Assembly: GCF_000708285.2 (NCBI RefSeq)
Contig: NZ_JAUG01000011.1
Span: 1 to 64,000, forward strand
DNA: 64,000 nt
Source of the DNA: Pedobacter borealis DSM 19626
Lineage (GTDB): Bacteria; Bacteroidota; Bacteroidia; Sphingobacteriales; Sphingobacteriaceae
Direction of reading: 5' to 3'
The translations under genes were made by a program, and so were the position numbers. The notes under the pieces are model-generated. The model saw only the letters and a program-made list of their open reading frames with translations, was not told the DNA's origin and did not search any database. Positions 1 to 64,000 of this stretch are shown in pieces. Within the stretch, counting starts at the first letter, position 1. Every line of letters begins with the position of its first letter.

Positions 1-23
1 AGCAAATAATTATCGAACTCAGG

Positions 24-150
24 TTATTTAATTGCAGAACCATTGGCTTTGCTTGCTGCAATTTTGCTAAGTGCCAGGGTATCCATTTTGTCGAGATCAT
101 TAAAGCCTTGCTCAACATAGCCCGATCCTGTTCCCTGCTTGTTTCTAACA
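24..150 (-). pseudogene. C-terminal tail of an unidentified gene, 5' end missing
   Basis: Read on the minus strand, this stretch gives a protein-like tail ending in TAA at 24-26, with residues such as GSGYVEQGFNDLDKMDTLAL near its end. Going upstream the frame stays open to a TAG near 240, but it contains no ATG, GTG or TTG. The protein-like character also fades near 150, where a plus-strand tail begins. I do not recognise the family. It looks like the last 40 or so codons of a gene that lost its front in a rearrangement. A short run of chance coding-like sequence cannot be excluded. Confidence 0.35.
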
Positions 151-302
151 GTTATCGAAAAAGAAGGATAGGAGTGCTTTATAGCAATAAAGATTATGGT
201 TGCGAGTGGGATTACGATTTCAGGAACAAACGTTTTCTAGCCGAAGACAATACCAAATTCGGAGTAAATATTATCCTTTACGCCATGGGGATCAACAGTT
301 AA
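151..302 (+). pseudogene. C-terminal tail of a DUF4159-like protein
   Basis: The plus-strand frame ending in TAA at 300-302 contains IGVLYSNKDYGCEWDY, then AEDNTKF, then VNIILYAM. This resembles the extreme C-terminus of DUF4159 proteins, which have a glutamine-amidotransferase-like fold. Only about 45 residues look real, against more than 200 in the family. The sole available start is a TTG at 108, and the residues before about 150 do not look like this family. The minus-strand tail at 24-150 abuts it back to back, so a rearrangement joined two decapitated genes. The DUF4159 assignment is from memory of the motif. Confidence 0.4.
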
Positions 303-336
303 CAGTTGACAATTTTCAATTGGCTATTTTTCGTGC

Positions 337-358
337 TGTCAGATGTTACCATCTGACA
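337..358. repeat. Palindromic repeat TGTCAGATG/CATCTGACA, copy 1
   Basis: A perfect 9-bp inverted repeat, TGTCAGATG and CATCTGACA, surrounds a TTAC loop. Identical or near-identical copies lie at 449-470, 506-523, 35545-35566 and 35610-35629. All are intergenic, which is typical of REP-like elements. No RAYT transposase is visible in the window. Confidence 0.8.
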
Positions 359-448
359 GGTTTAATTAATGAATGATCTAAACCTGAAAGGTGGCAGACA
401 GGAGCATCTGCCTTCACGCCTACATAAGGTGATATTTTTCTCTCGTGT

Positions 449-470
449 TGTCAGATGTTACCATCTGACA
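449..470. repeat. Palindromic repeat TGTCAGATG/CATCTGACA, copy 2
   Basis: This copy is identical to the one at 337-358, including the TTAC loop. Between them, a looser relative (GGCAGACAGGAGCATCTGCC, near 393-413) suggests decayed members of the same family. The region 303-552 holds nothing else that I can identify. Confidence 0.8.
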
Positions 471-505
471 GATTTAGAAAATTCATTGATTAAGTTTTAA
501 TCGCA

Positions 506-523
506 GCAGATGGTAACATCTGC
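506..523. repeat. Palindromic repeat, shortened copy 3 (GCAGATG/CATCTGC)
   Basis: The arms are GCAGATG and CATCTGC around GTAA, the complement of the loop in copies 1 and 2, so this copy is in the opposite orientation. The outer base pairs changed from TGTC/GACA to GC/GC. The compensated change supports selection or copying of the paired form. Confidence 0.7.
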
Positions 524-552
524 CGCCACACTTAAATTGCTGATTAACCAGT

Positions 553-1020
553 CTACAACGCATAAGCCGTTTCGGCTTTCGATTGATTCAATACCAAAAA
601 GCTCTGAATATTTCCAACATAAGCCAGTGCACCTATATTATCTCTCAGGAAATTGTTATAAGAAACCATATCCGGCATGGCCACTTTAAGCATAAAATCA
701 AAATGTCCTGTCAGATGGTAACATTCCATCACTTCTGGGTATTTTTCCATTTCGGTCTTAAATGCCCTTACAATATCTTCTGAATGTGTGGTAAGCTGAA
801 TGTGCGGAAAGGCTATAAAATGCGACCTCAGTTTATCGATGTCTACAATAGCAACTGTTGATTTGATGTAGCCATTTGACCGCAGTTTTTTAATGCGGTC
901 TACAATGTGGGTCATGCTTTTTCTAAGCTTTCCCGAAACTTCTTTATAGGTTAATAATCCATCACGTTGTAAAAGATTTAGGATTTCGATATCAGTCTGA
1001 TCAACTTTTTGAGGTTGCAT
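553..1020 (-). CDS. Lrp/AsnC-family transcriptional regulator
   Basis: A DNA-binding regulator of the leucine-responsive/AsnC type, 155 residues, the usual family length. Residues 6-60 form the winged helix-turn-helix (DQTDIEILNLLQRDG, then a recognition helix around KSMTHIVDRIKKL). Residues 70-150 form the RAM ligand-binding domain that senses amino acids and makes dimers and octamers. It is divergent from serC across a 324-bp spacer. Two identical 14-bp boxes lie in that spacer, one only 5 bp before its ATG, so autoregulation and control of serC are likely. The effector cannot be read from sequence; serine or a branched-chain amino acid is a guess from context. Confidence 0.92.
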   Translation of the reverse strand: MQPQKVDQTDIEILNLLQRDGLLTYKEVSGKLRKSMTHIVDRIKKLRSNGYIKSTVAIVDIDKLRSHFIAFPHIQLTTHSEDIVRAFKTEMEKYPEVMECYHLTGHFDFMLKVAMPDMVSYNNFLRDNIGALAYVGNIQSFLVLNQSKAETAYAL

Positions 1021-1024
1021 GTAA

Positions 1025-1038
1025 ATACTTAGTGTATA
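1025..1038. promoter_or_regulatory. Candidate Lrp operator, proximal box
   Basis: The 14-mer ATACTTAGTGTATA ends the minus-strand leader just ahead of the regulator's ATG (start codon 1018-1020). Its outer halves are symmetric (ATAC...GTAT), as expected for a dimeric HTH protein. An exact second copy is at 1127-1140. Confidence 0.55.
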
Positions 1039-1126
1039 ATTGTTTCTTTTTTGTTCGCTTTTGTGCAGCCTAAAAATAGTTAAAATCAGGTATATTTAGG
1101 TTAATTTATTCTCGTTATTTAAAAAC

Positions 1127-1140
1127 ATACTTAGTGTATA
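1127..1140. promoter_or_regulatory. Candidate Lrp operator, distal box
   Basis: Exact direct repeat of the 14-mer at 1025-1038, with starts 102 bp apart, close to ten helical turns. It lies about 200 bp before serC and within the likely divergent promoter region. Lrp-family proteins often bind several phased sites. Confidence 0.55.
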
Positions 1141-1344
1141 TATTACAATAATAGTAAAAATTATGGTGTGCAAATAAAAATTATATTCTGTCAGCTTATT
1201 TTTCTGATATGCCAAACCAAACTTTTAGGATGTTTAGGGTTTGATAAAAAATAATTTTTACCAAAAAAATAAGTTGTTGCGGTATAATTTGCTTAACTAC
1301 TGATCTTTACGTTGTAATTAATTTAACCGAATATTATTTTTCTC

Positions 1345-2442
1345 ATGCATAAAAAACACAATTTCGGTGCCGGCCCATGCATATTGCCGTCATCTGTAAT
1401 GGAGCAAGCTGCTCAGGCCGTAATCAATTGGGCAGGGATGGGTTTATCTATTTTAGAAGTTTCTCATCGATCACCAGAATTTGAAGATGTGGTACTTAAA
1501 ATCCAGCTTTTGGTGCGCGAGTTATTGTCTGTTCCCGATCACTATTCGGTACTTTTTTTACAGGGTGGGGCCAGTACACAATTTGCTATGGTTCCGATGA
1601 ATTTTTTGAGTGAAGGAAAAAAAGCTGCTTATCTTGATACTGGGTATTTTGCACAAAAAGCCATTAAAGAGGCCAAATTGTTTGGCGAAGTAGAGATCGT
1701 GGCTTCTTCGAAAGATAAAGATTATGCTTATATCCCGGTTGAGTTTAATAACGATAAGCAAGCTGCATACCTGCATTGTACTTCAAATAATACGATTGAG
1801 GGGACAGAAATATTTGATTTCCCTACTGCCGGTGCGCCTTTGATATGCGATATGTCATCAGATATTTTTTCCAGAAAAATTAACATCACCGATTTTGATC
1901 TTATTTATGCAGGAGCGCAAAAGAATATGGGGCCAGCTGGGATGACCTTGGTCATTGCTAAAAATGAATTCCTTAATCAGGCAAAAAAAGAAATCCCATC
2001 AATGTTTGATTATCGGGTATTCCGCGATAATATGAGCATGTACAATACACCACCGGTTTTTTCTATTTATGTGGCCATGCTTAATTTATTGTGGCTGAAA
2101 GACCAGGGTGGTGTAAGTGGGATAGAGCAAAGAAATATAGAAAAGGCAAAATTATTATATGCCGAAATAGACCGCAATCCACTTTTTAACGGTACGGCCA
2201 ATGTTGAGCATCGTTCTCGAATGAATGTTACTTTCTTGGCCATAAATAAAGAGGTAGAAAGCGAGTTTTTAAAGTTTACTGCAGATCAGGGAATTGTAGG
2301 TATAAAAGGCTATAGAACAGTTGGTGGATTTAGGGCTTCACTTTACAATGCGCTTCCATTATCGAGCGTTGAAGTATTGGTAAATGCAATGGCCAGTTTT
2401 GAAAAAATATACAGTGATAAAACCGTTCTTGAACTCGAATAA
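1345..2442 (+). CDS. serC: Phosphoserine aminotransferase
   Basis: A PLP-dependent class V aminotransferase that converts 3-phosphohydroxypyruvate and glutamate to phosphoserine and 2-oxoglutarate in serine biosynthesis. The 365 residues match the family length. N-terminal HNFGAGPCILP and the GGAST phosphate loop near residue 75 are typical. The PLP lysine is K193 in AGAQKNMGPAG, and the R-rich substrate region HRSPEF is present near residue 41. The DUF1015 gene follows after 11 bp, so they probably share a transcript. serA, often next to serC in this phylum, is not in the window. The divergent Lrp-type gene is its probable regulator. Confidence 0.96.
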   Translation: MHKKHNFGAGPCILPSSVMEQAAQAVINWAGMGLSILEVSHRSPEFEDVVLKIQLLVRELLSVPDHYSVLFLQGGASTQFAMVPMNFLSEGKKAAYLDTGYFAQKAIKEAKLFGEVEIVASSKDKDYAYIPVEFNNDKQAAYLHCTSNNTIEGTEIFDFPTAGAPLICDMSSDIFSRKINITDFDLIYAGAQKNMGPAGMTLVIAKNEFLNQAKKEIPSMFDYRVFRDNMSMYNTPPVFSIYVAMLNLLWLKDQGGVSGIEQRNIEKAKLLYAEIDRNPLFNGTANVEHRSRMNVTFLAINKEVESEFLKFTADQGIVGIKGYRTVGGFRASLYNALPLSSVEVLVNAMASFEKIYSDKTVLELE

Positions 2443-2453
2443 TCCGTTAAACG

Positions 2454-3569
2454 ATGATAAAAATCTCTCCATTAAAGGCATTACAGCCGGGTAAAGACAT
2501 GTTTGATCTGATGATTTCTGATCAGGTAAACGGTAAGGTGCATAAAAATGAGCAGCTGTCGTTTGAAGACCTGCTTAATCTATTCGGATGTCCTTTGGAT
2601 GATCGGCCTGCTATTTATGTTTACGAGTTCCGTAGCGAATTTGGTGTAATGAGGGGAATTTGGGCAGCTACCGATCTCTCTCAAACACCAGTAAATGCAA
2701 TAAAAAGACACGAAGAAACGGTATCGTCGAAAGTAGAATCACTTAAAATAGATCGAACAAATAAAGCAACGCAAAAATCGCCGATCTTATTGGTCCATAA
2801 AAAAGATAAAACTTTAGATGCGCTTATTGATTTTGTGGTGCGTACGCGTGAACCTTTAGCAAGCGAATGGTCGCAGATGGGACATTTTCTTTATCAGGTT
2901 TTGGAAGAAGATGTTATTGAAAAATTTGTAGAAGCGTTTATGAAACTTCATGCGGTTTACCTTGCCGATGGTCATCATCGTTTGGAAGTAGCCTGTTCGT
3001 TGCAGAAAAACACAGTTCAGCAGATCAGTTCGCTATTTGTTTCTGCCGATGTAATTTCGATAGGTGCCTTTCACAGAATGGTTTCGGGTGTAGATATTTC
3101 TTATTCGCTGCTGATGGAAAAACTGAAAGCGTATTATTATATCTCCAAAATTTCCAATAACAAAGCTTATAAACCTGATCAGAAGAATAGGTTAGGCCTT
3201 TGTTTTAAAGGCGAATGGTACCAATTGGATTTAAATAAAGCTTCTATTGCATTGTCAGAAGTGCCAGATACGGTGATTTTACAAGATAAAATCCTGTCGG
3301 CCGTGCTGGGTATCAATAAACCAAAGGAAGACGAAAGACTAGTCTGCTTTCCGGATTGCAAATGGTCTCAATTTCTTGAAGCGCTGAATCACGATGCGTC
3401 AATTGGTTTTTCTCTTTTTCCGATGACAGCGGATGCATTTATTACCACTGCAGAAAAGGGTGAGTTTTTGCCGCCCAAATCTACCTGGATAGCACCTAAG
3501 ATCCCTCAGGGATTTATGGCGAGTAGCCCGGTGGCCATAACGGCGAAGGGAGAACAGGTAATAAATTAA
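2454..3569 (+). CDS. DUF1015-family protein
   Basis: A 371-residue cytoplasmic protein with the DUF1015 hallmark ADGHHRLEVA near residue 170. The DGHHR motif is the most conserved feature of the family, which in anaerobes and Bacteroidota often sits beside serC/serA. Its biochemical role is not established; the conserved His cluster and context suggest a role near serine or phosphoserine metabolism (a kinase role has been discussed for relatives). The N-terminus keeps the ISPLKALQP start, but the usual PPYDVV segment is replaced by DLMISDQVNG. It begins 11 bp after serC, so it is co-transcribed. Confidence 0.8.
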   Translation: MIKISPLKALQPGKDMFDLMISDQVNGKVHKNEQLSFEDLLNLFGCPLDDRPAIYVYEFRSEFGVMRGIWAATDLSQTPVNAIKRHEETVSSKVESLKIDRTNKATQKSPILLVHKKDKTLDALIDFVVRTREPLASEWSQMGHFLYQVLEEDVIEKFVEAFMKLHAVYLADGHHRLEVACSLQKNTVQQISSLFVSADVISIGAFHRMVSGVDISYSLLMEKLKAYYYISKISNNKAYKPDQKNRLGLCFKGEWYQLDLNKASIALSEVPDTVILQDKILSAVLGINKPKEDERLVCFPDCKWSQFLEALNHDASIGFSLFPMTADAFITTAEKGEFLPPKSTWIAPKIPQGFMASSPVAITAKGEQVIN

Positions 3570-3594
3570 TAGTTAAACCTATAAAACAAACGAT

Positions 3595-3741
3595 ATGTTC
3601 GATCTCGATGTAGAAGGTATAGCGCAGATAGGCGCTACCTTTCTGATAATTGCTTTCTTTTTAGTGGCTTTGTACAAAAAGCGCCTTAAAGTAAACAAGA
3701 AAAAGAATGATGGAGAGCAAGATTACCTGCATTGGCTCTAA
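3595..3741 (+). CDS. Small single-pass membrane peptide, unknown
   Basis: A 48-residue ORF starting at ATG 3595 and ending TAA 3741. Residues 9-28 (IAQIGATFLIIAFFLVALYK) are one hydrophobic helix, followed by a Lys-rich stretch KKRLKVNKKKN and an acidic tail. By the positive-inside rule the C-terminus should face the cytoplasm. It lies 25 bp after the DUF1015 gene on the same strand and could be the operon's last gene. I recognise no family; the real-protein composition and clean TM-plus-basic layout are the support. Confidence 0.55.
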   Translation: MFDLDVEGIAQIGATFLIIAFFLVALYKKRLKVNKKKNDGEQDYLHWL

Positions 3742-3922
3742 ACCTGTTATATTGATTTTAAGGGCGGCACGGTATTTTTTTTGTTGTAGTAAATCAATTT
3801 AGCTTTACGTTGAGTAAGTTTTGTAGTTAATTATGCCTATAACGTTGATTATAGCAATTTCATTATAGTTAAATTTTATACTTTTGGGTTATTGATATTC
3901 ACAATTTAACCCGATATATTTT

Positions 3923-4714
3923 ATGAAAATACTTTTTAGAGTTTGCACACTTTCTATTTTAATCTGCTCATCTGTTCTGGCGAGTGCACAAACCGTTACT
4001 TTAGATTATTTTTTTAATCGCGAAACCCGAAAAAATAAAGCGGGGGAGGTAGAGCGCTTTCATTATTTATGGGGCAAAAGCGATTATGGGAATTTCTTTA
4101 TTTTAGGAAAGATCTTTAAGAAACAAGGCTTTAAGTTAGATTCTTTAGAAACGGCTCCTACTGCAGCCAAGTTAAAAGGAACTGATGTATATCTAATTGT
4201 AGATCCTGATCGACCAAAAGAAAATCCAAAACCTAATTATATCGAGGCTAAAGACATTGCCGAAATTTCGGCATGGGTAAAGCAAGGAGGCGTATTGGTG
4301 ATGTTTGCGAATGATAGTGCAAACGTAGAGTTGCCACACTTTAATAAACTTGCCCATGTATTTGGTATGCACTTTAGCAATGAGATGCAAAACCATGTTA
4401 TTGATGATAAACATTTTGAAGATGGTGCCATTTCAACCAAAAACAATCCAGTATTTAAAACGGCGCAGAAAATATTTATGAAAGATATTTGCTCCATTGA
4501 AACCAAGAATGGTGCAAAATCGGTTTTGAAAAATGCGGCTAATGCAACGGTTATTGCTTCGGCTAAATATGGTAAAGGAACAGTAATTGCCATTGCCGAT
4601 CCATGGTTATATGACGAATATGTTAACGGACGTTTACCAAAAGAAATGGGTTTCGAAAATGATAAAGCGGCTGCTGATGTAGTGGCATGGTTAAAAAAAC
4701 TGTCGAAAAAATAA
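3923..4714 (+). CDS. Secreted DUF4350-like (amidotransferase-fold) protein
   Basis: 263 residues with a clear Sec signal peptide (MKILFRVCTLSILICSSVLASAQ), so periplasmic or secreted. After it come TLDYFFNRE, FHYLWG, YLIVDPDRPKENP and a WVKQGGVLVMFANDS segment. These are typical of the class-I glutamine-amidotransferase-like domain that Bacteroidota often fuse to GH88/GH105 unsaturated glucuronyl hydrolases. Here the domain stands alone, with no hydrolase part and no catalytic Cys-His pair that I can see, so a structural or sugar-binding role is more likely than amide transfer. The tail-to-tail neighbour at 4720 shares only a 5-bp gap. Confidence 0.65.
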   Translation: MKILFRVCTLSILICSSVLASAQTVTLDYFFNRETRKNKAGEVERFHYLWGKSDYGNFFILGKIFKKQGFKLDSLETAPTAAKLKGTDVYLIVDPDRPKENPKPNYIEAKDIAEISAWVKQGGVLVMFANDSANVELPHFNKLAHVFGMHFSNEMQNHVIDDKHFEDGAISTKNNPVFKTAQKIFMKDICSIETKNGAKSVLKNAANATVIASAKYGKGTVIAIADPWLYDEYVNGRLPKEMGFENDKAAADVVAWLKKLSKK

Positions 4715-4719
4715 CTCAA

Positions 4720-5289
4720 TTAAAGTTTATCTAGTTTAAAATAACCCAAATGAATTTCATCTTCAGGTAAATCGCCTGAAGATGTTTTTATTTCGATATG
4801 GTATTTTTTTTTTGATTCTTCGCTTAAAATATCTTCAATTTTATAAATATCATCTACATCAATGCCATACTTTTTATCGATGTGGGCATTGGCGCCTTTT
4901 ATCGAATTGGTTTTAAAGAATACCGTTTTCTTCGCCTCCTGTATAGCCTTGGCCCTTTCATCATGAACAGATAAAACAATATAATGTTGTTCGTATAGTT
5001 GGTTCGATTGGTAGCCACCAAGGTTAATGAAAAATAGTTTATTAGCAGAAAGGGTAGTATGGTTCTCTCTTAATTTGATGTTGATTTCATAATTATCGAC
5101 CTTATTCACTTCCCTCCAGCCATCTATATGTACACTGGTTCCAGCTTCGGGCCAAAAAGCTTTAATTTCGGGAACAAGTGCTTTAAGCGAATGGGCAATG
5201 CCGAAGAAATAATCGTGCTGTTCTACATTTCTTTTCGGTGCTTTCGATCCCAATAAAATCATGTATAGTTTAGGTTGCTGTTCGTCCAT
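4720..5289 (-). CDS. DUF1543 domain protein
   Basis: A 189-residue cytoplasmic protein whose N-terminus KLYMILLGSKAPKRN, followed by EQHDYFFGI, is diagnostic for DUF1543. The domain occupies about residues 5-100; the C-terminal half looks like a second related segment ending ...EIHLGYFKL. Function is unknown in the family and context gives no hint: it is a monocistronic gene converging on the amidotransferase-fold gene. The start at 5289 is the first Met and gives the family's usual N-terminus. Confidence 0.8.
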   Translation of the reverse strand: MDEQQPKLYMILLGSKAPKRNVEQHDYFFGIAHSLKALVPEIKAFWPEAGTSVHIDGWREVNKVDNYEINIKLRENHTTLSANKLFFINLGGYQSNQLYEQHYIVLSVHDERAKAIQEAKKTVFFKTNSIKGANAHIDKKYGIDVDDIYKIEDILSEESKKKYHIEIKTSSGDLPEDEIHLGYFKLDKL

Positions 5290-5417
5290 ATTTAATTGCT
5301 TGCCTTTTCTTTTAACAGCATTAATCAGAATTGGTTTGTGATTTTACATCTTCTTTTAACCACAGAGAACATAAAGAGGAAGGGCAGGGAACACGATGCT
5401 AGATGCCGAAGTTCTTT

Positions 5418-5572
5418 CTGCTGTCATTCTGAACGCAGTGAAGAATCTTTAATTTATAGATATATGTGTTATAGAGACCGCATTAAGATTGCTTCATCCA
5501 ATGAAAAATTGGCTTCGCAAGGACGATTCCTCATCGCTTATATTGATTCTTATACGATAAATTAACCCTCGG
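5418..5572. repeat. Dispersed CGTCAT/GCAGTGAAGAATC-type repeat remnant
   Basis: The spacer 5290-5703 contains GTCATTCTGAACGCAGTG followed by AAGAATC, then GCTTCGCAAGGACGATTCC, and ends TTATACGATAAATTAACCC. The last part matches the sequence at about 39005-39040. These phrases recur across the window (see 34506, 48177, 52675, 55363). The two open frames here carry no protein-like sequence. No other gene is visible. Confidence 0.5.
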
Positions 5573-5652
5573 GAAGACAACTAGGACAATTATTCCGTGT
5601 TTCTGTGGTAAAAAGGCAAAACAATTTCGCTTTTTTAAGATTATATCACCTA

Positions 5653-5666
5653 CAGGTTATCACCTG
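5653..5666. repeat. Small palindrome CAGGT-TATC-ACCTG
   Basis: Perfect 5-bp arms around a 4-nt loop. The layout (a G/T-rich arm around a GATA/TATC-like loop) resembles the TGTCAGATG family at 337. It lies 38 bp before the FAD protein gene. Confidence 0.4.
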
Positions 5667-5703
5667 CTATTTTCGCCACCTAAATAAAACGCGTCAAGAA
5701 TAA

Positions 5704-7422
5704 ATGAATACAGCTACTGCAAACAAAAGAATTGCCATTATAGGTGGAGGACCCAGTGGTCTGTTCATGTACAAAAGATTAATTGAGTCTAAAGCCACCA
5801 GCTTCGAAATAGAGATCTTCGAGCGCAAAGACTATTTAGGGGCGGGTATGCCTTATAGTGCCGAAGGGGCTAATGTAGAACACATTACTAATGTATCCGA
5901 TAATGAAATTCCGATCATTTTTAATTCTATAGAAGATTGGGTTAAAATAGCACCTAAAGCGGTTTTAAAAAAGTTTAACATCAGCGAAGAGAAATTTAAC
6001 GAGTACAAGGTATTGCCCAGGCTATTTTTTGGTGAATACTTATCTGCTCAGTTTAATCTCCTGAAAAAAGTTGCAGCTAAAAAAGGAATCAAAACCAATG
6101 CCCACTTAAATTGCATTGTAGAAGATATTATTGATGTTCCTGGTGACAATGCAGTGGCCGTATGTGTTCAAAATCATGATAAACTTTATTTCGATCAGGT
6201 TATTATCTGTACCGGGCACAATTGGCCAAAAAAATATGAGGGCAGGATTCCCAATTATTTCGATTCTCCATACCCACCTAAAAAAATAGCGTTAAAACTT
6301 AACCACGCTGTAGGCATTATGGGTTCATCATTAACGGCGATTGATGCCTTAAGAACGCTGGCACGGCAAAATGGAAAGTTTACAGACAATGAAGATGGAA
6401 CCTATGCCTATCATTTAGAAAGCGAGGGTTTTAAAATTGTAATGCATTCGCGCAGTGGTTTATTACCTGCTATTCGCTTTCATTTGGAAGATTCGCATTT
6501 AGGAAAGGAAGAAACGCTCAGCAAAGCCGAAATCCAGGCGAGTATAACTAAAAACGGAGGATTTTTACCCTTGGATTTTGTATTTGAAAAGAATTTCAAG
6601 GAAATGTTTATTGAAAAAGATCCTGTTTTTTATGAGCAGATTAAAGAAATGAACCTCGAGGAGTTTGTGGAGGCCATGATGGCATTTAGAGAAAAAATAG
6701 AACCCTTCGATCTTTTTAAGAAAGAATACGAAGAGGCAGAAAAATCTATAGAAAAGCGGAAATCTATTTATTGGAAAGAAGCTTTAGCCGTTTTAAGCTT
6801 TGCGATGAATTATCCTGCCAAATACCTTTCCGCTGAAGATATGGAGCGACTCCAAAAGGTATTGATGCCCTTAATTTCTATTGTAATTGCATTTGTACCT
6901 CAAAGCTCGTGCAGAGAATTATTAGCACTTCATGATGCTGGTGTGTTAAGCATTGTTGCCGTTGGAGATCATGCTGAAGTAGAACCGTTAAAAACGGGCG
7001 GGGCCGATTATCATTATAAGCTGGACGATAAGAAAGTTACCGTTCACTTCGATACCTTTATCGATTGTGTTGGTCAGCCGCATCTTTCTTTCGATGATTT
7101 TCCATTTAAAAGCTTAATCAAGAATGGAACAGTTAGTCCGGCCATGTTGCAGTTCCAGTCTGCTAAGATCGGAAAAGCAGAAATGAAGCATAATGATTTA
7201 GTGATAAAGAAAGGTAATACTTACTTTTTAACTGTGCCTGGCATTACCATCAACGATCATTTTCAGGTGGTTAATGAAGCGGGGCAGGCGAATGAAAGAA
7301 TCTATATTATGGCCGTTCCGTACATTGGTGGTTATAACCCCGATTATTCCGGAATCGATTTCTGTGAAGCCGCATCGGAGGCGGTATTGAAGCGTGTTTT
7401 AGTAGAGAATAAGTTTGCTTAA
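5704..7422 (+). CDS. FAD/NAD(P)-binding oxidoreductase (NAD_binding_9 type)
   Basis: A 572-residue soluble flavoprotein. The N-terminal Rossmann fold has IAIIGGGPSGLFMYKRL with the GxGxxG dinucleotide signature at residues 14-19 (GGGPSG), and EIEIFERKDYLGAGMPY follows. This pattern (FERxxxxGxGxPYS) marks the FAD-NAD(P)-binding family PF13454, seen in proteins annotated as hydroxyacylglutathione-like or amine oxidase relatives with no assigned reaction. A second nucleotide-binding stretch VGIMGSSLTAIDALRTL lies near residue 202, and the C-terminus has GYNPDYSGIDFCEAAS. It stands alone, with about 280 bp before and 960 bp after it. The substrate is unknown. Confidence 0.8.
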   Translation: MNTATANKRIAIIGGGPSGLFMYKRLIESKATSFEIEIFERKDYLGAGMPYSAEGANVEHITNVSDNEIPIIFNSIEDWVKIAPKAVLKKFNISEEKFNEYKVLPRLFFGEYLSAQFNLLKKVAAKKGIKTNAHLNCIVEDIIDVPGDNAVAVCVQNHDKLYFDQVIICTGHNWPKKYEGRIPNYFDSPYPPKKIALKLNHAVGIMGSSLTAIDALRTLARQNGKFTDNEDGTYAYHLESEGFKIVMHSRSGLLPAIRFHLEDSHLGKEETLSKAEIQASITKNGGFLPLDFVFEKNFKEMFIEKDPVFYEQIKEMNLEEFVEAMMAFREKIEPFDLFKKEYEEAEKSIEKRKSIYWKEALAVLSFAMNYPAKYLSAEDMERLQKVLMPLISIVIAFVPQSSCRELLALHDAGVLSIVAVGDHAEVEPLKTGGADYHYKLDDKKVTVHFDTFIDCVGQPHLSFDDFPFKSLIKNGTVSPAMLQFQSAKIGKAEMKHNDLVIKKGNTYFLTVPGITINDHFQVVNEAGQANERIYIMAVPYIGGYNPDYSGIDFCEAASEAVLKRVLVENKFA

Positions 7423-7721
7423 TAAAATTTTCTGCATAGTTTCATGTATTCCTGATCACAGGAACGCTGTACTAAAATAAGTCTCATTTATGAAGTCAGT
7501 TTGTACTGTTTCTACAAAAAATACAGTTAGTAAAACGGTTTATGATTTACTGTTTTAAAAATAGTAAACAACAGTTTTTTGAAAAATAATTTATTAGGTT
7601 GATGTTTGATTTCTTTCGTAATTCAGAACAGAAATTACTTAAAAATAATATGCTTGATTTAATTGTTTTTAAAGAAAAAAAATTGCCTAACGTAGTGTTG
7701 CGGCTTGTTTTGTGAGAAAAA

Positions 7722-7736
7722 ACAAACGTTTGCGCT
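7722..7736. promoter_or_regulatory. LacI-type operator candidate 1
   Basis: ACAAACGTTTGCGCT contains CAAACGTTTG, a perfect 10-bp palindrome centred on CG, the classic LacI/GalR half-site layout. A second site is 265 bp downstream, and a third lies before the GH2 gene at 27469. Confidence 0.6.
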
Positions 7737-7986
7737 CATTTTAACTGGTGTCTTTTTTCTAATACAATTTTAGCGATATTGGAGAATTTTGAATACTTGT
7801 ACTTTAATCAAAATGTGGTTGGTATAAGTTAATTTTTGAACAGCATGTAAATGTTGTTTTTTGGTTTTGCTGGTAAGTTTATTATCGGGAAGAATATTTT
7901 CTAGTGTAAGGGTAGAAATCTACTTCTTAGTAGCTTGTGCTTAAGCAATTAATAAACATATAGTTTTATTTTACTCCTTTTTTTAA

Positions 7987-7998
7987 GCAAACGTTTGC
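7987..7998. promoter_or_regulatory. LacI-type operator candidate 2
   Basis: GCAAACGTTTGC is a perfect 12-bp palindrome, flanked by AA and GTTAA. It is the best of the three copies and lies about 390 bp before the first susC start. Confidence 0.65.
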
Positions 7999-8380
7999 GT
8001 TAAGAAAAAATAAAAAACAACTTTCTTAATATATACCTTGCATTAACAAATCATAACTAGCCGATATTTTATTTTACTATTACGAGCAAAAAAGAATCTT
8101 GTCAACTAGTAAGAAAACAAAGAATAAATAAAATAACCAAATAACCTCTAACCAAGGTATATAACAAACAAGCAAACAAAAACTAATTATTCTTATGCAA
8201 GTTAGGTTGCATTAAGAATTAATATTAATCAATCTTAAACCATATCCCATGATCAAAAATTTTACTTTTTGTCTTCAGGCATTACTTTGCCCAAAATTTC
8301 AAATCGAGATAATTTCTTAACTGTATTTTACCAATCGAGTTTCTTCTTTAAACACTTAAACTTTTAATTAAACTAATAAA

Positions 8381-11374
8381 ATGGTTAAAATTTATACAAG
8401 CGTTTGTATTGCCTTGTTTTTATCTGTTTTTGGATCGCAATCTTTATATGCCCACGGGGCATACCTTAAAATGGCTAACGGCAGTTATTTTGTTTTTCAA
8501 CAAGATACGACTAAAGCTAAAAAAGATTCGTCCGCCTATTCCATTAAAACCGATACAATTGGTCAAATGATTAGAGCAATGCAGAAATTTACAACGGTAC
8601 GCGATACGATTAACATCCGTTCCTCAACACCTGTTCCTAATTTGTCATTACAGCAAATTGTTAAAGGTAATTTGGCTGGCGTTTATGTACAGGAGCCAAA
8701 TGGCGAACCTGGTACTGAGCAAAGCATTATTATACAAGGAGCTTCCGGGCAATTGTTTACAAAAAAAGATATTTATGCACTCCAGCCGGCAGTTTATTTA
8801 AATGGCGTGCCATTGGTAGCTGATAACCCTTTTGCTTTTGATGTGCAAAAGTACGATTACAATAGGATTGGCCCTGCAACCAATTTGTTATCGCAGATAG
8901 ATATCAATAATATACAGTCTATCACAGTAATTAAAGATCCTTTCGAATTGGCCAAACTTGGTCCAAATGCTGCGAATGGTGCCATATATATTACCACCAA
9001 AAATGCTAAGGCCGGACTTAGGGATATTAGTTTAAATACTTATTTTGGTTATGTAACTGCTCCACAGGTAAATACTGTTAATGGTGTTTACGAAAACAAT
9101 TTTAGAAACCAGTTTTATCAAAAATATAATCCAGCTGGCAATCCTGCTTCTTATTTAAGGGATTCTACCAATGTGGCTTATTTTGGCCCTTCAAACTGGA
9201 CTGATTTATATTACCAGAATACACCAACATTTTCTGCTGATTTAGGCATTACCGGAGGTACAGAAAGAGCAAATTTTAGGTTCTTTGGCTCTGGAACAAG
9301 AAATGCAGGAAATGCAGATGATACGGATATTAACCGTTACAATCTGTTCTTCGGAATAAATATGGCTCCTTTTAAATGGCTTACCGTATCAAGCACCGTT
9401 AACACCGCTCGTTTAGATCGGACAAGAAACAAAAGTTTGCGCGATCGTTTTGCCGAAACACGTTATATACCCGATTTAAGTAGTCCGCTTTCTCCAAATG
9501 CTGATTCTTACGCAACATATTTAACTCAAAACGATAGAAATGTAGATAACAACCGTTCTACAGTATTAAATGGAAGTTTAACCTTAAGTGCCAAAGTTAA
9601 CAAACTGGTTATATCAACCAGTGGCCTATTTAATTACAATGAAGGAATCAGGGATTATTTTATTCCTTCGACTTTATTGGCAGGTATAAGTTATATCTCT
9701 AATTATTTTGGATATAGTCAAAGGGTTTCTATCAACAATAACATTAGCTATAAATATGATATTAATAAAGATCATGTGATTGATTTTGAACTTGGCCAAA
9801 GTTTACAAGGCGACACCTACAAATATAACTATGCAAGAGCTTACAATGGCCCTAACGATTATGTAAAGCTATCTTTTGTAGATGGAAACCCAACCAAAAA
9901 TGGGACTGATAACCCAGATTACTTAAACGTATTGGCTAAAAACGCTTTTTATGTATTCAGGTATATCGATAAAGAGCGTAATAATTTAATGTCGGTTTAC
10001 GGTTCTGCTAAATATGCTTATAAAAACTTGTTTACGCTAAACGCGCTGATAAGAAGAGATGGGGCGTCAAATGGTCAACCAGATAGCCGTTGGGTAACTA
10101 CACCGGCATTTAGTACCAACTGGAATTTAAAAGAACAGTTTTTAAAAGGTAATAAAGCTATCGATGCACTACATTTAAGTGCTGCCTGGGGTAGGACTTT
10201 GAGGATTTTTCAGGATGACCGTTTTGCTGCAGGACCTCAGTACCGTTCAGAAAACGGATGGGAAGAAGAGCCAACAATACCAGGATATGGTGGCCTGTTG
10301 GGCATTAACCGTCCATATAACAGTGGTTTTATTGGTTACAACATTAGTTTGCCATTTGCGGATAGAACTAGCGTAACTTTAGATGCTTCGTTTTTGAACA
10401 GCCGCATCAATACCGCATTAACCGTATACAACCGCGAGGATAAGAATAACGTAATCGGTTTACCAGTAGCCGTTGAAACAGGTTATAATACCCAATATAA
10501 ATCGGGCATGAACATTAACAACAAAGGTATTGAGCTTTTGGTTAATGGATCTGTTTTACAAAAAAAGAACGGTTTCAATTGGAATACAGGTTTAAACCTG
10601 AGTTATAATAAAAATAAATTATCGGCTTTGCCAGAAGGTTTAACAGAATTAATTTATCAGAACGACAATAAACTAGAGGTAGGTAAATCGGTTGGCAGTT
10701 ATTGGTTATATACCAATCAAGGTATTTATAATAGCGATGCAGAAGTGCCTGCAGGCAGAACCTTTAATGGTATTCCTTTAAAAGCTGGCGACCCAAAATG
10801 GGTTGATTATAACAACGATAATAGAATAGACAGTAAAGACAAAATATTAACCGGCGATAGATTACCAAAATTTATTGGTGGCTGGAACAATACTTTAGCT
10901 TATAAAAACTTCGATCTAAACTTCAATTTTATTTTCGCTGCCGGGCAAAAAGCAATTAATCAATACGAGGCAACCCGTTATGGTTTTGTAAACCGCGAAG
11001 CAGGAAATGACATTAACTCGGTTAAAGAAGTATCTTCTTGGCAATCTATTGATAGCGAGAAAAATTATCCAATATACAATCCATGGAGCTCGGTAGACGC
11101 TTACCGTACCGACCAAGACTTGTTTTTAGAGAATGCATCTTATGTTAAATTAAGATCGATAACGCTGGGTTACGATTTTAGTAAAGCAGGCTTCTTTAAA
11201 AAAGCTGGCGGAAAATTTAGAAGAGCTTATTTATATGCTACCGCCTTAAACGTGTTTACATTAACAGATTTTTCGGGGGCTGACCCAGAACTGATCAATT
11301 ACAACGGAATTTACGACGGCGCAAACATCACTATTCCACGAACATTTGTTTTTGGCTTCAAACTGGATTTATAA
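8381..11374 (+). CDS. SusC/RagA-family TonB-dependent outer-membrane transporter, unit 1
   Basis: A 997-residue outer-membrane importer that would work with the SusD lipoprotein encoded 18 bp downstream. A signal peptide covers residues 1-24. Unlike most SusC proteins there is no N-terminal carboxypeptidase-regulatory-like beta-sandwich. Instead a short low-complexity stretch (QDTTKAKKDSS) leads to a plug domain at about 85-205 (LQQIVKGNLAGVYVQ, IIIQGASG, SITVIKDPFELAKLG, NGAIYITTK). The rest is the 22-strand barrel, ending in FVFGFKLDL. The SusC plug signature is somewhat degenerate. The ligand is not predictable; LacI-type sites upstream suggest substrate induction. Confidence 0.93.
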   Translation: MVKIYTSVCIALFLSVFGSQSLYAHGAYLKMANGSYFVFQQDTTKAKKDSSAYSIKTDTIGQMIRAMQKFTTVRDTINIRSSTPVPNLSLQQIVKGNLAGVYVQEPNGEPGTEQSIIIQGASGQLFTKKDIYALQPAVYLNGVPLVADNPFAFDVQKYDYNRIGPATNLLSQIDINNIQSITVIKDPFELAKLGPNAANGAIYITTKNAKAGLRDISLNTYFGYVTAPQVNTVNGVYENNFRNQFYQKYNPAGNPASYLRDSTNVAYFGPSNWTDLYYQNTPTFSADLGITGGTERANFRFFGSGTRNAGNADDTDINRYNLFFGINMAPFKWLTVSSTVNTARLDRTRNKSLRDRFAETRYIPDLSSPLSPNADSYATYLTQNDRNVDNNRSTVLNGSLTLSAKVNKLVISTSGLFNYNEGIRDYFIPSTLLAGISYISNYFGYSQRVSINNNISYKYDINKDHVIDFELGQSLQGDTYKYNYARAYNGPNDYVKLSFVDGNPTKNGTDNPDYLNVLAKNAFYVFRYIDKERNNLMSVYGSAKYAYKNLFTLNALIRRDGASNGQPDSRWVTTPAFSTNWNLKEQFLKGNKAIDALHLSAAWGRTLRIFQDDRFAAGPQYRSENGWEEEPTIPGYGGLLGINRPYNSGFIGYNISLPFADRTSVTLDASFLNSRINTALTVYNREDKNNVIGLPVAVETGYNTQYKSGMNINNKGIELLVNGSVLQKKNGFNWNTGLNLSYNKNKLSALPEGLTELIYQNDNKLEVGKSVGSYWLYTNQGIYNSDAEVPAGRTFNGIPLKAGDPKWVDYNNDNRIDSKDKILTGDRLPKFIGGWNNTLAYKNFDLNFNFIFAAGQKAINQYEATRYGFVNREAGNDINSVKEVSSWQSIDSEKNYPIYNPWSSVDAYRTDQDLFLENASYVKLRSITLGYDFSKAGFFKKAGGKFRRAYLYATALNVFTLTDFSGADPELINYNGIYDGANITIPRTFVFGFKLDL

Positions 11375-11392
11375 AATATTACCATTATTGAT

Positions 11393-12991
11393 ATGAATTA
11401 TTCTAATTATAAAATTAGTATCTACAGGACGGTTACCCTTGCTTTAATACTAAGCTTGGTTGGTATCGGCAATTTCTCCTGTAAGAAAATTGATGATGTA
11501 AAATCAACAAGATTAGCTACTGAAGAAACCAACTGGAAAACACTTGAGGATGCAAGAGCAAACTTACTTTCAGTTTACGGTCTGATGCGTTCGGCTACTG
11601 TTTCTGACAATACACATTGGTTAATGGGCGATTTAAGACAAGGTGATTTCACCATTACCAACAGGGCCGATTTAAAGTCTATCGTGAGCGGACAACTAAA
11701 TGCACAATACCCTGTAATTAACCGTATTACTAATTGGCGCAGGTTTTATGCTGTAATTAATGCAGCAAGTTTATTTATCGAACGCTCTAAACAGATAGTA
11801 CCTTTAGATACGCGTTATACCTCAATAAACAATAATGTAGACGTAGCGCAGGCCAGGATACTAAGGGCATTTGCCTATTTTTATATGGTGAGGATTTGGG
11901 GCGATGTGCCCTTGTTAACTTCATCACACGATGGCGATTTTATTAAGCTGCCAAGAACAGGTAAAGATAAGGTTTTACAGTTTGCTACTGCCGAGTTATT
12001 GGCTGCGGCTCAAGTGGTGCCTTTTAAATATGGAGGTGATGATCCAATCCTTCCGGGTCTTTATTATGGTGTGGGCTGGGCAACCTGGAATGGAAACATT
12101 TTTACCAGATTATCGGCATATATTATTCTTGCACACATTGCTGCCTGGCAGGGAAATTATCTGGATGCAGCAGCTTATTCGAAGTTTGTATTAGATAATT
12201 ATACCAGATCTAACGGAAGTGGTTCAAACGGAATTGTTTATTTAGAAATGGATGCCCTAACCGAAAACCTGAATTATTACAGTCCATTTGGCTTTAAGCG
12301 CGCAACTGTACTGGTAGGTTTTCCGTTCGAGGCGGGTAGCGGATTATCAACGGCCAATGGCCATATCGAGCAATTAACGCTAGCCTCGCCGTTTATTCCT
12401 AAAGCACAACCAGAAATGTTCGTTACAAAAGACAGCATTCTTAAAATATTTACCGATCCAAGGGATTTAAGATTCAGTATTAACCCTGCTACTGGTTTAT
12501 ATCGTACGAATTACTTTTACAATTTCACTTCTGAGCAACCTATTTTTAACAAGATCAAAGTTATTTACCCTTCCCAAACCTCTGGTGATTTAACCTTATT
12601 TAGTTCGACCATGTTATTTAGCCGTATAGAGGAAATTACCCTCCTTAGGGCCGAAGCCTGTGCGGTACTTGGGCAGCGCAGTGAGGCCATTTCAGCCTTA
12701 AATAAAGCTGCAAATTTAAGGGGGCCGATTATCTATGATCCGGCTTCGGGCAAGGATTTAATTGATGCCATTTTTGAGGAACGGAGAAGAGAATTGATGG
12801 GAGAGGGTTGGAGATGGTATGATATTGTACGTTATAACAGGATTAAAAATTCAACCGGAACTTTCATTAAGAAAAATGGCACGCCGCTCACATTCAGGCA
12901 GTTCGAGAATGGTGGTGGTATTTACTGGCCAGTATCGCAAGATGTAATCAATGCCAATCCAACGGTTACCCAAAATCCATACTGGCAATAA
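11393..12991 (+). CDS. SusD/RagB-family glycan-binding lipoprotein, unit 1
   Basis: A 532-residue surface lipoprotein that caps the SusC barrel and binds substrate. Signal peptide with lipobox ending at C30 (GNFSCKK), then NWKTLEDARANLLSVYGLMR, the usual SusD N-terminal TPR start. The conserved C-terminal block ERRRELMGEGWRWYDIVRYN is present near residue 465. It lies 18 bp after susC and 15 bp before the fasciclin gene, so all are surely one transcript. Length is normal for the family. Confidence 0.95.
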   Translation: MNYSNYKISIYRTVTLALILSLVGIGNFSCKKIDDVKSTRLATEETNWKTLEDARANLLSVYGLMRSATVSDNTHWLMGDLRQGDFTITNRADLKSIVSGQLNAQYPVINRITNWRRFYAVINAASLFIERSKQIVPLDTRYTSINNNVDVAQARILRAFAYFYMVRIWGDVPLLTSSHDGDFIKLPRTGKDKVLQFATAELLAAAQVVPFKYGGDDPILPGLYYGVGWATWNGNIFTRLSAYIILAHIAAWQGNYLDAAAYSKFVLDNYTRSNGSGSNGIVYLEMDALTENLNYYSPFGFKRATVLVGFPFEAGSGLSTANGHIEQLTLASPFIPKAQPEMFVTKDSILKIFTDPRDLRFSINPATGLYRTNYFYNFTSEQPIFNKIKVIYPSQTSGDLTLFSSTMLFSRIEEITLLRAEACAVLGQRSEAISALNKAANLRGPIIYDPASGKDLIDAIFEERRRELMGEGWRWYDIVRYNRIKNSTGTFIKKNGTPLTFRQFENGGGIYWPVSQDVINANPTVTQNPYWQ

Positions 12992-13006
12992 TCAATTAAG
13001 AAGATC

Positions 13007-13681
13007 ATGAAAAAGAAATTATATAAACATAGCTTGTTATTACTAATGGGGGTAATGGGTATTTATTTAAGTGCCTGCAAAAAAAACGATTCTCCTTATT
13101 ACGATTATACCAATACGGTACAGACTTATAAAGGAACGGCGATGGATTATTTGAAATCGAAACCCAATACTTTTGATTCGCTTTTATTGGTACTGGATCG
13201 TTTTCCTGCCTTGAAAGATTCATTAACCAATCAAAAGGTAACCTTGTTTGCGCCGGTAAACGAAAATTTTGCAGCATCGGTTAAGTATTTAAACCAGATT
13301 AGAAAAGCGGGCGGAAGAACACCTATTTATTTAAAAACTGCAGATCCGGTAGAGCTGGAGTTTATGCTCTCAAAGTATATTGTGAGGGGCAACTTAAGTA
13401 CCTCTGTCTATGCCAGTACTGTTGATGGCATTTCGGTAACTGCGATAGATTCTAGCTATCCTATGCACGTTAAAGCGATAAAAGCAGATGCATCAGGTTT
13501 TGTTGGTGGGGGAGCCACAACACTCGAATACAGCGATATGTTCGGCTCAACTATTCGGCTTAACTGGGTAACTACCACCACCAATGCGGTTAATATTAAA
13601 ACCAATAATGCTACCATTAACATCTTAACCCCACTGCACAGTTTTGGATTTGATGAATTTACGTACAGATTAGATCAATAG
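13007..13681 (+). CDS. Fasciclin (FAS1) domain lipoprotein, unit 1
   Basis: 224 residues. Lipobox C24 (YLSACKK) makes it a lipoprotein. The remainder is one FAS1-like domain: FDSLLLVLDRFPALKDSL, KVTLFAPVNENFA (H1 box equivalent) and a C-terminal TINILTPLHSFGFDEF (H2 region). FAS1 domains are adhesion or ligand-contact modules; in Bacteroidota SusC/D loci they often appear as extra surface lipoproteins. It starts 15 bp after susD and ends 4 bp before the next gene. A paralogue occupies the same place in unit 2 (19490). The molecular role here is inference. Confidence 0.82.
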   Translation: MKKKLYKHSLLLLMGVMGIYLSACKKNDSPYYDYTNTVQTYKGTAMDYLKSKPNTFDSLLLVLDRFPALKDSLTNQKVTLFAPVNENFAASVKYLNQIRKAGGRTPIYLKTADPVELEFMLSKYIVRGNLSTSVYASTVDGISVTAIDSSYPMHVKAIKADASGFVGGGATTLEYSDMFGSTIRLNWVTTTTNAVNIKTNNATINILTPLHSFGFDEFTYRLDQ

Positions 13682-13685
13682 CCTT

Positions 13686-14732
13686 ATGAAGATAAAAACA
13701 AATAAATACTTGCTTAGCACACTTGTAATGCTATCGGGAATGATGCTCATGTTAGTATCGTGTAAGAAAAATTTACCTGATAATAGATTGTCTATCGCAA
13801 ACGATAGTCAGTATACACAGTTTTTTTATCAACCCATTTTGGGTAGAAATACCTTGTTTACCAACAATTTTACCTATGGTAACTCAAGCAGACCATTAGA
13901 TTTTAAAATTGTAAACATGCGGACCTTTGGTGGTGATCCTGCACCCGAACTAACCAAGCTGTTCCCTGTAAAGGTATGGAAAACCGCTTATGATGGTACA
14001 GAGAAATCGCTTGCAGAAATTGAAGCGAAACGCGTAATCGAAAACCACCCGTTATTTGAAGTACGTCCACATTCTGGCGAGTTTTTGATGTGGGCAGAGG
14101 CCAACTCTAATATGATTAAAGCACAGCCAGATTCTGGTTATGTTTTCAATGTAGAAATGTCTAATACCGGAGGTAGAAAATATTTTCAGAATTTCCGTCT
14201 TAGCCCATTGCGCGAACGCCCTTATGAGCCATCGCCACTCGATCCGGTAACAGGACAGGGAACATCCACCTCTGTGAGCCCATCAGGATTGTTTATTTCA
14301 GGTGTTAAAACCAATCAATTTTTATCATCAGGGGATGTGCGTGTAGTATTTAATAAACTGCCAAAAGGCTTGCCGGGGTATTCCGGTCATAGCATCAGTT
14401 TTAAGTTTGTAGATACTTTGGCTCAGGTTATCGATCCAAATAAGTTTGCACTAACCGATTGGGGCAACCTGGTACATGGGTTTAATATGGTAAAAGATGC
14501 CACCAAAGTGAAATTTGATGTGGCTTATCCTATTCCATTAACTGCATACCCTACAAAATACACTACAACAGATGGCGGTGCGGCTAGGGTAGTGTTTAGG
14601 TTTGATAGACAGGCATTTGGTGCTGTTTTACTCCACTGCTATCTGGCGTTAAATTTCAAAATTTATGAAGAGGGTGATTGGGAAATCATCTTTCAGTTTA
14701 AGAATGACAAACCAAAATTTGATAACGACTGA
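13686..14732 (+). CDS. DUF5007-like surface lipoprotein
   Basis: 348 residues with lipobox C26 (MLVSCKK) and then LPDNR, followed by a beta-rich body: PILGRNTLF, RPLDFKIVNMR, EKSLAEIEAKR, LFEVRPHSGEF. I match this to DUF5007, a family found only beside SusC/SusD genes in Sphingobacteriaceae and relatives. No enzyme motif is visible, so it is probably an accessory surface glycan-binding protein (SGBP-like). Its stop overlaps the start region of the second susC (TGATG), showing tight coupling. Confidence 0.65.
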   Translation: MKIKTNKYLLSTLVMLSGMMLMLVSCKKNLPDNRLSIANDSQYTQFFYQPILGRNTLFTNNFTYGNSSRPLDFKIVNMRTFGGDPAPELTKLFPVKVWKTAYDGTEKSLAEIEAKRVIENHPLFEVRPHSGEFLMWAEANSNMIKAQPDSGYVFNVEMSNTGGRKYFQNFRLSPLRERPYEPSPLDPVTGQGTSTSVSPSGLFISGVKTNQFLSSGDVRVVFNKLPKGLPGYSGHSISFKFVDTLAQVIDPNKFALTDWGNLVHGFNMVKDATKVKFDVAYPIPLTAYPTKYTTTDGGAARVVFRFDRQAFGAVLLHCYLALNFKIYEEGDWEIIFQFKNDKPKFDND

Positions 14733-14767
14733 TGAAACTAACTAAATCAAAACAAAATATATTTCCA

Positions 14768-17700
14768 ATGAAGTATTTTTACAGTATAGTAATTTTATTG
14801 ATTTTTGGTTTGCACAATCTTGCCCTTGCACAGCAGCAAATTGCGGTTACAGGTACGGTTTATGATGGCGAATCGAAAAAGAAAGAAACCATGCCTGGCG
14901 TAAGTATTCTAAGCAGTGGCAAGGTTTTAGGCCAAACTGATGGAGACGGACGTTTTAGGGTAACTGTTGCATCAAATGCAGAAATTACCTTTAAATATTT
15001 AAGTTACATCACACAAACCATAAAGGTAAATAATAGAACCACCATTAATATTACCTTACAGGGCGATAATGCTACCCTTGACGAAGTAAAGATTACTGCT
15101 GGGTACCAAACTAAAACCAGAACCTTATCTACAGGTTCTACGGTGAGTATTTCGGGTAAGGATATTCAGGGTCAGCCTGCAAGTGATGTAATGTCGCTAT
15201 TACAGGGTAAAGTAGCTGGTCTTAATATACAGAACAATACAGGAGCACCGGGTTTCAGGGGCTCTATTACCTTACGTGGTATTTCGAATATTAACGTGTC
15301 GGGTTCAGGAAGTTCTAGTTTCTTAACGCCAACTTCACCTTTGTTTGTAATTGATGGGGTACCTGTTGATGACAATACCAATTATTCGTATGGTTTCCAA
15401 CAAGCTGGTCCAGGTGTATCGCCAATTTCACAAATTCCACCGGAAGATATAGAAGACATTACTACTTTAAAAGATGCTGCTGCTACTGCATTGTACGGAT
15501 CGAGAGGAGCTTATGGTGTAATTTTGGTTACTACTAAACGCGGTAGTTCTAAAGTGCCTGTAGTACGTTATAACGGCGCTTCATTTTTCTCGTTGGTGCC
15601 ACAGTTACGTACGGTAATAGGTGGTAGAGGTGAACGCGAACTGCGTATTCTGCAGATTTTGCAGAACGATAGTACTTATAACCATGCGGTTGATATGATC
15701 AACTCTTCGCCACTTTTAGCTGATAGTTTGAATGCTTATTATAATAATTCAACCGATTGGCAATCCTATTTTTATAGAAATACATTTAACCAAAGTCATA
15801 ATGTGAGTATTTCGGGTGGAGATGTAGCTTTTAACTATAAAGTAGGTTTGGGGGCTTATGATGAAACTGGGATACAGCAAAATACTGGTTACTCTAGGTA
15901 TAACCTCAATATGAACATGCAGTACAATCCAACGCCTAAATTTAAATTGGTTGGCCAGTTGCAGAATTCCATTCAAAAACAACAGACTGGAAGTGGCAAT
16001 GGACTGTTAAATAGTGGTCTTGCTGCAACAGGTTCTGCCTCTACTTTACTACCCTCGCCATCATTGTATTCGGCGCAAAGTGGTTTATTGGCACAGCTAG
16101 GGACTGATAACGATAATAAATCATTACAGACCTTCGCCACTATTAATGCAGAATATGAGGTTTTTAGGAATTTTAGGATTGCTACCTTTTTAAACTATAC
16201 CAATGGTTCTAATACCAAGGATAATTTTTCGCCTGCTGCATTAAACGGGAATCAATCGCAATATTATACTTATAACGACCGTGCTACTAAACTATACAAC
16301 CGTAACCAGTTTTCATACGTATATGGCATAAAGGATGCTGCCGGAGAAGATTCGCACACGTTCAATTTATTTGCTTTTACAGAGATCAACTCAAGCTTTT
16401 TTAAAGCTGACGCGATTTTGAATGAAAGGGGAGTGAACGATCAGTTAAGGGGACCGCTAACCAATATGTCCAATTACGTAACCTCGTTGGGCGGAACTAT
16501 AGATTATACGGACAATAGAAGTGTAGCCTTCGCTGGTGCATTTTCTTATAACTACCGTCAAAAATATGTGTTAGACCTTAATTACCGTTTAGATGCTAAC
16601 TCTGCAAATGGCGAAAACGCCCGTTACATTGGCAACCCATCCATAGCTTTAAAATGGAACTTTAACAAAGAAAAGTTTATGGATAATATTAAATGGGTTG
16701 ATTATGCAGATATCCGTTTAAGTTATGGTTCTAACATACAGCCGGTTGGAGGTGTTTTTGATGCGTATGGTAAATATTTTGGTGGACCTCGTTATAATAA
16801 TGCGAGTTCGGTTATATTGGATTTGGGAAGACTTCCAAATTTGGATTTGCAGCCTACCAGAGCAACCACTTATAATGCTGGTGTTGATTTTGCCTTGTTC
16901 CAAAACCGTTTCACAATCAATTTTGATACCTATTATAAACAAAATGATAATATTTTCAGATACAAGAATATTTCAAGCACCAATTCATTTGGAAGTATTG
17001 CCTCTAATGAGATCAGTAACGTAAACTATGGGTGGGAATTTCAGACAACCGCTCGTCCATTAAGCCCAAATAGCCCCTTTAAATGGACAATATCTGCGAA
17101 TTTTGCAATTAACAGGGAAATATTGGCACAATTGCCTGATGGCTTAAGAGATTTGATATATTATGATGCAGCTTTAGGGCAAGATACTTATTACCGTTTA
17201 GGTACCAACTCGCTATCTAATTATCTATTCAATACAAAAGGTGTTTATTCTACCAGTGGTCAGGTTCCTGTTGATCCAAATACGGGTTTACCTTATCGCG
17301 TAGGAGGTACTGGCCGCCTAAATTATTTCAAGGCGGGCGATCCTATTTTTACCGACCTGGATGGAAATTATGTGCTTGATGGTAATGATAGGGTGATTGC
17401 AGGTAACTCGCAGCCTCAGGTAACCGGAGGTATAACATCTTACCTACAATGGAAAAACTGGAGTTTAGAGGTAAATACTTCATTTACTTTGATCCGTGAT
17501 ATTCTTAATAACCCATTAGCTAACCAACTACGTAACTATTATCTGCCATATGCTTCAGGTAGTTTAGTGCCGCTAGATCAGCTTAATTATTGGCGCTCAG
17601 CTGGTGATGTGGCTACCTATGGTAATCCTTTAGACTTTTTGCGTTCAAAAATTATCGATCCATTTAGACTTAACCAAACCGCATTTCAGGAAGATGGTTC

Positions 17701-17926
17701 TTACTTTAAATTAAATTCAGTTAAAGTGTATTACATCTTTAATAAAAACTTTACAAGCAAGTTCGGAATGAACAGGGTAAGTATAAACGCTACTGCGGCT
17801 AACCTTGGTTTTATAACGCGCTATTCTGGGCCAAACCCTGAAAATGTAACCAGTTTAGGTAGAGATGATTCGGGAGGTTATCCTTCTCCAAGACAGTTTA
17901 CACTAGGTTTAAACATTGAGTTTTAA
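14768..17926 (+). CDS. SusC/RagA-family TonB-dependent outer-membrane transporter, unit 2
   Basis: A canonical SusC of about 1050 residues. I prefer the ATG at 14768 (MKYFYSIVILLIFGLHNLAL, a clean signal peptide) over the upstream ATG at 14732, which would prepend 12 polar residues; both are in frame. Next is a carboxypeptidase-regulatory-like domain (VTGTVYDGESKKKETMPGV...LSYITQTIKV, about residues 20-105) and a plug with SDVMSLLQGKVAGLNIQ, ITLRGISNIN and DITTLKDAAATALYGSRG, the SusC signature. The barrel ends in FTLGLNIEF. Unlike unit 1 it retains all hallmark motifs. It pairs with the SusD at 17943. Confidence 0.95.
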   Translation: MKYFYSIVILLIFGLHNLALAQQQIAVTGTVYDGESKKKETMPGVSILSSGKVLGQTDGDGRFRVTVASNAEITFKYLSYITQTIKVNNRTTINITLQGDNATLDEVKITAGYQTKTRTLSTGSTVSISGKDIQGQPASDVMSLLQGKVAGLNIQNNTGAPGFRGSITLRGISNINVSGSGSSSFLTPTSPLFVIDGVPVDDNTNYSYGFQQAGPGVSPISQIPPEDIEDITTLKDAAATALYGSRGAYGVILVTTKRGSSKVPVVRYNGASFFSLVPQLRTVIGGRGERELRILQILQNDSTYNHAVDMINSSPLLADSLNAYYNNSTDWQSYFYRNTFNQSHNVSISGGDVAFNYKVGLGAYDETGIQQNTGYSRYNLNMNMQYNPTPKFKLVGQLQNSIQKQQTGSGNGLLNSGLAATGSASTLLPSPSLYSAQSGLLAQLGTDNDNKSLQTFATINAEYEVFRNFRIATFLNYTNGSNTKDNFSPAALNGNQSQYYTYNDRATKLYNRNQFSYVYGIKDAAGEDSHTFNLFAFTEINSSFFKADAILNERGVNDQLRGPLTNMSNYVTSLGGTIDYTDNRSVAFAGAFSYNYRQKYVLDLNYRLDANSANGENARYIGNPSIALKWNFNKEKFMDNIKWVDYADIRLSYGSNIQPVGGVFDAYGKYFGGPRYNNASSVILDLGRLPNLDLQPTRATTYNAGVDFALFQNRFTINFDTYYKQNDNIFRYKNISSTNSFGSIASNEISNVNYGWEFQTTARPLSPNSPFKWTISANFAINREILAQLPDGLRDLIYYDAALGQDTYYRLGTNSLSNYLFNTKGVYSTSGQVPVDPNTGLPYRVGGTGRLNYFKAGDPIFTDLDGNYVLDGNDRVIAGNSQPQVTGGITSYLQWKNWSLEVNTSFTLIRDILNNPLANQLRNYYLPYASGSLVPLDQLNYWRSAGDVATYGNPLDFLRSKIIDPFRLNQTAFQEDGSYFKLNSVKVYYIFNKNFTSKFGMNRVSINATAANLGFITRYSGPNPENVTSLGRDDSGGYPSPRQFTLGLNIEF

Positions 17927-17942
17927 GACAAAATCAGACAAG

Positions 17943-19484
17943 ATGAAAAATACAAAATATATAATCCTGTTTGCTGCACTGGTTTTTACTACCGTTGGCT
18001 GCAAAAAGTTCCTTAACGTTACTCCGATTGAAGCCCAATCTGGTAACAATTTTTGGAAATCACGTGAAGATGTAGAAGGATTTACAAACGGCATTTATGC
18101 ACGTTTAAAATCAAAGGTAGCAGGTACGCCACAGTTTTTTAATGGCGATGACCGGGCATTTTTCCCAGCATTAGAAATAAGGGGTAATAATGTGCAGGTA
18201 AATAGTTTGGGCGATGACGGTTCCAATAACTTTACTGCCCTTATTGGTAACAATATGAAATTTATTCTTAACACTACCGGAAGGTACAACGGCATGATGA
18301 AAAAGATTATGAGTTGGAAAGAGTGGTATGACATTATAGCGGCAGCAAACATACTTTACTTCGAAGTTGATAGAGTACCTTCGGCCAGCTTGCCTGATGT
18401 GGATAAAAAACGATATAAAGCTGAAGCTGTGTTCTTGCGTAACTTAAGTTATATGTTTATCTGCAAGTTATTTGGCGATGCAGTTTATTACACTGAAGCT
18501 TACCATAGCAGCGCATTACCTAGGATATCGCAGGTAACGGTAATGAATAACTGTATTGCGGATATGACAGCAGCAAAAAATGATCTTCCAATCATCTATA
18601 ACGATGCTTCATCTAACGGTTTCAGGCCAACAAGAGCATCGGCGGTTGCATTGTTAATGCATTTGAATATGTGGGCAGCAGCTTGGGACGCTACAGGTAA
18701 AACAAAGTATTATGAAGGGGTAAAAACATTGGCAGCTGAATTGGATACCTACACCAGTTACAAGATTTTGCCTATTACGCCTGAAAATACATTAAAAATT
18801 TTTAAGGGAAGAAGCACAGAAAATCTATTCGGCATTTTACAGGATTTTAACTATGGCGAAGGCTTTTCTTTACCAGCGGGTTTTTCTTATTATTTTGCTC
18901 GTTATCCTTACCAGGGCACTGTGACCAAAACATCAAGTTCCATGGCTTACATTAAAAGTTATATCACCAAGCTTTATCCAGCGGGAACTACAGATGCCAG
19001 GCTGTCTAGTTGGTTCGAAAATTACGATTCAGGATCTGGTAACTTCCAATTTAAAAAATTCGCAAATGTTTATTCAACGGGCTCTGGTTCTGCGATAACC
19101 GTAACAAGCGATGATAGTGCAATTATCTTCAGATTGCCTGATTGTTATCTGTTAACCGCAGAAGCACTTGCAGAACTTGGCGATGAAGGAGGAGCAAGGG
19201 ATTTTGCCAATAGGGTAACCATAGCAGCCAATGCACCATTGATTATCAAATCAGGTGATGAACTTAAAGACGAAATTTATAAAGAAAGATGCAGGGAGCT
19301 TATGGGCGAAGGACAGTTCTTTTTTGATCTGGTAAGGACAAAAAGAGTAGTGAATTCTGATTTTACACCATCACCAATGTCAGTAGGTAACCTAAACGCT
19401 GGTGCCTGGACGTGGCCACTTAGCATTAGCGCTGCCGAGCGTAGCGCAAACCCAAATTTAATCGGTAATAATTTTTGGAATTAA
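17943..19484 (+). CDS. SusD/RagB-family glycan-binding lipoprotein, unit 2
   Basis: About 513 residues. The frame is open from 17916, inside susC, but ATG 17943 gives MKNTKYIILFAALVFTTVGC with a proper lipobox at C20, so that start is preferred and leaves a 16-bp gap. SusD features include FWKSREDVEGFTNGIYARLK near the N-terminus and KERCRELMGEGQFFFDLVR near the C-terminus. It acts as the lid of the unit-2 SusC. Sequence similarity to the unit-1 SusD is limited to family motifs, so the two pairs probably take different ligands. Confidence 0.94.
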   Translation: MKNTKYIILFAALVFTTVGCKKFLNVTPIEAQSGNNFWKSREDVEGFTNGIYARLKSKVAGTPQFFNGDDRAFFPALEIRGNNVQVNSLGDDGSNNFTALIGNNMKFILNTTGRYNGMMKKIMSWKEWYDIIAAANILYFEVDRVPSASLPDVDKKRYKAEAVFLRNLSYMFICKLFGDAVYYTEAYHSSALPRISQVTVMNNCIADMTAAKNDLPIIYNDASSNGFRPTRASAVALLMHLNMWAAAWDATGKTKYYEGVKTLAAELDTYTSYKILPITPENTLKIFKGRSTENLFGILQDFNYGEGFSLPAGFSYYFARYPYQGTVTKTSSSMAYIKSYITKLYPAGTTDARLSSWFENYDSGSGNFQFKKFANVYSTGSGSAITVTSDDSAIIFRLPDCYLLTAEALAELGDEGGARDFANRVTIAANAPLIIKSGDELKDEIYKERCRELMGEGQFFFDLVRTKRVVNSDFTPSPMSVGNLNAGAWTWPLSISAAERSANPNLIGNNFWN

Positions 19485-19489
19485 TAGAT

Positions 19490-20239
19490 ATGATGATGAA
19501 CAACAAACATAAAACACTGCTATTCTCACTAATCTGTGTCTTATCAGTATTAGCTGGCTGTAAAAAGTACTATATGGAAACGGGGATTAGTGATGCAAAA
19601 TACAACGGCAATATTATGCAGTATATGGAGGCGAAGAAACCGTTTTTTGATTCGACTTTAACTGTGATTAAACTGGCTGGTTTAGCCGATGTAATCAGCA
19701 ACGAAAACATTACATTTTTTGCGCCGCCAAGCGGGTCTATTTTTAAATCTATTAAACGGTTAAATGTAGAATTGCGCGTAACCGGTAAGGATACTGTTTC
19801 TCAATTATCACAGATAAAGCCAGAAGTATGGAAGAACATACTTTCTCAATATATTTTTAAAGGTGCAAACCGCCTTAAGGATTATCCACAACGCGATACT
19901 TTATCTTATTTGGCTTATCCTGGCCAAGGCTACACCTCTTATGGTGGAAGGATTATGAATGTTGGTGTAATTTTTAATGATGCGGTGGTTTACAACGATA
20001 ACGGAGCCGAAATTTCGAGAGTATCGTATGCAGGCTACCGTCAATTGTATCTGGCCTATATTCCCGATCTGTCCAATCCGCAGGTATCACTGGTGAATAT
20101 TCCTATTGCTACTTCAGATATACAGCCCACTAATGGTGTTTTACACGTATTAAATAAGTTCAAACATAATTTTGGCTTTAATACGAATGTTTTTATCGAG
20201 CAGGCAATATCAGCAGGTATTAGTCCAAAAACACCATAG
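19490..20239 (+). CDS. Fasciclin (FAS1) domain lipoprotein, unit 2
   Basis: About 250 residues. The open frame begins at 19475 inside susD, but the triple ATG at 19490-19498 precedes a signal peptide and lipobox (VLAGCKK), so the start is one of those. A FAS1-like domain follows: FFDSTLTVIKLAGLADVIS, ENITFFAPPSGSIF and NGVLHVLNKFKHNFGF. Same gene position and architecture as 13007-13681, though the sequences are well diverged. Probably a surface accessory protein of the second SusC/D complex. Confidence 0.8.
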   Translation: MMMNNKHKTLLFSLICVLSVLAGCKKYYMETGISDAKYNGNIMQYMEAKKPFFDSTLTVIKLAGLADVISNENITFFAPPSGSIFKSIKRLNVELRVTGKDTVSQLSQIKPEVWKNILSQYIFKGANRLKDYPQRDTLSYLAYPGQGYTSYGGRIMNVGVIFNDAVVYNDNGAEISRVSYAGYRQLYLAYIPDLSNPQVSLVNIPIATSDIQPTNGVLHVLNKFKHNFGFNTNVFIEQAISAGISPKTP

Positions 20240-20269
20240 GTTTATTGTTTTACCCATAAGTTGAATAAA

Positions 20270-21943
20270 ATGTTAAATAACATAAAATATAAATTTAAGC
20301 TGTTTTTGTTCGGAGCGATAGGCTTAACAGCAGTATTGGTTTCCTGCCAAAAGGAAAAAGGACTTACCGAAGATCCTTATGCTGGTGGTAAAAAACCTTT
20401 AGATCTAACCTTCGTTTCTAAAACGATCGATCCAGATGTGGTGAATGCTGGTGATGTTTTAAGTGTAAAGGTGAAAGGCCTTAATAAATACATCAACGAT
20501 TTTAAGGTGTATGTAAATGAAATTGAGGCCGAAGTGGTTACTGCTTCTACAAATGATAGTACCTTAACTTTTAAAGTTCCGTTAACTGCCAGTACCGGCA
20601 GTATGTGGATTACCTCACAAGGGCAGAGTTTTTTTGGCCCTATAGTTAAAGTAGGCGGTAAAGTGAGTGTTGATGCTGGCTTCAAAGTAATTAATGGGGC
20701 AACCAATACCACTGGCCTTAGTACCATTTACGATATTGAAGCTTTACCTAGTGGAAACCTTTTTGTTGCCGGCGCATTTAACGATTTTGAATTAAAAGGA
20801 ACCGAAAAACTACCAATTGGTGGCATAGCACAGATTTTAGCCGATGGTAGCTACTCTACAAGTGGTATTGCTTTTGGTAAGGGGGCCGGAGGGGGCGCAA
20901 AAATGATCACTTCAATTACCCGAATCCCGGCAGGAAACCAGGCTGGCAAATTTATAATTGGTGGAAGTTTTACGAGTTATAACTCTACACGTACCAACCG
21001 CCAAACACTAAGCAATATTGCCAGGTTAAACGCAACCGGATCCTTAGATACTACGATTCTTAGGGATGTGATTAACCCAAAACCACAAGAAACCTATAAA
21101 AACGGAGATACCGTAAGTACTTTTAATGCAGGTGTTGATGGAAGCGTTAGAAAGACTTTTGTTTTTGGAGAACAGGTTTACATTGTGGGTAATTTTAATT
21201 ACTACAGGCGCATGTATTTACCTAATTCCAGTTATGACGAAAAAGTTTATGATTATACAAGGATGCGCCAGGTGGTAAGGGTAAATATGGATGGCGCCAT
21301 GGATTCGACTTTTCATTACAACAAGTCTACCCGTCAAAGCGCAGCAGGGGCAAGCGGTGTAATTTTAGACGCCATGATGCAAAGCGATGGAAAATTAATC
21401 CTGGTGGGTACATTTAACACATTTAACGGTGTACAGGCCAATAGAATTGTAAGATTAAATTTAGATGGCAGCGTAGATAATAGTTTTAGTGTAGGTTCAG
21501 GTGCAAATGGAGATATTATTTCAATCAGATACAATGCTACTACTGACAAAATTGTAGTTGGCGGTTCATTTACAACCTTTAACGGTAAGAATGCTTCTGG
21601 GGTTAATTTATTAAATGCTGATGGCACCAATGTATCTACTTTTAACGGACAGGCCATTACCGGGGGGATAACCTCTTTTGTTGGGCAGCTTAATAACGGA
21701 AAAATAATTGTAAGTGGCTCTTTCAATAAATATGGCGATTATTTGCGTCAGGGTTTTATGGTGTTAGAACCCAATGGACAATTGGCAGTTGGCTATAATA
21801 ATACAGGTGGTTTTCAGGGTTCTATTTTGGATATGATAGAAACCAAAACTGCTACAGGCTCACAGGTGATTTTAGTAGGCGATATTCTACGTTTCAACGG
21901 TGTTTTGCCGCACAATCTGTTGCGCCTAAATTTTATTAACTAA
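20270..21943 (+). CDS. DUF5008-like lipoprotein with IPT/TIG and delta-60 repeats
   Basis: About 557 residues. A TTG at 20261 is in frame, but ATG 20270 gives a clean lipoprotein signal (lipobox C26, AVLVSCQK). Residues 40-125 form an IPT/TIG-like beta-sandwich (VSKTIDPDVVNAGDVLSVKV). From about 150 onward are repeats of the delta-60 type, such as DGSVDNSFSVGSGANGDI and IARLNATGSLDTTI, alternating with GKLILVGTFNTFNGV, which suggests a beta-propeller. I believe this is DUF5008. No catalytic motif; likely a surface binding protein replacing the DUF5007 protein of unit 1. Confidence 0.7.
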   Translation: MLNNIKYKFKLFLFGAIGLTAVLVSCQKEKGLTEDPYAGGKKPLDLTFVSKTIDPDVVNAGDVLSVKVKGLNKYINDFKVYVNEIEAEVVTASTNDSTLTFKVPLTASTGSMWITSQGQSFFGPIVKVGGKVSVDAGFKVINGATNTTGLSTIYDIEALPSGNLFVAGAFNDFELKGTEKLPIGGIAQILADGSYSTSGIAFGKGAGGGAKMITSITRIPAGNQAGKFIIGGSFTSYNSTRTNRQTLSNIARLNATGSLDTTILRDVINPKPQETYKNGDTVSTFNAGVDGSVRKTFVFGEQVYIVGNFNYYRRMYLPNSSYDEKVYDYTRMRQVVRVNMDGAMDSTFHYNKSTRQSAAGASGVILDAMMQSDGKLILVGTFNTFNGVQANRIVRLNLDGSVDNSFSVGSGANGDIISIRYNATTDKIVVGGSFTTFNGKNASGVNLLNADGTNVSTFNGQAITGGITSFVGQLNNGKIIVSGSFNKYGDYLRQGFMVLEPNGQLAVGYNNTGGFQGSILDMIETKTATGSQVILVGDILRFNGVLPHNLLRLNFIN

Positions 21944-21962
21944 TTGGTTAAATCAATAAGAT

Positions 21963-23687
21963 ATGAATAAATTATTTACCCCAGCAAGTACTTTTAAACG
22001 CTTAGGATGGTTTTCTGTACTACTATTGATCCTAAGTGGATCTGGCTGTAACAAGGATTTTAGTAATACATTACCCACAACATATAAAAACGATACTTTA
22101 GGCAGGGGCGCTGGTAAGAAAGTTTTGTATATTGTTTTAGATGGCGTAACTGGAACAGCTTTAAAAACATTGGCTCCTACAACCATTATGCAAATAAATA
22201 CCAGAGCTACCTATAGCTTTGATGGGCTGGCAGATGACAACCTGAATACAATGACCAATGCTCAGGCTTGGACTACCATGTTTACAGGAGTAGAATATAC
22301 CAAGCATAATGTAACCAGCGAGGATTTTACAGGCTTAAACGTAGAAGCCACACCAACAATATTTACCAGAATAAAAAGCAATGTAAATGGGGCTAGAACA
22401 GTTTCTATCGCATCGACAAGCTTGTTTAATGATAAATTAGCAGGTGATGCTACTGAAAAAATAAACGCGGCCAATGATGAAGCAGTTAAAACCGCTGTTG
22501 TAAATGACCTTAAAACTAAGAACTCGAACTTAATTGTAGCTCAATTTCATAGTGCAGAAACGGCAGGTGCTGCCAACGGTTATACCGCAAGTACACCTAG
22601 CTATGCAAGTGCAATTTTGGCCATTGATGGATACATCAACGAAATTTTGACCGCTATGAGAACCAGAGAAGGTTTTTCTGGCGAAAACTGGCTTGTAGTA
22701 ATCGCCTCAAACAAAGGTGGTGGTGTTTCGGGCGGCCTCCCTGGGTCAAATATCTATGGAGATATCTCCAGAAATACCTATGTAGCCTTTTATAACCCAA
22801 AATTCTCTCCATTGAGAATCAATAAACCAGACGACAATAGTTATCCGTTTGTAGGTACTGCACCACGTTTTCTAATGACTGGTACTACAGAGGTGTTTGC
22901 AAAGCTGTCTAACACCTCTGTTGGAAACTTCGGTGGAACCGGAAATTATACCCTAATGTTTAAGATTAGGAACGATGCGGCTACAGATACATCCTGGCCA
23001 CCATTTATGGGTAAAAAATCTGATTTTACAGCAGTAGCTTCAGGCGGATATCTTTTTAGTTTTGCCGGCACCTCATTTCAATTCGATTTTGGCAACTCAA
23101 GCCGCCCAAATGTATCTGTTATACGTGATGCAAAATGGCATACGCTCGCAATTACGATAACCACGGTAAGCGGTGTGCGTACCTTAAATGTTTTTTCAGA
23201 TGGAATTAAAAGGTATGGATTAACTGTAACTAATCAGACTGTTGATAATACGGTTGGCTTTAGAATTGGCACAGCAATCGCAGCTGGAAAGGTAACTGAC
23301 TTCCTTTTAAGAGATTTAGCAATCTATAACATCGCACTAACAGATGATGAGGTTATTGCCAATATGAAGAAGGAAAATTCAACCAGCATTATCTATCCTG
23401 CAAACTTAGTAGGCTGGTGGCCTTGTAACGATGGTAGTGGTTTTGTTTTAAAAGATAAATCGGGTAAAAACAACGATTTCACACTATCAAGCAATGGTAC
23501 CTGGACTACATTTAATGAATTATCTCCAAATGTAGGAGGTAATATTACACAAGAAGCTTATAGTGCAGTACCTAATGGCGTAGATATACCTGTACTTATT
23601 TACAACTGGCTAAATATTGCTGTACCAAGTAACTGGGGCTTAACAGGTAAATTGTATACCCCTACCGTAACATTACCAACTAATTAA
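21963..23687 (+). CDS. Phosphatase-fold + LamG lipoprotein (DUF4983-like), copy 1
   Basis: 574 residues, lipobox C29 (LSGSGCNK). Residues 52-290 resemble the alkaline-phosphatase/nucleotide-pyrophosphatase fold: KVLYIVLDGVTGTA keeps the first metal Asp (D60), and AWTTMFTGVEYTKHNV matches the nucleophile-loop region, but the nucleophile position is not an obvious Thr/Ser and the usual DHG motif reads SNKGGG. Residues 320-510 are a LamG/concanavalin-like domain (YTLMFKIR...KWHTLAITI...LRDLAIYNIALTDDEV), then DUF4983-like WPCNDGSG. It may be a non-catalytic glycan-binding scaffold. The paralogue at 25672 sits on the other side of the M60 gene. Confidence 0.7.
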   Translation: MNKLFTPASTFKRLGWFSVLLLILSGSGCNKDFSNTLPTTYKNDTLGRGAGKKVLYIVLDGVTGTALKTLAPTTIMQINTRATYSFDGLADDNLNTMTNAQAWTTMFTGVEYTKHNVTSEDFTGLNVEATPTIFTRIKSNVNGARTVSIASTSLFNDKLAGDATEKINAANDEAVKTAVVNDLKTKNSNLIVAQFHSAETAGAANGYTASTPSYASAILAIDGYINEILTAMRTREGFSGENWLVVIASNKGGGVSGGLPGSNIYGDISRNTYVAFYNPKFSPLRINKPDDNSYPFVGTAPRFLMTGTTEVFAKLSNTSVGNFGGTGNYTLMFKIRNDAATDTSWPPFMGKKSDFTAVASGGYLFSFAGTSFQFDFGNSSRPNVSVIRDAKWHTLAITITTVSGVRTLNVFSDGIKRYGLTVTNQTVDNTVGFRIGTAIAAGKVTDFLLRDLAIYNIALTDDEVIANMKKENSTSIIYPANLVGWWPCNDGSGFVLKDKSGKNNDFTLSSNGTWTTFNELSPNVGGNITQEAYSAVPNGVDIPVLIYNWLNIAVPSNWGLTGKLYTPTVTLPTN

Positions 23688-23704
23688 CTTTAAATATTTA
23701 TAAA

Positions 23705-25654
23705 ATGAAATTTAATCAGTTAACAAAAATATTTGCCTTAGCGTTATTGGTAACCGTTACGGCATGTAAAAAATATGGGTACGAGATACCAGATGGCTAT
23801 CCTGACAATTCGCAGAATGTGGCTGAGGGAACTATCGATACCAATATGAAGATGATCGATAAATCTATGTACAGTAAGGCAAGAGTTTTTCCAGGCTTGG
23901 TAGATCAATCAGAGCCAAGGGTAAAAGATGTTCAGTTTACGTTGGACTTAAACTTTACCGATCAAACTGCACAAAATTTAAGAATCTCTGTTGCGCCTTC
24001 ACCGCAGTATAGCACGGGCTTTTATGCAGCTCCCGGAGAGTTGATTAAAATTGTAGTGCCGGCAGGGGTAGATGGATTGACCGTACAAATCGGTGCACAT
24101 ACCGATAACCTTTCAGGTAAATTCCCTTTACTACGTGATCCTATAATTTATAACAGAAAACAATTGGTTTCTGGTGTTAACTATATCCGGAACCTATATG
24201 GTGGACATATTTATATCCTGGCAACTTTTGCCTATGCTAATCCGGTTACCTTCACCATAACAGGTGCTGTGGTATCACCAGATTTTATTTTGGGTCAAAC
24301 TACCGATGCCGATTGGGTAGCTAAAGTAAAAGCTTCGCAGGTACCTTGGTTAGAGCTCAGGGCAAAACGGGTTATTTTTACTATTCCAAGAGATAAAGTA
24401 ATTGCTTCCTTTAATTCTAACGAGCCATTTACCAATCCTACTGCTGTATTTACCAAGTGGAACGATGTATTTGACTTGGATTATAATGCGTGGATGGGGT
24501 TATCAGATAATGCAGCCGATATTAGAGACCGTAGCCCTCAAAGTCAATGGCGTGGGATATTGGATATTCAGCTTTCATTGGGGTCTGGCCACAGCGGATT
24601 TCCTTTTGTTGGTACAAACGATGCCTATTGGTTTGCCAGTTTTACCAGTTTAAATTCACTTAACACAAGCGCTGGTCAGTGGGGTACTTATCACGAGTTC
24701 GGCCACAATTGCCAACAGGGAAGCATTTGGAGCTGGAGCACGCTGGGCGAAACCACCAATAACCTGTTCAGTTTTAAAGTAGCCAACAGGATCGGTGCAA
24801 ACTATAACATTTTACACCCAGCTGTTTCAAGTGGTTTCCCTGAATCAATAGCTTATGCAAGTGGTACAGGGGTAAAAAACTTTGATACTGATGCTTTTAT
24901 GACTGATCCTGATAGAGGTCCTTTTAAACGAATGACACCATTTGTACAGATTTTTGAGAAATTTGGATACGGCGCAATGACATATTTGTACAGCCAGGCC
25001 CGTCATGCAGAAAGATTAAACTCAAATGATATAACCAAGCATAACTTTGTTTACGAAAAGCTTTCTGATTATACTAAAATTGATTTGGCACCATTTTTTG
25101 ATGCATGGGGTATTTCAATCAGTGATGCTGTTGCAATGAAAGTAGCATCAAAATATCCAATTTTGACTGCTCAGACCTGGACATATAACCCACTTAATAA
25201 AACAGGTGGAACAGCTGCAATTTCATTTGCGCCTGGCGTAACGGTAAGTTCTAATCAATCAAACGAGGGTAGTCCAGCTGCCATGCTTGATAATAATACG
25301 GCAACATATTGGCACTCGCAGTACAACCCGGCACCAACTGCAGCGCAAAGTTATCCATATACAATTGTTTACAGCGAGAACAAAAGAATGTCTGTTAAAG
25401 GAATGTACTTCTTTCCCAGAAACACTACAGCTCAACGTGTAAAAAATATAGAAATATTGGTGAGCAGTGATAATGTTAATTTTACCAGTGTTGGTACCAC
25501 ACAGATACCGAATGCATTTTCGCGTTACGAATTTACATTCCCTAATGGCCCTGCAATTGGTAAATTTTTCAAGGTTTTACTAAAAGATGGTTGGAATACA
25601 CCGGTTGCATCATTCCCGAACGCAGCTATGGCCGAATTGGGTGTAATTAAATAA
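23705..25654 (+). CDS. M60-family metallopeptidase with C-terminal discoidin domain, lipoprotein
   Basis: 649 residues, lipobox C21 (TVTACKK), so anchored to the outer membrane. The peptidase M60 (enhancin/mucinase) zinc site is complete: HEFGH at 330-334 and a downstream Glu at 349 in TLGETTNNLF, matching HExxH(8,28)E. A family N-terminal beta domain with GELIKIVVP and VQIGAHTDNL precedes it. Residues about 505-645 look like an F5/8 type C (discoidin) carbohydrate-binding domain (AMLDNNTATYWHSQY...GKFFKVLLKDGW). M60 enzymes cut O-glycosylated mucin-like proteins, which points to glycoprotein as the target of this locus. Confidence 0.9.
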   Translation: MKFNQLTKIFALALLVTVTACKKYGYEIPDGYPDNSQNVAEGTIDTNMKMIDKSMYSKARVFPGLVDQSEPRVKDVQFTLDLNFTDQTAQNLRISVAPSPQYSTGFYAAPGELIKIVVPAGVDGLTVQIGAHTDNLSGKFPLLRDPIIYNRKQLVSGVNYIRNLYGGHIYILATFAYANPVTFTITGAVVSPDFILGQTTDADWVAKVKASQVPWLELRAKRVIFTIPRDKVIASFNSNEPFTNPTAVFTKWNDVFDLDYNAWMGLSDNAADIRDRSPQSQWRGILDIQLSLGSGHSGFPFVGTNDAYWFASFTSLNSLNTSAGQWGTYHEFGHNCQQGSIWSWSTLGETTNNLFSFKVANRIGANYNILHPAVSSGFPESIAYASGTGVKNFDTDAFMTDPDRGPFKRMTPFVQIFEKFGYGAMTYLYSQARHAERLNSNDITKHNFVYEKLSDYTKIDLAPFFDAWGISISDAVAMKVASKYPILTAQTWTYNPLNKTGGTAAISFAPGVTVSSNQSNEGSPAAMLDNNTATYWHSQYNPAPTAAQSYPYTIVYSENKRMSVKGMYFFPRNTTAQRVKNIEILVSSDNVNFTSVGTTQIPNAFSRYEFTFPNGPAIGKFFKVLLKDGWNTPVASFPNAAMAELGVIK

Positions 25655-25671
25655 ACGCTAATTTAAAGAAG

Positions 25672-27336
25672 ATGAAAATTTCAAATAAATTTAAATATTA
25701 TAGTGCTTTGGCATTGTTTATTCCGCTTTGTTTCACCGCGTGCAAAAAATATGCTAATCCACCAGCTGTATACGAAGAATTAAAAAACTTAAATGCTGCC
25801 CAACGCAAGGTTTTAGTAATCAGTATCGATGGTTTAACTGGAACGGAACTACAAGCTGTGGCACCAACCAATATAACTGCCTTGCAAAAGAATTCGAAGT
25901 ATTCTTACAACACTTTAAAAACAGCTTCTGATGCAGCTGGATGGGTATCGATGCTAACAGGTACAGGATTTTCCAAACATCAGATTAGCAACAATAATTT
26001 TGACCGCGTGCAAGCGGCTGATGAACATGCTCCTATTGTATCTTATCGTAACGTATTCGACTATGTTACCCAATATAAAACCGTGAAAACAGCTTTGGTT
26101 ACCCCATGGGTTAATTTGCGCGGTTATATGCGTAATGCCGATTTTTCGCCTGTAGTAACCACCGATTTAGCGGTTAAAGACAGTACAGTTAGTATTTTAA
26201 ATAGCCAAACGGGCTTAGGTACTATATTTGTTAACTTTAGAGAAGTAGAAGCAGCAGGAGATAACGGTGGATATCTGGCCAGCAATGTGAATTACAAAAA
26301 TGCAATAATAAAAGCTGATGAATACGTTGGTAATATTTTAACGGCTTTAAAAGCGAGAAAAAATTATGCAAACGAAGATTGGCTGGTGATTATAACCAGT
26401 AACCATGGTGGCAGTAGCGCCAATCCAACTAACGGTTTTACCTTGGTTTATAATCCTGTTTTTAAGCCTTTTGAACTAAAGAAAACAGGGTTCAATACAA
26501 TATTATTTAAGGGCAAGAACATTTTGGCCTACGTACCGAATGATAATGGCTTGTACGATCCTGGAACAGACAAGAGTTTCACAGTTCAGATGCAGATCAA
26601 GGTACTTACCCCTTCGCCAGCTTATGTTGGATTTTTATCAAAGGGCACAGGATACGGAGTGGGTACAAGTAGCGTTGATGGTTGGACCATGGGCACATGG
26701 GCTAAACTTTGGAAACCCTATTATAACGGGGGATTTACTGCTGATCAAGCTACACTTGCTGATGCAACTTGGCACACTTTAACAATAACTTTAAATACAA
26801 CAAATGCAACCACACGAACATTAACTACCTATACTGATGGTGTTTCGAGTACAGGGACAGTGAATTTGGGTACTAAACCATTAACTAGTGCTCAACCATT
26901 GCAGATTGGTTGGCGAAATGTAGATAATAATGCACCGATAGATTTTTATGCGGCAAATTTAACTTATTTTAATACCGCCTTAGATGCTACAACTATTAAA
27001 AATAACATAGCATTAAAAGATATAACTAAGCATCCGAATTATGCAAATTTAATAGGATTTTGGCCTCTGGATGAGGGTTCGGAAGGTACAATATTCAATA
27101 AGGCGCTAACAGGGTATAATATGCAGTTAGCGGGACAATATGTATGGACCTCTTTAGCTAGTGACTACCCTCCAGGTACAACATCGGAACCTATAACCTC
27201 ATCTTTATCCATTCCGTCAACAGTGAGCGATGTTTCTGCACTTACCTTGTATTGGATGAAAATAAATATTCTTTCTGATTTCGGTTTTGACGGTAAACCA
27301 TACCTTAAAAACTTTGAAATAGAATTTTTAAAATAG
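25672..27336 (+). CDS. Phosphatase-fold + LamG lipoprotein (DUF4983-like), copy 2
   Basis: 554 residues, lipobox C24 (CFTACKK). Same layout as 21963: KVLVISIDGLTGTE with metal-type D53, AGWVSMLTGTGFSKHQI, EDWLVIITSNHGGSSA where DHG is usual, then LamG (SFTVQMQIKVL...TWHTLTITL...APIDFYAANLTYFNTAL) and FWPLDEGSEG. The His of the DHG-like motif is kept here but lost in copy 1, while Asp is replaced by Asn in both. Last gene of the array; a terminator hairpin follows at 27358. A catalytic role is doubtful; binding is more plausible. Confidence 0.7.
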   Translation: MKISNKFKYYSALALFIPLCFTACKKYANPPAVYEELKNLNAAQRKVLVISIDGLTGTELQAVAPTNITALQKNSKYSYNTLKTASDAAGWVSMLTGTGFSKHQISNNNFDRVQAADEHAPIVSYRNVFDYVTQYKTVKTALVTPWVNLRGYMRNADFSPVVTTDLAVKDSTVSILNSQTGLGTIFVNFREVEAAGDNGGYLASNVNYKNAIIKADEYVGNILTALKARKNYANEDWLVIITSNHGGSSANPTNGFTLVYNPVFKPFELKKTGFNTILFKGKNILAYVPNDNGLYDPGTDKSFTVQMQIKVLTPSPAYVGFLSKGTGYGVGTSSVDGWTMGTWAKLWKPYYNGGFTADQATLADATWHTLTITLNTTNATTRTLTTYTDGVSSTGTVNLGTKPLTSAQPLQIGWRNVDNNAPIDFYAANLTYFNTALDATTIKNNIALKDITKHPNYANLIGFWPLDEGSEGTIFNKALTGYNMQLAGQYVWTSLASDYPPGTTSEPITSSLSIPSTVSDVSALTLYWMKINILSDFGFDGKPYLKNFEIEFLK

Positions 27337-27357
27337 TAGTTAGTTTAGTTAGTGAGA

Positions 27358-27390
27358 CCCTTGCCGCCTTGTGGTGGTAAGGGTTTTTTC
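27358..27390 (+). terminator. Intrinsic terminator after the SusC/D array
   Basis: CCCTTGCC and GGTAAGGG pair (seven of eight plus one wobble) around a short loop, followed by TTTTTTC. It begins 22 bp after the last stop of the 19-kb array. Confidence 0.75.
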
Positions 27391-27468
27391 TTTTAAGGCA
27401 ATCTGCAAAACGACATACCTATGCATTTCAACCGAAAAAAACCTCTCTTTAGTAACATATTTAAAACT

Positions 27469-27482
27469 CAAACGTTTGCGCT
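27469..27482. promoter_or_regulatory. LacI-type operator candidate 3, before GH2
   Basis: CAAACGTTTGCGCT repeats the palindrome core seen at 7723 and 7988, including the GCGCT extension shared with copy 1. It lies 70 bp before the GH2 start, so the enzyme block and transporter array are likely co-regulated. Confidence 0.6.
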
Positions 27483-27551
27483 AAAACATTTTCATCATTA
27501 TCAGTTAATCATCAGTAATTTGGAGCAGCAAACCAAAATCATACACACAGA

Positions 27552-30500
27552 ATGAAGCGAAAATTAACCATTTTATTTACATCACTATTTATTACCGGGC
27601 AAATCAGCGCACAAGATCTGCCCGCCGAACTGCAAACCCCCGAAGTGGTTTCGGTAAACCGTTTGCCTATGCGGGCATCGGCTTTTGCTTTCGAAAATCA
27701 AGATTTAGCGACTAAAAGAGCTAAAGAAAAATCAGCATATTTTTTATCATTAAATGGTACCTGGAAGTTTAACTGGGTAAAAGATCCACGTAAACGGCCT
27801 ACCGATTTTTATAAAGTAGATTTTGATGATAAAGGCTGGGATAATTTTAAAGTACCTGCCAACTGGGAAGTGAACGGTTATGGTACCCCAATTTATGTAA
27901 ACCAACCATATGAGTTTGCGGGCAGACAGCTAACAGGCGCAAAAATGAACCCGCCATTCGATATTCCTGCTGATAATAATCCGGTAGGTTCGTACCGGAA
28001 GAAAATCAATATACCAGCTAACTGGAGCGGTAGACAAGTGTTTATCAGCCTTGGAGCTGTTAAATCTGCTTTTTATATCTGGGTAAATGGTAAAAAAGCA
28101 GGATATAGCGAAGATAGTAAACTGGCTGCAGAGTTCGATATTACCAAATATGTTAAACCTGGAGAAAATACCATTGCATTACAAGTTTACAGATGGAGTG
28201 ATGGTACCTATTTAGAATGCCAGGATATGTGGCGCATTTCGGGAATAGAGCGCGAAGTTTATTTATATTCTACGCCAAAATTAGATATCCGCGATTTTAA
28301 AGTTGTGGGTAATTTAGATGCCACTTATACGAACGGATTGCTAAATGTAGACTTAGCGGTAGAAAATTATAAAATAGATCAGCGCACCAACCATAGCCGC
28401 CCAGATAGTTTTTACTTGGCGCTTGATTTAGTTGATGCTAAAGGAAATAACGTTTGGAAAGATGCCACCACAATCCAAAAAGTATTGGGCAATTATAAAA
28501 CCGATCTTTCTTTTAAAACACAGATCAGTAATGTGAAAAACTGGTCGGCAGAAATTCCTTATTTATATACGCTTTACATCACTTTAAAAGATAAAAACAA
28601 TAAAATAATCGAGGTAATTCCACAACGCGTGGGTTTCCGTTCGGTAGAAATTAAAGGAAGCGATTTATTGGTTAATGGTAAACGTGTATTTTTAAAAGGT
28701 GTAAACAGGCACGAGCACAATGCCACTCAAGGCCATACTTTAACCCATGCCGATATGGAAAAAGATATGGAAATGATGAAAAAACTGAATGTAAATGCAG
28801 TTCGTCATTCTCATTATCCACCAGATCCATATTGGATGGAGCTTTGCGATGAATACGGTTTGTATGTAATCGACGAAGCCAATATCGAATCGCATGGCCG
28901 TTACTACAGTTTGGAAACTACTTTTGCCAACGATAAACAATGGCGTATCCCTCATCTTGAGCGTATTACCAGAATGTACGAGCGTGATAAAAACCATGCA
29001 TCGGTCATTACCTGGTCCTTAGGTAACGAAGCGGGTAACGGGGTTAACTTTTACGAGGCTTACCAATGGCTTAAAGGAAAAGATTTCCGCCCGGTACAGT
29101 ACGAAAGGGCGGAGAGCGACTTCAATACTGATATGATTGTTCCGCAATATCCTTCTCCAAATTATTTGCCACGTTATTCGAAACAGGATAAAGAAACCCG
29201 TCCGTTTATTATGAGCGAGTATGCGCACATTATGGGTAACAGTTTGGGTAATTTTAAAGAATATTGGGATGCCATAGAGAACAACCCTAAACTACAGGGT
29301 GGATTTGTTTGGGAGTGGATAGATCAGGCAATCGACACGGTTAAAAACGGCAAACGCATTATGGCTTATGGAGGCGATTTTCCGCTAAGTGGCCCGGTTG
29401 ACGAAAACTTTAGCGATAACGATTTTTGCGTAAAAGGTGTAGTTACCGCATATCGCGGCATGACGCCAATGGCTGTAGAATTGAAAAAAGTACATCAATA
29501 TATCAAAACTACTTTTAATGGTACCAACCAGATCAATGTAAACAACAGCTATTTCTTTAAAGATATCAGTAATGTGCAGTTAAACTGGGAATTGGTAGAA
29601 GATGGACAAGTGATTCAAACTGGTGTGGTAAGTAACCTGAATGTTGGTCCGCGCCAAACACAACTATTAAGCTTACCATTTAAAACGAATTATGCAGCGG
29701 GTAAAGAATATTTCTTAAACGTCCGCTATCGCTTAAAAATAGCTGAACCATTTTTAGAAAAAGGTTATGAAATTGCTTACGAGCAGATTGCATTGGCCGG
29801 AGCGCCTAAAGCCAATGTTTATACCAGCAACAAGAAATCTTTGAAGGTTGAACAGACAGCAGAAAAAGCTGTGGTTAAAGGAAACGATTTTACGATCACT
29901 TTCGATTTAATCAAAGGAATATTAAGTAGTTATATTTCAAAAGGACAAGAATTATTGGCCTCGGGGCCACAACCTGGATTTTACCGTGCACCAACCGACA
30001 ACGATATCGGTGCAGGCTTAAATACGAAATTACGTATGTGGCGTAATGTGTATCAGGATAACAGTGCAGGCAATATTAAATCAACTGTAAATTCAACTGC
30101 TGATGGCTTTACCCTAACCATTAAATCGTCGCTACTTAAAGGTGATGCAGAAACAACGCAAGAATTTAATGTATCTGCTGATGGTACTGTAAAAGTAAAT
30201 AATCAATTTAAAGCCGTAACAGGCAACTACAAAAGTTTAATGCGTATCGGTAACGATCTGCAGTTGAAAAATGATTACAGCAATATTCAATGGTATGGTC
30301 GCGGTCCGGGTGAAAATTATGTAGACAGAAAAACGGCATCATTAATTGGTACTTATAAATCAACGGTTGCAGATCAGTATTTCCCTTATGCACGTCCACA
30401 GGAAAGTGGTAATAAAACCGATGTACGTTGGGTAGCTTTTACCAATAAAGCAGGTAAAGGCTTACGTTTCGAATTTGCCGATCAGTTATTGAGTTTTAAT

Positions 30501-30716
30501 GCATTGCCATATTCGGTAGAAGATTTAGATCCGGAGGCCGAGAAAAAACAATATCACTCTGGCGAACTGGTAAAACGCAACCAGATTTACGTGCACATGG
30601 ATATGCAGCAATTGGGTGTTCAGGGGATTGATAGCTGGGGCTCTATGCCATTAATTCAATACCAGATCCCGTTTAAAGATTACCAGTACAGCTATTATAT
30701 CAAACCGATTAAATAA
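27552..30716 (+). CDS. GH2 beta-galactosidase (LacZ-like), secreted
   Basis: 1054 residues, signal peptide MKRKLTILFTSLFITGQISA, so periplasmic. Domain order is that of long GH2 enzymes: sugar-binding domain (LNGTWKFNWVKDP, YRKKINIP, about 60-235), immunoglobulin-like (about 240-360), TIM barrel (GVNRHEHNATQGHTL) and a C-terminal beta-galactosidase small chain (GRGPGENYVDRK). Acid/base is E493 in LGNEAGNG and the nucleophile E556 in IMSEYAHIMGNS. It hydrolyses terminal beta-galactosides; in this locus it may trim O-glycan or other galactose. First gene of the enzyme block, behind an operator. Confidence 0.94.
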   Translation: MKRKLTILFTSLFITGQISAQDLPAELQTPEVVSVNRLPMRASAFAFENQDLATKRAKEKSAYFLSLNGTWKFNWVKDPRKRPTDFYKVDFDDKGWDNFKVPANWEVNGYGTPIYVNQPYEFAGRQLTGAKMNPPFDIPADNNPVGSYRKKINIPANWSGRQVFISLGAVKSAFYIWVNGKKAGYSEDSKLAAEFDITKYVKPGENTIALQVYRWSDGTYLECQDMWRISGIEREVYLYSTPKLDIRDFKVVGNLDATYTNGLLNVDLAVENYKIDQRTNHSRPDSFYLALDLVDAKGNNVWKDATTIQKVLGNYKTDLSFKTQISNVKNWSAEIPYLYTLYITLKDKNNKIIEVIPQRVGFRSVEIKGSDLLVNGKRVFLKGVNRHEHNATQGHTLTHADMEKDMEMMKKLNVNAVRHSHYPPDPYWMELCDEYGLYVIDEANIESHGRYYSLETTFANDKQWRIPHLERITRMYERDKNHASVITWSLGNEAGNGVNFYEAYQWLKGKDFRPVQYERAESDFNTDMIVPQYPSPNYLPRYSKQDKETRPFIMSEYAHIMGNSLGNFKEYWDAIENNPKLQGGFVWEWIDQAIDTVKNGKRIMAYGGDFPLSGPVDENFSDNDFCVKGVVTAYRGMTPMAVELKKVHQYIKTTFNGTNQINVNNSYFFKDISNVQLNWELVEDGQVIQTGVVSNLNVGPRQTQLLSLPFKTNYAAGKEYFLNVRYRLKIAEPFLEKGYEIAYEQIALAGAPKANVYTSNKKSLKVEQTAEKAVVKGNDFTITFDLIKGILSSYISKGQELLASGPQPGFYRAPTDNDIGAGLNTKLRMWRNVYQDNSAGNIKSTVNSTADGFTLTIKSSLLKGDAETTQEFNVSADGTVKVNNQFKAVTGNYKSLMRIGNDLQLKNDYSNIQWYGRGPGENYVDRKTASLIGTYKSTVADQYFPYARPQESGNKTDVRWVAFTNKAGKGLRFEFADQLLSFNALPYSVEDLDPEAEKKQYHSGELVKRNQIYVHMDMQQLGVQGIDSWGSMPLIQYQIPFKDYQYSYYIKPIK

Positions 30717-30723
30717 TATAGGT

Positions 30724-30838
30724 GGTTCGTCATTCCCAACCCGATAGCTATCGGGTTGATTGGGAACCACGCAGTGCTCATCGAAGATAATCTTAAAACA
30801 GGAGCATTAAGATTCTCGCCTGCGCGGGAATGACGACC
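30724..30838. repeat. MITE-like element with GGTTCGTCATTCCC / GGGAATGACGACC ends
   Basis: The spacer between GH2 and GH27 is almost entirely this 115-bp element. Its ends are inverted repeats, and inside lies a perfect 20-bp palindrome (30738-30757, AACCCGATA/TATCGGGTT around GC). Related elements with the same CGTCAT/ATGACG ends and different interiors are at 34506, 37079, 48177 and 55363. Confidence 0.75.
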
Positions 30839-30879
30839 ATTTCCTAAAGAATTGAAGAACTCTCTAATCAAAAAATAAT

Positions 30880-32082
30880 ATGAAATTTATCAAAATCTGT
30901 TTAACCCTATTGTTATTTGCTCAAATCAGCTTTGCACAGGAATCAAAACTAGCTGCTACACCACCAATGGGATGGATGAGCTGGAACATCATGTCCGAAA
31001 ACCCGAACGAAAAAGATATTAAAGAAATGGCCGATGCAATGGTTGCCAGTGGGATGGTGAAAGCAGGCTATCGGTATATTTTTTTAGATGATTGTTGGCA
31101 AGGTGGCCGCGATAATAAAAACAAGATTATTGCCGATCCAAAGAAATTTCCTTCAGGCATTAAAGCCCTGGCCGATTACCTGCACACCAAAGGGATGAAA
31201 TTGGGTATCTATTCTGATGCTGCTCCTTTAACCTGTGGTGGTTATACCGCAAGTTTAAATTTCGAAGATCAGGACGCTAAAACTTTTGCTTCATGGGGGA
31301 TAGATTATTTAAAATACGACTATTGCAATGCCCCAGAGGATGTTGAAACGGCTAAAGCCCGTTATGGTAAAATAGCCCAGGCGCTACGCAAATCGGGTAG
31401 GGAAATTGTATTGGGAATCTGCGAATGGGGTCCACGCGAACCTTGGAACTGGGGTGCACAGGTTGGCGGACAAAGCTGGCGTACTACTTACGATATCAGA
31501 GACAAATGGAATGATGTAGAGGGTAAGGGAGGAGTAGGTATTTATAACGTTGTTGATAAAACAGCCGGATTGGCAAGCTTTTCAGGCCCGGGCAGATGGA
31601 ACGATGGAGATATGCTGGTAGCCGGTTTACATGGAACAAAAGGCCCTTCGTCGGCTTTTAATAGCAAAGGCTGTACCCAAGCTGAATATCAAAGCCAAAT
31701 GAGTTTGTACAGTATGCTTAATTCTCCACTATATGCGAGTTGCGATATCCGTAAGATGGATAATGAAGCAAAAACCATTTTTACTAATGAAGAAGTAATT
31801 GCATTAAATCAGGATGCTTTGGGTAAACAAGCTGAAAGAAAAATTAAAACGGATGTATGGGATGTTTTTATTCGCCCTTTAGCCAACGGAGATTTTGCCA
31901 TCGCGATTTTAAATAAATCGACAGCTGCCCAAAATGCAAAAATAAACTTTGCCGAATTAGGCCTGACTGGTAAATATGAGATCAAAGATTTATGGCAACA
32001 TAAAGTAATTGGCAAAAATAACAAGTGGAATGGTGAAGTAACTGCTCACGAAACCAAGGTTTTCCGCTTAAAAAAAGTATAA
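30880..32082 (+). CDS. GH27 alpha-galactosidase, secreted
   Basis: 400 residues with signal peptide MKFIKICLTLLLFAQISFA. The GH27 start PPMGWMSWN is intact, followed by FLDDCWQGGRD. The nucleophile is D147 in YLKYDYCN and the acid/base D205 in WRTTYDIRDKW, about 58 apart as usual. The C-terminal beta-sandwich domain ends AHETKVFRLKKV. It would remove terminal alpha-galactose (or alpha-N-acetylgalactosamine; the specificity loop CEWGPREPWNWG favours galactose). Lies between GH2 and M60, co-directional; the spacer with the palindromic element could affect read-through. Confidence 0.93.
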   Translation: MKFIKICLTLLLFAQISFAQESKLAATPPMGWMSWNIMSENPNEKDIKEMADAMVASGMVKAGYRYIFLDDCWQGGRDNKNKIIADPKKFPSGIKALADYLHTKGMKLGIYSDAAPLTCGGYTASLNFEDQDAKTFASWGIDYLKYDYCNAPEDVETAKARYGKIAQALRKSGREIVLGICEWGPREPWNWGAQVGGQSWRTTYDIRDKWNDVEGKGGVGIYNVVDKTAGLASFSGPGRWNDGDMLVAGLHGTKGPSSAFNSKGCTQAEYQSQMSLYSMLNSPLYASCDIRKMDNEAKTIFTNEEVIALNQDALGKQAERKIKTDVWDVFIRPLANGDFAIAILNKSTAAQNAKINFAELGLTGKYEIKDLWQHKVIGKNNKWNGEVTAHETKVFRLKKV

Positions 32083-32111
32083 CACCTCAATAACAACAAA
32101 CCAAACACAAA

Positions 32112-33620
32112 ATGAAATCACTATTATCCCTCGCATTAGTAGCAACTGGCTTAACTACCTTTGCTCAAGATGCAGCTAAAGATCCGACAACAATTGTCAT
32201 TACACCACAACACACCCTCTCTAAAAGCGACACGGCATTTAGAAAAGCCATTGCCAAATGGAGCGATGAAACTTTAAAAAGCACCGATTATAAGAATATC
32301 AAAGCACAACCATCAGCTGAGGTTTTTCCAGGTACAGTAAAGACTGGTTTTCAGTTTATAAATAAAACGGTAAGCATCGAACATAAAAAAATGGCTGATA
32401 GTTTAGTGTCTATCGTGTCAACCCTGGGCTACTCTGGTTATGATAACGCTACCATGTACAGTACAGGTTTGTATGCGAAAGCTGGTGAGTACATTGAGAT
32501 CGATGTGCCCAAAAACACCAATGTAAACGAGCTTGAAGTTCAGATTGGTGCGCATAGCGATCGCTTGAACTATTGGGTTGCGGGCAAGGAAGATTGGCGC
32601 AGAATGCCAATTATAACCAAGAAACAACAATTGGTAATTGGTAAAAACAGATTAGCGTCGCCTTTCGGCGGATTGATCTACATTGATATTAAACCTAAGG
32701 CCGAAAGTAGAAAAATTGATTTCAAAATTAGCCATGCTGTTGCAGCTCCACTTTTTGTGTTGGGCAAAAGCACGCAAAGTGATTGGGAGGGCCAATTGAA
32801 AAATAATAAAGCTCCCTGGGGCGAAATGGCCACTGAAAATGTGATTTTAACTTTGCCTGATAGTGTATTGCAAACCATCAAAAACCCTGAAGAAGTATTA
32901 AAACTATGGGATTTAGTTGTACTTGGAGAATTGGATCTGGCCAATATGCCAGCGCCGTTTTACAGGGCTCAACGGATGGTACCCGATGAACATATTGGTG
33001 GGGGATACATGCATAGCGGTTATCCGATTATGATCCACCATTCGCCATCCAGAAAGATGCTCTCGAACGAAATTATGGCCAACCCTGAGTTATTGATGAA
33101 ACCAAGTAAGGGGGGCGCAAATTGGGGCTTTTTCCACGAAATTGGTCACAACATGCAAAATCTGAACTGGGTTTTTGGTGGCACTACCGAAGTGAGCAAT
33201 AACTTCTTTTCAATCTATATGTTCGATAGGTTAATGGGCGGACGGGACGATTCACATACTGGTGTATCAAGTGCAAATACGCAAAAGATGATGAAAAAAT
33301 ATTTTGCCGAAGGTACGAGTTATGAAAAATGGAAAGGCGATGCCTTTTTAGGCCTGATCATGTTCCGCCAGATGCAGGAAGGTTTTGGATGGGAAAGTTT
33401 TAAGGCCTTTTTTAAAGAATACCAAAAAATCGGACCAAGCATAGGCAGCTTAAACGATCAGCAAAAACGCGATTTATGGGTGAAAACGTATTCTAATGTT
33501 GTAAAAAGAAATTTAGCTCCATTTTTTAATACCTGGGGCGTAGGCATAAGCGAAGAAACGCAGAAAGAGCTGAGCGGGCTTCGTGCCTGGAAACCTTATA
33601 ATTTTCCTCCTGTAAACTAA
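32112..33620 (+). CDS. M60-family metallopeptidase, secreted, no discoidin domain
   Basis: 502 residues with a cleavable signal peptide (MKSLLSLALVATGLTTFAQ), not a lipoprotein. The M60 site is H342-E-I-G-H346 and E360 in GTTEVSNNFF. The upstream beta domain GEYIEIDVPKN...VQIGAHSDRLNYW matches that of the paralogue at 23705, but the C-terminal discoidin domain is absent. So the locus pairs one surface-anchored, carbohydrate-binding M60 with one soluble M60. Starts 29 bp after the GH27 stop. Confidence 0.9.
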   Translation: MKSLLSLALVATGLTTFAQDAAKDPTTIVITPQHTLSKSDTAFRKAIAKWSDETLKSTDYKNIKAQPSAEVFPGTVKTGFQFINKTVSIEHKKMADSLVSIVSTLGYSGYDNATMYSTGLYAKAGEYIEIDVPKNTNVNELEVQIGAHSDRLNYWVAGKEDWRRMPIITKKQQLVIGKNRLASPFGGLIYIDIKPKAESRKIDFKISHAVAAPLFVLGKSTQSDWEGQLKNNKAPWGEMATENVILTLPDSVLQTIKNPEEVLKLWDLVVLGELDLANMPAPFYRAQRMVPDEHIGGGYMHSGYPIMIHHSPSRKMLSNEIMANPELLMKPSKGGANWGFFHEIGHNMQNLNWVFGGTTEVSNNFFSIYMFDRLMGGRDDSHTGVSSANTQKMMKKYFAEGTSYEKWKGDAFLGLIMFRQMQEGFGWESFKAFFKEYQKIGPSIGSLNDQQKRDLWVKTYSNVVKRNLAPFFNTWGVGISEETQKELSGLRAWKPYNFPPVN

Positions 33621-33657
33621 TTGTAAGCCATTTTTAATTAAATCTAACCAAATTGTA

Positions 33658-33975
33658 ATGGCAGTAAGTAGAAAAATTGCTTTAAATACGAGCGAACAAA
33701 GCGGCAATCAACTTCATATTTATGAGGTTAATCCGATTATTTTTTATTCTGGCGAAGCAGACGAACTCAATATTGAGCTTTTAGAATTTAATCATGGAGA
33801 ACTGATCATTAAATCGCTGTCAACCGCCATTTTAAAAGTAAAAGAGTTGGTTATGGAAGATGAAGCGTTTACCATTAAATGGAAACAGAACACTAAAGGT
33901 TTAAGAATTACCCTCCCTGATGGGCTGATTAATGATGGGACTAGGGAAAAGTGTACATTAAAAATTAAGTTTTAA
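33658..33975 (+). CDS. Small beta-rich protein, GH29-tail-like, unknown
   Basis: 105 residues, no signal peptide, starting 37 bp after the M60 gene. The second half (TIKWKQNTKGLRITLP, ending CTLKIKF) resembles the C-terminal beta-sandwich that ends many GH29 alpha-L-fucosidases (…WKQT..GL.i.lP…lkI). It could be a detached remnant of a fucosidase or an independent small protein. The coding sequence is intact and has normal composition. Low certainty. Confidence 0.5.
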   Translation: MAVSRKIALNTSEQSGNQLHIYEVNPIIFYSGEADELNIELLEFNHGELIIKSLSTAILKVKELVMEDEAFTIKWKQNTKGLRITLPDGLINDGTREKCTLKIKF

Positions 33976-33982
33976 ATTTTCC

Positions 33983-34036
33983 AGACTTCCGAAGTTTAGC
34001 TGGTCAGGTGTGTGGGCTGAGAAACTTCGGAAGTCT
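33983..34036. repeat. Palindrome AGACTTCCGAAGTTT / AAACTTCGGAAGTCT
   Basis: Perfect 15-bp arms separated by 24 nt, starting 8 bp after the stop at 33975. A decayed relative lies near 52891-52940. The layout (15-bp arms ending in AGACNTC) parallels the palindrome at 37931-37963. It may also act as a transcription terminator. Confidence 0.8.
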
Positions 34037-34091
34037 TAAGAGGTGTAGCGTTTTTATTTAAATTCCCGTTTTAGGTAAAAAGTAACAAACG

Positions 34092-34484
34092 ATGAAACGG
34101 ACGCTATTTATTTTAACTTCAATTGTACTGATTATAAGTTTGATGTGGGCGTGTAAAGACCGAGAAGATCCTATGCAAAATGTTGATTCGTCGGAGTTGG
34201 ATAGACTTTATAAAGACATTGAAAAATCAGCTCAGCAATTTACCTGTGAAAATGCCGGCGAATGGAAATTCACCGCCATCGGATCTAAAGCCTGCGGAGG
34301 CGCATCAGGTTATATTGCTTATTCTGTAAAAATAGATGAAAGCACTTTTCTGAAAAAGGTTGAACAATTTACCAAACTACAGGCCGATTACAATCAAAAA
34401 TGGGGCGTATATTCAGATTGTGCGTTAATAATACAGCCAAAAGGGGTAACCTGCGACAATGGGAAACCTAAATTTACGTATTAA
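34092..34484 (+). CDS. Small lipoprotein, unknown
   Basis: 130 residues with a lipoprotein signal (ISLMWACKD, C21). The mature part has four Cys (FTCENAGE, KACGGASGY, YSDCALI, GVTCDNG) that could form two disulfides in the periplasm. A pattern of alternating helix (ELDRLYKDIEKSAQQF) and Cys loops is visible. I recognise no named family. It is monocistronic, flanked by repeats on both sides. Confidence 0.7.
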   Translation: MKRTLFILTSIVLIISLMWACKDREDPMQNVDSSELDRLYKDIEKSAQQFTCENAGEWKFTAIGSKACGGASGYIAYSVKIDESTFLKKVEQFTKLQADYNQKWGVYSDCALIIQPKGVTCDNGKPKFTY

Positions 34485-34505
34485 TTTTATCTAAATAATT
34501 TACTC

Positions 34506-34597
34506 CGTCACCCTGAACCGAGCCTTAGCGAGCTCACCGAAGGTAATTTAATTCAGGGTCTTTCTAAACAGATTCTGAAACAAGTTCAGAATGACGA
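34506..34597. repeat. CGTCACCCTGAA...TTCAGAATGACG repeat element
   Basis: A 92-bp element with imperfect inverted ends (CGTCACCCTGAA and TTCAGAATGACG), inner direct/inverted TTCAGGGTC-type segments and a GAGCCTTAGCGAGCTC palindrome-like core. Same family of ends as 30724 and 37079. Confidence 0.65.
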
Positions 34598-34663
34598 TCT
34601 TGTTTTTAATAAAATTTAAACAGCTCCTCAGTGTATTCGGAAATACCTTTTTTAACTTTACAG

Positions 34664-35290
34664 TTATTTGATGTGTTCTTTTATAAATACCTGAGGATTA
34701 TAAAACCGTTCGTTCAGTTGTTTATTATTAAAAGTTAGCCAGCTTGCACAGCCATAATCATCAAATTTTTTTCTGATCTCTAAATGAAGGTGATGGTAAT
34801 CGCCCCCATACTTTTTACTTTCCTGAGGCGTAAATAATCTGGCCAGTTTGGTATTTTGATCAACATTTTCGCCGTTCCTTACATAAACTTCTTTCAGGTG
34901 TTTGTAAGTGGTAAACATGGTTAATCCACTCAGTAGTTTATGTTTTACCACAACTGTGCGTTGGTTTTCGCCCAAATGCACAGAGCAGACTATTCCATTG
35001 GCCATGGTGTAAACATTAACCAGTTTCGCTTTAGGTTGTGCAGGATTAATATCAATAGCCGTGTGGATATGACCTTTAACATAACTATCTCTATGATCGC
35101 CAAAAATGCTGATGATTTTAATATTGTTTATTTTCTTACGGTTAGCTAAATCAAAAGGAAGAAACCAGTTATCGGCTGTTTTTGCTGGAGCAGTATCCGT
35201 ATAATAAGGTTTCCATCGATCACGATCTTTTTCAATCGTAGGGGTTTCGAATAAAAGTGTCGATAACAAGATCAATACTAATGTTTTCAT
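34664..35290 (-). CDS. M23-family peptidase (LytM-like), secreted
   Basis: 208 residues with a signal peptide (MKTLVLILLSTLLFETPTIE). Zinc-site motifs of M23/lysostaphin enzymes are present: HxxxD as H76-T-A-I-D80 and HxH as H167-L-H169, with the fold markers ANGIVCSVHLGE and TTYKHLKEVYVRNG. It should cleave peptidoglycan cross-bridges or act as a cell-wall remodelling factor. The domain covers nearly the whole protein, with no coiled coil as in EnvC. Single gene, convergent with the lipoprotein at 34092. Confidence 0.85.
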   Translation of the reverse strand: MKTLVLILLSTLLFETPTIEKDRDRWKPYYTDTAPAKTADNWFLPFDLANRKKINNIKIISIFGDHRDSYVKGHIHTAIDINPAQPKAKLVNVYTMANGIVCSVHLGENQRTVVVKHKLLSGLTMFTTYKHLKEVYVRNGENVDQNTKLARLFTPQESKKYGGDYHHLHLEIRKKFDDYGCASWLTFNNKQLNERFYNPQVFIKEHIK

Positions 35291-35736
35291 GCAAAAGATT
35301 TATAAAGCAAGATAATGATTTTATCGATATAAACTATTTTTATAGTTAACAGATAGGTCGTCATTGCGGGGAGGAACGACTGAGATCTGATCTCATGGAA
35401 CTATCGTCACCTCGACTGAAGCATAGCGAAATGGAGAGATCTATCTTTAGATTTAGCTTTGCTGAGCACTTCGTGGTTCTCGACTGCGTTGCACTCTGCT
35501 CGGAAATGATGATCCTTATCCTTAATGATGTTATCTTTTAGTGGTGTCGGATGTTACCATCTGACACTAAGACGATTTTATTTTTGATAAACATTTTGAT
35601 TTGTCGAAAGTCAGATGGTAACATCTGACTGCACGTCAATTACAGCATTACGTCTTCTTTCAAAGCCTCTGCTGCTGGATTAACCAAGGTACCAATCTGG
35701 AGCGCAGTCCCGAACTTTCGGGAGAGAGATCTATTT
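35291..35736. repeat. Repeat-filled spacer with two TGTCAGATG palindromes
   Basis: No gene is visible. The stretch holds a CGTCATTGCGGGGAGGAACG-type repeat (35350-35515) with CACTTCGTGGTTCTCGACTG, and two copies of the palindrome described at 337: 35545-35566 (one mismatch in the left arm) and 35610-35629 in opposite orientation. A short GTCCCGAACTTTCGGGAGAG hairpin lies near 35706-35726. Confidence 0.65.
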
Positions 35737-36957
35737 TTATTTTCGCTTCAATTCTATTACCGTAATTTCTGGCCAAATACCAATCCTTCCCGAAAAACCC
35801 AGAAAGCCAAAGCCTCTGTTTACATTAAGGTATCTTCCATTTTCGGTTTTAATACCCGCCCAATGTTTATAACGATATTTTACCGGACTCCATTTAATGC
35901 CAAAAGCTTCGACACCAAACTGCATACCGTGTGTATGTCCAGCCAACGAAAGTTGGATTTTTGAAGGATAATTTTTTACCTGCGCATCCCAATGCGAAGG
36001 ATCGTGCGATAACAGGATTTTAAAATCGTCTACATTAGTGTTTTGCAAGGCTTTGTTTAAGTCTCCACGTTCTCCAAAACCAATTCCCCAGTTTTCTATT
36101 CCGGCCAGTATAATTTTCTCGCCGTTTTTATGCAATTCTACAGGTTCATCCAATAAAAGCTTAAAACCAAGTTCTTGATGATAAGCTTTTAACTGATTCA
36201 GGTTCTGTATTTTATCTGCTTCAGTAGGCCATTTAATATAATCGCCATAATCATGATTGCCCAGAACAGAATATTGTCCGAAAGGGGCTTTAATCTGAGA
36301 GAAATGGCCGATATAGGGCACAATCTCCGAAGAAGCATTGTTCACTAAGTCTCCGGTAAAAACAAATAAATCACTCTTTTGGGCATTAATCATATCGATA
36401 CCTTTTTGCACGGCTTTAGGGTTGGTAAAGCTACCCGCGTGTACATCCGAGATCTGTGTTAAAGTAAAACCATCAAAACTGGCAGGCAGATCATCAAAAT
36501 ACAAAGTGTGTTTAATTACGCGGTAAGCATATTTTCCTTGGGTAATGCCATAAGCAAATAAGGCAATGGTTAAACAGAACATTACAAAGGCAAAATCGAT
36601 CCAGTAATTACTACGGCCTAAAATGTGAAAACCTTCGGGCTGAAAATTAGTCGACAAACCTAATAGCAAACGGTAAACATCACCGAGCAGGAGGAAAAAA
36701 GCGAACACGAGTTCTGCGACGAAGATGATTAAAAAAGCATGACTGATGATCTGAAAAAACCGGTTCATGCCTTGAATTCGCATTTGCTGAATCGCATATA
36801 ACAGCGCAAATGTCAAACCTACAATAACGACCCAGAAAATAGGACCGAGCCAGGTAGATTGATTAATGGTACCCAGGCCAGATAAAACATAAGCGTTAAG
36901 GGCAAAAAATATGATTGCAACTATGATGAGCGGCAATAGATTGAGTTTTCTTTTCAT
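35737..36957 (-). CDS. Membrane metallophosphoesterase
   Basis: 406 residues. The first 155 contain about four to five membrane helices (for example LLPLIIVAIIFFALNAYVL and FVMFCLTIALFAYGI). The rest is a calcineurin-like phosphoesterase domain with all blocks: SDVHAGS, GDLVNN, LGNHDYGDY, LSHDPSHW and AGHTHGMQFG. This arrangement matches the YkoQ/YaeI-type membrane phosphohydrolases, some of which act on UDP-diacylglucosamine or other lipids; the substrate here is unknown. Single gene. Confidence 0.9.
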   Translation of the reverse strand: MKRKLNLLPLIIVAIIFFALNAYVLSGLGTINQSTWLGPIFWVVIVGLTFALLYAIQQMRIQGMNRFFQIISHAFLIIFVAELVFAFFLLLGDVYRLLLGLSTNFQPEGFHILGRSNYWIDFAFVMFCLTIALFAYGITQGKYAYRVIKHTLYFDDLPASFDGFTLTQISDVHAGSFTNPKAVQKGIDMINAQKSDLFVFTGDLVNNASSEIVPYIGHFSQIKAPFGQYSVLGNHDYGDYIKWPTEADKIQNLNQLKAYHQELGFKLLLDEPVELHKNGEKIILAGIENWGIGFGERGDLNKALQNTNVDDFKILLSHDPSHWDAQVKNYPSKIQLSLAGHTHGMQFGVEAFGIKWSPVKYRYKHWAGIKTENGRYLNVNRGFGFLGFSGRIGIWPEITVIELKRK

Positions 36958-37078
36958 TATTGAAATCTGTAATTCATAATGTGGGTAAAAATAGATTTTA
37001 AACGCCGATAAATGTTGTTCTGTTTTGTGTCGTGGTTATTTTTACGCTACTTTGATTAAAGGCGACAATTCATCGCTA

Positions 37079-37147
37079 CGTCCTGCTGAACTTGTTTCAG
37101 CATCTTTTATAGTAGGAAAGATCCTGAAATAAATTCAGGATGACGAC
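37079..37147. repeat. CGTCCTGCTGAA...TTCAGGATGACGA repeat element
   Basis: A 69-bp element with inverted ends (CCTGCTGAA, TTCAGGATGACG) and an inner CTTGTTTCAGCATCTT phrase that returns alone at 37698-37724. It belongs to the window's CGTCAT family. Confidence 0.65.
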
Positions 37148-37211
37148 CGTTTATACAATTTATTGTGCAATCAACTTCCTGTTGCGTATTTTATAATTTA
37201 CTTTCTTTTAT

Positions 37212-37219
37212 TAGCTTTG
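37212..37219 (+). promoter_or_regulatory. Candidate -7 box TAGCTTTG of the Rrf2 gene
   Basis: TAGCTTTG matches the Bacteroidota -7 consensus TAnnTTTG and ends 7 bp before the ATG at 37227. Transcription would then start very close to or at the start codon. No good -33 TTG was found at the usual spacing, so this is tentative. Confidence 0.35.
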
Positions 37220-37226
37220 TGCGAAT

Positions 37227-37673
37227 ATGCTGTCCAAAAAAACAAAGTATGCCATAAAAGCGCTTGTTGCGCTTGGTAAAAATTTAGATAAACCACCAAT
37301 GCAGATTTCGAAAATTGCAGAGGAGGAGCATATCCCGAAAAAATTCCTGGAGCAGATTCTGCTCGATCTGCGTAACGCTGGCTTTTTATACAGTAAAAAA
37401 GGGGCAGGCGGTGGTTACAGCCTCAACAAAAAACCTGAAGAGATTTTATTGGTACACGTAATGCGTGTAACGGATGGGCCTATTGCCATGGTTCCCTGTG
37501 CAAGTTTAAATTTTTATCACAAATGTGATGAATGTGTAGACGAAAAAACATGCGGAATCAGAAGCGCCTTTATCGATGTTAGAGATGCTACCCTTAAGGT
37601 TTTAACCGAAACCAGCATTGCTGACGTAATCGGTAGAGAGGACAATCTGAAAATCGGTATCGTTAATTTATAA
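37227..37673 (+). CDS. Rrf2-family transcriptional regulator
   Basis: 148 residues. The winged helix (MLSKKTKYAIKALVALGKN...EEEHIPKKFLEQILLDLRNAGFLYSKKGAGGGY) is typical of Rrf2 proteins such as IscR and CymR. Cysteines C91, C100, C103 and C109 in the dimerisation region could bind an Fe-S cluster as in IscR, though spacing differs from C-x5-C-x5-C. It precedes the sulfate assimilation operon by a 1.6-kb repeat island. Because CymR-type Rrf2 proteins govern cysteine synthesis genes, it is a reasonable candidate regulator of that operon; that link is inference. Confidence 0.9.
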   Translation: MLSKKTKYAIKALVALGKNLDKPPMQISKIAEEEHIPKKFLEQILLDLRNAGFLYSKKGAGGGYSLNKKPEEILLVHVMRVTDGPIAMVPCASLNFYHKCDECVDEKTCGIRSAFIDVRDATLKVLTETSIADVIGREDNLKIGIVNL

Positions 37674-37697
37674 TATTTATTTTCACGTGGCCCAATC

Positions 37698-37724
37698 CGT
37701 CATGCTGAACTTGTTTCAGCATCT
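37698..37724. repeat. Partial CGTCATGCTGAACTTGTTTC repeat
   Basis: Half-copy of the element at 37079-37147, sharing TGCTGAACTTGTTTCAGCAT. It follows the Rrf2 stop by 25 bp. Confidence 0.6.
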
Positions 37725-37763
37725 ATTACGATATGTCTTACACGTGGCAGATTTTAAAATATT

Positions 37764-37803
37764 AATCCCAAAATTCATTTTATTGAGTTTGGGATTTTTT
37801 TTG
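37764..37803 (+). terminator. Intrinsic terminator after the Rrf2 gene
   Basis: AATCCCAAA pairs with TTTGGGATT across a 14-nt loop, followed by a run of T. It separates the regulator from the repeat island and sulfur operon. Confidence 0.75.
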
Positions 37804-37930
37804 GGGGGAAATGAAAGTTCAGTTTTTCATAGTGGTTTTCAGTCCCGCTTTCCGTTTTATTCCGATAAAGGATCGGAATGTTCACTTCAATCGGGTTTAT
37901 CTAACAGAGAGAGTAGCACAATCGGGGGGC

Positions 37931-37963
37931 AGACCTCGCAGGTTTTCGAAACCTGCGAGGTCT
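37931..37963. repeat. Palindrome AGACCTCGCAGGTTT / AAACCTGCGAGGTCT
   Basis: Perfect 15-bp arms around TCG. Such hairpins are common dispersed intergenic repeats in this group of bacteria. The group II intron begins 6 nt after the end of this stem. Confidence 0.85.
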
Positions 37964-37968
37964 TGCTT

Positions 37969-38524
37969 GTGCGCTGGGCATGGCAATCAGCTATAGGGTG
38001 CAAGTCCCGAACACACTTTGCAGTAGGAAGTGTTAGCCAATAGCAAGGGTGTCGTGGGCGACTGCGAATCCGAAGGAAGCTGGCGGCAAATATGGGGGCC
38101 TACGAACAGGAACTGTATATAAGGCGAGGTGATATGGGTGATGTTGCATGACAAACAAAAGCCCTATACTGCACAGAATATCACTACGTAGATACAGGGG
38201 CCACATCCATAGAAAGCGGATTGCCTTACCCCAGGAGATCTGAATGAGCTCTGTCAAGTGTAAGCGCGATTACAGGAGAGGAAACATTTAGCGGGGACGT
38301 TCAATGGCTCATTTAGAAGTCAGCAGCGGTCGTAGTACTGTATCACAGATGAAAAAAAAGAGGAGCTGAGCCGAGCCGTGCAACCAGTGGGCACAATGCC
38401 TGACAACAGGAGAATACTACCGGTTGTTAAGAGATACTATTTCAACAAACCGCCGTATGCCGAACGGCACGTACGGTGGTGTGAGAGGACAGATAGGGAA
38501 ATAATCCCTATCTTCCTACTCGAT
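37969..38524 (+). mobile_element. ORF-less group II intron
   Basis: A 556-nt ribozyme. The 5' end GTGCGCTGG fits the GUGYG rule. Domain I carries GGGTGCAAGTCCCG and AGCAAGGGTGTC followed by GAATCCGAAGGAAGCTGGCG, phrases characteristic of bacterial group II introns. Domain V is 38450-38479: CCGCCGTA pairs with TACGGTGG, the inner stem TGCC/GGCA has a GAAC tetraloop, and a two-base CG bulge follows; the catalytic triad reads CGC. Domain VI (AGATAGGGA/TCCCTATCT) precedes the branch-type A at 38518 and the 3' end CTACTCGAT. No reverse transcriptase frame exists: domain IV is short with several stops, so it depends on a maturase elsewhere or is dead. It sits just after the palindrome at 37931. Confidence 0.88.
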
Positions 38525-38665
38525 CCGCGTTAGGGAATGTAAGGGTTTAGTACCGATCCTTTATCGGTACCGGAGCACAGCGCAGCCCTGCAAAGCCCGA
38601 CCTTTGCGCAGCTTAGGTAACGCCCAAATCAGTTAGCAGTTGGCAATTTTCAGTTGCCAGTTATC
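38525..38665 (+). repeat. Structured dispersed repeat, copy A (partner at 52752)
   Basis: Starting right after the intron, CCGCGTTAGGGAATGTAAGG leads through a GTACCGAT/ATCGGTAC hairpin to GGTAACGCCCAAATCAGTT. The inverted copy at 52752-52876 matches it along about 125 bp with scattered substitutions and the GTACCGAT stem unchanged. It encodes no protein. The first bases of the repeat directly follow the intron's 3' splice site. Confidence 0.8.
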
Positions 38666-38779
38666 AATTGGCGGTTTTTAGTCCCGTTGGATTAAGTGAT
38701 TTAACATTGTAGATTTCTCGACTGCGTTACACTCCGCTACCATTGACGTTATTTTGTAAGCTACTATTAATCAGCATTT

Positions 38780-39050
38780 TAACCGATTTTGTGTTTCCGC
38801 CCAGCTAGGCCGCACCACCGTATCCCCGTTCTACTTAAATCCGGCCTAACAAATTTTTCGGGCTGCACTGTTCTGGCCGCACAACTGCCTTCAAAAGAAA
38901 AATTTTCAGCCGGCATTTTTTGTTTCTTTTTGATGCCAAAAAGAAAGAGCCCTTCGGCGGCGGCGAGCCGAGGCAAGAATGAGCCTATGGGCGAAAAAAG
39001 ATATGCGTCATTCATATTGATTTTTATACAATAAATTATCCCTCGAAATG
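38780..39050. repeat. GC-rich repeat-like block of unknown nature
   Basis: A compositional island, noticeably more GC-rich than its surroundings, with GCCGGCATTTTTTGTTTC, then TTTTTGATGCCAAAAAG (the two can pair: TTTTTG.TGCC), and CCTTCGGCGGCGGCGAGCCG. The end (ATATTGATTTTTATACAATA) resembles the end of the 5418 repeat. Open frames exist on both strands but read as low-complexity. I consider it a dispersed repeat, not a gene. Confidence 0.45.
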
Positions 39051-39093
39051 ACGACTTTAGGTGGTTTTAACAGGATATCGTAAATTTTTTCAT

Positions 39094-39131
39094 AATAAAT
39101 TACGACTATTCCTATATACTTTATATATTTG
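39094..39131 (+). promoter_or_regulatory. Sulfur-operon promoter segment, shared with cobA-2
   Basis: A 38-bp segment starting AATAAATTAC and ending ACTTTATATATTTG matches 48420-48457 at 34 positions. It ends in TATATTTG, a perfect TAnnTTTG -7 box. The conserved ATTCC.ATA just upstream could be an operator. The leader ORF starts 41 bp after the end of the box. Confidence 0.7.
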
Positions 39132-39171
39132 GCGTATGAATTTCAATTTTATACCTAACAAGTTAATTACT

Positions 39172-39204
39172 ATGCAAATGATGTGCTGTTGTAAAACGCA
39201 ATAA
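39172..39204 (+). CDS. Cys-rich leader peptide of the sulfur operon (MQMMCCCKTQ)
   Basis: An eleven-codon ORF, ATG CAA ATG ATG TGC TGT TGT AAA ACG CAA TAA, between the promoter box and the sulfite reductase gene. Three consecutive Cys codons after two Met codons are what a ribosome-stalling attenuation leader for a cysteine/methionine pathway would need. Its ATG is 41 bp from the -7 box, while the cobA-2 ATG is 40 bp from the identical box, so it occupies the normal first-ORF position. A terminator-like hairpin (39241) follows 36 nt after its stop. It is too short for any homology argument; function is inferred from codon content and position. Confidence 0.6.
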   Translation: MQMMCCCKTQ

Positions 39205-39240
39205 TAGGAGCCTACAGATAATTTTAAGTATAAAATATGG

Positions 39241-39270
39241 AATGCTTCTCGGTAACAGGGAAGCATTTTT
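39241..39270 (+). terminator. Leader terminator (attenuator) before sulfite reductase
   Basis: AATGCTTCTC and GGGAAGCATT form a ten-base-pair stem with one G-U pair, loop GGTAACA, followed directly by TTT (five T in all). It lies in the transcribed leader, 22 bp before the sulfite reductase ATG. I found only a weak competing pairing upstream (AGGAG with the CTTCT part), so the antiterminator is not defined. Confidence 0.6.
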
Positions 39271-39291
39271 AGAATAAAGCTAACAACACAT

Positions 39292-41382
39292 ATGCAAAGT
39301 TTCAGAACAGAACTCGAAAATCCGATTGTCGAGCAGGACATTATCGATTTAGAGAATAAGATTAAAGCTTTTAGAGATGGAACCATCCACGACGAAAAGT
39401 TTAGAAGCCTCCGTTTAGCACGCGGTGTTTACGGTCAAAGACAACCTGGCGTACAAATGGTGCGCATTAAATTGCCTTTTGGTAAGGTAACTTTTAAGCA
39501 GTTGTTACGTATTGCAGATATTGCTGATGAGTATGGAAGTGGAAATTTACACTTAACCACCCGTCAGGATATTCAGATTCACTATGTGAGTTTAGACCGT
39601 ACTCCAGAGCTTTGGGCTAAATTAGAGCAGGATGATATTACGCTTCGCGAGGCTTGTGGAAATACGGTACGTAACGTAACGGCATCTCCAAATTCTGGAA
39701 TCGATGCTGAAGAACTTTTTGATGTTTCGCCTTATGCCCAAGCGGTATTTGCGTACTTTTTGCGTAACCCGATCTGTCAGGAAATGGGTAGAAAGATTAA
39801 AATTTCATTTTCTTCGAGCGATAGAGATACTGCCTTTAGCTACATTCACGATTTAGGTTTTATTCCTAAAATTAACGAAAAGGGCGAGCGCGGATTTAAA
39901 GTTTTGTTTGCCGGTGGTTTAGGTGCACAGCCATTTTTGGCCAATGCGGTACACGAATTTTTGCCTGAAGATCAATTGATTCCGTTTACAGAATCTGTTC
40001 TTCGTGTGTTCGACCGTTATGGCGAACGTACCAACCGTAACAAAGCACGTTTAAAATACCTGGTTCAAAAATTAGGTTTAGAAGAAGTTTTACGTTTGGT
40101 TGCCGAAGAGCGTATTGCCAATAAAGTAAAAACCTTTAAAATAGATATTAATACTGTACCTCAGCCAACTTTACCTTTAGCGCAAGAATATCCTGCGGTA
40201 GAAATATTAAACGAAGCCCATTACAAACATTGGTTAGCCACTAACGTAATTGAACAGAAACAAGCTGGGTTTTATGGCGTTTATGTAAAAGTTCAGGTGG
40301 GCGATATCAAAACAGATAAAGCAAGGGCTTTTGTTGATGCCATCAGATTATATGTGGCTGATGAAATCAGGATTACCCAAAACCAGGGCTTGCTGCTAAA
40401 GTTTGTTCGTAAAGAGGCATTACCTTCATTATATGCCGCTTTAAATAAAATTGGTTTTACTACGGCAGGTTTTGATAGTTTAGCTGATATTACCACTTGC
40501 CCTGGTACCGATACCTGTAATTTGGGTATTTCGAACTCAATGACTCTGGCCGAAGTGTTGGAAGAGGTAATTTATACTGATTTCCCTGAGTTTATCTACG
40601 AGAAAAACATCAAGATCAAAATCAGTGGATGTATGAACTCTTGCGGTCAACATGGCTTAGCTGAGATTGGTTTCCACGGAAGTTCGGTAAAGGCTGAAGG
40701 AAAAGTTGTTCCGGCAGTTCAAGTGATGTTAGGTGGTGGAACTGTAGGTAATGGCGTGGGTAGAGTAGCAGAACGTGTAATTAAAGTGCCTTCTAAAAGG
40801 GCTACAAGTGTTTTACACTTCATTTTAAATGATTTTAAAGCCAATAACCTGGAGGATGAGAACTTTCACCAATATTATGATAGAAAAGGTAAAGACCATT
40901 TTTATCAGTTGCTAAAACCGCTGGCCGATTTAACTAACCTTAAAACAGAAGAATTTGTAGATTGGGGACATGTAGAAGAATTTGTAACTGCAATTGGTGT
41001 AGGAGAGTGTGCTGGTGTTGTAATTGATTTGGTAGCTACCTTGTTGTTGGAGGCCGATGAAAAATTTGATTGGGCGAAACAAAACCTGGAGAAAGCTGCT
41101 TATGCCGATGCCATTTATCATACTTATAGCACTTTTGTAAGCGCTGCAAAATCTTTACTGTTAGATAAAGGTGTAAACAGCAGCACACAGGTAGGTGTGA
41201 TCCGCGAATTTGATAACCATTACGTAGAAACTGGAGAATTTAATTTATCGACCAATTTCTCTGACCTGGTGTTACAGATTAACAAAAACGAACCAACAGC
41301 TGAGTTTGCACAGAAATATTTTGAAGAAGCAAAACAATTTTTAAATCAGATTAAGGAAAAAAGGGCCGTATTAGCGAAATGA
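39292..41382 (+). CDS. Assimilatory sulfite reductase hemoprotein with HEPN-like C-terminus
   Basis: 696 residues. Two ferredoxin-like half-domains and two siroheme/4Fe-4S domains: LPFGKVTFKQL, LHLTTRQDIQIHYV, the substrate Arg region RNVTASP, then cluster Cys C403 and C409 (CPGTDTC) and C447 and C451 (CMNSC). It reduces sulfite to sulfide with electrons from ferredoxin; no flavoprotein CysJ is present here, and cobA plus siroheme genes follow. Residues about 545-690 (AKQNLEKAAYADAIYHTY..AAKSLLLDKG) are an extra helical, HEPN-like domain. Nitrite reductase is the alternative, but the cys genes downstream make sulfite far more likely. First gene of the operon after the leader. Confidence 0.92.
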   Translation: MQSFRTELENPIVEQDIIDLENKIKAFRDGTIHDEKFRSLRLARGVYGQRQPGVQMVRIKLPFGKVTFKQLLRIADIADEYGSGNLHLTTRQDIQIHYVSLDRTPELWAKLEQDDITLREACGNTVRNVTASPNSGIDAEELFDVSPYAQAVFAYFLRNPICQEMGRKIKISFSSSDRDTAFSYIHDLGFIPKINEKGERGFKVLFAGGLGAQPFLANAVHEFLPEDQLIPFTESVLRVFDRYGERTNRNKARLKYLVQKLGLEEVLRLVAEERIANKVKTFKIDINTVPQPTLPLAQEYPAVEILNEAHYKHWLATNVIEQKQAGFYGVYVKVQVGDIKTDKARAFVDAIRLYVADEIRITQNQGLLLKFVRKEALPSLYAALNKIGFTTAGFDSLADITTCPGTDTCNLGISNSMTLAEVLEEVIYTDFPEFIYEKNIKIKISGCMNSCGQHGLAEIGFHGSSVKAEGKVVPAVQVMLGGGTVGNGVGRVAERVIKVPSKRATSVLHFILNDFKANNLEDENFHQYYDRKGKDHFYQLLKPLADLTNLKTEEFVDWGHVEEFVTAIGVGECAGVVIDLVATLLLEADEKFDWAKQNLEKAAYADAIYHTYSTFVSAAKSLLLDKGVNSSTQVGVIREFDNHYVETGEFNLSTNFSDLVLQINKNEPTAEFAQKYFEEAKQFLNQIKEKRAVLAK

Positions 41383-41486
41383 GATTTGAGACAATAGATA
41401 TGAGATTTGAGCACGGCAGACGCTAAACGCCATGCGCCAAACAACTCTTCATCCAGTCGTTCAAAATTCAATAATTAAAAAGAAAC
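41383..41486. other. Intra-operon spacer with word-like repeats
   Basis: Between the sulfite reductase and cobA are GAGATTTGAG twice and GACGCTAAACGCC, the latter related to GGCGTTTAGCGCC near 62263. Such spacers occur repeatedly in this operon and around 62243 and 63060. Confidence 0.5.
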
Positions 41487-42257
41487 ATGGTTAATCAAAA
41501 TAAAGAATCAAAAATAACCCTTTTAGGTGCAGGTCCTGGAGATCCTGATTTATTGACATTGAAAGGGGTTAAAGCGTTGCAAACTGCTGATGTGGTTTTG
41601 TACGATGCCTTAACCAATGAAGCTTTATTGGAGCATGCTCCGGCAGAAGCCATTAAGGTTTATGTAGGAAAACGTTCAGGTGAGCATTCTTATCCTCAGG
41701 ATACCATTAATAAATTAATGATTGATTATGCCTTAAACTACGGCCACGTAGTGCGTTTAAAAGGTGGCGATCCTTTTGTTTTTGGCAGGGGATACGAAGA
41801 GTTGGATTATGCTGCGTCTTATAGCATTCCGGTAAGCGTAATCCCGGGTATTTCGAGTTCTATCGGTGTACCAGGCTTGCAGCAGATTCCGGTTACACAC
41901 CGCGGCATGAGCGAAAGCTTTTGGGTAATTACCGGAACAACCACTTCTGGAGAAGTTTCAGCAGATATTTACCAGGCTGCACAATCTAATGCGACTGTAG
42001 TGGTACTTATGGGACTTAAAAAATTACCTAAAATTGTAGAGATTTTTAAAGCTGCAGGTAAACACCATTTACCAACCGCTGTGGTTCAGAACGGATCGGC
42101 AGAAGATGAAAGATTGGTTGTTGGCGTGGTTGAAACCATAGAAGGTTTAGTGCAACAAGAAAATATTAAAGCACCTGCTTTATTAATTTTTGGAGAAGTT
42201 GTATCATTACATCCATCATTTAAGAAATTAATTAAACAATATGCAAGTATTGCCTAA
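41487..42257 (+). CDS. cobA: Uroporphyrinogen-III C-methyltransferase
   Basis: 256 residues, SAM-dependent, converting uroporphyrinogen III to precorrin-2 for siroheme. All family blocks are intact: LLGAGPGDPDLLTLKG near the N-terminus, VLYDALTNEALL, RLKGGDPFVFGRGYEEL, VIPGISSSIGVPGLQ and IPVTHRGMS. This is the catalytically orthodox copy; a diverged paralogue is at 48497. It supplies cofactor for the sulfite reductase upstream. Its 3' end overlaps the next ORF by 17 bp, so the two are translationally coupled. Confidence 0.95.
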   Translation: MVNQNKESKITLLGAGPGDPDLLTLKGVKALQTADVVLYDALTNEALLEHAPAEAIKVYVGKRSGEHSYPQDTINKLMIDYALNYGHVVRLKGGDPFVFGRGYEELDYAASYSIPVSVIPGISSSIGVPGLQQIPVTHRGMSESFWVITGTTTSGEVSADIYQAAQSNATVVVLMGLKKLPKIVEIFKAAGKHHLPTAVVQNGSAEDERLVVGVVETIEGLVQQENIKAPALLIFGEVVSLHPSFKKLIKQYASIA

Positions 42258-43752
42258 CCAACCTGATAATGCAGCATCTTTTTCTGAAGAAGAAAAAGGT
42301 AACCAGCTCTTTCCAGTTTTTGTAAAGCTGAACAAGCTGCGTACATTATTAATTGGTGCAGGAAATATTGGGCTCGAGAAATTAACTGCGATCGTAAATA
42401 ATAGCCATAGTGCTACCATTACGATTGTTGCAGAGCTAGTATCACCAGAAGTTTATGCGCTTATCGCAAATTATCCGCTGATAAAAGTTAAACAGAAAAG
42501 TTTCGATGTAGATGATCTGAATGACATTGACATCGTTTTCGCGGCAACCAATAACAATATTTTAAATGAAGAGATTAGAAAGGTGACGCATGAGCGTGGC
42601 CTGTTGATCAACGTGGCTGATAAGCCAGAACTTTGCGATTTCTATCTGGGGTCAATTGTTCAAAAAGGCGATTTAAAGATTGCCATTTCTACAAACGGCA
42701 AATCGCCAACGATAGCCAAACGTTTAAAACAGATTTTAAATGAAGGTTTGCCTGCGGAGCTTGATGAAACGCTACAGAATATGAGTGCTTTACGTCAAAC
42801 TTTAAATGGCGATTTTTCGGCAAAGGTTAAAAAACTAAATAAGGTTACCCAAAGTTTAATTAACCCTAAAAAAAGTTTTGCCGAACAAAATATTAAGTGG
42901 TTAATCTGGGCGGCCTCAGTTTTACTAATTGGTGCTATCGGGTTTTCTTTGTGGAATACCGAGCCAGAATTTCAGCGTTTCCTGATCAATATTGATCCTT
43001 TATTCTATTGGTTTTTAGGTGCTGGGTTTTTATTCGCATTAATTGATGGTGCAATTGGCATGTCGTATGGTGTTACTACTGCATCGTTCTCATTAGCAAT
43101 GGGTTTACCTCCTGCATCGGCAAGTATGGCCATCCACATTTCTGAGGTAATGAGCAATGGAATTGCAGGTTGGATGCATTACCGTATGGGTAACGTAAAC
43201 TGGAAATTATTCAAAATTTTAATCATTCCTGCTATAATCGGTGCAGTTTTAGGTGCCTATATTCTTTCTTCATTAGAACATTATAGTGCTTATGTTAAGC
43301 CTATCGTGGCGGTTTATACCTTGTTTTTAGGCGGAGTCATTTTAATGAAAGCTTTCAATGTGAAGAGAAAAAAAGCCGATCAAAAAATTAAAAAAATTGG
43401 TTTATTGGGCTTTGTTGGTGGTTTTATCGATGCTGCCTTTGGCGGTGGCTGGGGTTCAATCGTATTATCAAGCTTAATTGCAGGTGGCAGGCATCCATTG
43501 TTTTCTTTAGGTACCGTAAAAATCAGCCGCTTTTTTATTGCCACCTTAAGTTCGCTTACATTTTTCACCATGTTAGGTGGCAAACACTGGGAAGCTGTTG
43601 TGGGCTTGATTATCGGTAGTGCAATCGCATCACCAATAGCCGCAAAAGTATCGAACAAAATTTCTGCAAAAACCATTATGGTTGCCGTAGGGATTATTGT
43701 GATGATTGTGAGTTTGCGCAGTATAATTATGTTTATTTTAAAATTAATATAG
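42241..43752 (+). CDS. Siroheme synthase (Met8-like) fused to TSUP/TauE permease
   Basis: 503 residues. Residues 20-200 match the precorrin-2 dehydrogenase/ferrochelatase part of CysG and Met8p: LFPVFVKLNKLRTLLIGAGNIGLEK (Rossmann), VFAATNNNILNEEI, LINVADKPELCDFYLGSIVQKGDLKIAISTNGKSPTIAKRLK. After a linker comes a TauE/SafE (TSUP) sulfite/sulfonate exporter-type permease with about eight helices: FLFALIDGAIGMSYGV and LLGFVGGFIDAAFGGGWGSI are the two internal-repeat signatures. Thus one polypeptide makes siroheme and moves a small sulfur anion. Sulfite or sulfate is the likely substrate; direction is unknown. Confidence 0.9.
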   Translation: MQVLPNQPDNAASFSEEEKGNQLFPVFVKLNKLRTLLIGAGNIGLEKLTAIVNNSHSATITIVAELVSPEVYALIANYPLIKVKQKSFDVDDLNDIDIVFAATNNNILNEEIRKVTHERGLLINVADKPELCDFYLGSIVQKGDLKIAISTNGKSPTIAKRLKQILNEGLPAELDETLQNMSALRQTLNGDFSAKVKKLNKVTQSLINPKKSFAEQNIKWLIWAASVLLIGAIGFSLWNTEPEFQRFLINIDPLFYWFLGAGFLFALIDGAIGMSYGVTTASFSLAMGLPPASASMAIHISEVMSNGIAGWMHYRMGNVNWKLFKILIIPAIIGAVLGAYILSSLEHYSAYVKPIVAVYTLFLGGVILMKAFNVKRKKADQKIKKIGLLGFVGGFIDAAFGGGWGSIVLSSLIAGGRHPLFSLGTVKISRFFIATLSSLTFFTMLGGKHWEAVVGLIIGSAIASPIAAKVSNKISAKTIMVAVGIIVMIVSLRSIIMFILKLI

Positions 43753-43754
43753 TG

Positions 43755-44453
43755 ATGGAGAACCTAGAGGAGATAAAAGCAGCACTGGCAGGTTTAAATA
43801 CAATTGATAAACTGAAATTTTTAGCAGATAAATATGCCGGTCGTATTATATTTTCGACCAGTTTTGGTTGGGAAGACCAAGCGATTACGCATTTAATTTT
43901 TTCAAATAATATTCCAATTAAGGTTTTTACTTTAGAAACCGGACGTTTGTTCCCAGAAACTTATTACGTTTGGAACCGAACCCTGGAAATTTATAACAAA
44001 CCCATTCATGCCTATTATCCACAAAATGAGCTGTTACAGGATATGGTAAATACAAAAGGCCCGAGCAGCTTCTACGAGTCGGTAGAGAATAGGAAAGAGT
44101 GCTGTTACATCCGTAAAATCGAACCTTTAAAAAGAGCATTAAAAGGTAATGAGATATGGGTAACAGGAATCAGGGCCGATCAAAGTGCCAACCGTGAAGA
44201 TATGCACGATTTAGAATGGGACGAAGGTAACCAATTGGTTAAATTCCACCCTATTTTCGATTGGACTTTAGATGATGTGAAAGCATACATTAAAGAAAAC
44301 AACATTGTTTACAATACCCTGCACAATAAAGGTTTCCCGAGTATAGGTTGCGCCCCATGTACAAGAGCAGTACAGCCAGGCGAAGATTTTAGGGCCGGAA
44401 GATGGTGGTGGGAAGACCAAAGTAAAAAAGAATGCGGTTTACATGCTACTTAA
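43755..44453 (+). CDS. cysH: Adenylylsulfate (APS) reductase, thioredoxin-dependent
   Basis: 232 residues; the GTG at 43752 overlaps the previous stop and the adjacent ATG 43755 is the better start. PP-loop-type fold with FSTSFGWEDQ near the N-terminus. The cysteine pairs KECCYIRK and GCAPCTRA bind a 4Fe-4S cluster and mark the APS-using class rather than the PAPS class; the catalytic Cys is in the C-terminal ECGLHAT. It reduces APS to sulfite and AMP. The absence of an APS kinase (cysC) in the operon agrees with that specificity. Confidence 0.94.
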   Translation: MENLEEIKAALAGLNTIDKLKFLADKYAGRIIFSTSFGWEDQAITHLIFSNNIPIKVFTLETGRLFPETYYVWNRTLEIYNKPIHAYYPQNELLQDMVNTKGPSSFYESVENRKECCYIRKIEPLKRALKGNEIWVTGIRADQSANREDMHDLEWDEGNQLVKFHPIFDWTLDDVKAYIKENNIVYNTLHNKGFPSIGCAPCTRAVQPGEDFRAGRWWWEDQSKKECGLHAT

Positions 44454-44636
44454 GGTATAAGGCTGAAGGCTAAAAGATAGAAGGTTTATATCCTTATTCA
44501 ATGAAACGTTGGAATATCCCAACATTCAAACCTTCCAAACATTTTTAACAACAATAACAACAACAAATATAACAAGTTGAATAATTGAACGATTTAACAT
44601 TCCATCATTCAACATTTAAACATTCCAACAATTCAA
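44454..44636. other. Intra-operon spacer of CATTC/AACATT word repeats
   Basis: 183 bp between cysH and cysD with no gene. It has GGCTGAAGGCTAAAAG and runs of short related words (CATTCAA, AACATTCC, CCATCATTCAACATT). No hairpin followed by T is seen, so transcription should pass. Confidence 0.5.
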
Positions 44637-45542
44637 ATGAGTACATATAATTTTGATTATTTAGATGAACTAGAGGCCGAGGCCATTCACATTTTACGTG
44701 AAGTAGCAGGTCAGTTTGAAAAACCAGCCTTATTATTTTCGGGTGGAAAAGATTCAATTACTTTAGTTCGTTTGGCAGAAAAAGCTTTCCGTCCGGGGAA
44801 ATTTCCTTTTCCATTAGTACATATTGATACAGGCCATAATTTTGAAGAAACCATCACTTACCGCGATCAGATGGTAGAGCGGATTGGCGAAAAATTAATC
44901 ATCGGTTCTGTGCAAGAATCAATAGATCAAGGTAAAGTTGTAGAGCAAACCGGTAAAAATGCCAGTAGAAATGCTTTGCAGACCGTAACCTTGCTTGATA
45001 CCATTGCAAAATACCAGTTTGATGCTTGCATCGGTGGTGCGCGTAGAGATGAAGAAAAAGCAAGGGCTAAAGAACGTATTTTCTCTGTTCGTGATGAATT
45101 TGGCCAATGGGACCCAAAACGCCAACGTCCTGAACTTTGGAATATTTACAACGGTAAAATCCACAAAGGAGAAAATATCCGTGTGTTCCCGATCAGTAAC
45201 TGGACGGAGCTTGATGTTTGGAATTATATCCGCAGAGAGAAAATAGATCTTCCAAGTATTTATTTCTCGCACGAACGCGATTGTATTACCAGAAATGGAC
45301 AGCTGATGGCTGCTTCGCCATTTTTAAATATGGATGGTGAAGATGTGGTGGAACGCAAACAAGTTCGTTTCCGTACGGTGGGCGATATGTCTTGTACTGC
45401 TGCGGTAGAATCGGATGCCACTTTGATTGATGATATTATTGCTGAAATCAGCGCTTCTAAAATTTCAGAGCGTGGTGCCCGTATGGATGATAAAGTTTCT
45501 GAAGCCGCAATGGAAGACAGAAAAAAGGGGGGATATTTTTAA
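44637..45542 (+). CDS. cysD: Sulfate adenylyltransferase subunit 2
   Basis: 301 residues, the usual CysD length. The ATP-pyrophosphatase PP-loop LLFSGGKDSITLVRLA is near residue 32, with HIDTGHNFEETI, ARAKERIFSVRDEFGQWDP and SCTAAVESDA following. With CysN it makes APS from ATP and sulfate, the first step of assimilation. It is 97 bp ahead of cysN. Confidence 0.96.
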   Translation: MSTYNFDYLDELEAEAIHILREVAGQFEKPALLFSGGKDSITLVRLAEKAFRPGKFPFPLVHIDTGHNFEETITYRDQMVERIGEKLIIGSVQESIDQGKVVEQTGKNASRNALQTVTLLDTIAKYQFDACIGGARRDEEKARAKERIFSVRDEFGQWDPKRQRPELWNIYNGKIHKGENIRVFPISNWTELDVWNYIRREKIDLPSIYFSHERDCITRNGQLMAASPFLNMDGEDVVERKQVRFRTVGDMSCTAAVESDATLIDDIIAEISASKISERGARMDDKVSEAAMEDRKKGGYF

Positions 45543-45639
45543 AGGAGTATCAAGATTAAAGTATCGAGTAGCAAGATTAATAACCGTCTTGATACTTGAT
45601 ACTAATTACTTAATACTTATGTCTTAATACTACAATAAA
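45543..45639. other. Intra-operon spacer of ATACTTGATACT repeats
   Basis: GTATCAAGATTAAAGTATCG and GATACTTGATACTAATTACTT can pair partly. The same CTTGATACTTGATACTA words occur at 62314-62358 between the HlyD and ABC genes, about 17 kb away. Confidence 0.55.
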
Positions 45640-46890
45640 ATGAACATATTAAAATTTTTCACAGCAGGCAGTGTAGATGATGGTAAAAGTACCTTAATCG
45701 GCCGTTTGTTATACGATACAGATTCTATTTTGGCCGATCAATTAGAAGCTTTACAGAGCTCTAACCGTAAAAATGATGACGGAACAATAGATTTAGCCAT
45801 TTTAACCGATGGTTTAAGAGCAGAGCGCGAGCAAGGTATTACCATTGACGTAGCTTATAAATACTTTCAGACCGAAAAACGCAAATTTATTATTGCCGAC
45901 ACGCCTGGTCACATTCAATATACAAGAAATATGGTTACAGGTGCTTCTACAGCCAACCTGGCCATTATCTTAATCGATGCCCGTAACGGCGTGGTAGAAC
46001 AGACCATCCGCCACTCGTATATTGTTTCGTTATTGGGTATCAAACATGTAGTGGTTTGTATCAACAAAATGGATATGGTTGACTATAGCGAAACCGTTTA
46101 TAGTGCAATTATAGAAAAATACAAGGTTTTGGCGCAGCAATTAAAGCTTGCTGATGTAACCTATATTCCGGTTAGTGCCTTAAAAGGCGATAATATTGTG
46201 CAAAATTCAGGTAACATGGATTGGTACGAAGGCGAGAGTTTGTTACATTTCTTAGAAAAGGTAGATACCGATAATTTAGATAAATCGCAATTAGCCCGTA
46301 TGCCGGTGCAGTGGGTAATACGTCCACAAACAGAAGAATTACACGATTACCGTGGTTATGCAGGTAGGGTATTAAGTGGCACCTTTAACTTAAATGATAA
46401 AGTTACCGTATTGCCTAGTGGTGCGAGTTCTACCGTCGAAAAAATTGAATTTTTTGATCAGACACCAGATGCAGCTCACGCTGGCCAGTCGGTAATTATT
46501 CACTTGAAAGATGATGTAGACATTAGCCGTGGCGATACCATTGTAAATGCTTCGGCATTGCCACAGGAATCGAAACTGATTGAAGCAGACCTTTGCTGGA
46601 TGGATGGCCGTGCGTTAGATACTTCTATCATGTATAATATTCAGCACAATAGTAAAATTACGCGTTGTAAAATCAGCGAGATTCTGCACAAAGTTGACAT
46701 CAATACACTTGAAAAACATGCTGCTGACGAATTTAAATTGAATGATATCGGTCGGGTGATTATTAAAACCGCTGATGCTTTAGCATTCGATTTATACGAT
46801 GATAACCGGGCAAACGGTTCAGCTATTTTGGTCGATACGCGTACAAATTTAACCGTTGGCGCTTTAATGTTCAGGGCAGCAGTAGAATAA
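45640..46890 (+). CDS. cysN: Sulfate adenylyltransferase subunit 1 (GTPase)
   Basis: 416 residues. G-domain blocks are intact: G1 FTAGSVDDGKSTLIGRLL, switch I EREQGITIDVAY, G3 DTPGHIQY, G4 CINKMD. EF-Tu-like beta domains follow (LHDYRGYAGRVLSG). GTP hydrolysis drives APS formation by CysD. It is the CysN-only form without a fused APS kinase, consistent with a direct APS reductase upstream. Last gene of the operon; a possible terminator lies at 47141. Confidence 0.96.
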   Translation: MNILKFFTAGSVDDGKSTLIGRLLYDTDSILADQLEALQSSNRKNDDGTIDLAILTDGLRAEREQGITIDVAYKYFQTEKRKFIIADTPGHIQYTRNMVTGASTANLAIILIDARNGVVEQTIRHSYIVSLLGIKHVVVCINKMDMVDYSETVYSAIIEKYKVLAQQLKLADVTYIPVSALKGDNIVQNSGNMDWYEGESLLHFLEKVDTDNLDKSQLARMPVQWVIRPQTEELHDYRGYAGRVLSGTFNLNDKVTVLPSGASSTVEKIEFFDQTPDAAHAGQSVIIHLKDDVDISRGDTIVNASALPQESKLIEADLCWMDGRALDTSIMYNIQHNSKITRCKISEILHKVDINTLEKHAADEFKLNDIGRVIIKTADALAFDLYDDNRANGSAILVDTRTNLTVGALMFRAAVE

Positions 46891-47140
46891 AATGTAAAAT
46901 GGATAATGTAAATTGATCAATGACCAATAGCGAAAGCTTCAAGGAATATAGATAAAATCTTAATCTTCTTAATTCCTTAATGGTGGAAAAATGGATGATA
47001 AAAATTGTGAAACGATGAGATCTTTATTTCAGCTTATTGATCCTGAAATCATACAATCCTGAAAATCTTACAGTAGAGAACCACAACCAAATATAATAAT
47101 GAAGACTTTAGGTTTTTAATCTAAAGTGAAAGCAATTTCA

Positions 47141-47171
47141 GCGGGGCGCCAGATAGGTAGCCCCGTTTTTC
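47141..47171 (+). terminator. Intrinsic terminator downstream of cysN
   Basis: GCGGGGC and GCCCCGT pair (six G-C pairs) around AGATAGGTA, followed by TTTTT. It lies 250 bp after the cysN stop; no other gene lies between. Confidence 0.7.
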
Positions 47172-47257
47172 GTTTGACGATTTTTTTAAACATTTTAATA
47201 TAGGCGCTTTAAATTTTTATATCTTAGTTTAAATCCCTCAGATAATATTCCGAATAA

Positions 47258-47542
47258 ACCAAAAACTATGCACGCCTTTTAAACGAATTTAACAAATTGG
47301 GTAATGGTACTTTGATTGAGGGGTATTCCATTTGGTTAAACGTTCCATTTGCGATTTTACTCACCTGGGTTTTTAACTCTTTGGATATTGTTGGCGAAAG
47401 TTCTACAAATCCTTTTGAAGGAAGTGCCAATGATGTGCCCATTACCAATATCTCGCGGACGATAGAAATTGATATGAGGGATATGCTGGATGAAACTGAT
47501 CTGCCTCCTGTACTAACACCCGAAAATAGTATATTGATGTAA
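47258..47542 (+). pseudogene. 3' fragment of a bestrophin-family channel gene
   Basis: The frame between TAA 47255 and TAA 47540 gives about 94 residues. GESSTNPFEGSANDVPITN, then RTIEIDMRDMLDETDLPP match the C-terminus of bestrophin-like (UPF0187) chloride channels, which are about 300 residues long. The only start inside is TTG at 47297, and all N-terminal helices are missing. The cysN terminator is just upstream, so a deletion removed the front of the gene. The remainder reads without stops, suggesting recent loss. Confidence 0.7.
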
Positions 47543-47617
47543 ATTTTCATTATGGAAATGATGGAAAATCATCATCGTATTTGTATATTGAGTAGAAAAC
47601 AATAAATCACAATTACC

Positions 47618-48088
47618 ATGAAAAGAAATATCCTTTACCTCGTTTTGGCTGCAATCCCTTTTGCCTATGCCTGTACCCAAAATAATAAAACAGCTACTGG
47701 CACTAAAACTAAAACCGATTCTTTGGTCAGTGAGAACTGTTATGCAGCAGGTTTTGAAAAAGACAGTGCAGCTATGAATGTGAAAATACTGGCCTCAGGT
47801 AAAGTTACGGGTTCATTATTGGTTAATTATGCCGAGAAACCGCATAATAATGGTACCATAGACGGAAAATTTAATGGCGATACCTTATTTGTAGATTACC
47901 GCTTTAAAACTGGCGAAGATACCTTAAAAGTTTACACCAATCCATTGGCCTTTTTAAAGAAAGATGGAAAACTAATTATGGGGGTGGGGCAAATAGAAAC
48001 CACACTTGGCAGATCTTATTTTGTTAAAGGTAAACCCATTAATTTCGAGGCTGGGAAGTTTATTTTTCAAGGGGTGGATTGTAAGTAA
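47618..48088 (+). CDS. Small lipoprotein, unknown
   Basis: 156 residues; signal with lipobox C19 (PFAYACTQN). The mature part is beta-rich with SENCYAAGFEKDSAAMNVKI, GKVTGSLLVNYAEKPHNNGT and IFQGVDCK; the two mature Cys could pair. The Y.E.....G...G...GDTL pattern recurs in many small Bacteroidota periplasmic lipoproteins, but I cannot name a family. It follows the bestrophin remnant by 75 bp. Confidence 0.7.
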   Translation: MKRNILYLVLAAIPFAYACTQNNKTATGTKTKTDSLVSENCYAAGFEKDSAAMNVKILASGKVTGSLLVNYAEKPHNNGTIDGKFNGDTLFVDYRFKTGEDTLKVYTNPLAFLKKDGKLIMGVGQIETTLGRSYFVKGKPINFEAGKFIFQGVDCK

Positions 48089-48176
48089 AACTTGATTTAC
48101 CTACTGGTCTTAGCGTCTCGCTAAGACTCTTGGTTAGTTTTTGTAATGGAGATACATGAAATTATTCGTTCAATTT

Positions 48177-48302
48177 GTCATCCTGTTCAAAGGACTCCTG
48201 TGGGGAGCGGAGTCGAAGGATCTTTTAATATAGATCCTGTGTTTCACTATAAAGATTCTTCTCCGAAGGAGTTCCTTTGGAACACTGCGTTCAGAATGAC
48301 AA
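48177..48302. repeat. CGTCAT-family repeat (TGTCATCCTG...CAGAATGACA)
   Basis: Inverted ends TGTCATCCTG and TTCAGAATGACA enclose GGACTCCTGTGGGGAGCGGA and CTCCGAAGGAGTTCCTTTGG. The latter recurs at 49768 and is related to AAGGACTCCTACGGAGAGC at 55010 and 55204. Confidence 0.7.
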
Positions 48303-48419
48303 CCAATTCCATGTTGGTGATTCAAAAACGCGTACATTCCCTATAGAATAAATCTTTCATTAACACCCAAAAATTCCCTAAATCAACACCCGCTAAAAAG
48401 CTAAATAAAATTATTTTAA

Positions 48420-48457
48420 AATAAATTACTACAATTCCCATAGACTTTATATATTTG
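48420..48457 (+). promoter_or_regulatory. Promoter segment shared with the sulfur operon
   Basis: A 38-bp match (34 identities) to 39094-39131, ending in the same ACTTTATATATTTG. The cobA-2 ATG lies 40 bp after it. No leader ORF or terminator hairpin is present here, unlike the sulfite reductase leader. Confidence 0.7.
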
Positions 48458-48496
48458 TATCATTAACAAACGTATAACGAGCTTAAATTATCTGTT

Positions 48497-49291
48497 ATGA
48501 TTTTGAATAAAGTAGAAAAAGCGAACATTGAACCAAGAATTACTTTAATAGGTGCAGGTCCTGGCGACCCGGATTTATTTAGTTTAAAAGGTGTTAAAGC
48601 ATTAAAAACAGCTGATGTTGTTTTATATGATGCAAATGTGAACGAGGCTTTATTGTGTCATGCGCCAGATGGTATACCGAAAGTTTATGTGGGCAAACGT
48701 TCAGATGATGAATCGTTTTCTCAGGATGCGGTTAACAAATTGATTGTTGATTACGCTTTAAACTACGGTCACGTGGTACGTTTAAAAAGTGGCGATCCGT
48801 TTTTCTTCGCAAAAGGATACGAAGAAATAGATGCTGCAGAGTCGTACAGCATCCCCACCGAAATTATTCCAGGTATTTCGAGTGCAACCGGTGCGCCAAG
48901 TTTGCAAAAGATCCCGATGATCTATAAAGATTTGAGTGAAAGTTTTTGGGCAGTAACAGGAACAAACTCAAAGGGCGAAATCTCTGAAGATTTATATATC
49001 GCAGCAAAAACGAAAGCAACTATTGTTGTTTTAAACGGAATTGAAAAAGTAAAAGAAATTGCAGCCATATTTCAGGCAGAAAATAAAAACCTTTTGCCAG
49101 TAGCCGTAATCCAAAATGGCTCTACACCAGAAGAAAAAATTGCAGTGGGTATTGTTGATACGATTGCTGAAATTGTTGAAGATAAAAGAATAACTGCCCC
49201 GGCTTTATTGGTTTTTGGAGATGTGGTTTCATTACACCCACAGTTTCAGCCAATCCGCGATTTTTACGAAATTATCGCCGAAGAGTACTAA
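48497..49291 (+). CDS. Diverged uroporphyrinogen-III C-methyltransferase paralogue
   Basis: 264 residues, aligning end to end with the cobA product at 41487. It keeps the SAM-binding LIGAGPGDPDLFSLKG and IPGISSATGAPSLQ, but two signature blocks are altered: KGGDPFVFGRG became KSGDPFFFAKG, and PVTHRGMS became PMIYKDLS. Loss of the THR motif and one Gly questions normal activity; it may act on another tetrapyrrole step or be regulatory. It shares a promoter segment with the sulfur operon, so it is probably induced with it. A strong terminator follows at 49330. Confidence 0.85.
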   Translation: MILNKVEKANIEPRITLIGAGPGDPDLFSLKGVKALKTADVVLYDANVNEALLCHAPDGIPKVYVGKRSDDESFSQDAVNKLIVDYALNYGHVVRLKSGDPFFFAKGYEEIDAAESYSIPTEIIPGISSATGAPSLQKIPMIYKDLSESFWAVTGTNSKGEISEDLYIAAKTKATIVVLNGIEKVKEIAAIFQAENKNLLPVAVIQNGSTPEEKIAVGIVDTIAEIVEDKRITAPALLVFGDVVSLHPQFQPIRDFYEIIAEEY

Positions 49292-49329
49292 GATATTTTT
49301 AAACCAAAAATATATTTGTTTTGTTGTTA

Positions 49330-49360
49330 AAAACCGCTTAAGGATTTAAGCGGTTTTTTT
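49330..49360. terminator. Intrinsic terminator after cobA-2
   Basis: AAACCGCTTA and TAAGCGGTTT pair perfectly around AGGATT, followed by TTTT; A-rich on the left, so it may work in both directions. Confidence 0.85.
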
Positions 49361-49370
49361 ATTTTAAAAA

Positions 49371-49735
49371 AAAACGCTGCGCATATCTGCGAAATCAGCG
49401 GGAAGCGATTTAGTGTATTCTCCCGCAGATTTAAGATGATTACCACAGATAGAATTTGAGCTTTGGTTGGAGCCAACTTTGTTTTTAAGCCTGATTGCAG
49501 CGGTAAGCCCGGAGCGCAGTGAGGACTTATAACGGAAAGCAGGACTGTAGCCCGCCACAAAGAACTGAACCATTCACTTTCAAAAACCTCTGCGTATATC
49601 TGGGAAATCAGCGGGAAACTATAGGCAGTATCCTCCCGCAGATTTAAGATGACTATCGCTGAAATGAGGACTTATAACGGAAAGAAGGACTGTAGCCCGC
49701 CACTAGGTGCCAAACCATTCACTTTCTAATAAAAA
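49371..49735. repeat. Two diverged direct copies of a composite repeat
   Basis: Unit 1 (49371-49571) and unit 2 (49583-49725) share TATCTG.GAAATCAGCGGG, CTCCCGCAGATTTAAGATGA and GAGGACTTATAACGGAAAG, then GACTGTAGCCCGCCAC. Unit 2 has lost about 60 bp in its middle. The GGAAAGCAGGACTGTAG part also resembles the complement of AGTCCCGCTTTCCGT at 37840. No gene is present. Confidence 0.65.
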
Positions 49736-49760
49736 AGCTTAAGTAAATTTATATGAATTA

Positions 49761-49820
49761 GATCTCTCCTCCGAAGGAGTTCCTTTGGAACATTCCGCTT
49801 TGCTCCAGTCGAGATGACGA
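49761..49820. repeat. CTCCGAAGGAGTTCCTTTGG repeat
   Basis: CTCCTCCGAAGGAGTTCCTT repeats the inner part of the element at 48177 and ends GTCGAGATGACGA. About 100 bp before glgA. Confidence 0.6.
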
Positions 49821-49918
49821 TTTTTCCTTTAAAACAATTAACTAAAAATATAATTTTCATTATTTGCAAAACTCAAAACAATTAGTAACTTACTTGGGTT
49901 ATCTACACCAAATATTTG

Positions 49919-51331
49919 ATGGAAATTATACATATAAGCGCCGAGTGTTACCCAGTTGCAAAGGTTGGTGGTTTAGCCGATGTAGTAGGGGCCCTACCAA
50001 AATATCAAAATAAATTAGGCCACATTGCCAAGGTGGTTGTTCCTGCATACGATACTAAATTTATTCGCGAAAGCGAATTTGAAGTAACTTACGATGCATG
50101 GGCAAACTACGGTAATCACCACTTTCAGTACCGCATTTTAAAAGAAAAAACCAATAAATTAGGCTTTGATTTATACGTGATCCATATTCAGGGCTTAACC
50201 GACCGCCCAAATGTATATGGTTATAGCGACGATACAGAAAGATTTGTGGCTTTCCAGATTGCTACACTTGATTGGATTGTACAATGGGAGCATCGTCCGG
50301 ATGTGCTTCATTGCCACGATCACCATACGGGTTTAATTCCGTTTATGGTTTCAAATTGCGTAAAATATAAAGCAATTAGCGGTGTCCCGACGGTTTTAAC
50401 CATTCACAATGCGCAATACCAAGGTCAGTTTGGCTGGGAAAAATTATATTATATACCAGCATTCGATTTGTGGAAAGGTGGTTTACTGGGTTGGGAAGAT
50501 GCCATTAACCCTTTAGCATCGGCCATTAAATGTGCCTGGAAAGTAACTACGGTTTCGCCAAGTTACCTGGACGAGATGATGAACAATGCCCGTGGATTAG
50601 AAAGTTTGTTAAGACAAGAGCGTTGGAAATCGGTAGGGATACTAAACGGAATAGATAGTGAGGTTTGGAATCCTGAAACGGACCCGATGCTGAGCAAAGG
50701 TTACAATTTAAAAACAGTTGAAACTGGTAAACTGGCAAACAAAACAGCCCTCTGTGATGTTTTTCAATTAGATCCGTCTAAACCACTATTTACTTTTATC
50801 GGTAGATTGGTTGATGAAAAAGGTGCCGATTTATTGCCCGATATTTTTTACACAGCTTTACAACAGCATGGCGACAACATCAATATCCTGGTTTTAGGAT
50901 CAGGCGATAATTGGGTGGAAGGCCGGTTAAATCAACTGAAAGACATTTTTATTGGTAAATACAATGCTTACATTGGTTATAATGAGCAGGTTTCGCACGA
51001 AATGTATGCTGGTGCAGATTTCCTGATCATGCCATCGAGAGTGGAACCTTGTGGTTTAAATCAGCTTTATGCGTTAAGGTATGGAACTGTTCCTATTGTG
51101 CGCCGGATTGGTGGATTGAAGGATACCGTAATAGATATAGGCGACGGAGGTTTTGGGATTTGCCACGATCAAACGAGTATTTGGGATGTTACTCATGCCA
51201 TTAACCGTGCTGTTGAGTTATATAACGATAAAAAGGCTTTTAAAGCAGTGAGAAAAACAATGATGAAGATAGACCATTCGTGGGATAACGCAGCATTAAA
51301 TTATATAGAATTATACCAAATATTAAAATAA
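49919..51331 (+). CDS. glgA: Glycogen synthase (ADP-glucose type)
   Basis: 470 residues. A TTG at 49916 extends the frame by one codon, but ATG 49919 is the natural start. GT5 family: the ADP-glucose-binding KVGGLADVVGALPK is near residue 16, HCHDHHTGLIPF follows, and the C-terminal donor site has GADFLIMPSRVEPCGLNQLYALRYGT with the catalytic Glu in EPCG. It extends alpha-1,4-glucan from the ADP-glucose made by the glgC product next door, 8 bp away. Confidence 0.95.
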   Translation: MEIIHISAECYPVAKVGGLADVVGALPKYQNKLGHIAKVVVPAYDTKFIRESEFEVTYDAWANYGNHHFQYRILKEKTNKLGFDLYVIHIQGLTDRPNVYGYSDDTERFVAFQIATLDWIVQWEHRPDVLHCHDHHTGLIPFMVSNCVKYKAISGVPTVLTIHNAQYQGQFGWEKLYYIPAFDLWKGGLLGWEDAINPLASAIKCAWKVTTVSPSYLDEMMNNARGLESLLRQERWKSVGILNGIDSEVWNPETDPMLSKGYNLKTVETGKLANKTALCDVFQLDPSKPLFTFIGRLVDEKGADLLPDIFYTALQQHGDNINILVLGSGDNWVEGRLNQLKDIFIGKYNAYIGYNEQVSHEMYAGADFLIMPSRVEPCGLNQLYALRYGTVPIVRRIGGLKDTVIDIGDGGFGICHDQTSIWDVTHAINRAVELYNDKKAFKAVRKTMMKIDHSWDNAALNYIELYQILK

Positions 51332-51339
51332 GCTTAAAC

Positions 51340-52608
51340 ATGACTGACAAAGTTTTAGGCGTTATCCTTGGCGGTGGCCAGGGCTCTAGATTATCGCCAC
51401 TAACACAAACACGTTCTAAACCGGCAGTTCCAATTGCTGGTAAATACCGATTGGTAGATATTCCGATTTCGAATTGCTTAAATTCTGGAATTCATCGAAT
51501 GTTTGTGTTAACCCAGTTTAATTCAGCATCGCTAAACAAACACATTAAAAACACGTATCACTTTAGCCATTTTAGTACAGCCTTTGTTGATATTTTGGCT
51601 GCTGAACAAACTGTACAAAACTCAGGTTGGTTCCAGGGGACTGCAGATGCTGTTCGTCAGTGTATGCACCACATTGTTTCGCACGAATTTGATTACATTT
51701 TGATTTTATCCGGCGATCAATTGTACCAGATGGACTTTAAGGATATGATCGAAAAACATATCGAAGCCAATGCCGAAATTACCATTGCCACTATTCCGGT
51801 AACGGCAAAAGATGCAACCGATTTTGGTATTTTAAAGGCCGATGATGAAAACATGATCACCTCTTTTATCGAAAAGCCTAAAAGCGGTTTAGAAGACTGG
51901 GTTTCGGATACTGGTGCAGAAATGCAGGACGAAGGACGTAATTTCTTGGCTTCGATGGGTATCTACGTTTTCAACCGCGAGTACCTGATCAATATCTTAA
52001 ATGAGAACGAAGAAGAAAAGGATTTTGGCAAAGAGATTCTGCCCAGAGCAATTTCTCAGAGTAGGGTTTTAAGCTTTCAGTATGAAGGCTATTGGACTGA
52101 TATTGGAAATATTTCATCTTTCTTTGAAGCCAATTTAGGCCTAACGGATGAAATTCCTAAATTTAATATGTTCGATAGCAACCATGCTATTTTTACCAGG
52201 GCGCGGATGCTGCCTCCTTCAAAAATTTCGGGTACCACTTTGGATAAAACGATTATTGCCGAAGGCTGTATTATTCAGGCGAGCAAAGTAGAACATGCTG
52301 TTTTGGGGATCAGATCAAGGATTGGAAAGGATACGGTTATTACCAATGCTTACATTATGGGCAGCGATAGGTACCAAACCTTAGAAGAGATACAGGATGA
52401 AACGAGCAAGGGAAATTCGTTAATAGGGATTGGCGACCGTTGTTTTATTAATAATGCCATCATCGATAAAAACTGCCGCATTGGCAATGATGTAAAAATT
52501 AATGGCGGCGATCATTTGGAAGATGGAGACTTTGAACTTTATGCCGTTAAAGATGGTATCGTGGTAATTAAAAAAGGTGCTGTTGTACCTAGTGGAACAG
52601 TAATTTAA
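51340..52608 (+). CDS. glgC: Glucose-1-phosphate adenylyltransferase
   Basis: 422 residues. N-terminal nucleotidyltransferase GVILGGGQGSRLSPLTQTRS with KPAVP, catalytic-site GDQLYQMD, effector/substrate FIEKPKSG, and a C-terminal left-handed beta-helix (ISGTTLDKTIIAEGCIIQAS). It makes ADP-glucose, the committed step of glycogen synthesis. Cotranscribed with glgA; terminator at 52631. No branching or debranching enzyme is adjacent. Confidence 0.96.
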   Translation: MTDKVLGVILGGGQGSRLSPLTQTRSKPAVPIAGKYRLVDIPISNCLNSGIHRMFVLTQFNSASLNKHIKNTYHFSHFSTAFVDILAAEQTVQNSGWFQGTADAVRQCMHHIVSHEFDYILILSGDQLYQMDFKDMIEKHIEANAEITIATIPVTAKDATDFGILKADDENMITSFIEKPKSGLEDWVSDTGAEMQDEGRNFLASMGIYVFNREYLINILNENEEEKDFGKEILPRAISQSRVLSFQYEGYWTDIGNISSFFEANLGLTDEIPKFNMFDSNHAIFTRARMLPPSKISGTTLDKTIIAEGCIIQASKVEHAVLGIRSRIGKDTVITNAYIMGSDRYQTLEEIQDETSKGNSLIGIGDRCFINNAIIDKNCRIGNDVKINGGDHLEDGDFELYAVKDGIVVIKKGAVVPSGTVI

Positions 52609-52630
52609 GATAATCATTATTCATTAACTA

Positions 52631-52661
52631 GGCCAGTCGCGATTTTTCGGGGCTGGTTTTT
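52631..52661 (+). terminator. Intrinsic terminator after glgC
   Basis: CCAGTCGCGA pairs imperfectly with TCGGGGCTGG (one mismatch, one wobble) around a T-rich loop, followed by seven T. Confidence 0.75.
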
Positions 52662-52751
52662 TTATTGCCTGATTGTCATTCTAAGCATAGTGAAGAACCT
52701 TTTATCAAACCGCTCAGGTTTTAAAAAATAAACCGTTTTAAAAACTACTAA

Positions 52752-52876
52752 CTGAAAACTGCAAACTGATTTGGGCGTTACCCAAGCTGCGCAAGGGGCG
52801 GGCTTTTCAGGGCTGCGCTTTGCTCCGGTACCGATGAAGGATCGGTACTAAACCCTTACAATCCCTAACGCGGATT
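52752..52876 (-). repeat. Structured dispersed repeat, copy B (inverse of 38525)
   Basis: Reverse complement of the repeat next to the group II intron. Conserved landmarks are AACTGAAAACTGCAAACTGA, GGGCGTTACCCAAGCTGCGC, the GTACCGAT/ATCGGTAC hairpin and ATCCCTAACGCGG. There is no intron at this copy. The neighbouring 52880-53020 has a decayed ACTTCGGAAGTCT palindrome and AAGCCCGGAGCGA phrases. Confidence 0.8.
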
Positions 52877-53143
52877 TATGGCGTATCATCAGACTTCCGA
52901 TTTAGCCTGCATTATGGCCCTTTGAAACTTCGGAAGTCTTTGCTAAATAAACCTGATAAAGCAGAAAGCCCGGAGCGAAGAATGAGCGAGGACTTGCAGC
53001 GATAGCAGGACTTCAGTAAGCGATCGAAACAGGACCTTACATTTCCAAAAAAACTAAGCTCTTAACCGTTCTAACGGCTTTTTGACATTTCTCCCTAACA
53101 TTTTTCCGATCGGCTTGTTAGTAAATAAACAAAATTATAGTCT

Positions 53144-54928
53144 ATGGCCGAACAGCATCTTTATCAAACAGGAATTATAGGAAATTGCGCTTTCATTGCA
53201 CACGTAAATAAAAACACTGATATATCCTGGCTTTGCTGGCCCCGTTTCGATAGTCCTTTTGTATTTGGCAGTTTGTTGGATGAGAAAAAAGGAGGTGAAT
53301 TTTCAATCCTGCCACAGGGCGAGTTCACTTCTACTCAATATTACATCGAAAATACCAATGTTTTAAGAACAGAGATTACTGCCGAAGATGGAAAATACCG
53401 GATTACAGATTTCGCACCACGTTTCCATTTATACGATCGCTATTTTAAACCGTTAATGCTCATCAGAAAGATCGAACCTTTGGCAGGGAACCCGCGCATC
53501 ACCATCAAATGCGAGCCGGTGTGCGATTATGGGAAAGGTAAAATGAAGTCGAGTAGGGGCAGTAATCATATTGATTATTTGGGTTGTGATGAAAATATCC
53601 GCTTAAGTACCAATGTATCGCTTACTTATATTTTTGACGAAAAGGCATTTGTACTGAATGAAGCTAAATACCTTATTATGACTTATGGCCAAAATTTAGA
53701 GGCCCCGGTAGTAAGTACAGCTGAAAATTTTTTGCGGGAAACCGTTGCTTACTGGCGATTATGGATTAAACATTCTTCAATAGCAGGTTTTTACCAACCT
53801 TTTGTAATCCGATCGGCCTTGGTGCTCAAAATTCATCAATACGAAGATACAGGTGCAATTATAGCAGCCAGTACCACTAGTTTACCAGAATCGCCGGGCA
53901 GTACCCGAAACTGGGATTATAGATACTGCTGGTTAAGAGATTCGCATTATGTGTTAACTTCACTTAACCATATCGGTCACTTTGAAGAAATGGAGAAGTA
54001 TTTTAATTACCTCTCTGATATTTCGCATGCTGAAGATACACGCTATCAACCCTTGTATGGTATTGCAGGAGAAAGGGAAATTACCGAGCATACATTAAAT
54101 CATCTGGAAGGTTACAAAGGAGAGCAACCCATTAGAATAGGAAACCAGGCCTATGAACACATTCAGAATGATATTTACGGTCAGGTATTGATTTCGATGT
54201 TACCACTTTATACCGATCACCGGTTTGTTTTTTCCGAACGTAGCGATTCGGTAAAGTGGATTGAAAGTGTGCTTTCTAAAATTGAACGGACAATTGATGA
54301 AAAGGATGCCGGAATTTGGGAATTCAGGAATATCGCCAATGTACATTGTTATAGTAATCTATTTCAATGGGCAGGAGCACAGGCTGCTTTAAAAATGGCT
54401 AAAACTATTGGTAACGAGGATTTCGAAAAACGTGCGGAGATTTTAATCGATAAGGCTGCAGCATATATAGAAGCCTGCTACGATCCGGAAAGAAAAGTGT
54501 ATACCAATGCAGTAGGAAGCCCGCATTTAGATGCCAGTACTTTACAGTTGATTATGATGAATTATTTGGATCCGGCTTCAGATCGGGCGAAAGATCATTT
54601 AATCGCTTTAGAAAAGGAGTTGAAAACGGAAGATGGACTATTTTACCGTTACTTACATGCTGACGATTTCGGTAAGCCAAAAACAACATTTTTAATCTGT
54701 GCTTTTTGGTATGTGGAGGCTTTGGCCTGTGTTGGCCGTACGGATGAAGCGATTAAAGAATTCGAAAATATTATTAAATATTGTAATCACCTTCTTTTGT
54801 TCAGTGAGGATGTTGATGCTAAAACAGGTAGTCAATGGGGTAATTTCCCCCAGGCGTATAGTCATGTAGGTTTAATGAATGCAGCTTATCGCATTGCAAT
54901 TAAACTGGATAGGCCGATATTTTTGTAA
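53144..54928 (+). CDS. GH15 family glucan/trehalose hydrolase
   Basis: 594 residues, cytoplasmic (no signal). The N-terminal beta domain (YQTGIIGNCAFIAHVNKNTDISWLCWPRFDSP) and the (alpha/alpha)6 barrel signature STRNWDYRYCWLRDSHYVL near residue 250 are those of bacterial GH15 proteins, including trehalases and glucoamylases of this subfamily. The C-terminal catalytic-base area has LFSEDVDAKTGSQWGNFPQAYSHVGLMNA. It lies between glgA-glgC and the trehalose synthase, so trehalose or alpha-glucan is the likely substrate; which one cannot be told. Confidence 0.9.
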   Translation: MAEQHLYQTGIIGNCAFIAHVNKNTDISWLCWPRFDSPFVFGSLLDEKKGGEFSILPQGEFTSTQYYIENTNVLRTEITAEDGKYRITDFAPRFHLYDRYFKPLMLIRKIEPLAGNPRITIKCEPVCDYGKGKMKSSRGSNHIDYLGCDENIRLSTNVSLTYIFDEKAFVLNEAKYLIMTYGQNLEAPVVSTAENFLRETVAYWRLWIKHSSIAGFYQPFVIRSALVLKIHQYEDTGAIIAASTTSLPESPGSTRNWDYRYCWLRDSHYVLTSLNHIGHFEEMEKYFNYLSDISHAEDTRYQPLYGIAGEREITEHTLNHLEGYKGEQPIRIGNQAYEHIQNDIYGQVLISMLPLYTDHRFVFSERSDSVKWIESVLSKIERTIDEKDAGIWEFRNIANVHCYSNLFQWAGAQAALKMAKTIGNEDFEKRAEILIDKAAAYIEACYDPERKVYTNAVGSPHLDASTLQLIMMNYLDPASDRAKDHLIALEKELKTEDGLFYRYLHADDFGKPKTTFLICAFWYVEALACVGRTDEAIKEFENIIKYCNHLLLFSEDVDAKTGSQWGNFPQAYSHVGLMNAAYRIAIKLDRPIFL

Positions 54929-54964
54929 GGGAGCAAGTTGATTGCAGATATATATTTCGAGGAG

Positions 54965-55344
54965 GTTGTATCATAAATTGTGATTCCATATAGGTTTGCC
55001 ACGTTGTCCAAAGGACTCCTACGGAGAGCTTGTCGAAACGCTTTAACAGTCACTTAAGCAGGCCCTTCGACAGGCTCAGGACGACAATCTATTTTATGGT
55101 ACAACTCTATCTTAATTTAAAAAGGTCTGTGGGGACACAGACCTTGGCACCAAGAGGGGTTATGTCATAAATTGTGATTCCATGTGGATTTGTCATGTTG
55201 TCCAAAGGACTCCTACGGAGAGCTTGTCGAAACACTTTGAGAAGCACTTAAGCAGATCCTTCGACAGGCTCAGGATGACATCTATATTAGGGTATAGCCG
55301 CTAACTTAATTTAAAAAGGTCTGTGGGGACACAGACCTTGGCAT
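54965..55344. repeat. Tandem duplication, two 194-bp-spaced units
   Basis: Unit 1 (about 54965-55150) and unit 2 (about 55159-55344) begin TCATAAATTGTGATTCCAT and end with the hairpin AAGGTCTGT-GGGGAC-ACAGACCTT; corresponding landmarks are 194 bp apart (54971/55165 and 55123/55317). Each contains CAAAGGACTCCTACGGAGAG and CCTTCGACAGGCTCAGGA. Substitutions between the units are scattered, so the duplication is not very recent. Confidence 0.85.
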
Positions 55345-55362
55345 TAAATTTATAATAGAAAG

Positions 55363-55406
55363 CCGTCATTGCTTCGTCGGCTGAAAAAGCCTTCTCGCAA
55401 TGACGA
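55363..55406. repeat. CGTCATTGC / GCAATGACG repeat
   Basis: Perfect 9-bp inverted ends (CGTCATTGC, GCAATGACG) around CGGCTGAAAAAGCC, itself a hairpin. It ends just before the otsA-otsB stop and could terminate that gene. Confidence 0.7.
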
Positions 55407-55433
55407 TTCATTTAGTGAAAATGTTGATTGGTA

Positions 55434-57644
55434 TTAACCCCGCGTCACAAACGCCTCTTTTACTAAGCTCCAAAGTAGTTTTCGCACTTCATTAAAATCA
55501 TTTAGGTAATATTTTGCTTCCGAAATGTTGTTGCCAACTTTAATGGTAAAAGCATCATCTGGTAATGCCTTGAAAATATCTTCATCGGTATGGTCATCGC
55601 CAAGGGCCAAAATAAAATCAGGTTTTTTATCGTACAACCAGTTTAGGGCAGCCTTGCCTTTGTTAACCTCCATATTTTTAAACTCAATTACCTTATTGCC
55701 TGGCATAAGTTGCAGGCCTTTATCTGCAGCTAAAATTTTCATATGGCTGATAATTTCATTGGCCCTTAAATCGCCAAGTCCTTCTTCTGCTTTCCGATAA
55801 TGCCAAACCAGTGAGTAACTTTTTTCTTCAATAAACGATCCTGGGGTACGGTCTGTATAAGTTTCCAATAGCGTTTTTATTTCTTGTTTCCACTGGTCGG
55901 TTAAAAGTGGCAGGCTGTTCCATTTATCTTCGAACGATTTTTGCCAGGCACCATGTTCTGCAATCAGATCTACCTTTAGGTGTCCAAACCACTTTTCGAG
56001 GGTTTCATTTCGTCTGCCACTAATAATTACAACTTTATTTGCCTTATCAAGTGTTAGGTTCTCAATCAAATCGTACAATTCGGCATCTGGCGAAGCATCG
56101 TCAATATTTCCGGTAAAATCTACAAGGGTACCATCATAATCTAAAAATAGCACACGATCTTGTGTTTGCGCATATTTAGTTACGATCACTTCATTAATAG
56201 CATTTACTGCATGTTTTGTTAATAACGATTTTTGAGAATCTTTCACTTCGTTTAATCTTAAAATAAAATTGTTAACCCAATGTTTAACATTGAATTTTTG
56301 TACAATTGCACGCATGGCTTTCATACGCATTTGTTGTTCTGATGGCGACATTTTAAGCGCTGCTACAATAGCCTCCATAATATCACCAATGTTATTAGGA
56401 TTTACGATTATGGCATCGGTTAATTCTTTGGAAGCTCCCGCCATTTCACTTAAAATCAATACACCATCATTATTGTTCCTGCTGGCCACATATTCTTTAC
56501 TTACCAAATTCATTCCATCGCGCATAGGCGTAACCAAACAGATATCTGCTGTGGAGTAAAGGGCCGATAGCACTTCAATAGGGAAGGAGCGGTAAAAATA
56601 ATTTACCGGAATCCAGTTCATTGAACGGTACCTTGCATTTAAATTTCCAACAAACTGATCAATCTGATCTCTGAGTTCGCTATATCTTGGTACCATATCC
56701 CTGGAAGGCACAACAATCATAAAAAGCTCAATTTTGCCGATGTATTCAGGATGGTGCTGGAGCAATAATTCTAAAGCCTTTAATCTTTCCAATATGCCTT
56801 TGCTGTAATCGAGCCGATCGATGGACAAGATTACTTTCATATCTTCTTTTCCTGTTCTAAAATAGTCGATCTGTTGTTGCACTTGCTCAGTTGCCGTTAA
56901 ACCTGAAAATTTATCGAAATCAATCCCCATTGGAAAAGCTTCCACAACAATTTGCCTTTCGTTGCTGCTGAGTATGTTTGATGATGAGTTTACAGGGAGC
57001 AAACGTGTTGCCGTACTAATAAAATGGCGAACATCATCAAAAGTATGGAAACCGATTAAATCGGCACCAATTAAGCCGTTCAATAGTTCTTCGCGCCAAG
57101 GGATTAAACGGAATATTTCGTATGATGGAAAAGGAATATGCTGGAAAAAACCAATCGTAGCATTTGGGAGTTTTTCCCTTAAAATGCCTGGAAGAAGGAG
57201 TAACTGGTAGTCTTGAATCCAGATTTTATCTCTTCTGTTAAGTACCTGCATGGCACTTTTTGCAAATTTCTCATTAACGGATTGATAGCAATCCCAATAA
57301 TTTTGTTCGTAATGGGCGTAGGTAACAAGGTAATGAAATACCGGCCATAATACTTCGTTCGAGAAGCCTTCGTAATATAAATTGATTTCGCTTTGCGTAA
57401 GGTAAACCGGGTAAAGGTTTAATGCTGCAAGTTTTTGAGTAACTTCTTCCTGACGTTCTTCTGGCACTTCTATGCCGGGCCAGCCGATCCAAATGGAATT
57501 GCCTGATTTATAAACGTCTCCTAATCCGGTGGCAAGGCCGCCCTCACTTGGAATAAGGGTGTATTCGTTGTTTTCTTCGATGATTTTAACGGGTAGTCTG
57601 TTCGATATTATAACTGTCTTCATGCTTGTATTTGATGTATCCAC
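55434..57644 (-). CDS. Bifunctional trehalose-6-phosphate synthase/phosphatase
   Basis: 736 residues. Residues 8-470 are a GT20 synthase (OtsA-like): SNRLPVKI, GGLATGLG, WIGWPG, HIPFPSYEIFR, LSIDRLDYSKGI, TPMRDGMNLVSKEYV. Residues 490-730 are a HAD-type phosphatase (OtsB-like): VLFLDYDGTLVDF with the nucleophile near D500, ISGRRNE and ALGDDHTDEDIFKAL. The fusion turns UDP-glucose and glucose-6-phosphate into trehalose in one protein. The start may be M8 (57623), since MKTVIISNR fits the family best. Trehalose links it to the GH15 gene. It follows the histidine kinase gene by 63 bp on the same strand. Confidence 0.95.
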   Translation of the reverse strand: MDTSNTSMKTVIISNRLPVKIIEENNEYTLIPSEGGLATGLGDVYKSGNSIWIGWPGIEVPEERQEEVTQKLAALNLYPVYLTQSEINLYYEGFSNEVLWPVFHYLVTYAHYEQNYWDCYQSVNEKFAKSAMQVLNRRDKIWIQDYQLLLLPGILREKLPNATIGFFQHIPFPSYEIFRLIPWREELLNGLIGADLIGFHTFDDVRHFISTATRLLPVNSSSNILSSNERQIVVEAFPMGIDFDKFSGLTATEQVQQQIDYFRTGKEDMKVILSIDRLDYSKGILERLKALELLLQHHPEYIGKIELFMIVVPSRDMVPRYSELRDQIDQFVGNLNARYRSMNWIPVNYFYRSFPIEVLSALYSTADICLVTPMRDGMNLVSKEYVASRNNNDGVLILSEMAGASKELTDAIIVNPNNIGDIMEAIVAALKMSPSEQQMRMKAMRAIVQKFNVKHWVNNFILRLNEVKDSQKSLLTKHAVNAINEVIVTKYAQTQDRVLFLDYDGTLVDFTGNIDDASPDAELYDLIENLTLDKANKVVIISGRRNETLEKWFGHLKVDLIAEHGAWQKSFEDKWNSLPLLTDQWKQEIKTLLETYTDRTPGSFIEEKSYSLVWHYRKAEEGLGDLRANEIISHMKILAADKGLQLMPGNKVIEFKNMEVNKGKAALNWLYDKKPDFILALGDDHTDEDIFKALPDDAFTIKVGNNISEAKYYLNDFNEVRKLLWSLVKEAFVTRG

Positions 57645-57707
57645 ATCATTAAAAGCATATCAAACTGGTTTTGTTTGATTTTTTAGGTCAAAAAAACATT
57701 CAAATGA

Positions 57708-59063
57708 TTAAACGTAATTAAATACCAAAGAAAAAGTGGTGCCATTATCTGGCATTGAAACAACTTCTATGCTGCCTCTGTGCATTTTCATAATGTTGCG
57801 GCTAATGGTTAACCCTATTCCTGATCCATTTTTCCGGGTGGTGTAAAATGGAACAAAAATCTTTTCGAGATCACTGGCATCTATGCCTTTTCCGTTATCG
57901 GTAACATCAATATATAGTTTGGTGTTTTCTAACCGGTAATTTACGTTGATGTATGGGTGTTCTCTGTTCTCTACAGCATAAATACTATTGGTAATGAGGT
58001 TGATCAGCACTTGTTCAACTAATTTTAGGTCGAGCTGAATGGTGATTTTTGAAGAGGTTTGTTCTACATCCAGTACCACATTTTTAACTTTGGCAAATGG
58101 CTGCATCAATACCTTAATGTGTTTCAGTATTTCGCCAATGGTATGCGATTCGAGGTTTGGCGTAGGCAGCTCGGCAATTAGGCGATAATCCTTTACAAAA
58201 TCTAATAGACCAGAAGATCTTCTTTGTATGGTTTGAAGAGCTGTTTTCAGATCGTCCATTTCATCTTCTGTGAGGTTCTTTTTATCGGTTACCATCCGGT
58301 TGATCGTATCCGATAATGAACTTATGGGGGTAATTGAGTTTAAGATCTCGTGTGAGATTACACCAATCAACCTATTCCATGCTTCCGTTTCTTTTTGCTC
58401 AATTTCGTCTTTAATGTTTTGGAAACTGATAATGGTATAATTGTTTCCGTAAAGATTTAATGGAATAACTTCGGTAGATAATTGAATCAGTTTATCCTGG
58501 ATCTTCAATTCCAGAAACCTTTTTCCACCCGATAAGATCTGCTCTATTTCTGCTGCAAAGGTAGGGAGGTGTTGCTTTACCCTGTGCCAATACTTATACG
58601 CCGGGATGCCTAAGAGATTTGAAGCGGCCTGATTAAAAAATGCAACCTCTTCATTCTCTTCCTGATTGGTATTATTTACCACGATTACACCAACGGGAAC
58701 CTGCTCCAAAATGGTTTTAATCAGCTGAAACATCGCTTCCTGTTCCAATCTGATCTGTTTATGTACCAGTAAAATATCGCTAAAGGATTCATATAACTCA
58801 GGGAAACTGCCTTTAGTTACTTTGTTCTTAAAGTTCAGGGTATGATCTCTCGTTTTAACGGCTAAAATGAAACGGTTGATATCTGATCGGATCTGATTGA
58901 TATAGTAATAAAGGGAAATAACCATACCCAATAAAATTAAAGCTAAGCCAATGATGGTAAACCAAAGCTGCGTATTTTTAATCAAGTAAAATAGGAGATA
59001 GCCCAGCAGATTGATAATCAGCAGGCGAAATATTAAACGGAAAGTAAAACGTTGATAAAACAT
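57708..59063 (-). CDS. Sensor histidine kinase (NtrB-like)
   Basis: 451 residues. Two membrane helices at about 12-28 and 34-54 with almost no periplasmic loop, so the signal is probably membrane-derived or cytoplasmic. A PAS-like segment lies at 115-225, HisKA with phospho-acceptor H238 (GVISHEILNSITP), then HATPase_c with N (NLITNSIYAVENR), G1 DNGKGIDASDLEKIF, F VPFYTT and G2 GSGIGLTIS. It pairs with the response regulator gene 87 bp upstream, which is transcribed first. Confidence 0.93.
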   Translation of the reverse strand: MFYQRFTFRLIFRLLIINLLGYLLFYLIKNTQLWFTIIGLALILLGMVISLYYYINQIRSDINRFILAVKTRDHTLNFKNKVTKGSFPELYESFSDILLVHKQIRLEQEAMFQLIKTILEQVPVGVIVVNNTNQEENEEVAFFNQAASNLLGIPAYKYWHRVKQHLPTFAAEIEQILSGGKRFLELKIQDKLIQLSTEVIPLNLYGNNYTIISFQNIKDEIEQKETEAWNRLIGVISHEILNSITPISSLSDTINRMVTDKKNLTEDEMDDLKTALQTIQRRSSGLLDFVKDYRLIAELPTPNLESHTIGEILKHIKVLMQPFAKVKNVVLDVEQTSSKITIQLDLKLVEQVLINLITNSIYAVENREHPYINVNYRLENTKLYIDVTDNGKGIDASDLEKIFVPFYTTRKNGSGIGLTISRNIMKMHRGSIEVVSMPDNGTTFSLVFNYV

Positions 59064-59150
59064 AATTAAGGTTTAGGGTTTGAGGTATATGGTTTAAGGT
59101 TTTGTTTGGTGATTAACCTTACGCCTTAAACCTTATACCGTTCACCTCTC
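59064..59150. other. Spacer with GGTTTAAGG / CCTTAAACC words
   Basis: Between the regulator and kinase genes lie GGTTTAGGGTTTGAGGTATA, GGTTTAAGGTTTTG and CTTACGCCTTAAACCTTATA, which can fold on each other. The same words occur at 63060-63278. Confidence 0.5.
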
Positions 59151-60521
59151 TTAGATTCCAAATTTCTCGATTCTTCTGTACAGTGCAGCCCGTGTTAAAC
59201 CGAGTTCTGCTGCGGCTTTTGATATATTTCCTTTGTGTTTATCAATTGCTTTCTGCACCATCATTTTTTCCATATCCTCAAGCGCCATTTCATCTGGTAT
59301 GGCGTTGTTCTGTGCGTAGCGCTGCGGACTTAACTGCAGATCTTCTTCTGCAATATCAGCCCCATCGCTCATAATAACGGCTCTTTCTAAAACGTGCTGT
59401 AACTCGCGCACATTTCCCGGCCATTTATACTGTAAAAGTGCTTCTTGGGCCTTATTACTCAGTTTTCGCATGTCTTTATGGTATTTCGAGCTAAAAACCT
59501 GCATAAAATGATTGGCCAAAAGTAGAATATCTGTTCCACGTTTACGTAAGGCCGGCAATAAAAGCTCAACAGTGTTAATGCGGAACAGTAAATCTTGCCT
59601 AAATGTATTTTTAGATACCATTTCATTCAAGGGCATATTGGTGGCCGTTATTAAACGGACATTCACCTTACGTTCTTTACTTTCACCTAAACGGGTAACT
59701 GTACGGTTTTGCAAAACGCTTAAGAGTTTAGCCTGAAGCGGTAATGTTAAATTTCCAATCTCGTCTAAAAAGATCGTCCCTCCATCGGCCAATTCAAAGC
59801 GACCGGGTTTATCTTCTTTGGCATCGGTAAAAGCACCTTTAGCATAACCGAATAATTCGCTTTCAAATAAATTTTCGTTTAACGAACCTAAATCAACATG
59901 CATAAACACCTGGTTTTTCCTTTGCGAATTACCATGAATTTCATAAGCAAAAACTTGTTTTCCTGTTCCGTTTTCACCCAGAATAAGCACATTGGCATCT
60001 GTTGGGGCAACTTTTAGTAAAGTGGCCTGTAACTGTTTTATTCCATCGGCCTGCCCAACAATATTCTCGAAACCACGGGTAAGATCTTTTTGGAGCGATG
60101 AATGTATTTTTTCTAGTTTTTTTACCTTTTTGGTCGATTCGCGGAGTTTAGATGCCGAAGAAATGGTGGCAAATAACTTTTCATTTTCCCAGGGCTTAAG
60201 AATAAAATCGGTAGCTCCTTTTTTAATCGCCTTTACTGCCAATTCAACATTACCAAAAGCAGTCATTAATATGACTACATAATCTTTATCAACCGATAAA
60301 ATATGTTCTAGCCAATAAAGGCCTTCTCTACCATCACTAGCACCTTTTTGATAGTTCATATCCAGCAAGATGATATCAATTTCATTTTTGCTCAATAAAA
60401 CATTGATCTCTTTAGGCGATTTACAGGTAATTACCTGCTTTACCTGCTGCTTTAAAAACAAACGGGCACTAAGCAGGATATCGTCATCATCATCGATAAT
60501 TAAAACTGTGGCGTCAAGCAT
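59151..60521 (-). CDS. Sigma-54-dependent response regulator (NtrC/AtoC type)
   Basis: 456 residues. Receiver domain 1-125 with acidic pocket DDDDD and phospho-acceptor D54 (ILLDMNY). The AAA+ domain (about 145-375) has Walker A GENGTGKQVFAYEIH, the sigma-54 contact loop GAFTDA where the textbook motif is GAFTGA, and Walker B GGTIFLDEIGN. The C-terminal Fis-type HTH is HKGNISKAAAELGLTRAALYRRIEKFGI. It would activate sigma-54 promoters when phosphorylated by the adjacent kinase; the divergent efflux operon at 60998 is the obvious target. Confidence 0.95.
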   Translation of the reverse strand: MLDATVLIIDDDDDILLSARLFLKQQVKQVITCKSPKEINVLLSKNEIDIILLDMNYQKGASDGREGLYWLEHILSVDKDYVVILMTAFGNVELAVKAIKKGATDFILKPWENEKLFATISSASKLRESTKKVKKLEKIHSSLQKDLTRGFENIVGQADGIKQLQATLLKVAPTDANVLILGENGTGKQVFAYEIHGNSQRKNQVFMHVDLGSLNENLFESELFGYAKGAFTDAKEDKPGRFELADGGTIFLDEIGNLTLPLQAKLLSVLQNRTVTRLGESKERKVNVRLITATNMPLNEMVSKNTFRQDLLFRINTVELLLPALRKRGTDILLLANHFMQVFSSKYHKDMRKLSNKAQEALLQYKWPGNVRELQHVLERAVIMSDGADIAEEDLQLSPQRYAQNNAIPDEMALEDMEKMMVQKAIDKHKGNISKAAAELGLTRAALYRRIEKFGI

Positions 60522-60846
60522 AACCTCTCCCTATTAATTTAATATAATTTATTCTTTTTTGCTGTCCCTCTCCTTCAAGAGAGGGATTTGTAGTGGTTTG
60601 AACCTAATGCTTTCGAAAACTCAAACAGCTTCAAATTGGCACCATGAAATAATTTATCATTATACTCCTCCATATCTAATAGACTTATGTCAAGTTAGTT
60701 AATATAATGGTTTTGTTTTTTATGATATGATATGAATTCTCTTTAAAAAGGGACCTTTTTGACCTCCTCTTTTCTGCACGCTGCTGTCTGCTCCCTGCCC
60801 CCTCTCCACATGGAGAGGGGATAAAGGGGTGAGGCAAAAATACCAA

Positions 60847-60876
60847 AACTGTCCGCTCCCGCACATCAACTGTCCG
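60847..60876. promoter_or_regulatory. Paired AACTGTCCG sites, candidate enhancer (UAS)
   Basis: AACTGTCCG occurs at 60847-60855 and 60868-60876, starts 21 bp apart (two helical turns), on the same face. They lie about 75-100 bp before the -24 box, a normal distance for an NtrC-type activator. Confidence 0.5.
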
Positions 60877-60948
60877 ATAATGAACATATAAAAAATAAGG
60901 TGACTATTAATTTGCTGATTATTAGTGTTTTAAATGTGTTTTATGCTT

Positions 60949-60965
60949 TTGGCACAAGCTTGGTT
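60949..60965 (+). promoter_or_regulatory. Sigma-54-like promoter of the efflux operon
   Basis: TTGGCAC matches the -24 element exactly. The -12 region reads CTTGGT, one base short of ideal spacing or with GC changed to GT at ideal spacing. The predicted start lies about 20 bp before the ATG at 60998. Position and neighbouring regulator support it; the weak -12 element is the caveat. Confidence 0.5.
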
Positions 60966-60997
60966 AACAATGATTCCAAACAGTACAACCGAACACA

Positions 60998-62242
60998 ATG
61001 GATAAGAAAATAGAGAAAAAGAGATTTAGCACTAAAACCCTGTTAATTATAGGCGGAGCAATTGCTTTTGTAGCAGTTGTAATTTATGGCTATACTTTAT
61101 CCCTCAAAAAAGTTTACAGCGCAGATGCCGAAAAATTAACCATCAGCAAAGTAGAATATGGTGATTTTGAAGATGTAGTGCTATTAAATGCCAGTGTAGT
61201 TCCATTAACTTCGGTAATTGTAAGTTCATCGGAAGGTGGAACAGTTGCCGAAATTTTCACCGAAAATGGTGCTTCAGTAGTTAAAGGAACCCCACTATTA
61301 AGAATCTCCAACTCAAATGCCATGTTGAGTTATACCTCAAGTCAAACAGCAGCTACCGAGCAGATTAACCAGTTGCGGAAATCGCGGTTGGATTTAGAGC
61401 AGAATCAGCGGGTTTTAAATCAGGATGTTTTAGATGTAGAAAATAGCTTAAGAACAGCAACCCGTCAGTATAGACTGGATAGCTCACTTTTTGCTAAAAA
61501 AGTAATCACACTTCAGGAATTTAATAAATCGAACCAGGATTACGAATATTACCAGGGTAAATTGAAAATTGTGCGTCAAGCGATTAAACAAGAAAACCAA
61601 AGCAGAAAGATGCAGTTGGCTCAAATCGATCAATCGATGGGGCAAATGAACGAAAGTTTAGGGATGATCCGCAAAAACATCGAAAATATGACCATTAAGG
61701 CGCCTGTATCTGGTAAACTATCATCTTACGATCCTGTAATCGGTAAATCATATAATTCTAACGAAATGATAGGAAAGATTGACGTGTTGCAGGGTTATAA
61801 ACTTCAGGCGGGTGTAGATGAATATTATATCAATCGGGTAAAAGAAGGACAAACCGCTAACTGTGAGTTTAATGGTAAAACTTATAACTTAATTGTGAGT
61901 AAAGTAATTCCTGAAGTTACAGCAGGTCAGTTTCAGGTAGAAATGGTTTTTAAGGGTGCAGCACCTGAAGGTTTACGTCGCGGATTATCGTTGCAAACAA
62001 AACTAACCTTGTCTGACAACAGCAAATCGCTGCTTCTTGCTCAGGGACAGTTCTTCCAGAGTACAGGCGGCTCTTGGGTATTTGTAGTAAATAATGGTAA
62101 AGCCACCAAGAAAAACGTTAAAATCGGACGAAAAAATTATCTGTACTATGAAATATTGGATGGTTTGCAGAAAGGTGATGAAGTAATCACTTCATCTTAC
62201 GATCAGTTTAACCAGTACGATCAGGTGGAGATTAATAAATAG
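60998..62242 (+). CDS. HlyD-type periplasmic adaptor of an ABC efflux system
   Basis: 414 residues with one N-terminal membrane helix (about 14-32, LLIIGGAIAFVAVVIYGYTL). Then the barrel-sandwich lipoyl half (VVPLTSVIVSSSEGGTVAEI, GTPLLRISN), a coiled-coil hairpin (about 105-230, QINQLRKSRLDLEQNQRVL), the second lipoyl half MTIKAPVSGKLSS, and beta-barrel and membrane-proximal domains to the end. It is MacA-like and should link the ABC transporter encoded next to an outer-membrane exit channel. Cargo unknown. Confidence 0.92.
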   Translation: MDKKIEKKRFSTKTLLIIGGAIAFVAVVIYGYTLSLKKVYSADAEKLTISKVEYGDFEDVVLLNASVVPLTSVIVSSSEGGTVAEIFTENGASVVKGTPLLRISNSNAMLSYTSSQTAATEQINQLRKSRLDLEQNQRVLNQDVLDVENSLRTATRQYRLDSSLFAKKVITLQEFNKSNQDYEYYQGKLKIVRQAIKQENQSRKMQLAQIDQSMGQMNESLGMIRKNIENMTIKAPVSGKLSSYDPVIGKSYNSNEMIGKIDVLQGYKLQAGVDEYYINRVKEGQTANCEFNGKTYNLIVSKVIPEVTAGQFQVEMVFKGAAPEGLRRGLSLQTKLTLSDNSKSLLLAQGQFFQSTGGSWVFVVNNGKATKKNVKIGRKNYLYYEILDGLQKGDEVITSSYDQFNQYDQVEINK

Positions 62243-62360
62243 CTTAGCGTTTAGAGGTAGGCGTTTAGCGCCAATTAACCGATTAACAAATTAGACAATA
62301 ATATAACCAGGTCTTGATACCTGATACTAAATACTTGATACTAGAATAATACTTGATACT
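62243..62360. other. Intra-operon spacer of CTTGATACTTGATACT words
   Basis: It contains GGCGTTTAGCGCC (an inverted repeat) and four variants of CTTGATACNTGATACTA. The words match the cysD-cysN spacer at 45543 and the GCTAAACGCC word at 41421. Confidence 0.55.
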
Positions 62361-63059
62361 ATGATTAAAATAGAAAATCTGGAAAAAGTTTACAAAACTG
62401 AAGAGGTAGAAACCACTGCGCTGAATGGTATTAACCTCCATGTTGGGGCAGGAGAATTTGTTTCCATCATGGGCCCATCGGGCTGTGGGAAATCTACCTT
62501 ATTAAACGTAATGGGTTTATTGGATAAGCCCGAAAGTGGAAGTTATAAGTTTATCGATACCGAACTTTTAACGCTTAACGATAGAGAACGTTCAAATTTC
62601 CGTAAAAGAAATATGGGATTCGTTTTCCAGAATTTCAATTTGATTGATGAATTAACTGTTTTCGAAAACATCGAACTACCCTTGATTTATAATAAAATTC
62701 CAGCTGGAGAACGCAAGAAACTGGTAAATGAAATTATTGAAAGAATGAATATTGTAAACCGTAGCGGTCATTTTCCACAACAGTTGTCAGGTGGACAGCA
62801 GCAGCGTGTGGCCGTAGCAAGGGCTTTGGTTACCAAACCGAAGTTGGTTTTGGCCGATGAGCCTACGGGAAATTTGGATAGTTCTCATGGTAATGAAGTG
62901 ATGGAGCTACTTTGCGAACTGAATGAAACCGGAACTACCATTGTAATGGTTACGCACTCCAGTCATGATGCCAGTTTTTCGAACAGAATCATCAACCTGA
63001 AAGATGGTCACGTGATTTCTGAAAAGATCAATAAAAGCAGAAACGAAGAGCTAATATAA
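62361..63059 (+). CDS. ABC transporter ATP-binding protein (MacB/LolD type)
   Basis: 232 residues, a complete nucleotide-binding domain: Walker A GPSGCGKSTLLN, Q-loop FVFQNFNLIDELTVFEN, signature LSGGQQQRVAVARAL, Walker B LVLADEPTGNLDS and H-loop VTHS. This subfamily partners FtsX/MacB-type permeases, one of which begins at 63279. Forms a tripartite efflux pump or lipid/peptide exporter with the HlyD protein. Confidence 0.95.
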   Translation: MIKIENLEKVYKTEEVETTALNGINLHVGAGEFVSIMGPSGCGKSTLLNVMGLLDKPESGSYKFIDTELLTLNDRERSNFRKRNMGFVFQNFNLIDELTVFENIELPLIYNKIPAGERKKLVNEIIERMNIVNRSGHFPQQLSGGQQQRVAVARALVTKPKLVLADEPTGNLDSSHGNEVMELLCELNETGTTIVMVTHSSHDASFSNRIINLKDGHVISEKINKSRNEELI

Positions 63060-63278
63060 AGGCTTAAGGTAAAAGGTTTAAGGCGTATGGTTAAATCTCA
63101 CCTTAAATCTTTCACGCTATAAATTTTAGTTTAGTTAATGATAAGTCCCCCCAAAATCTTCCTGGATAGGAAGATTGGGTGTAGGCATAAGAAAGGCATA
63201 AGGTTCAAATCTAAAGGCGAATGATTTATGCGCCTTAGACCTTAAGCCTTACACCTCAAACCCTCAACCTCATAAAAA
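63060..63278. other. Intra-operon spacer with GGCTTAAGG / CCTTAAGCC words
   Basis: 219 bp without a gene. AAAGGTTTAAGGCGTATGG near the start and GCGCCTTAGACCTTAAGCC near the end are partly complementary. AATCTTCCTGGATAGGAAGATT (63159-63180) is a hairpin. Same vocabulary as 59064-59150. Confidence 0.55.
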
Positions 63279-64000
63279 ATGTTCAAATTAAACTTAAAAA
63301 TCGCTTTGCGAAACCTCTGGAAAAACAAGGGATTCTCTTTGATCAACATTGGGGGTTTAGCCATTGGCTTAGCTAGTTGTATGGTTTTGTTACTCTATGT
63401 TGCTTACGAGTGGAGCTACGATAAACAATTCTCCAATCACGATAAAACTTATGTAGTTTATCAAAACATGGAGGCAAGTGGTAAAACTTTTAGCTGGGCT
63501 TGGACACCAAATGTGATGGCTAAAGAAGTGCAAGAAAAAATCCCTGGCGTTAAATATGCTTCTCACACTACTTATCCGAGGAAGCAATTAATTACCGTTG
63601 GCGATAATAAGATAAATAGCAATGCCGTATTTGCCGACCAAAATTTTATTAAAATATTGGATTATAAATTTCTTGAAGGTAATTCAGCCAAAGTTTTAAA
63701 AGATGTAAATACCATCATTCTCACCAAATCTTTTGCAACAAAATTATTTGGAAATGAAGATCCTATTAATAAAATGGTAAAGCTGGAAAATCAGGAAGTA
63801 TTAAAAGTTGAAGCCGTAATAGAAGATGCACCAGCAAATAGTAGTTTAACTTTTGAGTGTATAATGCCTTGGACGTTGTTCGAAAAACGAGAAAACTGGG
63901 TGAAGGAAGGCAATTGGGGGAATAATATGTGTTTAACGCTTGTTCAGTTACAGGATAATAACTTTTTCACTGCTGCAAATGATTTGATGCATGGTATTTA
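63279..64000 (+). CDS. FtsX/MacB-type ABC permease, partial (runs off the window)
   Basis: At least 240 residues from ATG 63279, open to the window end. MFKLNLKIALRNLWKNKGFSLINIGGLAIGLASCMVLLLYVAYEW is the typical cytoplasmic start plus first membrane helix of the Bacteroidota permease family, and the following MacB periplasmic core domain contains YASHTTYP, FADQNFIKILDYKFLEGN, ILTKSFATKLFGNEDPINK and VIEDAPANSSLTFECIMP. The full protein would be near 780-800 residues with two FtsX domains. It completes the efflux operon with the HlyD and ATPase genes. Confidence 0.93.
   Translation, partial: MFKLNLKIALRNLWKNKGFSLINIGGLAIGLASCMVLLLYVAYEWSYDKQFSNHDKTYVVYQNMEASGKTFSWAWTPNVMAKEVQEKIPGVKYASHTTYPRKQLITVGDNKINSNAVFADQNFIKILDYKFLEGNSAKVLKDVNTIILTKSFATKLFGNEDPINKMVKLENQEVLKVEAVIEDAPANSSLTFECIMPWTLFEKRENWVKEGNWGNNMCLTLVQLQDNNFFTAANDLMHGI

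Follow-up and report, generated by a model that had tools for sequence, protein, structure and literature searches.

A putative cysteine-codon attenuator before the sulfate assimilation operon of Pedobacter borealis and its relatives

Operon and promoter

The stretch of DNA analysed (64,000 nt of Pedobacter borealis DSM 19626, contig NZ_JAUG01000011.1, positions 1–64,000) is referred to as the window. An operon running from sulfite reductase to cysN was located at 39292–46890 (+ strand) by Pfam matches: sulfite reductase (39292–41382), SUMT (from 41487), a siroheme synthase N-domain fused to TauE/SafE (from 42241), and, read from gene order together with Pfam family, two PAPS-reductase-family proteins taken as cysH (from 43752) and cysD (from 44637), followed by cysN (from 45640), all on the + strand. 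By its Pfam content the operon supplies sulfide for cysteine. The ATG of sulfite reductase was confirmed at 39292; the protein shares 99% identity with its counterpart in Pedobacter sp. ISL-64 and groups with that of Pedobacter sp. AK013. Two peculiarities of the gene content are recorded here: the siroheme synthase NAD-binding domain and the TauE/SafE transporter domain are fused (42241–43752) inside a sulfate assimilation operon, and some 7 kb beyond the first uroporphyrinogen methyltransferase gene (41487) there is a second one (48497–49291), which has a separate copy of the promoter box described below.

For comparison, 80 sulfite reductase loci of the family Sphingobacteriaceae (Pedobacter, Mucilaginibacter, Olivibacter) were collected and 260 nt upstream of each was read; the loci are related to one another, and counts over them are not independent. 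The promoter (39112–39131, + strand) is formed by a conserved box, CTATATACTTTATATATTTG, that includes a TAnnTTTG −7 element; the letters of this element, TATATTTG, were found at 39124–39131, where the initial annotation had placed them. The box was recognisable in 78/80 family loci, many of those without a leader included. At three mismatches or fewer, one other genome site was obtained (48438–48457), before the second siroheme methyltransferase gene. An Rrf2-family regulator gene (37227–37673, + strand; PF02082) is situated upstream, and in 48/80 related loci such a gene is present in the same orientation. CTATATACTTTATATATTTG likely serves as a binding site for a regulator and overlaps the −7 element, with the Rrf2-family protein as a candidate binder; since the genome has just two copies of the box and the Rrf2 gene recurs upstream, a transcription-factor layer of control probably exists besides the attenuator, acting as a possible second layer on the promoter, binding not having been shown for either assignment. 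The box is partly palindromic (TATATA-CTT-TATATA), and both of its sites precede siroheme/sulfite genes. Group II intron pieces (38052–38224 and 38448–38524; RF02001, RF00029) lie between the Rrf2 gene and the operon; with less than 500 nt in all, they are an ORF-less intron or a remnant. A Flavo-1 RNA match (RF01705; 37837–37902, minus strand) was barely over the gathering score.

Leader ORF

An ORF of 22 amino acids, MNFNFIPNKLITMQMMCCCKTQ, extends from 39136 to 39204 (+ strand), ends with a stop codon at 39202–39204, and carries the putative regulatory codons TGC TGT TGT (Cys-Cys-Cys) at 39184–39192 (+ strand); two to four Cys codons stand at the matching place in most relatives. An eleven-codon ORF (39172–39204, + strand) containing these codons had been described earlier and is present as stated, reading ATG CAA ATG ATG TGC TGT TGT AAA ACG CAA TAA (MQMMCCCKTQ, 10 aa plus stop). 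Its ATG is internal to the longer ORF and in frame with it, but the conserved start is located 36 nt upstream, and judging from this conservation the leader peptide probably starts at 39136 rather than 39172. The ATG at 39136 is exactly 4 nt 3' of the TAnnTTTG box, a spacing kept in 42/60 leader-bearing family loci. In Flavobacterium psychrophilum the sigma-A box TAnnTTTG occupies −12 to −5 (PMC9723704); from this placement and the 4-nt spacing, +1 is predicted on the A of ATG 39136, so that the ORF would be leaderless. The prediction for the mRNA of the sulfite reductase leader is made from the consensus, with no mapped 5' end, and leaderless initiation has not been shown for Pedobacter. In P. 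suwonensis (L005) the conserved ATG is lost, a later in-frame ATG is kept and the Cys run is intact. Codon usage for Cys in the leaders was TGT 195, TGC 134.

Terminator and antiterminator

An intrinsic terminator was obtained by folding at 39239–39270 (+ strand; −14.6 kcal/mol), with a stem of 12 bp (39239–39250 with 39258–39269) and a T5 run (39266–39270); the letters of the hairpin (39239–39269) are GGAATGCTTCTC-GGTAACA-GGGAAGCATTTT. A hairpin with a T run had been proposed before sulfite reductase as a ten-base-pair structure at 39241–39270, and both elements were recovered. The 3' end of the hairpin is 22 nt before the sulfite reductase ATG, which is left uncovered; sequestration of the start codon was rejected on this ground. 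Rfam gave no match above the gathering score in the leader (39100–39292), and a T-box or riboswitch was rejected accordingly.

The antiterminator had been called not obvious. One can be drawn: in the MFE fold of 39184–39257 the 5' arm AGGAGC (39206–39211, + strand), whose position is kept in relatives, pairs with GCTTCT (39244–39249, + strand), which is half of the terminator 5' arm, so that the two pairings are mutually exclusive. The arm AGGAGC begins 2 nt past the stop codon and 16 nt past the first nucleotide of the third Cys codon of the run. An A/T-rich hairpin (39218–39238, + strand), nested in the antiterminator by fold, recurs in related Pedobacter. Taken alone, the window copy is weak, having only 6 bp with one G-U and a duplex no better than shuffles (p = 0.54); the case for the antiterminator rests on comparison with relatives, through duplex energies, covariation in Mucilaginibacter and the fixed distance from the Cys codons, all given below. 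A 1:2 pause hairpin over the regulatory codons appeared in several folds (e.g. L003, L008, L050, L075); these are folds only, without a covariation test.

The energy of the antiterminator duplex, computed for leaders with a Cys-Cys doublet, was compared with dinucleotide shuffles: z = −10 for the family (51 leaders) and z = −15 for other families (37 leaders); p ≤ 0.05 was reached in 30/39 leaders outside the family. The leaders are mutually related, and these z values are not independent-sample statistics. In Mucilaginibacter the arm (G)(T/C)GGCTG overlaps the last codons of the leader and has CAGCC(A/G)C as its partner; pairing held in 90% of cells, covariation was 0.303 vs 0.199 shuffled (0/500 shuffles as high), compensating changes were G-C to A-U and U-A to C-G or A-U, and slid registers gave at most 46% paired. 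In a second Pedobacter group (alignment A2) the helix was kept (87.5% paired) with covariation not above shuffles, and it was therefore not counted as support.

Counted from the first nucleotide of the final Cys codon in the run, the distance to the antiterminator arm was 17.0 (sd 4.0) nt in the family and 17.4 (sd 4.2) nt in other families; it fell within 13–23 nt in 86% and 84% of leaders, respectively, against 28% and 25% of shuffles (best shuffle set 43% and 46%). The distance from stop to arm varied from −42 to +7 nt, i.e., from a stop ending 42 nt after the arm start to one ending 7 nt before it. The fixed Cys-to-arm geometry is common to leaders with the stop before the arm (Pedobacter) and to those with the arm inside the ORF (Mucilaginibacter, other families). 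This held distance, which is geometry and not a measurement, is regarded by us as the strongest comparative evidence for the putative mechanism.

Distribution of the leader

In most Pedobacter and Mucilaginibacter loci an ORF with 2–4 Cys codons at a fixed place follows just 3' of the promoter box; lack of a conserved Cys run in related leaders, which would have refuted the initial proposal, was not what the alignment gave. A terminator (hairpin of −9 kcal/mol or better plus T run) was called in 57/60 family loci with a leader vs 1/17 without; the sole leader-free locus with a terminator is P. terrae (L007), in which the start codon and the Cys run are gone and the T run is shortened. Presence of the leader goes with presence of the terminator, and absence with absence. 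Most of the 17 loci without a leader keep the promoter box, set closer to the sulfite reductase ATG. On the sulfite reductase tree at least 7–8 changes of state were required for leader presence; several Sphingobacteriaceae lineages lack the leader, and some close relatives (L036, L039, L046) have no Cys run, both points speaking against the attenuator reading. The losses in several lineages provide matched natural comparisons.

Control through translation or Rho has been put forward for the polycysteine ORFs of mycobacteria, and here it would make the hairpin incidental; upstream of the mycobacterial cys operons, poly-Cys ORFs do occur without an intrinsic terminator (PMC1262725; Canestrari 2020, known from its citation in PMC13236596). 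For the present leaders this explanation is very improbable: a strong hairpin with a T run is present and disappears when the ORF does, and the 22-nt gap noted above leaves the ATG outside the hairpin.

From a class sample of 296 genomes drawn, 71 had this sulfite reductase and 61 were examined. In 29/61 class loci a terminator preceded by an ORF having two or more late Cys codons was found within 450 nt; in a few more a Cys leader stood about 1 kb upstream with another gene in between. Cys leaders with terminators before sulfite reductase were thus found in the family of the window and about 13 others (about 14 in all). A census of residue doublets in those short ORFs that precede a terminator, taken over the 450 nt upstream of sulfite reductase with no selection for Cys, gave Cys-Cys as the commonest doublet (44/80 family and 28/61 class loci) and Met-Met as the runner-up (15/80 and 13/61). 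When 40 regions of up to 16 kb were scanned on both strands (1.19 Mb in total) for a Cys-Cys ORF plus terminator, 31 matches were obtained, 26 of them on the sense strand and no more than 1.3 kb before sulfite reductase. Because Cys-Cys leads an unselected census and 26/31 scan matches lie before this gene, the Cys leader is not a chance occurrence.

A constitutive terminator with a chance ORF, regulation being left solely to the Rrf2-type protein at the promoter, could account for the conservation of the promoter box even at loci without a leader, for the frequent neighbourhood of the Rrf2 gene and for the loss or absence of the leader in several lineages. It leaves the position of the ORF, its Cys content, the antiterminator geometry and the recurrence in about 14 families without explanation, and is scarcely tenable.

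Proposed mechanism

The element is very probably a cis-acting, ribosome-mediated transcription attenuator sensing charged tRNA-Cys, possibly together with Met. Sequence and comparison establish the parts, their conservation, the mutual exclusivity of the two folds, the Mucilaginibacter covariation and the geometry; it is inferred, in the absence of RNA, ribosome or reporter data, where transcription starts, that the leader is translated, that ribosomes stall and transcripts terminate, and that the system answers to cysteine. The attenuation idea put forward in the initial annotation is, with corrections, well supported to that extent, through the recurrence of leader, terminator and antiterminator, the covariation and the fixed geometry, there being no expression data.

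RNA polymerase would start at or next to the leader ATG and a ribosome would begin the 22-aa peptide. With ample Cys-tRNA the ribosome would reach the stop at 39202–39204 and cover AGGAGC, which follows just behind; the terminator (39239–39270) could then fold and transcription would end before sulfite reductase. With scarce Cys-tRNA the ribosome would stall at 39184–39192 and leave AGGAGC, 16 nt downstream, free to pair with GCTTCT in the terminator 5' arm; no terminator would form and the sulfate assimilation operon would be transcribed. A ribosome held at the Cys codons is expected to end just short of the arm, and one reading on to run into or over it. In this way these Bacteroidota probably switch on sulfur assimilation by sensing the speed of ribosomes on cysteine codons. 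Cysteine is among the rarest residues. Its rarity, taken with the 1/f argument on signal sensitivity (PMC1183508), means that Cys should give a very sensitive signal.

The model requires transcription-translation coupling, not shown for Pedobacter. In Bacteroidia, initiation is not driven by Shine-Dalgarno sequences, and coupling has been little studied. Working attenuation in this class, if true, would itself be evidence of close transcription-translation coupling.

Other leaders in the same genome

Further leaders were located in the genome of P. borealis: MNINTNIISNLIIVISQKRGGNRCV before ilvD (L162, −238 to −160 relative to ilvD; Ile/Val, IISNLIIVI; terminator −17.3 kcal/mol, antiterminator duplex −14.3), MKNFNTYYFGYFYYFSESRG before the prephenate dehydratase gene (L163, −163 to −100 relative to the gene; Phe/Tyr, YYFGYFYYF; terminator −24.6, antiterminator −22.9) and MNLTLNHHLHLHHRR before hisG (L161, −134 to −86 relative to hisG; His, HHLHLHH). 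In the last case terminator and antiterminator were weak by fold, and the element is a His-rich leader only. Leader-peptide attenuation looks, from these three, like a general habit of this genome. No Cys leader was present upstream of cysE and cysK in the same genome.

The Ile/Val and Phe/Tyr leaders also bear on the possibility that the Cys-rich nascent peptide itself is the sensor (by metal, sulfide or heme binding, or redox) and arrests the ribosome. Short Cys-rich peptides are chemically reactive, and copper sensing via a nascent exported protein that controls translation has been reported (PMC9973294). Against a peptide sensor, leaders of matching design exist for residues other than Cys, the genes downstream are those of the cysteine pathway, and the Cys residues differ without constraint in how many there are, how they are spaced and what flanks them (CC, CCCC, CYCC, CMCMCC, HCMY). 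A free Cys pattern with a held distance from Cys codon to arm fits codon-level sensing, and arrest by the peptide is judged very unlikely.

Relation to known systems

With the trp, his, leu, ilv and phe attenuators of E. coli and Salmonella the Pedobacter leader shares a short ORF rich in codons of the end product, an intrinsic terminator, a mutually exclusive antiterminator and a fold decided, by inference, by the position of the stalled ribosome. It differs in that Cys (with Met) is read, in its Bacteroidota promoter, in the probably leaderless ORF, in a 1:2 pause hairpin that is not clearly conserved, and in the tandem copies of some relatives.

With the cys leaders of Actinobacteria, the mycobacterial ones included, poly-Cys codons near the stop, downstream sulfur assimilation genes and a leaderless start (predicted for Pedobacter) are held in common. 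The poly-Cys leaders of actinobacterial cys operons have no conserved terminator hairpin (PMC1262725), whereas in the Pedobacter leader, from another phylum, a conserved terminator and an antiterminator are present; the two groups are, by inference, probably convergent. That the mycobacterial leaders are leaderless and cysteine-responsive is taken from the title of Canestrari 2020 as cited in PMC13236596. The uORFC-8-2 motif before cysS of Rhodobacterales has two tandem Cys codons in a uORF and an intrinsic terminator, and read-through has been proposed for it on shortage of Cys-tRNA (PMC8632094); the Cys-codon pair, the terminator and the proposed shortage read-through are shared, the phylum and the gene (cysS vs sulfite reductase) are not.

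Within the phylum, leader-peptide attenuators have been inferred before amino acid biosynthesis operons of F. psychrophilum, with conserved pheA and hisG elements; the main text, as far as the source was available, mentions no leader for cysteine or sulfate assimilation (PMC9723704). For B. thetaiotaomicron, sORFs resembling leaders have been described (PMC7366714). The open-licence literature (supplements excluded) yielded no Cys attenuator from Bacteroidota; Cys-sensing leader peptides were met there only in Actinobacteria (without terminators) and in cysS of Rhodobacterales. The sulfite reductase leader is best read as classical ribosome-mediated attenuation, unreported in that literature for this phylum and regulon. 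The comparison adds a complete attenuator of classical design, putatively governing sulfate assimilation, that recurs in about 14 families of Bacteroidia.

Methionine codons and tandem leaders

Met codons (start excluded) exceeded shuffled leader DNA 4.4-fold in the family and 6.1-fold in other families. For Cys this measure would be circular, the leaders having been chosen for Cys; Met was not selected. The leader might then answer to both residues, a stall at either codon in MQMMCCC favouring read-through. Such dual sensing would suit a pathway that feeds both sulfur amino acids, and it agrees with the enrichment of an unselected residue, with typical strings such as MMCCMMC and MCMCMCMCCC, with Met-Met as second doublet and with the absence of internal Met from the ilvD, prephenate dehydratase and hisG leaders. 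On the other hand, a preference for ATG may have different causes, such as codon context, reinitiation or base composition, and the Met codons of Mucilaginibacter and of the window mostly precede the Cys run, farther from the arm. Dual sensing is possible and on balance doubtful; attenuation on Cys codons, with Met as an optional addition, remains the preferred reading.

Two Cys leaders in series, both equipped with a terminator and mostly also with an antiterminator of their own, were found upstream of sulfite reductase in 13 loci from seven families (L105, L109–L111, L113–L115, L122, L124, L134, L135, L143, L149). A TAnnTTTG box was present 9–19 nt before leader 1 in 13/13 of these, and at no locus did the interval from terminator 1 to leader 2 contain such a box; transcription would therefore reach the second leader only by reading through the first attenuator. 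Tandem attenuators are not described for uORFC-8-2 in the available part of PMC8632094, nor were tandem leader-peptide attenuators found in the open-licence literature (supplements excluded). If confirmed, the tandem series and the joint use of Met with Cys could make the Bacteroidota leaders a variant of the classical scheme. The full proposal, by which sulfate assimilation of Bacteroidota would be governed by attenuators reading Cys and Met codons jointly, with at least seven families placing a pair of complete attenuators, one after the other, under a single promoter, RNA polymerase passing two Cys checks, and with the leader ORF of Sphingobacteriaceae leaderless, is advanced tentatively and falls only a little short of an even case. 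The tandem leaders offer a naturally occurring test case for whether the response becomes sharper with two consecutive attenuators; the window itself carries one attenuator copy.
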